A stretch of DNA of 39,046 nucleotides from a virus. The stretch is taken from positions 1 through 39,046 of the IMG/VR virus record IMGVR_UViG_3300010885_011300. The stretch is one strand, 5' to 3'. The notes beneath the pieces were generated by a model. It was not told the DNA's origin and did no database searches. It saw nothing but the letters and a program-made list of their open reading frames with translations. Of this stretch, positions 1-39,046 are shown in pieces; positions within the stretch are counted from its first letter, which is position 1, and each line of letters opens with the position of its first letter. The position numbers and the translations under genes were made by a program.

Positions 1-585
1 CCAAAATGCTTCTACATAAGGGTTGTGATCACGGGCAGGGATAGGCCTGCGATTGCCGCTAAAATGCTCAGCAGCGTTATGAGGAACCAAAGTAGGAAAT
101 GCCCCATGACGTTCAACTTCTTGCTGCCAACTAGAGCTGAACTGCGGGCTGCAATAGCTGCATTTAAGGTTGCAGGCATGGTTAAAATTGACTTCCACAT
201 ATGACGGTATGACATCCTCTTCATCTCCAGTTGAGTTTTTTATCTTTTCAAAATCCACAGCAGCCCAAGGCTCACCTGATCTATAATGCCGATCACTGAG
301 CTTGCCTAAATCTTCCATGTTCCAACAGTAACTGCATTCACCAGGACGCTGTTGCTGTAGCATTATCTTGCGTTGTGCTTTTTTATGCTCAGTGTTATGC
401 AGGGCAGCAGGATTGACAGCAATCGCAGCAGAGTCTATCGGGTGCAACGGCGGATGATAGCATGAGTTATTTAACCCTGTGGTAAGATGTAAACTGACCT
501 GTTTCCATTTGGCTAAACATAATGCATGACCTAATTGGTCTTTCATCTGTTCTGCCGACTTTTGAAAACCACTTTTATTGTTCAT
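1..585 (-). CDS. Twitch-type radical SAM protein, 5' part (runs off the left edge)
   Basis: This is an open frame of 195 codons from ATG at 585 to the window edge, so only the N-terminal part is visible. Residues 138-145 read CNLKCSYC, the CxxxCxxC motif that binds the radical SAM [4Fe-4S] cluster. Ahead of it lie C42 and a C84-x2-C87 pair, the N-terminal 'twitch' arrangement (auxiliary-cluster cysteines before the core). The sequence around LAKW (residues 24-27), the Cys-Tyr-His-Pro motif at 42-45 and the ALHNT motif (61-65) matches, from memory, a radical SAM family widespread in aquatic phages; its substrate is unknown. The ATG overlaps the TGA of the preceding radical SAM gene (ATGA, 582-585), so the pair is probably translated together. 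The family call is firm; the function is not known. Confidence 0.85.
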   Translation of the reverse strand, partial: MNNKSGFQKSAEQMKDQLGHALCLAKWKQVSLHLTTGLNNSCYHPPLHPIDSAAIAVNPAALHNTEHKKAQRKIMLQQQRPGECSYCWNMEDLGKLSDRHYRSGEPWAAVDFEKIKNSTGDEEDVIPSYVEVNFNHACNLKCSYCSPQFSSSWQQEVERHGAFPTLVPHNAAEHFSGNRRPIPARDHNPYVEAFW

Positions 586-1637
586 ACTAGTTTTAGTGCA
601 TAATCTCGAAAGGGAAGAAAATCAAATAATTTTTCTCCTCTTATTTTATCTAGCAATAGAGTTTGCATAACAGTATCTCTGAACAGAGACTGGTTTATGT
701 TGTTGTTTAGCTGTTCTCTCATGAAATCACATTTGTGTTTATCGTGATATATTTTTTCAATGTTGTCGACACAATTCAACGCCAGGGTTCTGAGTTCGTC
801 GGGTATCACAGTCAATGACAGATAATCTGGATAATACAAATTGGTCAACTCGACTGAGATGTTTTGATCATTGAAAAATATCAATAATTCTTCCAAGAAC
901 CACAAATTCAAAATGCTCACTGTAGCTGAAATAGTTAATTTTATATTGTGTTTTCTTAACGCCTGGATATTTTCATTTGCCACAGCCCAAGTGCCGCCCG
1001 AACGTATGTGATCAAACTTTTCTCCGATCGCATCAATGCTGGCCATAATTTTCACTGATTTAAAATTTTTCCAAACATCAAAAATATCTTTGTCTTTGAA
1101 TTTTAATACCGACATGTTGGAACTGTATTGTAATGTGATATTTTTACTCATGCCAGTGACTGTTAATTCTTCTAACAACTCCCAATGTTCTGGATTGATT
1201 AAAGGTTCTCCGCCGGTGTAGTAAATTTCCTGTACACTGTCATTAACAATGTGGTGTTTGTAGTCAGACAATGAAAAATGTTTAATAGGAATACTTTTTC
1301 CTAGTTCGGTAGCCCAAAGATGACTGGATTGAGGGCCGCAAGTTCTACATTTAAAGTTACACACATTTGTATTTCTTATATCAACAAACTGGAATCCGGG
1401 CCGATCACTTTTTATTTCATTGAATCTCCGTCGATAACTTTGTATGTTACGATTGTCTGCGTCGACACAAACTTGACAAACAACAGGTGGGGTTGATTCT
1501 TTTAAATCTGCAAATGGGTTGTTATTGATTTCCGAGATGGGCTTTTTATAGGTATGAGAAATTAAACAGCATGGTGCTATTGTTCCATCATTATGGAAAG
1601 CAACTCCATGATCAATTGCTGCACAGCGCCAGACCAT
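582..1637 (-). CDS. Twitch-type radical SAM protein
   Basis: A 351-residue protein. The catalytic cluster motif is C93-x3-C97-x2-C100 (CNFKCRTC), and a YYTGGEPL motif follows, typical of the SAM-binding GGE strand. Cysteines C5, C23, C24, C54 and C57 precede the core and resemble a twitch/SPASM auxiliary cluster that is N-terminal rather than C-terminal. Members of such families usually modify peptides or small molecules by radical chemistry; the substrate cannot be inferred here. The start is well supported: ATG at 1637 follows an AGGAGGT ribosome-binding site and overlaps the TAA of the upstream glycosyltransferase gene (TAATG). The 3' end overlaps the next radical SAM gene by four bases. 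By eye its codon use is more A+T-rich than that of the baseplate genes, suggesting separate acquisition. Confidence 0.88.
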   Translation of the reverse strand: MVWRCAAIDHGVAFHNDGTIAPCCLISHTYKKPISEINNNPFADLKESTPPVVCQVCVDADNRNIQSYRRRFNEIKSDRPGFQFVDIRNTNVCNFKCRTCGPQSSHLWATELGKSIPIKHFSLSDYKHHIVNDSVQEIYYTGGEPLINPEHWELLEELTVTGMSKNITLQYSSNMSVLKFKDKDIFDVWKNFKSVKIMASIDAIGEKFDHIRSGGTWAVANENIQALRKHNIKLTISATVSILNLWFLEELLIFFNDQNISVELTNLYYPDYLSLTVIPDELRTLALNCVDNIEKIYHDKHKCDFMREQLNNNINQSLFRDTVMQTLLLDKIRGEKLFDFLPFRDYALKLV

Positions 1638-2569
1638 TATTGACCTCCTGGTTGATAGATCATGTCCATTTCTCTAACCATGACGCCACGGTTATGCCAA
1701 TTGCTGCGATAATGATGTTTGAAAAACTTACTGGCTTCTTCTGTGAGCATGTGCATGGGTAGATCTAATTGTGTATGTAATTCATTGGCAATATTATTAC
1801 TAACATGCTCGGGCTGTTCGTTCTCAACTGTTTTCCAAAGTTCTGCCAGTGAATCGAAGCTTTGTACCTGTAAGTAATCCCAGTTTGTGAGCATGGTCAT
1901 ATATGTGCCTTGCCGAGCGCCCGCTATAGCCCAATATCCATAATCCACATCTGCACCCACATTGTGCCAGATGGTAAGATTATCCAGATTTCGCTGATGC
2001 ACACGGGTCTGAAATTCAGTCACAGTAGGTCGACGACCACGGTCTAAACACATTTTCACGCCCTCACGGAATCCAGCACGCCAGGCTTGGAAAGCAGATC
2101 CATTTGGGTGTGTGGTGCTATAACAGTCATGCATGGCCCAATATAATGGATCAAAACAAAACTCTACTTGAGTTTCTGTGCGTCCATCTGTGTTTTCATG
2201 TGTGTGCATGTTTTGCACATAGGTCCTGGTCCAAGAACTCAAGCCACCATTGCCATACATCAAGCCATTGATGTGATTTCTGGCTCTCCATCGGAACACC
2301 GCATGTTCATGTTCTTCGGTAGGAAATGTTAGTGTTTTGTTAAAGAATTCAGGATCGGGAAGATTGTCACCATCTACTAGTATAAAACGCTCAGTGGTGC
2401 TGGCCGCAGCCGCTGCTTTATGTGCTGCGTCAGATCCACGAACTCCATCCACTCTTGTGGCCCAAGGAACCATGTTACGGATCTTGACCCAAAACTCTTC
2501 CTTGGCGGGTTCATCATAACTTAGGTAAACGCAGTCTAGATCTGCTATATCAATTTGTTTCAACGACAT
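1637..2569 (-). CDS. Glycosyltransferase-like protein with DGD motif
   Basis: A 310-residue protein when started at ATG 2569. Residues 62-70 (FILVDGDNL) carry D66-G67-D68, the DxD-type metal/nucleotide-sugar site of GT-A glycosyltransferases. The N-terminal YLSYDEP motif, the RVDGV-GSDAAHKAAA stretch (39-55) and the later GLMYGNGGLSSWTR motif (102-115) are, as I recall them, features of a glycosyltransferase-like family common in marine myophages. A longer reading from TTG 2611 is possible, but the family N-terminus begins at MSLKQ and a GGAAG-type ribosome-binding site lies just upstream of 2569. It overlaps the preceding small gene by 20 bases and runs into the radical SAM gene with a TAATG overlap. 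The role is probably sugar transfer to a virion, DNA or host-surface acceptor; this is inference. Confidence 0.75.
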   Translation of the reverse strand: MSLKQIDIADLDCVYLSYDEPAKEEFWVKIRNMVPWATRVDGVRGSDAAHKAAAAASTTERFILVDGDNLPDPEFFNKTLTFPTEEHEHAVFRWRARNHINGLMYGNGGLSSWTRTYVQNMHTHENTDGRTETQVEFCFDPLYWAMHDCYSTTHPNGSAFQAWRAGFREGVKMCLDRGRRPTVTEFQTRVHQRNLDNLTIWHNVGADVDYGYWAIAGARQGTYMTMLTNWDYLQVQSFDSLAELWKTVENEQPEHVSNNIANELHTQLDLPMHMLTEEASKFFKHHYRSNWHNRGVMVREMDMIYQPGGQ

Positions 2570-2894
2570 TTTCTTTTTTCTTCCAATACTGTCCGGGTTG
2601 TTGATCAACAACGATGGTCACATCGTTGTGGTGGCAAAGTGTGCCCGAATCTGCATGTGTAATTTTGCTTATCCAGGAAGTCCTACGTCGGATGAGTTTT
2701 TCATCAACTACTTTTACCGACATGTCCTGCAATGCAAACTGGTGGGGCGTGATATCAATATACTTACCGGGCAAATCTTCTCGGCTGTAGAACAACGGTT
2801 CACCTGCGTCATTGTGATATAGACGATAATAGATCGGCGCAGGATCAGTCCATTTGTAGTTTTTATAAAATTCCAAAAGTTCTTCTTCAGTCAT
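2550..2894 (-). CDS. Small conserved phage protein of unknown function
   Basis: A 114-residue protein with no recognisable catalytic motif. It starts with an acidic helix (MTEEELLEFYKNYKW) and is then rich in aromatic residues (PIYYRLYHN, EPLFYSRED). Near its end is a SGTLCHHNDVTIVVD segment. I recall related small proteins next to glycosyltransferase genes in marine T4-like phages, but no function is assigned to them. It overlaps the upstream glycosyltransferase gene by 8 bases and the downstream one by 20, which fits a co-translated accessory module. It could assist the neighbouring transferases; nothing in the sequence proves that. Confidence 0.65.
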   Translation of the reverse strand: MTEEELLEFYKNYKWTDPAPIYYRLYHNDAGEPLFYSREDLPGKYIDITPHQFALQDMSVKVVDEKLIRRRTSWISKITHADSGTLCHHNDVTIVVDQQPGQYWKKKENVVETN

Positions 2895-3660
2895 ATCGCC
2901 AGTCCTTTTGATGATAATGCACCGCGCCCCATTGCGCTACCGTGTTGATTCTTAATGGATTGGATTCCCAGGTTATTTCCTGTGTCCAATCGTCGGACCG
3001 TATGGGAATTATGCCGCGTTTCATATGCACGATCCGAGGATATGTCACAAACGGCAAGGTCACACGTTCCGGGCCAATGATCTGTGCTGCCATTGCATAC
3101 ACTAAATCAGTTGACGGAATCTCATCAGGAAATTTTATCAAGGTCTTGTATTGTGCCCAATTTTCAAAGATCTTTCTTACCAATCGAAAAAACTCTTGTG
3201 CAGTTTCACTTATTCTCCAATAAGTTATAGCATTGTATACATCCGGCAAATTGTTGGTATCAAAAACTTTTCTATAAACTCTATTAGCAGTTTGCTGATC
3301 ATAAAAATCTCTTGCACCAGTAGATATCACAATATCTCTATGTTCGAACATGGTCCACCAATGGTCTATATCACTGGCAATGATCATATCTGCTTCAAGT
3401 TTAATAGTTTGTCTAAAAGGACTAGCGCCGAACACTTGCCAATCATTAGCATAAGGATTGTCGATTATTGGATTCGTAAAAGCCCGATGATAATTGAATA
3501 GATCTGAGTTGGGCGTGTCCGTGTTAGATAGCAAACAGATTTCTGCATCTGGGGCGACGTGTCGTATGGATCTAGCCAATTGGCTGGCACAGTCAACATA
3601 ATCAACTTTGTCAGAGTTCTGGGCCATTATTAGATAGCCACGTTCAGACAGTATTGGCAA
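2887..3660 (-). CDS. Glycosyltransferase-like protein, TTG start
   Basis: A 257-residue protein. The N-terminus (GYLIMAQNSDKVDYVDCA) looks like the first beta strand and helix of a GT-A nucleotide-sugar transferase fold. Residues 87-99 contain K-L-E89-A-D91, where the neighbouring paralogue has D-A-D, followed by D97-I-D99. It resembles the next gene upstream (3644-4447) in layout, so the two are probably distant paralogues. The start appears to be TTG at 3660: AGGAG lies six bases upstream, and the first in-frame ATG (3627) would remove the first beta strand. It overlaps the preceding gene by 17 bases. The substitution of Glu for the first Asp of the DxD motif may alter metal binding, or the later DID may serve. 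The sugar and acceptor are unknown. Confidence 0.68.
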   Translation of the reverse strand: MPILSERGYLIMAQNSDKVDYVDCASQLARSIRHVAPDAEICLLSNTDTPNSDLFNYHRAFTNPIIDNPYANDWQVFGASPFRQTIKLEADMIIASDIDHWWTMFEHRDIVISTGARDFYDQQTANRVYRKVFDTNNLPDVYNAITYWRISETAQEFFRLVRKIFENWAQYKTLIKFPDEIPSTDLVYAMAAQIIGPERVTLPFVTYPRIVHMKRGIIPIRSDDWTQEITWESNPLRINTVAQWGAVHYHQKDWRYD

Positions 3661-4447
3661 CGATATCTCCTAATTGTTTTTTGCACATGGCATGAAAATC
3701 CATGTTCTTCCAATCAATTGTTTTTAGCTTGTCTTGATCATGATATTCAATTTGAAAGTGATCCGGGCCAAGTTGTTTTAAGTTATTCCCGGCAATGATA
3801 CTGGCCAGACCCCAAGGTATATTATTCACGTTCAATGTATGTCCACTTACTATACCTAACGCTATACTGAGTGCGTAGTCATTGCGAAAATTACCCCCAT
3901 GCATATGATACAAGTTTTTATAATGCATCCAATTTTCTTTGATCATTTTCATACAATCAAAAATATGTTCAGCTGTGGGGCTTTTACGGAACATCATCAC
4001 GGTTGCCCACCACATGGGCATGCGATGGTCACCAAACCAATTTAATCCGTTAAAATTATTGATGCCGGTGACATCCCAAGCCATACGATGGCTTAGAAAA
4101 TCTTGTGTGCTATCAATAACCGCAGTTAACTGATCGCTACAAACAACATAATCAGCATCTAATACCAGGGTCTGATCCCAAGGAGTCAATGTGTATGCAT
4201 CTACCCGGCCGGCGTTATACCATGTGAGTGTTTTTTTGTAGTCGTCAAAAAATCTTGTTCCACCTTTGACTGGATCTGCCACGATCACATGATCAAATTT
4301 GGTCAGACGAGATGGATCTGTGCAGTCTGTTATCACCGCGGTGGGTATTTTTAAATGCCGACGTATACGCTCTGCACTCCAGGAGGCCATGGCAATATAA
4401 TCTGTTTGCTCGTTGTCAAATGCAAATATCAATGCACCAGTGGTCAT
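3644..4447 (-). CDS. Glycosyltransferase-like protein with DAD motif
   Basis: A 267-residue protein starting at ATG 4447. The opening MTTGALIFAFDNEQTDYIAM is a typical first beta strand and helix of this phage family. Residues 94-102 (TLVLDADYV) hold the D97-A98-D99 metal site expected of a GT-A transferase. Later conserved-looking blocks are GLNWFGDHRMPMWWATVM (134-151), with an aromatic-rich acceptor-side loop, and NIPWGLAS (209-216). A longer frame to 4504 exists, but ATG 4447 overlaps the upstream TGA as ATGA and begins exactly at the family N-terminus, so I use it. It lies between two small or related accessory genes in the left module. Sugar transfer is likely; donor and acceptor cannot be read from the sequence. 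Confidence 0.72.
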   Translation of the reverse strand: MTTGALIFAFDNEQTDYIAMASWSAERIRRHLKIPTAVITDCTDPSRLTKFDHVIVADPVKGGTRFFDDYKKTLTWYNAGRVDAYTLTPWDQTLVLDADYVVCSDQLTAVIDSTQDFLSHRMAWDVTGINNFNGLNWFGDHRMPMWWATVMMFRKSPTAEHIFDCMKMIKENWMHYKNLYHMHGGNFRNDYALSIALGIVSGHTLNVNNIPWGLASIIAGNNLKQLGPDHFQIEYHDQDKLKTIDWKNMDFHAMCKKQLGDIVANTV

Positions 4448-4749
4448 CGTTTTTTGTTTAGTTGTTCGTGCTCTACAAACCAAGCATTCATCTGTTCTTG
4501 CCAACGCATCATAGCCAGACCGCGAAGTTGTTCAGGATTGACTTGTATAGGAGTTTCATACAAGTCTAGCACCACTGCATCTCCAGGGGGCACTGTGGCC
4601 AGTAATACTAGAAGTTCGGGACCGGCGCGCCACATACCACCGTTGTGGGCAAATAGCATCTTGGCCTCGTATTTTTCTTTTAACACGCGGCGCGCAGCCA
4701 CATGATCAAATCGTGCTCTTGCATGAGCGAGTAAATTATCTGTATTCAT
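4444..4749 (-). CDS. Small conserved phage protein of unknown function
   Basis: A 101-residue protein, charged and helical at both ends. The middle contains AKMLFAHNGGMWRAGPELL and VVLDLYETPIQVN, then RWQEQMNAWFVEHEQL at the C-terminus. I recognise this pattern as a small protein common in marine T4-like phages, often near tail-fibre genes, without an assigned function. It is the first gene after the terminator that closes the structural operon, so it heads the accessory module. No clear ribosome-binding site precedes ATG 4749; a TATAAT box ends so close to it that the transcript may be leaderless. Its TGA overlaps the next ATG. Roles in fibre assembly or regulation are possible but unsupported. 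Confidence 0.75.
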   Translation of the reverse strand: MNTDNLLAHARARFDHVAARRVLKEKYEAKMLFAHNGGMWRAGPELLVLLATVPPGDAVVLDLYETPIQVNPEQLRGLAMMRWQEQMNAWFVEHEQLNKKR

Positions 4750-4755
4750 TGAGAT

Positions 4756-4784
4756 ATTATAAACGAAAAAAGGGCAAAAGTCTA
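4756..4784 (-). promoter_or_regulatory. Candidate promoter overlapping the terminator
   Basis: On the minus strand TAGACT (4784-4779) and TATAAT (4761-4756) are 17 bases apart, a sigma70-like layout with a 4/6 match at -35 and a perfect -10. The predicted +1 falls on the A of ATG 4749. The -35 box lies inside the terminator hairpin. TATAATAT could equally be read as a weak T4-type late promoter. Confidence 0.45.
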
Positions 4785-4794
4785 CCTTTTGCCC
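4764..4794 (-). terminator. Rho-independent terminator after the structural operon
   Basis: On the minus strand an 8-bp stem (GGGCAAAA with TTTTGCCC, arms 4787-4794 and 4772-4779) encloses a 7-base loop and is followed by six T residues (4771-4766). It lies directly downstream of the 328-residue structural gene and upstream of the accessory module, marking the boundary between the two. Confidence 0.88.
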
Positions 4795-4811
4795 TGGTGT
4801 AGTTTAGCCTA

Positions 4812-5798
4812 TTAGACTATGGAACTGGCAACAGTTGGTGTTCCCCAACTACTAGTCAATCCTTGTGCAGTTGATGGTGGAATATACCGGCATAACACAG
4901 CCGGCGCTGTTCCGAATGCGGTATAAGGGCTGGCTGTATCAGTCCCTCCGGAGATACCAGTGGCATAGGTTTGTGTGCCTTGGTTCCATGTTGTGGTCAA
5001 AGTTAACACTGTTGATCCTGCATTAACTGCTGCTTGTACTCTTATAAACTCAGAGACATAAGGATACACAGTTTGAGCTAGTTGCCACATCGTGGTCGCG
5101 GCTGCTCCAGGTGTAAGACTATACCATCCTGTTGTGGTCAAATTTGGACTTGGTGTTCCTGTTCCGCCGACCCTGGTAAATCCTGTATAACTCACACCCG
5201 CGATGGTTTGTGCGGCGCTGTTAACTCTACCACTCAGATACAATGTGCCCACTTTGCCCACAAAGGTATTCCAATCAGGATCAATGTCTGTGGTGGCGCC
5301 TGTTTTACTCATGTCTAAACGTATCAAGCCACCGGCGTTGAAGAAATATCTAGCTTGATCAGCACTAGGGAATGTCACTGTCTGTGTCCAAACTATGGTC
5401 CAGGCTGTGCCAGGATTGCTAGTTACACCAGTGGCAGTGACTTTAGCAATATTACCAGTCCAAGTTGTGCTAGTAGTGCCAGATGATGCCGCATTACCAC
5501 GATTGGTAGTAACTGTGGTGATATCTGTAGACACGTTTGCTAGGATGTTTATTAGATTTCCTGTAACTGGTGCGGTCCGCGATGTTATGGTCGAAGAGGT
5601 TTGACTGCCGGCTGTGGAAAGACTGTTAACTATTGTGGCCCAGTTAGTCGCAGTAACTTGCCCTTGAACAGCTACGTTTGAAATATTTGTTTGGCCCCAT
5701 CCTTGATCGGCGGCACCAGTGCCCCAAACATTTCCAAGACTTTGAGCAAAAGTATTGTAATCTGTTGCCTGAATCAATTGTTGTGATGAATATGTCAT
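4812..5798 (-). CDS. Virion structural protein, 'FFNAGG' type
   Basis: A 328-residue protein rich in Thr, Ser, Gly and Ala, with few charges, as expected of a beta-rich virion protein. The N-terminal DYNTFAQSLGNVWGTG and DQGWGQ match a pattern I know from marine phage structural proteins (tyrosine-asparagine-x4-5 ... GTG ... GYGQ). A YFFNAGGLIRLDMSKTG block near the middle is the best family marker. The rest alternates Thr-rich strands. It is the last gene of the structural operon, 12 bases after the tail-fibre-like gene, and is followed by a strong terminator. It probably belongs to the fibre or baseplate periphery. An AGGAAA ribosome-binding site precedes ATG 5798. Confidence 0.72.
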   Translation of the reverse strand: MTYSSQQLIQATDYNTFAQSLGNVWGTGAADQGWGQTNISNVAVQGQVTATNWATIVNSLSTAGSQTSSTITSRTAPVTGNLINILANVSTDITTVTTNRGNAASSGTTSTTWTGNIAKVTATGVTSNPGTAWTIVWTQTVTFPSADQARYFFNAGGLIRLDMSKTGATTDIDPDWNTFVGKVGTLYLSGRVNSAAQTIAGVSYTGFTRVGGTGTPSPNLTTTGWYSLTPGAAATTMWQLAQTVYPYVSEFIRVQAAVNAGSTVLTLTTTWNQGTQTYATGISGGTDTASPYTAFGTAPAVLCRYIPPSTAQGLTSSWGTPTVASSIV

Positions 5799-5810
5799 AT
5801 CTATTTCCTA

Positions 5811-7226
5811 TTACTTAATCGTTACTATAGCTTCCACTGTGCCCACCTCAGCAGTAGTCTTGCTACTTAACGCACGACCAATCACATTGAACGAAGTAGC
5901 TTCGCCAGGCTGTGCTGCACGAGCTAGACCATCACCTGCGGAAATCAGTCGATCACCTTTGTTAACCATGCCAATTACCTTGACAGGAACACGGCCTGTC
6001 ATGGCCACCGGAGGGTGTGTATCATTGTCTCCGGCACCACCATTCATTGTGAAAGCAGGGCGTGTGGAGATAACTCCAAAAACTGAGTCGCTGGCATCAT
6101 GTTGCACACGGGTGATCTCTGCAGATCCGCCCAATTCAACCACTGTGCCCGGCTCGTAGATCTCGTCAGCAGCAAAACGCTCTGCCACGTCAGCATACAA
6201 TGCTGTGGTAGCCTGTGCAAATATTGTGTTGAAAAAGCTAGAACTAGATCCGATATTACCAACAGCATTACCGGCGCCGTTGACGATAGCAGTAGCGCCA
6301 CCGGCTGTGTTAACTGTAGTAGTTCCAGCAATAGTGGTCATGCCGGTAGCACCAACAAAGTTTAACACAGTAGTGGGTGTGCCGCCTTGGTTGATTTGTA
6401 TCGTTAGATTACCATTGTTGGTCTGGTTACGCATGTAAACATCACTGCCAGTGACACTGATTCGAGCATCAGAATCAGCACCAACGCTTAATCCTGAGTC
6501 ATTCAAAATGCCCAAGGTGCCCGTCATGGTCTGATTGGTTGTGGTAGCTACAAATCCTGAAGATGCTATTCCATTCAAGTAGTTGGAATTATTAGCTGTC
6601 CCTTGGAACAGTTGTGTCACACCCGAAATTGTGCCGGACATTGTTAGTCCTGGTTGGACTTGTTTACTACCTGCCCAACCGCCACCTGCTGGCGCAACAG
6701 CAGGAGTATATGCAGTATCTTTACTAAAGATACCAACAACCGCATCACTCACATACATTTCCACAGCCACGTGACTTACTGCATTGGTATCAGTAATCGT
6801 GGTAACGATAGCACCGCTTACGCCTGTGTTACCTGTATAAGCTGGACCTACCAAGATCCAAGTTGTTCCACTGTATACCTTGAGTTGAGCATTTACTGTA
6901 TCATACCACAGATCACCTGCTACACTTACACTATTCAATGGGGCAGTGCTAGAAGCAGTAGCACCAGAGATAACTTTGAATGCTGTGCCGTTGTAGACTT
7001 TCATGGTCCCGGTCGTGATATCCCACCAAAGTTGCCCGGTGAGCGGTGCTCCAGGTGCAGAGGTGTTAGAACCATTTTCCAACAAACGAATGATATCGTT
7101 GTTGATAAACTGGCCGTAACCGGCGTAGTTTTTACCCACCAGGGTCATGCTTGACGTGGTATTGATGGTGCCATCTGGAATGGTTGCGAAAATCTCGCCA
7201 TCGGTAAGAGTAATTGTATATGACAT
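5811..7226 (-). CDS. Tail-fibre-like protein with conserved C-terminal 'ADVAERF' domain
   Basis: A 471-residue protein. Near the N-terminus two repeats of the form G-(Q/D)LW(W/Y)D...(M/L)KVY-GT...W occur at roughly residues 62-90 and 103-130. The middle is low-complexity Thr/Gly/Asn-rich sequence, typical of a trimeric beta shaft. The last 128 residues (from 344, YADVAERFAADEIYEPGTVV) form a compact domain that I recall ending many marine phage fibres; such domains often act in trimerisation or as an autoprocessing tip, but no catalytic residues can be assigned here. ATG 7226 follows a CGGAG ribosome-binding site. Two late-promoter-like boxes lie 23-58 bases upstream, so it may have its own late transcript. 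It is a candidate host-recognition or fibre-adaptor protein. Confidence 0.75.
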   Translation of the reverse strand: MSYTITLTDGEIFATIPDGTINTTSSMTLVGKNYAGYGQFINNDIIRLLENGSNTSAPGAPLTGQLWWDITTGTMKVYNGTAFKVISGATASSTAPLNSVSVAGDLWYDTVNAQLKVYSGTTWILVGPAYTGNTGVSGAIVTTITDTNAVSHVAVEMYVSDAVVGIFSKDTAYTPAVAPAGGGWAGSKQVQPGLTMSGTISGVTQLFQGTANNSNYLNGIASSGFVATTTNQTMTGTLGILNDSGLSVGADSDARISVTGSDVYMRNQTNNGNLTIQINQGGTPTTVLNFVGATGMTTIAGTTTVNTAGGATAIVNGAGNAVGNIGSSSSFFNTIFAQATTALYADVAERFAADEIYEPGTVVELGGSAEITRVQHDASDSVFGVISTRPAFTMNGGAGDNDTHPPVAMTGRVPVKVIGMVNKGDRLISAGDGLARAAQPGEATSFNVIGRALSSKTTAEVGTVEAIVTIK

Positions 7227-7248
7227 GTTGGTTGCTCCGAATCTTATA

Positions 7249-7283
7249 GGTATTTATTACCTGTTAATCTACACATATTTATG
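7249..7283 (-). promoter_or_regulatory. Two tandem late-promoter-like boxes
   Basis: On the minus strand CATAAATATG (7283-7274) and GGTAATAAATACC (7261-7249) each match the T4 late box TATAAATA at 7 of 8 positions. They lie between the 203-residue gene and the fibre-like gene at a workable distance from ATG 7226. The second also resembles the TATAATAAATAC upstream of gp55. Confidence 0.5.
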
Positions 7284-7890
7284 TTGTACTTAAGTTAGTC
7301 AAGGTCTGTATCCGCACAGTATAGTCGATCTGTATCTGGCGGTTCAAACTCTTTTGCACAGGGTGGAAAATCACATGGGTTAACAACCGTAAATTGGTTG
7401 TATCTCCATTCACAGCCTTCAATCCTAGTTCATCAAACACATATTCACCATTGAAATTGGTTGAATTATCAAATGCTTGCTGTCCGGGTGGTTCGCCGTA
7501 ATCCAGCAAACAACTTACTAGGATGTCTGTATACACTTGCCCGGAAGTGTGTAACACTTCCATGTAATTATTGGTCACATCTGTGTCCGCTGCTGAATTA
7601 TCATCTACCACTTTGAAATAGGTTTCATTGTAAAGATCAGCGTTGGCACCGGTAGTATTGGGTGGCAAATAGGTGATCACTCCAGTGGGGTCCACAGAAC
7701 TGCCACCATTGCCAAATGCCATGCTGTATATCCAGCCGCCACCTTGGGCCAGCGTTCTATTGCTTAGAGTTTGGGCTAGTGCTACACTCATATTTTCGTA
7801 GTGGATAGCGTTCTTTTTGTCCACGAATACTTCGCCGCTCACGGGATCAAAGATCTTTACAAATCCTTGAATTTGAATAGGTATCATCAT
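7279..7890 (-). CDS. Putative virion structural protein
   Basis: A 203-residue protein. The N-terminus, IQGFVKIFDPVSGEVFVDKKNAI, resembles the C-terminal half of the 48-residue protein encoded just before it. The middle has SMAFGNGGSSVDPTGVI and TGANADLYNETYFKVVDD; the C-terminus (VIFHPVQKSLNRQIQIDYTVRIQTL) alternates like beta strands. I recall similar proteins following the giant structural gene in uncultured marine myophages, but not with a proven role. It overlaps the small upstream gene by four bases (ATGA at 7887-7890). A baseplate-periphery or fibre-attachment role is inferred from position only. Confidence 0.65.
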   Translation of the reverse strand: MMIPIQIQGFVKIFDPVSGEVFVDKKNAIHYENMSVALAQTLSNRTLAQGGGWIYSMAFGNGGSSVDPTGVITYLPPNTTGANADLYNETYFKVVDDNSAADTDVTNNYMEVLHTSGQVYTDILVSCLLDYGEPPGQQAFDNSTNFNGEYVFDELGLKAVNGDTTNLRLLTHVIFHPVQKSLNRQIQIDYTVRIQTLTNLSTT

Positions 7891-8033
7891 GCTCGTGTCT
7901 CCACAAATACTTGTTTGGTTTGGGGATCCGAGATCTTTAAAAAGCTCGAAACCGCTATAGCACCGCGCTCGTCAGGGCGAGCAACAGGCTTTGGCTTGGG
8001 CGGCTGTGGTTGAATCTGCTGTTTTTGCTGCAT
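7887..8033 (-). CDS. Small 48-residue Pro/Gln-rich protein
   Basis: This short frame fits exactly between the giant gene and the 203-residue gene. ATG 8033 follows the giant gene's TAA (8046-8048), and its TGA (7887-7889) overlaps the next ATG as ATGA. The N-terminus is Gln/Pro/Lys-rich (MQQKQQIQPQPPKPKP). The C-terminal half contains RPDERGAI then FLKISDPQTKQVFVETRA, which resembles FVKIFDPVSGEVFVD at the start of the next protein. The resemblance, the tight coupling and AAGG ten bases upstream argue that it is a real gene. It may be a linker or adaptor for the structural protein that follows; the role is unproven. Confidence 0.75.
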   Translation of the reverse strand: MQQKQQIQPQPPKPKPVARPDERGAIAVSSFLKISDPQTKQVFVETRA

Positions 8034-8045
8034 GTTTTATTTACC

Positions 8046-11000
8046 TTAATTTTGTCCTCTGAAGAACCTTGCGGCATCAGTTTGGGTGATTTGTAGTGCC
8101 TGCCCGTTGGTGGGTTTTACACCCGGTCCATACCATCCTAATGCTTGCCTTACACGGATTGAAACTTCATACCCTGCTGTGGGCGCTGTATCAAAAGTGA
8201 TTGTTGCAGGTGCAACTGAATCCACAGTATAACCTGTGTATACACGTATTCCAGCAACATACACCAAGATTGCTTGCTCAGCAAAACTCAGTGCCAATAG
8301 ACTCAAGTCAATATTTGGTGCCGAGAATGTTGTGGTAGAACCATCTGCTAACGTATTTGTGTATACAACACGATCTTGATATTCAGCTGGGGCAAGATTT
8401 CCTCTACCAATGTTATACACGATAGAATCCACTTCATGATTGGCTGCTGCTGTTCCGGCTGTGCCGCGCATCAAACTGCTGACTGTGTTGTTAGTGGTAT
8501 CGAGCACACGATACATTATACGTTCACCGTTGATCGTAATCGCACCCCAGATGTTGATATTCAGATTGGGTTCGGTCAATGCGCTGGCGTTGTCTACGTA
8601 AATGATATCCTGACCTTTCAACAATGGCTGAACCAATGTTGTAGTAGTTGCCGGGGTCATACGATAGGTAGCTTGAATTCCACGCATGTCCTGGAATACG
8701 CGGAATTCCATGGCTTCGGGCACAACTGAATCTGTAAACAACTGAGCCACTACCACATCTGTTTTGCTGATTACCGGACCGTGCAATATCAGCTGCTCTC
8801 CAGAAATCAGATAGTCATCACCATAGAAGATATGTTTACCATTCTTTGTTACCCACATGCGTGTAGGGTCTGTGATCACTCTTCCCAATTGGAAATCATT
8901 TACGTTCACTTGGATACCCTCGGTGTAGTCAAAACTACCTGGGTCGTAGTTCACATCTCCTAAGTCAAAATCTGTGCTGTCAAAAGGCTCATTTACTACA
9001 GCGCCCTCAATGACCGGGCCTTGCCATAACAATGTTACTATGCTTTGTTGTGCTGTATCATTCCATGATGTCACACTAACTATGTCACCATATCGAGGAT
9101 AGAAGCCGCCAGTGGTGCGGAATACCAGTTGGTAGTTATCTATACTGCTGCTGTCGTCTGAGATTATATAATCTGCTTTGGTAGTCACGCTGATTAGAAC
9201 TTCTGATCCCACACTAGGAGCAATAGTAAAATCTACATATCTAGTATCATTGCCAGTGTATGGCTCTACGAGATAATCGCTGCCTAACGTGAGTTTTTCG
9301 TTATTCACATATACTAGAACATCATTGTCCGACACTAGTGCTAAACTGTATCCGCCGCGAGTAGGCAATGCATACCCTGAACTGCCATCTGCTATGTAGA
9401 ACGCACCCTCGGGCGGTCTGGCACGGATACCATTGACTTCTACTACCAAGTTAGGAACATTGGTGCCGGACATGGAATTATCAAGTTGGTAATCTAATTG
9501 CCCATAGCTTATAAAATATTGTGTCTGCGGAGTAGACCAAGTGTATGGCAATGATCCATCTGTATTACCAATGGCTGTGATGTTTAGTTCATCTGATGAA
9601 GTATATGTGTTGGCAAAAGCTATGTTTGTAGTTTGATTTACACCTGCTGTATAAGTGTAATCGTTTATCAACGCACCATTGACAAAGATCACCATGTCAG
9701 AGATTTCAGCATCTGCCACAGGAATATTCAAGAAGTTACCAACATCTGCACCGTTGTAAATGTTTCTGTAAAGTTGATTTCCGCCACCAATGCCAAATAT
9801 GCTGATCACTAATGCATCACCATTAGCAGCTGGGGGTGCGCTAACGCTAGGAATGATCTCTACAATTTGATTGACCCAATCCACAGCATATGCTATACCC
9901 AATGCAAGATCGCGCCCCTGGGTTAGATTAGTCACACGTATTTGCACTGGATCAGCTAGTGCTCCAGCAAAGCTCTGTGTGTATGCCAAAATGCTGTTGT
10001 AATTCCATTTGATAGTATTCCAGGCAAACCCATGGCCGTCGCCATCCCAATCGGCACCCGGACGGGTATAGACACGGAAATCTAATGTGTCAAATTCTGA
10101 ACCAGGCACCAATTCTTCAGGTGCGTGGCTTTCGTATGGTCCAACAAACTCGCCACCATTTACATTGATATCTGTAGGCCGCAGGCCTAGATAGATATCG
10201 CGGAAGTTACTTTCGTATATGGTATCTAGGATACCCGGATCATATGTGGGTCTGCCTTCGGGACCATAAGCAATGTTATCAAACGGATTTATGTCAAAAT
10301 TACCTACATCAAATCCAGTGTTTTGACTGAATGTCGGTGCGGATACTTGCACACCCGGATAAGTTATGCCGTCAATCAACAGACCTAGATCTAATCCTGG
10401 CTCATTAACAGATGGCACGTATAATCCCATGGTTCTGTCCACACCACTCAATCCAGTATTAACTGGTAACTCAGTTGTAACATCCAGATTTAAAGGATAT
10501 GAGTAAGTGCCGGCATTCACCAGCGACCAATATGCAGGGTCGAACGTAGCAGATTCTACTGCTGTGGCCCTGGCTGTGATAGTAGTTGATAACACAGTCT
10601 GACTAAGAGATACAGTGTATGTTCCAACACCACCGTTGCCGGAGAGATAACCGGTGATTATAGTGCCGCTGGTTACTCCAGTTCCGCTGATTACCATATC
10701 TATCTCAAGTGCTGGGCTGCCGTTTGGCACCTTGGTCACTGTCATCACTGAATTTTTTATAGATGCTGTGACTGGAATCTTTGGACTATTGGCTTCCCAT
10801 ACTCTGTTATCGTAGCGCACCAAGGTGCCATTGTTGTATGACACATTTGGTTCCCAATCAACAATGGTAGATGCGTATTGATATCTGTCATACCTCATCG
10901 TGAGATTGAAACTGCGAACCAAATTGTAGTATTGTGTTTCTCCGGCAGTTTCTGAGTTAGGATCAGTGTTTTCGCCTTGACCCGGTCCGGACATGATGGC

Positions 11001-14000
11001 TACCAATTGTCCGCCGGTGCCGTTGCCACCACTTAATGTTATGATAGCAGTGGTGATGTATCCAACCCCAGGATCAACAATAGTGATTCCGGTTATATGT
11101 CCTTCCCCATTTATATTAACCTTGATCACAGCAGGTGAAACACAATCGCCGGTGACTGTGGCTATCGGAGCCACGGTATATCCTGATCCTGATTCAGCTA
11201 CTATAGCACCTACTACAGAAAGGGTGTAATTTTGATACCAGAAATTCCAAGGCTGATCTTGCCATATCAGACTGGTTGAATCCGCATCACTCACATCACT
11301 GGGGTGACCAGTGCCCACTGCTGTGCTCACTGTATAAGGAGTGAGTATAGGGCTAATAAACTGATTAGGAATCACATTGGTATCGTAGTATGCAGGAACA
11401 TCAAAGTCGGTCATCGATCCTTGATAATCATCTATACCGTTGTAGATTAGATTCAACTCACGTATCTGCACATGATATGGTTTGATTTCTTGGATGTAAT
11501 CAACCACAAAATCTTGATTGTCTCTGCGATAGGTTTGGAATGCCAATAGTTCACGTATGGTGTGATCTACGTCAATCAACGACGTTTTTGTCAACCAATT
11601 GGGCGCCAAGAACTCTGACAGCACAAAGTTAAACATCAATATCAATGCACGGTTGCGTTCAACGAGGAGTTCGTCAACTAACAATTCTTGATTGACAGCT
11701 TGGATTATGCGGCGAGTTTCAATCACTGGTTCTTGATCAAAATATTGCGAATCAAATACTTGCGAATCAAATCCAAATTTGCCGGCTTCGTAGTCCCATA
11801 GCAATGAAGAGATTTCTATAGTGCCATCTTGAAGTCCTACACGTTCCCATTTATTGGTAGTTACACGTAGATATATTTCCCATTTGTTTTGTGAGTTGGC
11901 AGTAACACGCACACTGGATCCCACCGGTGCTTGATACAGGCTCAGCTTGCTGAGGTCACTGTATACCGCCACTGTGGTGATAATCTGTATGCTAGAATCG
12001 TAATCAGGTAGATACCAATTGATATGATTCCAATATTTTCGAGTGTCATAGTTTTGGACTCTTATCAACAACAGTGTGGCAAATGTTTTTGCCTCGGTAA
12101 CTTGATATATAGCCCAAAGACCGTTTTCTCTAGAATCACTGGCCACTAGATATAGATATCCCACAGGAACCTGTGCAAGATTCTGATAACTGAGTTCTTC
12201 AATGGTTGCAACTCGCTTGTCCCAATCACCAATTCCTGCTGGTGGCTCGGGTTCTCTACTGTTCAACAATGCAAAACTACGAATCTCAGTGATAGGGAAT
12301 TGTGCCAATACTGAATTCACTCGGCCAAAATAATTCTTCAATGCCAAGAATCTATCGGCAAACATACTCTGACGTGGACTGAATTGCACGCCATAGCGAT
12401 TAGCGATACCAAGTGTGACATCCGGAACCTGGGCGCCAGTGGTGTTTACGCCACAAAGACTGTCTTGGAACTTGAGATATAGATTGTCAGGAAGGAATCC
12501 ATCTGCGCGATTTTGTGGAACCAAGCTATATTGCACGTGAACATTGTTGTCTGTGAGCTGTTGATCAAACTCAATACTGAGCACAGTATCCTGCGCTGAT
12601 ATATCATTGGCAGCATTATAGATAGCTGTTGCGCTGGCAGATAAGAACGCCACATACGGTATGCCAGAAGAGCGCGGATCTGCAATGTATCTTGATATCC
12701 CAACCGCACTTAGAGTTTTTCCAGCACGAGTATCTATGGTAGTGATTCCACTCACCCAGAAATAATAGGTTGTCTCAATCATACCGCTGTCATTGATTCC
12801 AGAAACAACATTATAACTCACACGGTTTCGAGGAGTGCCCGGTCCTGTGTAGCTTGCCGGTGGAACAGAGCTGGCGACCCATTGATAAATGTCAATACTG
12901 GATCCTGGGAAGATCTGACTCCAACGTCGTGACGCATAGGTAATATTATCTTGGTTAGGGTCAATAAATCTTGTTCGAGTAGTATCCCACCACAATTCGC
13001 CCACATGTGCTGCAAACCAACTCTGGCCATGATTGTTTATAGGGCCAACATTATAAGCAGCAGGATCAATGGCTCCTGTATAATTGAGATTCTCACTTGC
13101 TGCACCCAGAATCTTACCTTGTAATGGATCAATAAAATCAAAGTATGTGGTCTTGGCTCCGGTTACAAGACTATAGCTATAAACTGAATTGATCAATGCG
13201 GTATTGACCACCGGAACTTGTTCACGTATCACTGTCCAAGCAGGGGTAAGGTCGTAGTTGGTAAATCTTGCCACACGACCGTAGTTTAACTCGCTCAAGG
13301 TGCTGTCATCTATATCACTGCCAGGACTACCAATTAACAATACTCCGTCTGTATAGCTCACTGCAATTCCGTAACGGTCTAACTCTCTCACTCGCTGATC
13401 GTATACTTGTTGGCCAAACACAAATTTGCCTGGATTGCTCACAGAGTCAGATGCACTACGCAGATAATCATAAGTGTATACCGCACCACTCTGATATAGA
13501 GGACCATTGAATGCTGTGGTGCGTCCATCAAAATAAGTTTTGCCCTTGTCAAAAGTATTTGGTCGATATATATTGCCTGCGGGCGCACCTACGGTCAGGG
13601 TCAATGCCGATGTGTCGATGTTTACCGCAAAACCAAATTCAGCATTCAACACTGGTGATGGGCTGGTGATAGTTTGAGTGTAGGCAAACGTGTTGAATCC
13701 TAGACGTTGGAACATATCGCCTATCAATCCAGGCAGCACAGTGAGTCTATTGCCCTCTTCGGCGGCTACTAAATTCTTCACGCTCACAGTCAATAACCCA
13801 AAGGCAGATGTGCCGGGCAATCCGGTACTGGCTATGATATTGGCAATGCCCGATGAATTGATGTCATTGACCAAACTTGCAACCCAGGTGCTCTGTTGCC
13901 AATATTTGGTATCAGTTATAGCTGTTCCAACAGGAACAATCTTGATGGAACGATATACACCAAGATCATATTGAACAATACTGTTGATTGGCCAGGCTAG

Positions 14001-17000
14001 ATTGATGTTCCATTGGTCTAGCTCACTCATGATCACTTCTTGATCATTTATTCTTATGCTTTGCCCCGGCTGCAATCTTGGATTCACATTCAGACTGGTA
14101 GTGACTCCATATACTCTACTTTGATTTACATTGCGTTGAACCGACCCAGCATAAGGCAATATCGAACTATCTTCCGGAGCACCTGTGTAGAGACTGCAAC
14201 TGTATCGGCAGATATCCACAGCTGATCCAAATGCTGAATTAGTTGGAACATTAGCATTTATAATCTGTAGTAAATTGAATGTGTTGGGTTGTATTTGTAG
14301 AACATCGCCCACTGCCAGAGTCTCGTCAACCGTGACTGTTGCTCCGCTTACTGAGAACGTTCCACCTATATTGTTTTGAGTATTGGTCAAGAATGCATTA
14401 TTCAGCACCACAAAAGTAGGATTGACCAATACACCACCATCCACTGTGTAAGCTGTTTGTGCAGCATCTGTGATCACAAAGTTTTGCACTGATCGATCGT
14501 AAACATATACTGCACCGGCGCGAATCACATCGTCATAGCGATCATTTGGTGTTCCAGCCATGACCTGACGTCCATCCACTGTGCAAGCCACGCTGTGTCC
14601 AAATCTAGCATCGTCCGGCAATCTAGCTGTGATAGTAGTGGATGCTACAGACTGGCTAGGATATACTGTGTATGTCCCAACACCGCCGGTGCCCGAGATG
14701 AAACCAGTGATTGTGGTTTCAGGTGTGCTGGTCACCCCATTGCCACTGAGTTTCATTCCTTTGGTCAACAGTGGGCTACCAATAGACACACCGGTCACTG
14801 TCATAACAGATCCTGATATAGAAGCTGTGACCGGAATTGTGAATTCTATAGTGTCGACCAAGTCAAAATAACTGGTAGCTGTGGCAACAATATTAGAATC
14901 TGATGCTGGCACATTGATGAATATTATGGCGTGTCCATAGCTGCTGTCATCGTTTACATATTGATAATCAATATTTGGTCGTTGTAGGACCCCATTTACT
15001 GATACTTCAAAACTGTAGACGTTGGTTGCAGTATACAAGTAGTCTTGTAATGAGAACTCGTTGGCAGATCCGTCACCTGTGTATGCTATTGAAGTTCTAC
15101 GACCGATCTGCAATGTTAACTGGCTAGGGGCCGGGGAGTTGAGAACTATATTGGTAGCAGTTTGTGTGTAATCCAACCCGTAAGTCAATAGTCGATTGTT
15201 TAACACCACAGTAAGTTGTTCAGGATATGATGGATCTACCACACAATAATCACTGTAATTGAAAATAGTCGTGGTTCCATCGCCCACGTATGAGACTGAT
15301 TGAGATTGAACTTCTACTAATCCATACGCAAATACTTTGTTAACCCCCGGTGCACCGATATACATCCAATGCTCATCACGACTCATAGCCACACTGTAAC
15401 CAAACTCTGCTGGTAACAACAAATCTTCAGTATCGGGCACAGTGAGTAATGCGGTCGGTGTAAAAGTGTTTGCGCCTGGAAAACGGTAAATTACCGCTGC
15501 ATAACCACAATCGTTGTAACTGGCTGGTGCACCGACAACTTGCCAGGACTGATTGCCTATACTGGTTGACCATCCAAATAACAATGTATCCGGCACACCA
15601 GATAATTCAACCACAGAATTTTGTAGGAATGGATTGATTGATGTGCGTATGTAGGTATACACAGCACCGGCGCCCGAATTAAATGTTGGGCTGCCAACTA
15701 TAGCGTATAAGTTATCTTTGCTTTGCGCTATGCTCAATCCAAACAAACTGTCAGTTTCGGGAACAACGGCTTTGATTTCAGTGGCCGAGGTGAATACGTC
15801 TTGCTTTTCTAATACTTGCCATAGTCCAAGACCATTGTTGTCTACCCAAACTTTATTGCCAGGTATCAAGCTGTTTGCATAGGGCAAATTAACCACATCA
15901 CTGGCTTGACTCACACGCTGGGTTTGTAACACAAATCCGATACCATTGCCAGTTTCAATAGTTTGACTTTGGTTAGCAAAAGAGAATATCGCCACCAATT
16001 GGTTTATGCTAGGAGCACTTATTATCTTATAACTTCCGTCAACTTGGTCAGAGAAGTATCTCACAACAAATGTAAGATTTGCATTGGTTGCATTGACTGT
16101 GGAAATACCATGTGGTTCAGTGAATGTAAACACACTAGTGCCATCAAGATTTGTGGTTATAGAACTGAGATATCCAGGCAATGTATTGATCCTGTAGATA
16201 CCCCAATCGTAGTTATTGATTTTAGCGGCCCATATAGTTGCACCCAACACCACATCGGTGAGACTTGCATCTAGATTAATAGGAATAGTTAGATCAAACA
16301 CTGTGATATCAACGTCATCAAAATTAACATAACCGGCGCTGGGCAATGCTGTGTCTGTGAGTGGCACAATCTCTGTGGTTAATATATTAGGCGAAGTTAT
16401 CTTATAACTGCTCTTCCATAAGTTGTTGACCAACACAGTTTGATTTGCATCGCTGCTTTCTCCAGGTTCTATCACCTGTATAGTGCTAGGGTTAGCAGTG
16501 AGTAATGCTTCATTTAGTTGCAGTTCGTAGAAACTACGATTGGCATTAGCACCGTAAGTTCCTCTTAGAATAGCCCAATTTTCATAGATCTTATATTGTG
16601 CAACACCGCGACCTAGATCAGCAAGTGAGAATATCTCGGCTGCACGTTGAGTTCCTTTTGTGCCCAAAAACTGTTGATACAATTGAACTTGACTGGTAGA
16701 ATCCAGTTCTAGGTTCACCATGTATTGTCGAGGTTTCCAACCGATCAGGCCATACGCAAATAGATCTTGATTGAGTTCAAGATTAGCAGTATATACATTG
16801 TAACTGTTGGCCAGCTGATCACTCTTGTTGGCTGCGTTGGGCAATAGGCCTTGCTGTATGCGGGTATAGTCTGACACTACCCAATTGGTGATTTCAAATT
16901 TGCTGGAAGGTTGCACGATATCTACCGCGCTGTAATAAGTGTTTTTCCATTTTACTATCTCACCTCGAGAATATTTCTTCAATGGATCCCATTGTTTGAT

Positions 17001-20000
17001 ATTATCTTGATTCAAGATAAAGCCCGGAGCATTCAGCTGACCGTTCCAGTTTGTGGTATTCCACCCTACAAGACGTATACGGCTCTGTCTAGCGCCAGTG
17101 ATAGGATTGTAAATCAAGTCATCAAAAATACTCACATTGTCTAGAACAATCATGCTTTCATAACTGGTAAACTTGATGTTAATGAAGTTGATGGTTTCTC
17201 TGCTTAAACTGGTGATGCTGAAAACATTGTCCACTCGATCGACCACAAGATCTCTAGTGTTGTATTGTGTGCCATTGGCTGTGAGAATCATGTTTTCGGC
17301 AGTTTGGGCAGCAATGCTATCTACTATAGCACCTGGCTTCTCTACTATGAATTGGCTAGCGTTAGGGTTAAGATTGATGATCGAACCAGGCGCCCAGCCT
17401 TGATTGCTCCAATACAAAAACTCACTGACCATCTGATTCCAGTCCAACACATATCCGTTTTCGATATTTTTAAATATCATCCCTTGTTGTTGTAACAGAG
17501 CACCATAGCTCAATAAGAAATCAGCTACCAATGTGCGATTCACAAATTCATATGAATAGGGAATTTGCACCACATTGTTGGTATATTCAACTGGAACACG
17601 AACTGTGCTACCACCTGCCGAGATTGTGGCTAGTTGACCACTCACACGGCTTTGTAAAATATTAAAGTATGGTTGACTCTGATTGTAACCATATACTGTC
17701 CATCCTGCCTCAGTTGCCTGCACAATCACGCTAGAATATGTGAGTTGGGCAAAAGGCACATTTTTGTAGAACAGTAAATTATAACTGTCGTCGGGCAATA
17801 GCAAACTAGAATTTGAACTATTAGGACTACTTTGTTCTGTGTAAATCCCTAGGAGATTCTTTGCAGAGAAACTAGCCATCCTGTAACACAATCTCACGTC
17901 AAGATTCTTGAGATCGGCAGTGAGCGCATCTGTGGAGTTAATACCACGCTGTCTATTGAAATCTACGATCCAATCAATATAGCTGGCTTTGCTTGTTCCA
18001 TTGCCATAGATTTCCACACCATTGGCATCTAATCTATAACGCTGGTTGTAAAGATATTGATCGTAGTCAGTGTCAAATCTGTAAAGGTCTCTGTCTGCAA
18101 ACAATGAGAAAAATTCTGCAGGGCGAGTCAATACCAACAGTCGCATGATAGCAAAAGGATATGCGCTCGAGGTGCGCCATGCATTTTCTACAGGGCCGTC
18201 ATCACCGGCAACCCAGCTTTTCTGGAAATCGTTGCTGTTGAAATTGCCTACCACAGTTTGCATAGGACTTAGTAATGCACCTTCGCTACCAGCAGGTATT
18301 ACATCCAACAATCCCGGACGCACATAGGCCGGACGCACATAAGGTGCCACTGGATCCCGCACTAGACCTGCTGCAAGATCTCCCCACAACACCAAGTTAC
18401 CCGAAGTGTATGGTGGCGGTCCGTATTCGTCCATCCACCACAGGGGCATTTCGCTAAAGCCCAACATCTCCCAAGGTCTAGAGGTAGGATAGATTGTGTC
18501 GTAGAAATAGTTGTAAATGCCGCGCCAGGCTCCCACTGCTAGAGGATCACCTGTGAGTTTGTTTGATGCAGTTGAATAGTTCCAGGTGAACTGATTGGTT
18601 TTTACATAATCCTGTGCCTTGTAATCTAGCTTGTTCCATCCCACCCAGGCTAAGAAATCTTGATTCAATATATCTTGAACTTCAAGAAGAGAATAGTCAG
18701 TGGTGCGGAATTCTCCTGGGATTACATCTGCTGCTGTAAGCGGAATTGGGTTACCGTCTAGTTTTAAATTGTTATAGATCCTGGTTTCGTATTCTAACAA
18801 CAATTCATCGCGGAAATCATTGAATGCCCTAGTGATTGACCCATCGTGCCCACGGATTACAAATACTGGATCTACATATGTGGTATCTAAAAAGATCTCT
18901 GGCACGTAAGCAGGATACAATCCTAGTTTGGTAGGAGTGTTAGGAACATAGTTACCGTAGGTTGCTTCGTATTCTTGTATGGTAACAACATCACCAACAG
19001 ACAATGGCACCAAGATAGTGATAGTAGGAGCATCTGTGCTGACTATGTATTCAACACCTCTGGTCAATAGTCGACTTTCACCATTGGTGTAAGAGCCACT
19101 GAGATATACCAGCAAGGCTTGATAGTTGGCTGATTTATAGTTGTATACCTGTGTGAGATCAAATACCTGTGTGGTAATTGGGGTTACCGTGGTTTGTATC
19201 TGTGTATAAACTGTGCCAATAGGCAGCATGTCTGACCAGTAGAATGGATTTGAACTATTACGTGCTACATTGATCTCAGAAAATACTGCATTGAGTATTT
19301 CCGGGATGGTCATGTTTACATAATCGCCAGCACCTGCTTGATTTAAAAATTGTGCTTTGAATTTTTGATATTCTCTTGAATTGTATTCCAGTGAGGCAAA
19401 AATATCGTAGTCTGGTTCGCGCAGGAAATATCCAGCCAAAGTCATTGGAGAACTCTGTTGTAATATGATCAGTCCATAAGGAATGATATTACCTAGATCT
19501 CTGGTGTTGTTAGCACCATTCGCAGCGCCTGTTAAGTTAACTAGATTCTGTGTGATGCTATCGTAATGTGTTCTGATAGTTCCCAATGTGAGATATGGAC
19601 TATTACCATTCAATGGATTATTTTCCAAGTTGATAGGAACTTGATAGAATCCTACTTTACTGACCTGGTCACTGAGTGCCAATACTTCTACAACATCACC
19701 ATACACTAGTTTTGTTCCTGGATTGATCGTTATCACAGTGTTGGTATCTGTGGTAGTTACTGTGTATGTTGTTGGATCCTGGAACAAACTGCTGTAATTC
19801 TGTGAAATACTTGTGGCGTAAAATTTAACACTAGGAATGGAGCCAGTGGGCAGCACCGCCACATCCAAGATAAACGGTGTTGTTGCTGCCATCACAGTAG
19901 GCAGCACAGTTTGAGAAATGCTGACTGAGTAAGTTCCTATTCCACCTGTGCCGTTGATAAGGCCAGTAATCTGGGTGCCAGTTGCTACGCCTTTTCCACT

Positions 20001-22667
20001 CAGTCCCTGGCCTATCTGTAGAGATGACCCATCTGCTGGTGGTGTAGTGATCGTGAGTGTGGTTTCATTTATGAATCCGGTAATAGCCACTGGCGCATAG
20101 GTAAAACTGAATTGTTGATAGATTTGGCTCTTGACTGCGGCTTTTTGCCAGCCGATTTCCTTTTGATACACAGTTCTGTTTTCATACTGTCTTACATAGC
20201 CCTTGCTGATATTTTCAGTTGTGCTGACATTGTCTCTGGTGTAGATGAATGTATCTACATAGAGATTGTTATCAAATACGATATCTCCGATATTGTTCAA
20301 GCTGAGATATCGCAGGGAGAATCCCAGCACAGTATCTTCAATACCGCTAGTGCCCAAAGCGTAGCTAAACAACGCACTACCACCAATGATATCTCCGAGA
20401 TTGTTTTTGGTTGTTCTAAAAGTTGAACTAGGATAGACCACACTATTACCCAAGCTATATCCAGCCTGATCATACACATCAAACATCGGTGATTGATTTA
20501 CTTGGGTCTTTTGTTGTGATTGGATCCACTGCACACCGTCATAGTAAAAGGTCACACCTTGCAATGTATTACCACTGAGACATACCACACATTGATCTAT
20601 CAGTGCCTGTGCATCATCTGCAGGCACAAGATCAATAACAGGTTGTTCGTTGAGTAATGTGCTGTCATGCAATTCATCTGAGGCTGGACTGATAAAGGTA
20701 ACCACATATACTTTATCGCGAACTTGCGGATCAGAATCAAGGGCAAAAATAACTCTATTGCCTTGTTGTAATTCATATCCGTCCACATAATATCCGGTAG
20801 CACCATTGACATTTGATAATGCATCGCTTTGATTGAGGTCGATCACGCTCACTGGTGCTTTGGCCTGTGTGCCCATGTTATACAATCGTGTGCCACCTCG
20901 GAACTCAATAATAGGTCTTTTAGCGCGGAATGTGTTATCTAACACAGCCGTGGTATTGTTATAAGCAGCGGCTGCGGTTATTACATCGATATGGAACCAA
21001 CGATTTGATCTTGTCCATGCATTTAAATCTGGACTGTCCAAGGCTATGGTAAGATAGTCGGGATCCAGGGGTTCATTCAATGTGCCGTCCCAATTACTGG
21101 TATCCCAGGGCACAAAATCCCAAGGCAAACTAGCAGTTCTTACAATCTCTGGGGTGATATAATTGGTAACTGGCAATAGCTGTATGGCGGTGCCTACACC
21201 GGCTACATAATAGGTCTGACTTTGATAACTAGACGGCACCACTGTGCCTTCAAATGTGATTTTGAGATTGTTAGTAAACACTACTCCATTTGGAGATGTG
21301 TATGTTTTCTTGCCCAGGATATCAGTTATCACATTGATAGAGTCTGAATTGACTTGATCCACCAGTCTTATCTGTCCAAATATGTCCGGGTTAGTTCCGT
21401 CTTGATACCACAGCAGATCTTTCACAGCGGTCAGTAGAGGTATCTGTTGGAAGTATCCTTCGGCATTGCGATACCATTGAGTGCTACTCCATTCGGCACC
21501 AAACAGCACTGTGAACTTGCTGAGATTTGGACAGGCTGTAACAGATGTGAGATTCAGTATAACATCACCGCCCACGGTGTTTTGATACTGGATCAACCAC
21601 ACGCTGTATCTGGTATTCACATCCAGGATTGGTGTGGCCTGATCATAGGTCAGATTATCGTAACTGCCAGGCAATCCGTTCTGGCTGTCTAATCTCAGCA
21701 GTGGGTCGAATTGTGTAGTGATCACCCATCCACCATCCTGTGGATCTGTTATAGTGTTTGTAAAAACTATAGTGCGACCATCGAGATTGGTAATACCGTC
21801 AATGCCGTTGGGGTTTTGCTCCAGGAACACTGACAATAGTATATTGTTGACTTGATCAAATTTTAAAGTGGTGGTCAACAAATCTACCTGCCCTGGCGTG
21901 GGCACTGTGTCTATCAGTGGTAGATTGTAGTAAAATTGCTGAGCATTTTTATAAGGCACATCAAAGCTCACCACGCCAGAGTCTTCACCGTTGTTGGTGA
22001 CTCCATACACATCTCTTGAACTTATGTTAGGAGCATATGGTAAACGACCGCTTATACCTGGCTCAGATTGTATCCAGAACTGGTTGGGTGCTTGATTTAC
22101 TGAGAATTTATAGTTTCCGCCACGGACCAATGTGAGAGCTGGATTATCGCCCAATATGGTTGAGAAATCATAGGCAGTATCTGTCCTAGTGACCTCAAAA
22201 GTTTCTGTGGTTGGTATAGTGGTTGGACTAACAATCACAGATAGTGGTCCACCGGGCAACCAATAATATTGACTGTAATTTGAAAACTTGTCAAAGTTTA
22301 TGAAAGGATCCCAAGTGTAATAATCACTGGTATACAATCTTGCGGCATTATTAGTGAACGCACCTTGCCGTGATAATGCGTCAGATATGCCAGGATAGGT
22401 GATAGCACCAACTAGATGGTCACCAGTGTCAGGCGCAAACTTGACCACACCGGGTTCCAGTTGATAATTGGCTCGTTCGGCAGTGGGTTCTACTACGTAG
22501 TAGTCATTGGGATTTACCCCAGGGCCAACTCTTCTTCCGATATAGCCTTGTGTTTTTTTGAATTCTGGCTCCTGAACCAATTGATCCAATGTAGCCGCCA
22601 GGAACTGACGGTTGGTGCTGGTTTGAAAAATTGGTGGTAGAAAATCTACGGTTCTAGTTGTGGCCAT
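8046..22667 (-). CDS. Giant baseplate/tail structural protein (4873 residues)
   Basis: One uninterrupted frame of 14.6 kb. The N-terminus ([52 protein letters not shown]) is, as I recall it, diagnostic of a family of very large structural proteins in uncultured aquatic myophages. It follows gp6 directly with a TAATG overlap, the place of the wedge gene 7 in T4. Seven FG-GAP-like repeats lie between about residues 2309 and 3135, and three copies of a ~70-residue beta repeat lie near residues 858-930, 2611-2683 and 3964-4034. Further segments resemble fibre modules ([14 protein letters not shown]). Near residue 3700 a helical block ([16 protein letters not shown], then [12 protein letters not shown]) interrupts the beta-rich sequence. 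It is probably a baseplate wedge/peripheral scaffold or long fibre; no enzymatic motif was seen. Confidence 0.85.
10567..10776 (-). repeat. Third copy of the ~70-residue repeat in the giant protein
   Basis: The encoded segment begins [13 protein letters not shown] and ends [13 protein letters not shown], with the internal pattern [26 protein letters not shown]. It is close to the copy at 14622-14836 in protein and visibly similar in DNA. Confidence 0.85.
11010..11205 (-). repeat. GSGYT-type two-fold module in the giant protein
   Basis: The segment carries [14 protein letters not shown] and, about 30 residues later, [15 protein letters not shown], separated by a Gly/Ile-rich turn. Such paired GxGY modules are common in phage tail-fibre shafts. 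Confidence 0.6.
13264..15743 (-). repeat. Seven FG-GAP-like repeats (candidate beta-propeller) in the giant protein
   Basis: Seven units of the form (F/Y)G-x-(S/A)-(V/I/T)...(V/I/Y/A)G-(A/S/T)-P, most followed by a G-A-V-Y-T-Y-like strand, occur in order: [48 protein letters not shown] and YGIAVSYT. The matching second halves are VGSP, VGAP, IGAP, AGTP, TGAP, VGAP and IGSP. Inserted strands of variable length separate them. Canonical DxDxDG calcium loops are not evident. Confidence 0.75.
14622..14836 (-). repeat. Second copy of the ~70-residue repeat in the giant protein
   Basis: The encoded segment begins [15 protein letters not shown] and ends [12 protein letters not shown], with [17 protein letters not shown] and [11 protein letters not shown] inside. 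It lies within the span of the FG-GAP repeats, just before unit 4. Confidence 0.85.
19880..20095 (-). repeat. First copy of the ~70-residue repeat in the giant protein
   Basis: The encoded segment begins [15 protein letters not shown] and ends [14 protein letters not shown], with [15 protein letters not shown] and [13 protein letters not shown] inside. It is the most divergent of the three copies. Confidence 0.8.
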
Positions 22668-25600
22668 TAAATTACTCCACTGCCTGGTGCAGTTTTGATA
22701 TTAGTCGAAGTCAATGCAGTTATTACTTCCACTGAGCTTACGCCAGCGGCATTGACAAATATTTCATTAGGAGCTGATCGTATCTCATACAGATCACCAA
22801 AGTATCTGTTGGGATCAACTGGCACTAATACCACTGAACTCACTATGCCACCCATGTTTCTGTGGATGTATGCTGCTAGTTCGGAGAAGTAGAACGTGTC
22901 TCCAAAATTCCAAATAGCAATATCAAAGTATTGATTGAGATTGGCCACCACTAGAGTTTTGATCTCACTCACACTAGCAGTTGAATTAGCTGCACGGATG
23001 ACCTTGATAGTTGCACGAAGATTTTCAGCAGCCTTGGGGCCAAACAATGGTTTAAAAGTCACAGAGTTCAACACTATATTGTCAGAAATCATCTTGTAAC
23101 TTTCAAGAGCTTGATACGCTGTGGTCAGTTGATTGATTGTAGGAACATCTGGCTCAGGCACTGTGCCTGTGCTGTCTGTGATCCAATTTTGATAAGCAGT
23201 ATAGTAGGCCTGTGTGACCACATATAAATCAATAATATTAGTGGTTCCTGGATCGATCCGGTCAGTCAACGGAGCATTGTGTCTATATTGGAAATACAAT
23301 CCATTACGCCCTACTTTTGCTAACCATTCGATGCTGACATCAATCAAACTGCGAACTCCATACACGTCAACCACTAGTTGATAGAATGCGCCAATTTGCC
23401 CGGCAAGCGGACCGGTGTTGATGAGTTGGTCGTAAGCATAAAAAATCTTACCAATCACATATTCTGTTTTAACTGCTTCAATGTCGTCTAATGTAGCATA
23501 TTCGCTGGTCACTCGCTCTGGTTCTACCAAGATATATCGTTGTAGATTGTTGAAGTCTACAGTCTTTTCAAAGAACACATATTTTGAAGTGGGGTTTATA
23601 TTGGGTGCCACAATCTCATCAAAGAAATCTGGATCATCTGTGACCCCATCACTGTTAAGATCTTCGTAACTTACTACTACTTGGAAATCATCAACTAGGC
23701 CATCAACTTGCACAGGTTGTCCAATAATCTTGAGATAGATATCTGTAGGCAGTGGACTATTGGAATCAGGCAAACTGTTGGTCTTCAAGACATTAACAAA
23801 ATCACTGATCACATTTCCCACCCTAGGATCATAGATGCGATTACCAGTTTCAAAGAAGAATCTGGTATGTAACACAGATCCAAAATTATAAGCAAGAGAT
23901 CTGCTGGTCACGGTATATTTTGATCCGTTGTTCACGGCCTGTATCATCCAACTAGCATCTTGATTGGTGCCCGAGGTGCTACCAGCGTTGGCCAGACTGA
24001 AATCTGCATCCACTGCTAGATTGTTACTGGTAATCAGATACCAGGTGTAAGGTGTTCCGGTCACGATGCCAGTGTTATCATACCCCAAGCCAAAGTTTCT
24101 ATATAATAAAACTTGATTAACAATGTCGGTTTGTAAAGTTGTAGGCAATGTGGTGACCAGTATAGGAATCACTACTTCGGGTATTGCGCCAGTGGGCACA
24201 AACACATTCAATGCCACAGGTCCTGTGCCGTTGACAAAATTGCCCACACCTTGATTGGTGCCATCCAGATAGACACTTAGAGGACTAGCCCAGAAATAAT
24301 ATCTTTCATTTGCTGCTGTAGGAATTCCAAGTTTTAATCTATTATTAGAATCAAAGAAATACCCAGCAGGTGCTGCAAATTTTATCAAGCTGCCCACTGT
24401 GATAAACTTGGCATTGGTGCTAGAATACGTGCCCAACGCAACAGGATATCCCAATGAATTTACAAAAAATCCAGTGGTCTCGTTGGCCAATGCGGTGCTC
24501 TGATTCCAGGAGATATTCAACACAGCCAGATCTGGTCTTGTGAAGTTGGCATAATAGAATTGTGTGAATTCTTTTGATGTCAGCAATGGCTGAATCTGAT
24601 TGGTCACTACACTAGCAACCTCGTTAGTGGTAGCCCAGGTAAAAAAGAAAGAAGGCAATAGATTTTCTTTCCAGATGGCACCATCAGATGCAAACACATT
24701 TGTTGAACTGTATTTGCCAGTATTGTCTACTAGATCAAGATAGCGGCTGGTGCCAATACTGGCACGATTCAATGCATAGCTCTTGATGATTGAATTGAAT
24801 TGTGTGAATGGAAAGTTTGTGTAGTCCTCACCATTGACCATGCGATTCTGTGTGTAATATCTAGCCGGAGCACGTTGTTTGATCTCATCCAGTGTTTCAC
24901 GGGCCTGAGCATTACTCACAGGAGTGGTAATGCCACAAGTAAATGTGATAGTCTGTAGTTGTCCTGTTCTGCTGACATAACTGAGTGGGATGACTACACT
25001 CTGCATCTCTTCTGGATTGATGATGTATGTTAGACCATTGCTGGCACGCACATAGGCACGGAATAAACCCACTGGAATGGAAGAAAACACTCCATCACCA
25101 AAAGTCAATGTGATTTGATCATTGGCTCTGCTCAGTGTTGAATATAATTTTCTTTGATCAGGAGCTAATTGTTCTTGTGCTGCTGCATACACTGATTCCA
25201 CATATCGCCATTCGCCAGTGATGGTGCCTACATTGTCTAATTGAAATAGCCAGCGATCTTTGTTATTAACACCTTCGATGTTGATATTCACTGTGCGGTT
25301 GGGAATACGTTCAGCTAGATTAAAGTCTTGATTCTGCAACACACCTTGTTTGAAGTAAAAGAAAAATCCTGTGTTTGCACTGTCAAATCCCAATGAATCA
25401 TTACGGAACAACACATTGAATTGCCCGTTGGGTTGAGGCGCGGGTTCATAGATGAATGGTGCGGTGCTAGAAGTTCCAACTGATGTGGAATTCACTGCCT
25501 CGAACGGCATGCTCACTCCATCCACTGTGGCTGTGTATGGCACTACCGGCAAGAAGCCCGGAACCAGATTCACAGTGTATTCATTGGTGTCTACACCCAC

Positions 25601-26137
25601 TATGGTGGCACGATTGCCTGGATGGCCTATGCGTTGAGTGTCTATCAATGATGCGTTGATCACTGCTGTGAATTGTTCTGCCCAATTAAAATTAGTTGGG
25701 TCATTCCAGTTAATAGTAGCACCAGACAGATTGATACCGTTGATGTCAACTACATTCTCTGTGGTCTGCACACTAAACACTTTGAGATAGCCATTAGCAG
25801 CGGTATTGCGTTTGGCAGTATAGCTCACTAGATTTGCTAATCGAACCACACTGTCTCTACGTTCTGCTGTGTCTATGTAATTTTCTCTGGTGTTGAGGTC
25901 ATTACGAAAGCTCATGGCCTGACCCATGAATGCTATCACATCTAATAGTGCTATGAATTCCGACGATTCAATGTAGTCATTGAACGTTTCTGGATAGTAT
26001 TGACGCAGATAATCTACAAAACTTTTACGTAATGCTTCAAAGTCGTAACTTTGGAAATCCGCTTCTCTATAGGTCTGATAGATGCGTTTCCAATCTTCTA
26101 CCCCGAATACAACTGTTTGTCTAGTAGTGCGTGCCAT
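22667..26137 (-). CDS. gp6: Baseplate wedge protein, gp6-like
   Basis: A 1156-residue protein, well above the 660 residues of T4 gp6. The N-terminal third has the gp6 signature: [25 protein letters not shown], followed by [17 protein letters not shown] and [17 protein letters not shown] (about residues 47-105). In T4 gp6 dimers form the inner ring of the baseplate and hold the wedges together. A later [20 protein letters not shown]...NRMVNGEDY block is typical of baseplate J/gp6-type proteins. The extra length is mainly beta-rich sequence between about residues 550 and 900. It lies between gp25 and the giant gene, as gp6 lies between 25 and 7 in T4. ATG 26137 is preceded by GGTAAATAAC 18 bases upstream, a possible late promoter box. 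Confidence 0.93.
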
Positions 26138-26155
26138 GATCGTCCATTGTTATCT

Positions 26156-26165
26156 GTTATTTACC
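26156..26165 (-). promoter_or_regulatory. Late-promoter-like GGTAAATAAC box before gp6
   Basis: The box lies in the 48-base gap between gp25 and gp6, about 18 bases upstream of ATG 26137. The core TAAATAA is close to the T4 late box TATAAATA. The same GGTAAATAA string precedes the cupin gene and the 48-residue gene. Confidence 0.4.
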
Positions 26166-26185
26166 GCAAATATAAACGGCTGCTT

Positions 26186-26560
26186 TTATGCGAAATTTGC
26201 CATTCTTTGTTGTTGGTTAAAGAACACACTCAACAACTGGGCATCTGTATTTGGAGCAAACTGTATTGCCAATTCAATCAATATACCATTTTCCTGAGGA
26301 TATATGTTCATGTCTGCGATAAGAACTCTAGGATCCCCCGAGGCCACACGTTGTAGCTCTCGCATGATGGCATCATTGGTAGTCTGATCTTGATTTTCAA
26401 ACAACAGATCCCAAAGTGTGGTTCCGTAACCAGGACGTCCGGGTATTTGCCCCTGTATGATGTTGAAAGCGTTTAACAGATCACGTTTGATCAGTTCAGT
26501 ATCAGTCAGAGTGAACTTTTTATACTGATTTTGTGTATTAAATCCAATGAATGTGGCCAT
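26186..26560 (-). CDS. gp25: Baseplate wedge protein, gp25-like
   Basis: A 124-residue protein, close to the usual gp25 length of about 130. GYGTTLWDLLFENQD (44-58) and V-A-S-G-DPRV (72-79) are the hallmark blocks of the gp25/T6SS TssE family; the second corresponds to the EPR motif of T4 gp25, here DPR. In T4 gp25 sits in the core of each wedge with gp6 and gp53 and forms the site where sheath assembly begins. It starts at 26560, 19 bases after the 577-residue gene stops, and lies just upstream of gp6, as in T4. The N-terminal KKFTLTDTELIKRDLLNAF helix is also typical. Confidence 0.95.
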   Translation of the reverse strand: MATFIGFNTQNQYKKFTLTDTELIKRDLLNAFNIIQGQIPGRPGYGTTLWDLLFENQDQTTNDAIMRELQRVASGDPRVLIADMNIYPQENGILIELAIQFAPNTDAQLLSVFFNQQQRMANFA

Positions 26561-26578
26561 GTTGATATTTAGTCGTCT

Positions 26579-28312
26579 TTAAGGACCACTATCGGCGCCG
26601 GCATCAGGAGGTGAGTCACGTAAACTGTTGGGAGAGTCAGCAGGATCTCCGTTGCCAGCAAATTGAGCTGCTCTTTCAGATTTTCCTTCACTGTCAATTT
26701 GTCGTTGAGCTGCTTCGGCTTCGGCTTCTCTGGCCTGAGCTTCTTCTGCAAATCTAGCCAATCGGTCAGTTTCGGCAGCAGTTTCATTTGTCGCTGGTGC
26801 CACAGCTGGTGCCACATTTCTTGCGAAAAAAGATGCCACTGCTATAATGGCTCCGAGAGCCGGAAACGCAGACAATGCAATATTCAGCGCCACCTTGGTG
26901 GCAGCAGGATTATTAACTGCGGTATCTTTTATAGATGCCAACGCCGCTGAGATCGTCTGTGATGCCGATTGACCGGGTGCCGGAGTAGCATTTTGCCCGG
27001 ATGTAGTAGTTGCTGCTCCAAAATTAACACCACCACCACCGAACATGGCTGCTTTGTCAGCAGACGTAATTCCGCTTCCTAGTGTAGGACTGTCTCCGCC
27101 AATGGTAACCGGTTTTCCGTCGCCGCCCAGCACCGCTGCACCGTCGGCAGTTCGCAATATGCCATTATATCCTACGGAGAGTTGTTGCCCTCCAGATCTA
27201 GATAATTCTTTGTTTATAGCTTCCACCACCTTGGCCTGATCACCTACATTATTGAGAGCAGTCACTGCACTCTGAACAGCAGCCTGTGCAGCAGCATCAG
27301 ATGTTCTTGCAGCAGAGGCACCAGCTGATGGGAACCTAGGCGGCACTATATTAGTATTGCCAATTACCGCTGCTGTGGCTTGATTTACATTCTGTCGATA
27401 CACTGTGTTTGTATAGCCCTTGGCCACCACAATTCCCAGTGAAAGAGCGCCGATGCCAGCAGCTATATTTTGATTCTTAGTGCCAAATACGCTGCCATAA
27501 CTTGACGAATTTATAAAACTACTAATGGGATTATTTCCAGTAGTCACGGTGTTGTTGTTTAGCCATTGTGTAGTAGGTTCTACGCCATATTTGGTTGCTG
27601 CATTTACCAAAGGTCCCACAGTGTCTGCTGATTCATTTCCGTTGAGAGTTCCGTTTTCTTTAAGTTGTTCATAACTATTGCTCATCAATGTTTGCTGTGT
27701 GGATGTTTGTATATTCACATCATCAAGTATGGCATTGATGTCCGTGACCCCTTGTTTTCCGGTCCAACTAGTAGGACTGCTGAGTATGCTTACTGCATTA
27801 GCTGGATCTTGTTTTACTTGATCTGCGATACCCGGTTTAATCAATCCTGCCACTTGTAATTGCTCTGCTGTGAGGCCATAGGTGCCCAGCCCTTTGGTTG
27901 CTGTTATTACGTTAGCGGACTGATCGACTGTGGCCGCAGTGGTTGCCACTAATCCTTGAATCTGTGCCTGTGAAACATCACCAATGCTCTGAGACCCTAC
28001 ACCAGTATTAAGAAATTCACTCACATTGATTTTTGTTGCCGGAACTATGCCAATTTGATTGGGCAGCTTGGTGTTATTACCAATTTCGGCAGCAAGGGCA
28101 ACTGCTTGTGGTCCAATCTGTGCAGGTGCTGTGGCCAATCCGCCCTCGGTCTGTGTCACAGCATTTAACAATCCACCAACAGGAATTCCTATCAATCCAC
28201 CGGTGTTGTATTGTTGATTGAATATGGCCAATGCTTGGTCGTAGGTAGCTCCCGGCGGTCCTTGAACTTGAAACGCCAGACCAGCTGAGTTGGTGAATGT
28301 AAAACTGCTCAT
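26579..28312 (-). CDS. Low-complexity baseplate-associated protein of unknown function
   Basis: A 577-residue protein rich in Ala, Gly, Asn, Gln and Thr. The N-terminus, FQVQGPPGATYDQALAIFNQQ then TGGLIGIPVGGLLNAVTQ, is a motif I recall from proteins beside gp5 in aquatic phages. A hydrophobic stretch of about 24 residues (near 474-497, containing FPALGAIIAVASFF) could span or insert into a membrane. It is followed by a charged helical segment (about 510-545, LARFAEEAQAREAEAE) and a Pro/Asp/Ser-rich tail. No lysozyme or other catalytic pattern is visible. Its ATG overlaps the gp5-like stop as ATGA. A hub accessory, tape-measure-like or membrane-contacting role is possible; the position next to the spike is the main clue. 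Confidence 0.65.
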   Translation of the reverse strand: MSSFTFTNSAGLAFQVQGPPGATYDQALAIFNQQYNTGGLIGIPVGGLLNAVTQTEGGLATAPAQIGPQAVALAAEIGNNTKLPNQIGIVPATKINVSEFLNTGVGSQSIGDVSQAQIQGLVATTAATVDQSANVITATKGLGTYGLTAEQLQVAGLIKPGIADQVKQDPANAVSILSSPTSWTGKQGVTDINAILDDVNIQTSTQQTLMSNSYEQLKENGTLNGNESADTVGPLVNAATKYGVEPTTQWLNNNTVTTGNNPISSFINSSSYGSVFGTKNQNIAAGIGALSLGIVVAKGYTNTVYRQNVNQATAAVIGNTNIVPPRFPSAGASAARTSDAAAQAAVQSAVTALNNVGDQAKVVEAINKELSRSGGQQLSVGYNGILRTADGAAVLGGDGKPVTIGGDSPTLGSGITSADKAAMFGGGGVNFGAATTTSGQNATPAPGQSASQTISAALASIKDTAVNNPAATKVALNIALSAFPALGAIIAVASFFARNVAPAVAPATNETAAETDRLARFAEEAQAREAEAEAAQRQIDSEGKSERAAQFAGNGDPADSPNSLRDSPPDAGADSGP

Positions 28313-29823
28313 GCTTTTCTAATTATGCTCCAATCTGTGGGCACAGGTGTAGCCTCCGGTGGCGGTGTCGGCGTGCCATCGGACAAGTTAACTGTGTTCG
28401 GCACGCCCTGATTATGATATGGATATGGTTCGTGAGTAGGTGCTCGTGTCACGATACTTTCTAATCCTTGATCTTGTATCTGCCACCCGGTGCTGCTGTT
28501 AAATCCAGTGTCAGGCATCTTTGTTGTAGGGTATAGTCTGGGTTTAGGAACCTGAAGACCTGCTCGGCCGTTTAGATCTATCCTGCCTGCATTCAACTTC
28601 ATTGCGCTACCGCTGTTCCAGGACCCCGATGTGCTTTGCATGGCTAATGTGCCATCGCTGAGCACTCCTATTACTTTTTCACTATACAGTGACAGCGAAC
28701 CTTGGCTGGCTATCTGCATGGTTGTAGTTGCTCCGATATTTGTAGCAGCATTTGATTTCATGTTGATATTGCGTCCGGCAAACATGTTGATGTCTTTGTC
28801 GGCATGCAAATTGATAGTGCCCTCAGTTCTTACATTTACTGAGTTAGTGGAATACACATCCACTGTGCCTTCTGCACCTAATTCTATCCAGGTCTGCCCA
28901 TTAGCATGCACGATGTAGAAAAAGTTTTCGCTGTCGTTCATCATCAGCTGATGGCCTTTGGTTGTTCTCAATCTAACCAAAGCATTTTTATTTTCTAAAT
29001 CGCCATCATCCATGACAAATGTATGGCCACCAATTCTTCCGGTTATCTTGGCTTGCTCCGGAGTTACTGTGCCTCCAGCAAGTTTTTTTTCTATGTTCAA
29101 AGATGTAAGACCAGCGGAATAGATTGGTTGCCCGGGTGTGGAGATACCATATACTGTGCTAGGGCTTTCTCGTTGAGCATTGGATATGATTGGTCCTCGT
29201 TCAGTGTCACGGTCCAGACCTTGTTGTAAAAATATAGATGCCTGATAACTATGCACTGGTTTAGGCTGATCAAAAAACTTAGGATTATCGTTGATATTTT
29301 CGTTGTCGGTGTTGACCTCGGTTACAGGTAACTGTGGGGAATTAGAAAAGTATGCTGCTTGAGTTTTGTTCTGAGAAACTGCTTCTCCAGTAACAGTAGA
29401 GGCCGCGCCAATGGCCGGTATCATGTGTGTGAGACTGTCTTCAATCACACAACCTAGATAATACCCCAAGCTAGGATCACCTTCTACGAAGAAACACAAC
29501 ACACGGGTTCCAACATCTGGCGGAGTGAACCACATACCATAGCTTTGTTGGTTTGAAGGATAATTCCCCGGACCGCCGGCGTCTTTCCCGACCTTTGGTG
29601 TGACTCCATAAAAAGGAGACAGATAGTTTACCCATCTCAACCCGCCTTGACCTTCGGCAGTTGATGCAAACTGTTCGATACGCACTTGTAATCTACCGGC
29701 TCTAGTAGGATCTACAGAATTTGTAACTGTGCCAATGAACGGTCCCATCTCGGCTGGGTTTCCGCCACGATCAAATTTGTAATTACTAGGGCGTCCTGAT
29801 AGTTGTTGAATATTTTCTGACAT
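28309..29823 (-). CDS. gp5: Baseplate central spike, gp5-like, without the lysozyme domain
   Basis: A 504-residue protein. Residues 25-135 form the OB-fold domain: MGPFIGTVTNSVDPTRAGRL, LRWVNYLSPFYG, SYGMWFTPPDVGTRVLCFFV and SLGYYLGCV. Residues 265-420 are a run of short strands (SVNVRTEGTINLH, DINMFAGRNINMKS) that fits the VgrG/gp5 triple beta-helix needle. T4 gp5 has a lysozyme domain between these two parts; here the corresponding region (about 140-260) is short, Asn/Gln/Pro-rich and lacks any lysozyme signature. The protein should therefore pierce mechanically, with cell-wall cutting left to another protein. It follows the hub-like gene by 13 bases, with an AAGGA ribosome-binding site. 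Confidence 0.9.
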   Translation of the reverse strand: MSENIQQLSGRPSNYKFDRGGNPAEMGPFIGTVTNSVDPTRAGRLQVRIEQFASTAEGQGGLRWVNYLSPFYGVTPKVGKDAGGPGNYPSNQQSYGMWFTPPDVGTRVLCFFVEGDPSLGYYLGCVIEDSLTHMIPAIGAASTVTGEAVSQNKTQAAYFSNSPQLPVTEVNTDNENINDNPKFFDQPKPVHSYQASIFLQQGLDRDTERGPIISNAQRESPSTVYGISTPGQPIYSAGLTSLNIEKKLAGGTVTPEQAKITGRIGGHTFVMDDGDLENKNALVRLRTTKGHQLMMNDSENFFYIVHANGQTWIELGAEGTVDVYSTNSVNVRTEGTINLHADKDINMFAGRNINMKSNAATNIGATTTMQIASQGSLSLYSEKVIGVLSDGTLAMQSTSGSWNSGSAMKLNAGRIDLNGRAGLQVPKPRLYPTTKMPDTGFNSSTGWQIQDQGLESIVTRAPTHEPYPYHNQGVPNTVNLSDGTPTPPPEATPVPTDWSIIRKA

Positions 29824-29836
29824 TGTTTATAGTTCC

Positions 29837-31714
29837 TTACGCTTCGTATCCTTGATCGTCATTCACTATTCCTTGTTGCAGCGACGGTCCAGCGTCTGCT
29901 ACTAAGAATCCTGGCTCTTCTAGATTATATGGTTCGTAGCTGTATCCGCCGACGCCATTTTCTCCGGGCTTGACTGCCAAGGTAGGTGGTGCTTCTAATC
30001 CGCCAAATTCATCAGTCTGCCCCACTGCGGCTACTATAGACTCTGGTGGTATTGCAGGTCGAGGTTTAGCTATGGCAATAGAAGTAATAGAAGATTGCAA
30101 CCAATTACCTGCTGTTTGTGCATAACCGTTTATAGCGTTAGATACCACTTTCTCGTATGGGCGAAGGAGATTCACAGCCGCAACAGTGGCAGCATTCTTA
30201 ACTGCATCGATTCCGGCCTGTAATGGAGTTGAAGAATTAACAACACCGGATATTGCGTTGGAGTCAAATAATCTATTTGTGCCGGTGGCTCCATTAGCCA
30301 CAGTATTGATCAGTTTTGTTGCGGCTGTAGGATCAGTGTCTCTTCCAATATCCACTGGTGCATCACCATACCCTCTGGCTGCAAGGGTGCCTGCGGCTTC
30401 TGCTGAATTAGATAAGTTACTGATTTCGGTATTAGTAACGACATCATTGCTGCCCACTTCCAATAGCACTCCGTGAAGTTCTTGAGAAAATTTTCCTTTA
30501 TTGAATCTACTGCGACATTTGGTTGCCACATATGTCACAGATTCTGTTGCTAATCCTGCTTTACCTTGTTGTCGATTGCTGCCAAAGTTATTCTTTCCTA
30601 CATCCATAAGGCCAGTTTCGAGATCGTAATCTGTGGGACGATTCCACGCAAACGTAAAGTATGGAGCACTGACCAAGGTGTTTATAGTGCCATCATTGAG
30701 GAAAGGCTTGAAATTGAATGCTCCGGGTGCCAGCGGTTGCTCAGAAGGAATCCATGCAGGATCTCCGAGAATATTCAGAGTGATTTTAGCATAGTCGGTC
30801 GTATACAGATAATCAGCTGCATTGGCTCCTGGTTCAAAAGTTTTGTTCTTCCCACCCGGACGAGCCTGATTGCTGGCTTCCATAGGTTGACGTTTGAACT
30901 GATAGAGATTGCTGTTATATTGATTTGACAGGCTCTGTGCTGTGCCGGTTATGGCCTGGGTCCACATATTGTTAAAAGTTTGAGTATAATTCTCTATCTG
31001 TGTATTTTGCCCAGTGAACCAGTAATTGTAAATTTTATGTGCGCCCCTGAAATTGTCTTGACTGAAATATTCACTGGCCACCGGAGTTTGATATGGAGAC
31101 ACAGTATAAATTATTCGGTATGCCCAATCCTTACGGAAAGTATCATACTTGATTGGCACAGAACTTACTACTACATTGAACCATCCAAACTTTTTATTTT
31201 GTGCATTTGGATTTGGTTTCCATACTTCATCAGTTTCGTCATAGATGACGTTTTGTTGTTCAGCAATATAAGTGCTGCTACGCATGACCTGGTCAATAAA
31301 CTGCACGATCTGTTGACCAGCTGTGGCTCCTCTTGTTCTCACACCTGGAACAAAATTTTGTTTGTCAGGATTCAATCGATTATTAGGATTGTTAGAAGTT
31401 GACGACCCCGACAATGATTTGTCTTTGGATCCTATAACTGCCATCTTAGCACCGCCTAACCCTGCTACAAAGTTAATCTCATACACATCTGGCACATATC
31501 CCGGAGTGTTCTGTTGGACTTTGGCATAATGAAGATTGAGAGCTGCACACAATCCTGTTCCTACATTTGTTACACCTTTAGAAGCAGAGTCGGCTTTTGC
31601 CGGAGCATTATTATTATTTTTTTGAGCAGCCAGTGCTGCTGCTGCCGCAGCCGAAGCTGCACGAGCTACCACAGTCGGATTAGTTGTTGCTCCAAAACCA
31701 CCATTAGTTGCCAT
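29837..31714 (-). CDS. Putative baseplate hub protein (second of two)
   Basis: A 625-residue protein. The first ~50 residues are Ala/Asn-rich low-complexity sequence. The conserved middle contains YEINFVAGLGGAKMAVIG, FGWFNVVVSSVPIKYD, WAYRIIYTVSPYQTP and NYWFTGQNTQIENYTQTFN. Toward the end of the folded part, KCRSRFNKGKFSQELHGVLLE resembles the strand pair that closes gp27-type hub domains. About 150 C-terminal residues are again low-complexity. Its place immediately before the gp5-like spike matches the gp27-gp5 pairing in T4. Its ATG overlaps the upstream TAA (TATAATG). Assignment as the hub that seats the spike is an inference from position and this motif. Confidence 0.65.
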   Translation of the reverse strand: MATNGGFGATTNPTVVARAASAAAAAALAAQKNNNNAPAKADSASKGVTNVGTGLCAALNLHYAKVQQNTPGYVPDVYEINFVAGLGGAKMAVIGSKDKSLSGSSTSNNPNNRLNPDKQNFVPGVRTRGATAGQQIVQFIDQVMRSSTYIAEQQNVIYDETDEVWKPNPNAQNKKFGWFNVVVSSVPIKYDTFRKDWAYRIIYTVSPYQTPVASEYFSQDNFRGAHKIYNYWFTGQNTQIENYTQTFNNMWTQAITGTAQSLSNQYNSNLYQFKRQPMEASNQARPGGKNKTFEPGANAADYLYTTDYAKITLNILGDPAWIPSEQPLAPGAFNFKPFLNDGTINTLVSAPYFTFAWNRPTDYDLETGLMDVGKNNFGSNRQQGKAGLATESVTYVATKCRSRFNKGKFSQELHGVLLEVGSNDVVTNTEISNLSNSAEAAGTLAARGYGDAPVDIGRDTDPTAATKLINTVANGATGTNRLFDSNAISGVVNSSTPLQAGIDAVKNAATVAAVNLLRPYEKVVSNAINGYAQTAGNWLQSSITSIAIAKPRPAIPPESIVAAVGQTDEFGGLEAPPTLAVKPGENGVGGYSYEPYNLEEPGFLVADAGPSLQQGIVNDDQGYEA

Positions 31715-33147
31715 TATACGCTCCAGGTTCCATCGCCGCCGGCACGGCCTTCATCTAACACAGCCACAGTTTGTTGCTGCACCCCTCCCACTAACATTTC
31801 ATTCACTGTTGCTCCTTGGAATTGAAAATTATTTGGAATACTAGCACGGTCGGTGCTGAGACCAGTTGCTTGCCCTGGACTTATTGCCTTGACTGTGTAT
31901 TCAACTAACTTGTTTGCCACTTTGAAATCAATTGAGCTAATCAGAAACGGGATTACTTTTTCAACCACTGCGTAGTTGTCAGCAGACCCAGCAACTTTTC
32001 CAGTCACCGGCAACATGAGATTTCCATTGGCATCATATCCATAAAATCTTATTACCATGCAAAAGTGGGCTGCTGCATAATTCACTTCTTCTGAACTTGT
32101 TATACCTTCTGCTTGATATAAATCTGTGATCGCACTATAGAGATTTGGCAACAAAGTAATACCATTTGGTTCAGTCACAGTAAAACCAATTTCACTCAAT
32201 GCCGATGCACCACGAGACCCTGGAGTTCCCGAATAAAGGATATCTACAAAAAAATCATCAAGGTAGTAATCAAGATAGAAGTTAGGATTGCGACCCACTC
32301 CTACTGTTCCTGATTGTGTAGGAGATGCATTTTGCACAGGTGCACCACCACTCTGAGCCAAGAGATAACGACCCGATGTGCCACGATTTTTTGCTGACAA
32401 GATATCCGTATAACTGGTGGGACTCAGTAGATACCAGCTGAGATTATATGTGTAACTGGGATATTGATCTAAGACATTTTCTTCGGCAACAATGTTGTTT
32501 GACCCATAGAGATTGTCTAAGAGATTTTGTGTAAAGGTAGATGGTTTTTGTGAACCGTCTTCGTTGGTTGATCCAATACCGCTGCCGCCGCCACTGTTAC
32601 TGGCATAGATTCCTGCTTCTTGGCTTTGTGCCGAAACTACTGATTGGGCAGGAACAGATTTGAGTGGTCCTGACTGTGCCGGGGATGGAATGGACTGTGT
32701 TACACTTAATTTACGAACCTCGGCATTGGTGCCGGTATCTACTGCTCCATTTTCTGTGGTAGCAGTTTTTGTAGCATTGGTATCAGAAACAGTGCCTCGG
32801 TCAACGATTCTACCATCTGCTGCTGTTACTTTTTGGGTAGGTGGTGCAGGTGATTGTGGATTGGCATTATCATCTCGAGCTACCTGACCCTGTGATACAA
32901 TGTCGGCGGCGCTGCTGGTATTGCGCCGGTCATTGAGATTTAATTGATTCAACGCTGCAATCAATCTGCTTTGCTGAGTTTGCAATGCTGCCAATTCAGC
33001 TCGGAGAGTAGCCAGTCTTGTTTCTTTCTCAGCAGCCGAAAATAAACTTGAATTTTGCGTAGACCTGATTTGACTTACGACCAGTGCGATCTGCTCGTTA
33101 ACATCTGCAAGATCCAGCTCTAGTCCTTGTCTTTCAGTTAATGCCAT
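31714..33147 (-). CDS. Putative baseplate hub protein (first of two)
   Basis: A 477-residue protein. Residues 1-75 form a likely coiled coil (leucine-rich heptads such as LATLRAELAALQTQQSRLIA). A disordered Ser/Gln/Ala-rich linker runs to about residue 210. The folded part begins YPSYTYNLSWYLLSP, a pattern I recall from hub-type proteins of aquatic phages, and continues with FYLDYYLDDFFVDILY, IGFTVTEPNGITLLPNLY and AAAHFCMVIRFYGYD. It lies between the gp53-like gene and the second hub-like protein. The coiled coil might bind a partner inside the baseplate. The exact T4 counterpart is unclear. Confidence 0.6.
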   Translation of the reverse strand: MALTERQGLELDLADVNEQIALVVSQIRSTQNSSLFSAAEKETRLATLRAELAALQTQQSRLIAALNQLNLNDRRNTSSAADIVSQGQVARDDNANPQSPAPPTQKVTAADGRIVDRGTVSDTNATKTATTENGAVDTGTNAEVRKLSVTQSIPSPAQSGPLKSVPAQSVVSAQSQEAGIYASNSGGGSGIGSTNEDGSQKPSTFTQNLLDNLYGSNNIVAEENVLDQYPSYTYNLSWYLLSPTSYTDILSAKNRGTSGRYLLAQSGGAPVQNASPTQSGTVGVGRNPNFYLDYYLDDFFVDILYSGTPGSRGASALSEIGFTVTEPNGITLLPNLYSAITDLYQAEGITSSEEVNYAAAHFCMVIRFYGYDANGNLMLPVTGKVAGSADNYAVVEKVIPFLISSIDFKVANKLVEYTVKAISPGQATGLSTDRASIPNNFQFQGATVNEMLVGGVQQQTVAVLDEGRAGGDGTWSV

Positions 33148-33149
33148 GA

Positions 33150-33449
33150 TTAAAATCCTAACACGCTGCGTAGTGTGCTTATTTTAGGTAGATAAATCTG
33201 CACCCCGGCAGCAAAATCCAAAGGCGGTGCTGCCAATGTATTGGGATTTCTTTGATAGAATACCCACCATAGATTGGCATGCCCATACAAGTCAAAAGCC
33301 AACAGGTCTGGTCTATATTGATATGTTTGTGTGATTATCATCACTTGGTCATCGCTTTGCTTGGGTATAGACCGATTGGTCATCACATCCAAGAAAAACT
33401 GACTGTATCCAGTTGTAAAATAAGCACTGGTGCTATCGTAAACGGCCAT
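33150..33449 (-). CDS. gp53: Baseplate wedge protein, gp53-like (short form)
   Basis: A 99-residue protein. Residues 45-70 (YRPDLLAFDLYGHANLWWVF, then QRNPN) match the LysM-like core of T4 gp53, where the corresponding text has an acidic-Leu-Ala, Tyr-Gly and WVL pattern. The C-terminus (LDFAAGVQIYLPK, 77-89) is the closing strand of that fold. In T4 gp53 bridges neighbouring wedges above gp6 and gp25. T4 gp53 has about 196 residues, so this is a minimal version. It begins with TAATG overlap after the tube-cap-like gene, behind a GGAGGG ribosome-binding site, and is followed two bases later by the first hub-like gene. Confidence 0.75.
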   Translation of the reverse strand: MAVYDSTSAYFTTGYSQFFLDVMTNRSIPKQSDDQVMIITQTYQYRPDLLAFDLYGHANLWWVFYQRNPNTLAAPPLDFAAGVQIYLPKISTLRSVLGF

Positions 33450-35419
33450 TACCAGAACCCTCCTGAAATTAGTTGCCCATTGGCAAATTTCTTCAAACTG
33501 AACTGCTGACTAACTTGACTTCTTGACATAACTGGTAACAATGTTAGACTGATATCTATGCTGGTAGGCACATAAGTGGGATTATATTGTCCTAATGAAG
33601 GCGGTGACGGTAATCCAGTAGGAGATGAATTTGATTGAGCTCCTTTGTTAATGCCTTGTCCAGAAAATAAATCTGCCAGTCTCTTGTAAGCACCCGATAT
33701 AGGATCACCGGGCACGGCCATTGGGCGGTCTCGTCTGGTAAGTAGATCCATACCATTCACATTCACGCTGCGTGCCCTGATATAATCAACATTTTCCGGC
33801 AGATCGTATCCAAATTTACTGACCACGCAAGGATGATTTTGGAATTGGAATTGCCCGAACCCTGTGAGGAATACCAAGGGAGGCGGAGCTCCTCGTTGTG
33901 CATCTTGCCCATAGAACATCTTGGTCACTGAGCGGAAGAAATGTATCACGGCCAATAGGTATTGTGCTTCCATGGTATCTTGTGCTGTGAACTTGGCTGT
34001 AATTCCAATTTCACCTACATTACTGCCTTGATAGAAATAGTTTTTGTAGTTACTATGTGTGAGACTGGTCGGAGTATATTCAGCATTGTAGCTTGTGGAG
34101 ATCTTAGGAGTATATGGAAATATCACTCCACCGCTTTGTTTCAGTGGCCATAAGATACCATTGGTGCCATCTGCTTGAAGTGTAGGATCATTGTATAGAT
34201 AATCCGATCCAGGTGCTAATGTAAGTCGCACACGCCAATCACCGTTGTCGGATATTTTACGTTGTGCGGCTAAAACTTGTTGTCTTTGTGCAAGTAATCT
34301 TCTTGAATATTCTTCAGCGGCATAATCTGAGGCTTGCGCTGCGGCTATGCCTTCGGGAGTTAATGCAGCTGATCTAGCATCAGTTGTAGCGATTCCTGCA
34401 GCCTCAGCATTTTGTCCATCTGCGGTAGTAGAACTTACTACACCAGCTGCAAAAGATTGCACACCTCGGGCTGTGTCGGAATACAGTTGGTTGCCGTAAT
34501 TCCTTATGTTGGTTGCTGCTGTATCTATAAGTCCTGCAGCAGTTATTTCACCGCCGCCGCCGCCACCTAATGCAGCAACTTGGCCCGGACTAAGGTTTGC
34601 AGTATCTCCGCCGCCGCCGGTTAGATCAACGGCGCCCGAGACTGGTGTAGCACCAAAAGCAGACGCTGTGCTATTGGCTGCTCTGTCGACCACATTGTTA
34701 GCTACTGCGGCAAGAGGCCCGGGCAATGCTTTGGCCACGGTTGATTTTACAACACCAGTTACTGCACCAACTGCTTGTCCTATCGCTTGTTGTTTTGCCT
34801 GGGCTACGAGTTTAGGTAGTTCGGCCTGGATTTGTGTGCCAAGACCGCTCACCGCGTTGGCTCCTGCGGCCTTGATCTGGTCCGCAAACAATGCAGTTTT
34901 TCCTGTGATCTGATCTACAAAGCCAGGTTCAGAAACCGGAAGTCCAAATTCATTAAACCTATCTAGACGTGCAGTCTCGGCAGCCGTGGCGTTGATATCA
35001 ACTGAAGCTGCGGCATCAGTTGCATTAAATACTTCTCGAGTATCGTAGTCGTATGCAAACCCGCCATCAACGGCGACTGCATCACCAATGCCCCTACCGC
35101 CTTCAAATGTGCCACCATTGTATAGGTCAGAATCGACCCCGCCACCACCGTCGAACAAGCCAGCTTGAGTATCTGATCCAAAAAATGTTTGATCATAATC
35201 GACGTTATACCAACCTTCTACACCAAGTTCGCCGCCTGCGCCGGGTATGGCAGATCCTAAAAATCCATCCGGGCCTTGTGCAAAATCAAAAGCATTAGCG
35301 TCTGTAATACCGGCTTCAAACGCCGCAGATGCTGAATCAAGTCCTGTGAGTTCGGCTGCATTGAATGAGGTTGCAGCATCACCAATATCAAATGAGTCGG
35401 TTATAAAATCAAATGGCAT
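33449..35419 (-). CDS. Baseplate tail-tube cap/initiator-like protein (gp48/gp54 type) with long N-terminal extension
   Basis: A 656-residue protein in two parts. The first ~385 residues are Ala/Gly/Asp-rich low-complexity sequence with no motif I recognise. The remainder is well folded: DWRVRLTLAPGSDYLY, GVIFPYTPKIS, LTHSNYKNYFYQGSNVGEI, AQYLLAVIHFFRSVTKMFYG and FQFQNHPCVVSKFGYDLP. I associate this C-terminal block with the baseplate tube-cap/initiator proteins (gp48/gp54 class) of marine T4-like phages; it cannot be assigned to one of the two. T4 gp48 and gp54 are about 320-365 residues, so the extension roughly doubles the size. It follows the cupin gene with an 11-base overlap and an excellent GGAGGT site before ATG 35419. 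Confidence 0.65.
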   Translation of the reverse strand: MPFDFITDSFDIGDAATSFNAAELTGLDSASAAFEAGITDANAFDFAQGPDGFLGSAIPGAGGELGVEGWYNVDYDQTFFGSDTQAGLFDGGGGVDSDLYNGGTFEGGRGIGDAVAVDGGFAYDYDTREVFNATDAAASVDINATAAETARLDRFNEFGLPVSEPGFVDQITGKTALFADQIKAAGANAVSGLGTQIQAELPKLVAQAKQQAIGQAVGAVTGVVKSTVAKALPGPLAAVANNVVDRAANSTASAFGATPVSGAVDLTGGGGDTANLSPGQVAALGGGGGGEITAAGLIDTAATNIRNYGNQLYSDTARGVQSFAAGVVSSTTADGQNAEAAGIATTDARSAALTPEGIAAAQASDYAAEEYSRRLLAQRQQVLAAQRKISDNGDWRVRLTLAPGSDYLYNDPTLQADGTNGILWPLKQSGGVIFPYTPKISTSYNAEYTPTSLTHSNYKNYFYQGSNVGEIGITAKFTAQDTMEAQYLLAVIHFFRSVTKMFYGQDAQRGAPPPLVFLTGFGQFQFQNHPCVVSKFGYDLPENVDYIRARSVNVNGMDLLTRRDRPMAVPGDPISGAYKRLADLFSGQGINKGAQSNSSPTGLPSPPSLGQYNPTYVPTSIDISLTLLPVMSRSQVSQQFSLKKFANGQLISGGFW

Positions 35420-35753
35420 GTTCTACCTCCGTCTGACGGATTGATTCTGGAATCTCTAATCCAGTGCCACGTAGATTGTGTAAACAACACAGCACTACAT
35501 CGTCTGTGAGAGCCATGAATTTGTGCCTGCTGCCTGCAGGAATCGTGATGATTGCAGGAGCATGAAATTCTGTCGGTTCTGTATCATCTTGCCAAACACG
35601 CACACTTCCACTGGATACTAACGTGATGTGATCATGAACATGAACATGTTGACCAATCACGGTGTGGGATTTTTTAACCGAGTAGGCACGAACCCAGATG
35701 TCGTCCACCTCGGCAAACTCAATATAGTCTAATTTTAATTTTGTAGAGTCCAT
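35409..35753 (-). CDS. Small cupin-fold protein
   Basis: A 114-residue protein that fits a single cupin barrel. The first cupin motif is G34-x-H36-V-H38-V-H40-D-H42 ... G49; the second is P72-A-G74-S-R-H77-x-F. The His residues could bind a metal, as in cupin dioxygenases and isomerases, although the usual Glu of motif 1 is not evident. It is the first gene of the long late operon, directly facing gp55 across the divergent promoter region. Small cupins of this kind occur in aquatic phages, but no substrate is known. GGGTAAATAAAC lies just before the ATG. The family call is good; the function is unknown. Confidence 0.8.
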   Translation of the reverse strand: MDSTKLKLDYIEFAEVDDIWVRAYSVKKSHTVIGQHVHVHDHITLVSSGSVRVWQDDTEPTEFHAPAIITIPAGSRHKFMALTDDVVLCCLHNLRGTGLEIPESIRQTEVEHAI

Positions 35754-35755
35754 GC

Positions 35756-35792
35756 GTTTATTTACCCAAAAAATAATCTGCCCAGTTTATAA
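35756..35792 (-). promoter_or_regulatory. Late-promoter-like boxes before the structural operon
   Basis: On the minus strand TTATAAACT (35792-35784) lies about 30 bases before ATG 35753 and resembles the T4 late box TATAAATA. GGGTAAATAAAC (35767-35756) lies only two bases before the ATG, too close for a normal leader, and may instead serve translation. Either could launch the structural operon. Confidence 0.4.
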
Positions 35793-35795
35793 CCA

Positions 35796-35829
35796 TTGAC
35801 AAACCCTCAAAATGTGTTATAATAAATAC
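35796..35829 (+). promoter_or_regulatory. Near-perfect sigma70 promoter of gp55, overlapped by a late-like box
   Basis: TTGACA (35796-35801) and TATAAT (35818-35823) are both perfect and are separated by 16 bases; TG at 35815-35816 adds an extended -10. The -10 runs into AATAAATAC (35821-35829), so TATAATAAATAC also resembles a T4-type late box. The predicted start near 35830 leaves a short leader with AAGGA (35836-35840) before ATG 35850. Confidence 0.85.
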
Positions 35830-35849
35830 TACTTTAAGGATCCGCCCTG

Positions 35850-36749
35850 ATGGCCACCATCGCAAGAGCAACACCAAAAACCAATTATCTCAACAACAGA
35901 GATATTCTCAAAGAAATACACCTCAGCAAGAAAAACTATTGTGCCTACATCAATCCTGATCTAGACCACCAATACGACATCATCTTGCCCAGTGTGAGCA
36001 AGATCAATCAAAAAACCACAGCAGAGGCACGCCGTAACCGTGCAGATCGCATCAAACGTGAAACTGGTGAGATTGTAGATCCCAAGAAAATACCCAATAC
36101 AGACGTAGTTTTCCGTGTGATGACCTGGGAACACATACCCATGGCACCTAAAAAGATCACCAAGGCCGCTGCCAAAAAGCGCAAATTGGAAGAACTATTA
36201 GAACTAGAAGATGCCGTAGAAGATGATCCATTAGCAGGATTGGTAGACGAAGTAATCTTGGATCCCACACACATGCGAGTGAACTTTCCTCCGTTCTTTC
36301 ACTATCGTGTGGATGACAAAAAAGAACCCGTGCTAGTTGGCAAGAGCCATTGGCGGGGTGATTTAGAAACCGGAGAGTTCTCCAAGGATCACGGAGAGAT
36401 GACCCGCACCTTGGCAAAAATGTTTATGAAACTTTGTGAACGCTATGCCACAAGATCAAACTGGCGCGGATACACTTACAACGAAGAGATGCGCGGGCAG
36501 GCCCTGCTACAGTTGAGTCAGATTGGATTGCAGTTTGATGAATCCAAATCACAGAATCCATTTGCTTATTACACCGCTGCTATCACCAATAGTTTTACTC
36601 GTATCTTGAACATCGAGAAAAAGATGCAGAACATCCGTGATGATATCTTGGAGATGAACGGACTTAATCCATCATGGACTAGACAGAATTCCGGCAAACA
36701 CAGCATGGAAGCTATGAGTGGCCCGGTGGTAAGCACACTAGACGAATGA
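35850..36749 (+). CDS. gp55: Late-transcription sigma factor, gp55-like
   Basis: A 299-residue protein, longer than the 185 of T4 gp55. The segment DESKSQNPFAYYTAAITNSFTR (about residues 230-251) is the recognisable gp55 core, a region-2-like helix pair that in T4 contacts the late -10 box on the host RNA polymerase. The N-terminus (NYLNNRDILKEIHLSKKNYCAYI) and the GLNPSWTRQ tail motif also fit my memory of gp55 from marine T4-like phages. A charged Lys/Glu-rich stretch near residues 98-125 is probably flexible. It has its own host-type promoter and AAGGA site, so it should be made before the late genes. Its TGA overlaps the next ATG (ATGA at 36746-36749). Confidence 0.92.
   Translation: MATIARATPKTNYLNNRDILKEIHLSKKNYCAYINPDLDHQYDIILPSVSKINQKTTAEARRNRADRIKRETGEIVDPKKIPNTDVVFRVMTWEHIPMAPKKITKAAAKKRKLEELLELEDAVEDDPLAGLVDEVILDPTHMRVNFPPFFHYRVDDKKEPVLVGKSHWRGDLETGEFSKDHGEMTRTLAKMFMKLCERYATRSNWRGYTYNEEMRGQALLQLSQIGLQFDESKSQNPFAYYTAAITNSFTRILNIEKKMQNIRDDILEMNGLNPSWTRQNSGKHSMEAMSGPVVSTLDE
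36721..36749 (+). repeat. Direct repeat A, copy 1: gp55 3' end
   Basis: Twenty-nine bases encoding the last gp55 codons (..PVVSTLDE-stop) recur at 37941-37969 with three mismatches, inside the scar between the two cargo genes. Confidence 0.85.
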
Positions 36750-37903
36750 CTGCAACACAAAAAGTATATTGCACAGCACCTTGGACTGGTCTGACTGTTC
36801 GAGAAGATGGTCATGTTCGGACTTGTTGTGCCGGTAAGATATCTTTAGGTAATTTAAATCAAATCAGTATGGATGATGTGATCAAGTCTGATTCACTTAA
36901 ACAAATACAACAACGAATGCTCAGTGGGGAACCAGATTTAAAAAATTGTCAAGACTGTATCAACAATCAATCTCAATCAGGACTTGCTACTCTAAAACAG
37001 CATTACAATCTATTTTACCCTGAAATTATCGTTGATCAATTTGAACTAAAAACTTTAACAGTATTTTGGAACAATGCATGCAACATCGGATGTGTATATT
37101 GTGGACCGACTTTTAGTAGCGTTTGGGAAAATCGCGATGGAATTAAACGTAGTTCAGTGTCCAAAAACTATCAAGATGATTTGTTAAATTGGATCTTAGA
37201 CAGATCTCATCAGCTTAATGAAATTATGTTAGTAGGTGGTGAACCCATGCTGATGAAACAAAACTATAAACTGCTAGAAAGACTATCACCACAATGCAAA
37301 ATCACAGTGATCACTAATTTAAACTACAATTTGCCCAAACTTCCATGTATCTCTGACTTATTAAAAAAATCTAGAGAAAGCATGAGTTGGAATGTGAGTC
37401 TTGAAAATACTGGTGCAAAATTTAATTATGTGCGTAATGGTGCTGACTGGAATCAGATTGAAGAAAATATCAGATATATCAATCAACACTGGAATGACTC
37501 GATATCAGTTAATTTTGTATATGGAATGTTCAGTGCGTTTGACATAGTGGATACTATAAAAACTTTGCACAGGTTAGGAATCAAAAAAATCAATATATTC
37601 CCAATCAATGACAACCAAAGCATGAATGTATTTAACATGCCCGAAATTATCTGTCAGAAAGCCGCAGAACAACTTGAGTTAGCACAACAATGGCATCTTG
37701 AGAATTTGCATCCTGAAGATAGAAACTTTTACCCGATGCAGGGGGTAGATTCATTGCTGGATCAACTTAAACAGTCTACTAAGAAAACAGAAATCACACT
37801 GGACATGTTCCTTGCCCAGGTCAATGCATACGATCGTTACAATCATCAAAAATTCAGAGATCTTTGGCCCAATGTGATCGACCTAGTGGACAAATACCTG
37901 TAA
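36746..37903 (+). CDS. Twitch-type radical SAM protein (cargo gene 1)
   Basis: A 385-residue protein. The cluster motif is C112-x3-C116-x2-C119 (CNIGCVYC), followed by a LVGGEPML strand. Before the core lie C9, the EDGHVRTCCAG segment (C27, C28), LGNLNQISMDDVIKSD and C68-x2-C71. This is the cysteine and 'DG..V..C...LGN' pattern of a SPASM/twitch domain, but N-terminal to the catalytic barrel. It is a relative of the genes at 582-1637 and 1-585. It is inserted between gp55 and gp47, with ATGA overlap to gp55 and a scar after its stop. By eye its sequence is more A+T-rich than gp55. The substrate is unknown. Confidence 0.88.
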   Translation: MTATQKVYCTAPWTGLTVREDGHVRTCCAGKISLGNLNQISMDDVIKSDSLKQIQQRMLSGEPDLKNCQDCINNQSQSGLATLKQHYNLFYPEIIVDQFELKTLTVFWNNACNIGCVYCGPTFSSVWENRDGIKRSSVSKNYQDDLLNWILDRSHQLNEIMLVGGEPMLMKQNYKLLERLSPQCKITVITNLNYNLPKLPCISDLLKKSRESMSWNVSLENTGAKFNYVRNGADWNQIEENIRYINQHWNDSISVNFVYGMFSAFDIVDTIKTLHRLGIKKINIFPINDNQSMNVFNMPEIICQKAAEQLELAQQWHLENLHPEDRNFYPMQGVDSLLDQLKQSTKKTEITLDMFLAQVNAYDRYNHQKFRDLWPNVIDLVDKYL

Positions 37904-37938
37904 AATATATCAATGACTACTCTATTCCGCAAAGCCGC
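37872..37938 (+). repeat. Direct repeat B, copy 1: radical SAM 3' end plus gp47 start
   Basis: Sixty-seven bases cover the last codons of the radical SAM gene (VIDLVDKYL-stop), a 9-base gap and the first nine codons of a gp47-like gene. They recur at 38685-38751 with nine mismatches and no gaps by hand alignment. Confidence 0.85.
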
Positions 37939-37969
37939 TAGTCCGGTCGTAATCACACTAGACGAATGA
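37913..37969 (+). pseudogene. Recombination scar: in-frame chimera of gp47 start and gp55 end
   Basis: An 18-codon frame reads MTTLFRKAA, matching the start of gp47 (MTNLFRKAA at 38726), joined directly to SPVVITLDE-stop, matching the end of gp55 (SGPVVSTLDE at 36717-36749). The frame is kept across the joint near 37939. The TGA overlaps the next ATG exactly as the gp55 TGA overlaps the radical SAM ATG. It looks like a recombination joint between two genomes that carried different cargo between gp55 and gp47. Translation as a peptide is possible, but no clear ribosome-binding site precedes it. Confidence 0.85.
37941..37969 (+). repeat. Direct repeat A, copy 2: gp55 3' end in the scar
   Basis: This copy matches 36721-36749 at 26 of 29 positions. 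It supplies the stop codon of the chimeric scar and the overlapping start of the second cargo gene. Confidence 0.85.
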
Positions 37970-38694
37970 TACATTACAATCCAGACCTTGAGAGATTTGT
38001 TGACGGCGTTGATTTTGGGCCCAATGATCCTTGCACCTGGATAGTATATCCTGTCGGTTGTGCCGGGGATTTACTGTCCAGTATCGTGAATTTTCACTAT
38101 GTTGAAACTGGAGCAAGATTTAAAGGTATTAGCAGCAAGGGACAGGTCATATTTAAAGGATCTGACCAAAAATACACAAACAAACTATGGCAAGCCAATC
38201 AATTGAAATTTGATGAGCAATACTTTTATGCCCTTGCAGACATATTGTCATCAAACTCGACACACTGGTCAAAGATGGATTGTTTACTATTTTCCACTCA
38301 CTTGTATCGAGATCATCACATGCAAATGATACTTGATACTTTTAAGAATTGTAAAATTATAAGATTTTTACCAAGAACACACGGTGATCGGGCTATAACT
38401 GAGTGGATGGGAGAATTTAAAAATTCTGTGTCTGACGTGATTCCGGAATTTGTGATTCCCGACAATCACCACATGGAAATCACATATGCAAATACAATAT
38501 CTGATTCAAGGCTACTAACAGTATTTTTCAAGGATGTTATAAATTCTGCAAAATTTAAATCAACCTATCAATTGATACAAACCCATCTGGGATTTCCAGG
38601 TCCACTAATCACTTACGATTTTATTCAATTTTGGGTTGATCAACAACCGTTGCAGATACAAAGTTACATCAAGTCTATTGCCGGATGTGATTGA
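37966..38694 (+). CDS. Cargo gene 2, unknown; weak P-loop/sulfotransferase-like features
   Basis: A 242-residue protein. The N-terminal strand and loop WIVYPVGCAGDLLSSIVNFHY (25-45) could be a degenerate nucleotide- or PAPS-binding loop (G31-C-A-G34). LLFSTHLYRDHH and KIIRFLPRTH follow, and the C-terminus has FPGPLITYDFIQFWVDQQP, reminiscent of the last helix of phage sulfotransferase-like proteins. The usual GxGKS/T motif is absent, so the call is tentative. Its ATG overlaps the scar's TGA. Its last codons run, in another frame, over a remnant of a radical SAM C-terminus (from 38685), so the original 3' end may have been replaced. The composition is A+T-rich like that of the other cargo gene. 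Confidence 0.55.
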   Translation: MIHYNPDLERFVDGVDFGPNDPCTWIVYPVGCAGDLLSSIVNFHYVETGARFKGISSKGQVIFKGSDQKYTNKLWQANQLKFDEQYFYALADILSSNSTHWSKMDCLLFSTHLYRDHHMQMILDTFKNCKIIRFLPRTHGDRAITEWMGEFKNSVSDVIPEFVIPDNHHMEITYANTISDSRLLTVFFKDVINSAKFKSTYQLIQTHLGFPGPLITYDFIQFWVDQQPLQIQSYIKSIAGCD

Positions 38695-38751
38695 CCTATC
38701 TGAAAATTACCTGTAAACTGTATCAATGACTAATCTATTCCGCAAAGCCGC
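38685..38751 (+). repeat. Direct repeat B, copy 2: out-of-frame radical SAM remnant plus gp47 start
   Basis: This copy matches 37872-37938. In one frame it encodes DVIDLSENYL-stop, the tail of a radical SAM protein, but cargo gene 2 enters in a different frame and stops at 38694. The gp47 ATG lies at 38726. Confidence 0.85.
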
Positions 38752-39046
38752 GATCTTTACTGACATCCACTTTGGACTGAAATCCAACAGCACCACTCAC
38801 AATGAGGACTGCCTAAACTTTGTGAAGTGGGCTACTACCAAAGCCCGAGAGGAAGGTTGCGAGACCTGCATGTTCCTTGGTGACTGGCACAACAACAGAG
38901 CCAGTCTAAACATTGTCACACTGAACTACAGCCTACGGGCGCTGGAGCACATGAATGCCAACTTTGATCGAGTATATTTTATTCCTGGAAATCACGATCT
39001 ATATTATAGGGACAAGCGTGATATTCAAAGTGTTGAATGGGCACGC
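38726..39046 (+). CDS. gp47: Recombination endonuclease subunit gp47, 5' part (runs off the right edge)
   Basis: A 107-codon open frame to the window edge. It shows the calcineurin-like metallophosphoesterase motifs of the SbcD/Mre11/gp47 family in order: F-T-D13-I-H15-F-G, L-G-D-W-H-N and P-G-N-H-D. In T4 gp47 pairs with the ATPase gp46 and resects DNA ends for recombination-dependent replication; gp46 would be expected just beyond this window. The start at ATG 38726 (MTNLFRKAAIF) is confirmed by the duplicated start in the upstream scar. No strong ribosome-binding site is visible. In copy 1 of the repeat the radical SAM stop is nine bases before the ATG, whereas here the upstream stop is 31 bases away, so translational coupling may be weaker. 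Confidence 0.93.
   Translation, partial: MTNLFRKAAIFTDIHFGLKSNSTTHNEDCLNFVKWATTKAREEGCETCMFLGDWHNNRASLNIVTLNYSLRALEHMNANFDRVYFIPGNHDLYYRDKRDIQSVEWAR

Follow-up and report, generated by a model that had tools for sequence, protein, structure and literature searches.

An independent transcription unit with its own promoter and terminator, inserted among phage genes, is known as a moron. Arbiol et al. (2010) reportedly described PeSLs as mobile regulatory cassettes of T4-type phages, in which promoter-bearing module ends are tied to gene shuffling. In phage T4 the interval between gp55 and gp47 holds accessory genes (a-gt, mobB, a-gt.2-.5 and 47.1), with a homing endonuclease gene (HEG) among them. 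T4-type genomes also undergo modular shuffling by illegitimate or ectopic recombination, which leaves accessory genes between conserved replication and transcription genes and no mobile-element signature at the junctions; a review found few clues to the agents (PMC2993671). Homing-endonuclease islands are likewise variable gene islands between conserved genes (PMC10448857), and the UvsX protein of T4 joins ends by way of 3-4 nt (PMC8262927). How T4-like phages gain accessory genes between essential genes without an integrase is an open question, with few junction clues in the literature (PMC2993671).

Here we analyse the gp55-gp47 interval of a virus known from a metagenomic contig, IMG/VR record IMGVR_UViG_3300010885_011300; the window is the whole stretch studied, 39 046 nt. 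Its arrangement is a variant of known T4-type modular shuffling, what is new being that the two flanking core genes can be read as a chimera in the junction itself and that both parental junctions occur in other phages. As in T4, accessory genes lie between the same two core genes, but the cargo families differ and the window interval has no HEG; among the examined loci only L010 has one, which also sets the slot apart from homing-endonuclease islands. A promoter-like sequence at the module end recalls the PeSL, but the stem-loop next to the PeSL promoter has no counterpart here (folding at the two junctions was no better than that of shuffles, z -0.33 and -0.57), and the window promoter lies partly inside the coding end of the preceding gene. 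The cargo does not form a moron, starting as it does in an ATGA overlap with gp55, with no + strand terminator found. Minihomology end joining by UvsX might yield joins with 3-4 nt or less, although it is known from deletions after CRISPR cleavage and not from cargo stacking (PMC8262927).

Architecture of the interval

A preliminary description of this DNA had listed gp55, a radical SAM gene (rSAM), an 18-codon frame, a second cargo gene (cg2) and gp47, with an ATGA overlap at the start of each cargo gene. All of these elements are present, on the + strand, with the overlaps where gp55 meets rSAM and where the short frame meets cg2 (Table 1). Between cg2 and gp47 lies a further element that it had not mentioned, a relic of an rSAM 3′ end that none of 1000 shuffles matched as well. 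The flanking genes form a T4-like core pair, a late sigma factor followed by an SbcD-like nuclease subunit (phrog_12791, phrog_234, phrog_100), in an order also seen in 121Q, MIJ3 and Atu_ph07.

Table 1. Features in and around the gp55-gp47 interval (window positions)
Feature	Position	Strand	Evidence
Sigma70-type promoter, perfect TTGACA-N16-TATAAT, upstream of gp55	35796..35823	+	Consensus scan 12/12; score 14.8
gp55, late sigma factor	35850..36749	+	phrog_12791 E=5.7e-78; 97-98% aa to L001-L003
gp55 3′ tip, Ser codon AGT	36700..36749	+	Resembles tips of cargo-bearing phages more than those of L001-L003
Cargo 1, twitch-domain radical SAM protein (rSAM), ATGA overlap with gp55	36746..37903	+	NF033640, PF04055, PF13186
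Promoter-like TCGACC-N17-TAAAAT in rSAM 3′ end, 6 nt before scar ATG	37878..37906	+	3% of shuffles as good
Scar, 18-codon chimeric frame MTTLFRKAASPVVITLDE	37913..37969	+	PSSM scan and end alignments
gp47-start copy of scar	37913..37938	+	25/26 nt to own gp47
gp55-end copy of scar	37943..37969	+	25/27 nt to own gp55
Cargo 2 (cg2), 242 aa, no assigned family, ATGA overlap with scar ORF	37966..38694	+	Relatives only L055 and L070, same slot
Out-of-frame rSAM 3′-end relic (..PDVIDLSENYL-stop), overlaps cg2 end	about 38674..38716	+	Local alignment score 42; A6
Promoter-like TTGACC-N17-TAAACT inside rSAM relic, 6 nt before gp47 ATG	38691..38719	+	Promoter scan
gp47 (SbcD-like nuclease subunit), 5′ part, runs off window end	38726..39046	+	phrog_100 E=4.9e-26, PF00149

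The rSAM protein scores 220.3 bits against NF033640 (curated cutoff 170), and its gene is the sole cargo of the slot in L008, L027, L037 and other relatives. The cg2 product has no match in Pfam, PHROGs or padloc and only a sub-cutoff one in NCBIfam; its two relatives in viral_contigs both belong to two-gene gp55-gp47 intervals, and neither GenBank phages nor 84 980 prokaryote genomes gave a homologue. A structure model from three sequences was uninformative (pLDDT 38). Kinship with the sulfotransferase-like cargo (A4), the commonest other cargo of the slot, was considered and found unconvincing (profile comparison probability 32-38%). The A4 model itself has pLDDT 94 and matches SULT enzymes in Foldseek at E 6e-4, yet with TM of only 0.32-0.40; its lead member has no Pfam match, and Sulfotransfer_1 is hit, at E 0.005, in one of seven members. 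Domain and PHROGs searches of the window interval found no recombinase gene, neither the integrase nor the transposase that would mark such an element, in keeping with the integrase-free gain proposed at the outset.

The chimeric scar

The short frame joins the start of gp47 in frame to the end of gp55. Scanning the interiors of all cargo-bearing intervals with PSSMs, we found copies of both ends only in the window, the gp47-start copy at 22.7 bits and the gp55-end copy at 20.8 bits; shuffles under a dinucleotide model reached at most 16.4 and 14.0, respectively, and none attained the scar scores. The gp55-end copy is thus real, but its description as the last nine codons of gp55 (SPVVITLDE) was approximate: gp55 ends in MSGPVVSTLDE, and its Gly codon is missing from the copy. 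Both halves of the scar also occur as native junctions elsewhere, the first in L008, where rSAM is followed after 9 nt by gp47, and the second in L055, where gp55 runs through ATGA into cg2. The arrangement of two cargo genes around a scar is confirmed as described.

We also searched 2.9 million viral contigs, from which the window's own or very near genomes are possibly omitted, with two patterns, a degenerate one for the exact scar and a generic one (gp47 start, 0-30 nt, gp55 end); neither gave a match. The frame is therefore not a widely conserved gene; had it been one, in phages without cargo duplication, that would have counted against a scar according to the preliminary description. As the cause of the in-frame join, a GCTAT microhomology shared in frame by gp47 and gp55 was considered and dropped because no allele pair fits it cleanly.

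Slot turnover

Among 114 distinct gp55-gp47 intervals, 38 are empty and the other 76 are filled or extended. The two states are scattered over the gp55 tree (18 empty/occupied changes by parsimony against a shuffled mean of 21), and the window nests among empty-slot relatives, L001-L003, its closest gp55 kin, being themselves empty. This turnover bears out the reading of the interval as a cargo slot.

Stacking by this route, proposed for T4-like phages at large, stands for the slot and the scar halves and not for its generality, six other two-gene intervals having no clean scar. In L070, L084, L192, L007 and L047 nothing rose above shuffles except a gp47-start alignment in L047 (p 0.02). In the sixth, L055, a generic gapped scar test was not significant, while a targeted test found 12/13 nt of a gp55 end, shifted by one base relative to the internal ATGA (p 0.007). 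Behind cg2, L055 also has a relic of an rSAM end (p 0.004), and no rSAM upstream, so the cg2-relic junction seems older than the stacking. By its sequence L055 is a probable decayed scar, and since it alone stands beside the window, these intervals do not show scar-type stacking to be general.

Core-gene ends and cargo

Across the intervals, both core-gene ends that border the slot, the gp55 3′ tip and the gp47 5′ end, differ according to cargo. The last 30 nt of the window gp55 are only 67-73% identical to those of L001-L003, against 88-90% for the gp55 body, and 80-83% identical to those of L171, L055 and L057; the tip is thus nearest to that of cargo-bearing phages whose gp55 is 78-79% identical. 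A rare Ser codon (AGY) in the tip marks 17 of 28 occupied loci and none of 37 empty ones (Fisher p 1e-8). In independent pairs this association was never reversed, with only seven supported pairs (median p 0.125), and a partial Mantel test gave p 0.007 with a small effect (r 0.09). At the other end, gp47 starts with the MN- form in 32 of 44 sulfotransferase-like intervals and in none of the 38 empty ones.

Promoter-like sequences at the slot

Sigma70-like promoter sequences, absent from the preliminary description, precede both the scar ORF and gp47. Upstream of gp47 the promoter score exceeds that of shuffles in all slot classes, and each cargo class keeps such a sequence just before gp47; the same scoring found no promoter at the gp55 end of occupied slots. 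Synonymous recoding destroys the predicted promoter in 34 of 41 sulfotransferase-like genes and in 4 of 39 internal controls, which points to codon-level selection: in this class the putative gp47 promoter is written into the last codons through synonymous choice.

We tentatively consider, at somewhat less than even odds, that cassettes in this uncultured T4-like clade are promoter-relay modules, the 3′ end of the cargo bringing a predicted promoter for the next core gene. Lying between gp47 and the gp55 3′ end, where that promoter is otherwise written, cargo would have to bring one, and only genes with a 3′ end that also serves as a promoter could therefore be swapped into the slot. Joining of two modules would give scars such as that of the window, and the second cargo would then be driven by the outgoing promoter of the first by way of a chimeric leader ORF.

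Origin of the stacked cargo

We favour, with a probability of about two in three, the reading that slot contents are swapped as cassettes in co-infection and that the window scar is an illegitimate join of two cassette-bearing genomes. A cassette would comprise the gp55 3′ tip, the cargo, a gp47 promoter in or next to the 3′ end of the cargo and, in many cases, the first gp47 codons, and would most likely be exchanged by homologous recombination in gp55 and gp47. In an earlier swap cg2 may have replaced most of an rSAM gene, leaving the relic, which probably persisted because it holds the predicted promoter of gp47. A gp55-rSAM-gp47 genome would then have been joined to a gp55-cg2-(rSAM 3′ relic)-gp47 genome. 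The breakpoints would lie at codon 9 of gp47 in the former and near codon -10 of gp55 in the latter, where hardly any microhomology is shared, and the join would have placed two cargo genes in series with the chimera between them. Of the two single-cargo parents originally proposed, the first is represented by relatives with rSAM alone, and both half-junctions are native elsewhere, but no genome with cg2 as sole cargo (gp55-cg2-gp47) was found. Both cassette-bearing parents are best read as coming from one pool.

The scar would have taken over the promoter of the rSAM end together with the start of gp47, and, its frame ending in ATGA at cg2, it may serve as a short leader through which translation is coupled to cg2. 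Whether the frame is there because it was selected as such a leader, expressing cg2 from the rSAM-end promoter, is doubtful. The promoter-like site 6 nt before its ATG, the lack of a comparable promoter immediately upstream of cg2 and the intact frame with its ATGA overlap fit that account, but the frame is unique to this genome and an in-frame join has a one in three chance anyway. A leader role is compatible with a recombination origin of the scar.

Less probable still is a tandem duplication in one genome, in which an illegitimate join doubled the segment from gp55 end through rSAM to gp47 start and cg2 then replaced the second rSAM except for its 3′ end, with no two-genome cross at the scar. 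It would explain the relic before gp47 directly, and the two gp55 ends of the window are nearest to each other, every other locus reaching at most 22/27 against the scar copy and only 1% of pairs of gp55 ends being as alike as 25/27. Against it, L055 carries cg2 and the relic with no upstream rSAM, and the relic differs from the window's own rSAM tail at 10 of 45 positions.

Insertion driven by a free-standing homing endonuclease, cutting between gp55 and gp47 so that repair imports cargo, is improbable: HEGs mark exchange boundaries in phages (PMC10448857), T4 has mobB in this interval and the L010 slot has a GIY-YIG/group I intron endonuclease-like gene (match below the NCBIfam cutoff), but neither the window interval nor nine other scanned slot proteins yielded an endonuclease domain. 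An assembly or amplification chimera of two strains, conceivable for a 39 kb metagenomic contig whose scar is in no other contig, is very improbable, since the gp47 start and gp55 end share a few bases at most at the join, which should be far below assembler overlap, the scar copies carry substitutions relative to the native ends, neither the frame nor the ATGA overlap is broken, and other contigs bear traces of related events, as the rSAM relic and L055 show.

Implications

The window gives a rare base-by-base view of a join whose two parental junctions are present in other genomes. In the comparative set, one slot empties and refills, drags both core-gene ends with it and rebuilds a predicted downstream promoter each time. 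Fragments of core-gene ends between cargo genes offer a search rule for other stacking events, and the proposed route is open to phage crosses and transcript mapping.

Layout of the interval

The viral record (IMG/VR, 39,046 bases) holds gp55 (late sigma factor), a radical SAM gene (rSAM), an 18-codon frame, a second cargo gene (cg2) and gp47 (SbcD-like nuclease subunit) in the order claimed in the preliminary description. Its reading of the 18-codon frame (the scar) as a gp47 start joined to a gp55 end is borne out by nucleotide identity to the window's own genes, 25/26 nt for the left part and 25/27 for the right. When the interiors of all cargo-bearing intervals were scanned by PSSM, the scar emerged as the sole clean copy of either core-gene end, with scores never attained by shuffles. 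Overlooked earlier was that the cg2 3′ end runs into an out-of-frame relic of an rSAM 3′ end (PDVIDLSENYL-stop) immediately 5′ of gp47, a match equalled by 0/1000 shuffles. A perfect 12/12 sigma70 consensus promoter (35796-35823) lies 5′ of gp55, where minus-strand structural genes diverge; the divergent minus-strand genes include a single 4873-aa frame (8046-22667).

Features of the gp55-gp47 interval in the window
Feature	Position
gp55	35850-36749
rSAM	36746-37903
18-codon frame (scar)	37913-37969
cg2	37966-38694
gp47	from 38726 onward

Origin of the scar

On its left side the scar runs rSAM stop, 9 nt, gp47 ATG, a junction identical in form to that of L008, a viral contig locus where an rSAM 65% identical to the window's is the single cargo separating gp55 from gp47; the junction of relic and gp47 takes this form too. 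The right half (gp55 end, ATGA, cg2) matches the junction of another locus, L055, where a cg2 73% identical to the window's stands immediately behind gp55. Because its halves match these junctions, the scar fuses two separately existing arrangements.

Two histories are compatible with it. Genomes of the same pool, gp55-rSAM-gp47 and gp55-cg2-relic-gp47, would have been illegitimately joined between codon 9 of gp47 and codon -10 of gp55; this two-genome recombination, as proposed earlier, is favored by L055, where cg2 is followed by an rSAM-end relic with no upstream rSAM (p 0.004). A tandem duplication within one genome, with cg2 then replacing the second rSAM, also fits, and under it the unusual closeness of the scar and window gp55 ends (25/27, no other above 22/27) is expected; so it is under the two-genome join if both parents carried the occupied-type gp55 tip of the pool. 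The two sides of the join have a few bases of microhomology at most; T4 UvsX is known to connect ends over 3-4 nt (PMC8262927). As the join appears to lack any overlap of k-mer size, an assembler misjoin is unlikely.

Contents and turnover of the slot

Starting from 80 gp55 loci and adding loci retrieved through cargo genes, the analysis obtained 114 distinct intervals: 38 empty (≤20 nt), 62 of 601-1250 nt, 12 of >1250 nt and 2 others, a sample biased to cargo because cargo genes also served as queries (38/67 gp55-derived loci are empty). This slot houses all close rSAM relatives (≥43%) whose contigs include both flanks, together with almost all members of a second family, sulfotransferase-like and the commonest cargo (L057:6906-7796, alignment A4, ~40 related loci). 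Other occupants include more radical SAM proteins, DUF6071, an AMP-binding (adenylation) enzyme (second cargo, L047:7810-9231) and a GIY-YIG/group I intron endonuclease-like gene (L010:1736-2398). Another family, with N-terminal GYVGGSGGF or GYCGGCGGF, is paired with sulfotransferase-like cargo at L192:4889-5668 and L007:985-1755, once before it and once after; the L192 member has a weak, sub-threshold Tox-ART-HYE1 match.

The ancestral slot was probably empty, since gp55 and gp47 overlap or lie 11-60 nt apart in isolates 121Q, MIJ3 and Atu_ph07; T4 itself has a-gt, mobB and small genes there. Slot state requires 18 changes on the gp55 tree, near the shuffled mean of 21, so turnover is fast. 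With its empty and variously filled states, the interval is a cargo slot, as first described. A further and more distant radical SAM gene (L015:9690-10736, L017:8280-9020, L021:8391-9101 and others) often lies 1.1-1.4 kb past the gp47 start, which suggests another slot behind gp47. At L180:3-1751 and L181:2115-3986 an insertion of ~900 bp splits the sigma factor gene gp55 and comes with a partial duplication, residues 199-221 being present on either side of it.

Core-gene ends and promoter-like sites

The gp55 and gp47 ends travel along with cargo. Over its body, the window gp55 shares 97-98% (aa) and 88-90% (nt) identity with those of three loci with empty slots (L001-L003), but its last 30 nt are just 67-73% identical to theirs, versus 80-83% to the tips of cargo-bearing L171, L055 and L057, whose gp55 is 78-79% identical to the window's. 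Scorable empty slots all have TCN (37/37) at one Ser codon close to the gp55 end, and 17/28 occupied slots have AGY at this codon (Fisher 1e-8), a change of more than one step that the ATGA overlap requirement does not produce. After control for relatedness the signal is weaker yet consistent (3.8/7 supported independent pairs in the same direction, 0 opposite, median p 0.125; partial Mantel r 0.09, p 0.007). On the gp47 side, the start form MN- accompanies 32/44 sulfotransferase-like cargos versus 0/38 empty slots.

All 38 empty slots (38/38) have a -10-like TANNNT exactly 6 nt 5′ of the gp47 ATG, and in most of them the final gp55 codons contain a -35-like hexamer (e.g. TTGTAA-N17-TATAAT). 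Promoter score at the gp55 end exceeds threshold in 74% of empty versus 7-13% of occupied slots, where this site is usually lost and a new one lies inside or right after the cargo 3′ end. The sulfotransferase-like last codons hold a near-consensus sigma70 promoter-like site for gp47 (TTGACA-N18-TACAAT), kept by synonymous codon choice: synonymous recoding abolishes it in 34/41 genes versus 4/39 at an internal control window, and LD is encoded there as CTTGAC in 34/36. Recoding gave no comparable evidence for the rSAM class (2/16), because the -10 is 3′ of the stop. The window relic provides TTGACC-N17-TAAACT 6 nt 5′ of gp47, which suggests why it survived; the intact rSAM end has TCGACC-N17-TAAAAT 6 nt 5′ of the scar frame, suggesting how cg2 might be transcribed. 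At L084 the rSAM-end site (TTGCAT-N17-TATACT), which would serve gp47, precedes a second cargo instead. Mobile cassettes bearing promoters were reportedly proposed by Arbiol et al. in 2010.

Stacking in other phages

The 18-codon frame is not a widely conserved gene: neither its exact nor a generic pattern had another match (0) among 2.9 million viral contigs. Six other two-gene intervals (L055, L070, L084, L192, L007, L047) yielded one further chimeric scar, probable and decayed, at L055, and none in the remaining five; cargo stacking is therefore real, with scars usually absent or decayed. Illegitimate recombination is an accepted route of accessory gene gain between core genes in T4 relatives, with few clues to its agents (PMC2993671), and homing endonucleases mark some exchange boundaries (PMC10448857). 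The arrangement in the window is a well-resolved variant of this known gene shuffling, not a new category.
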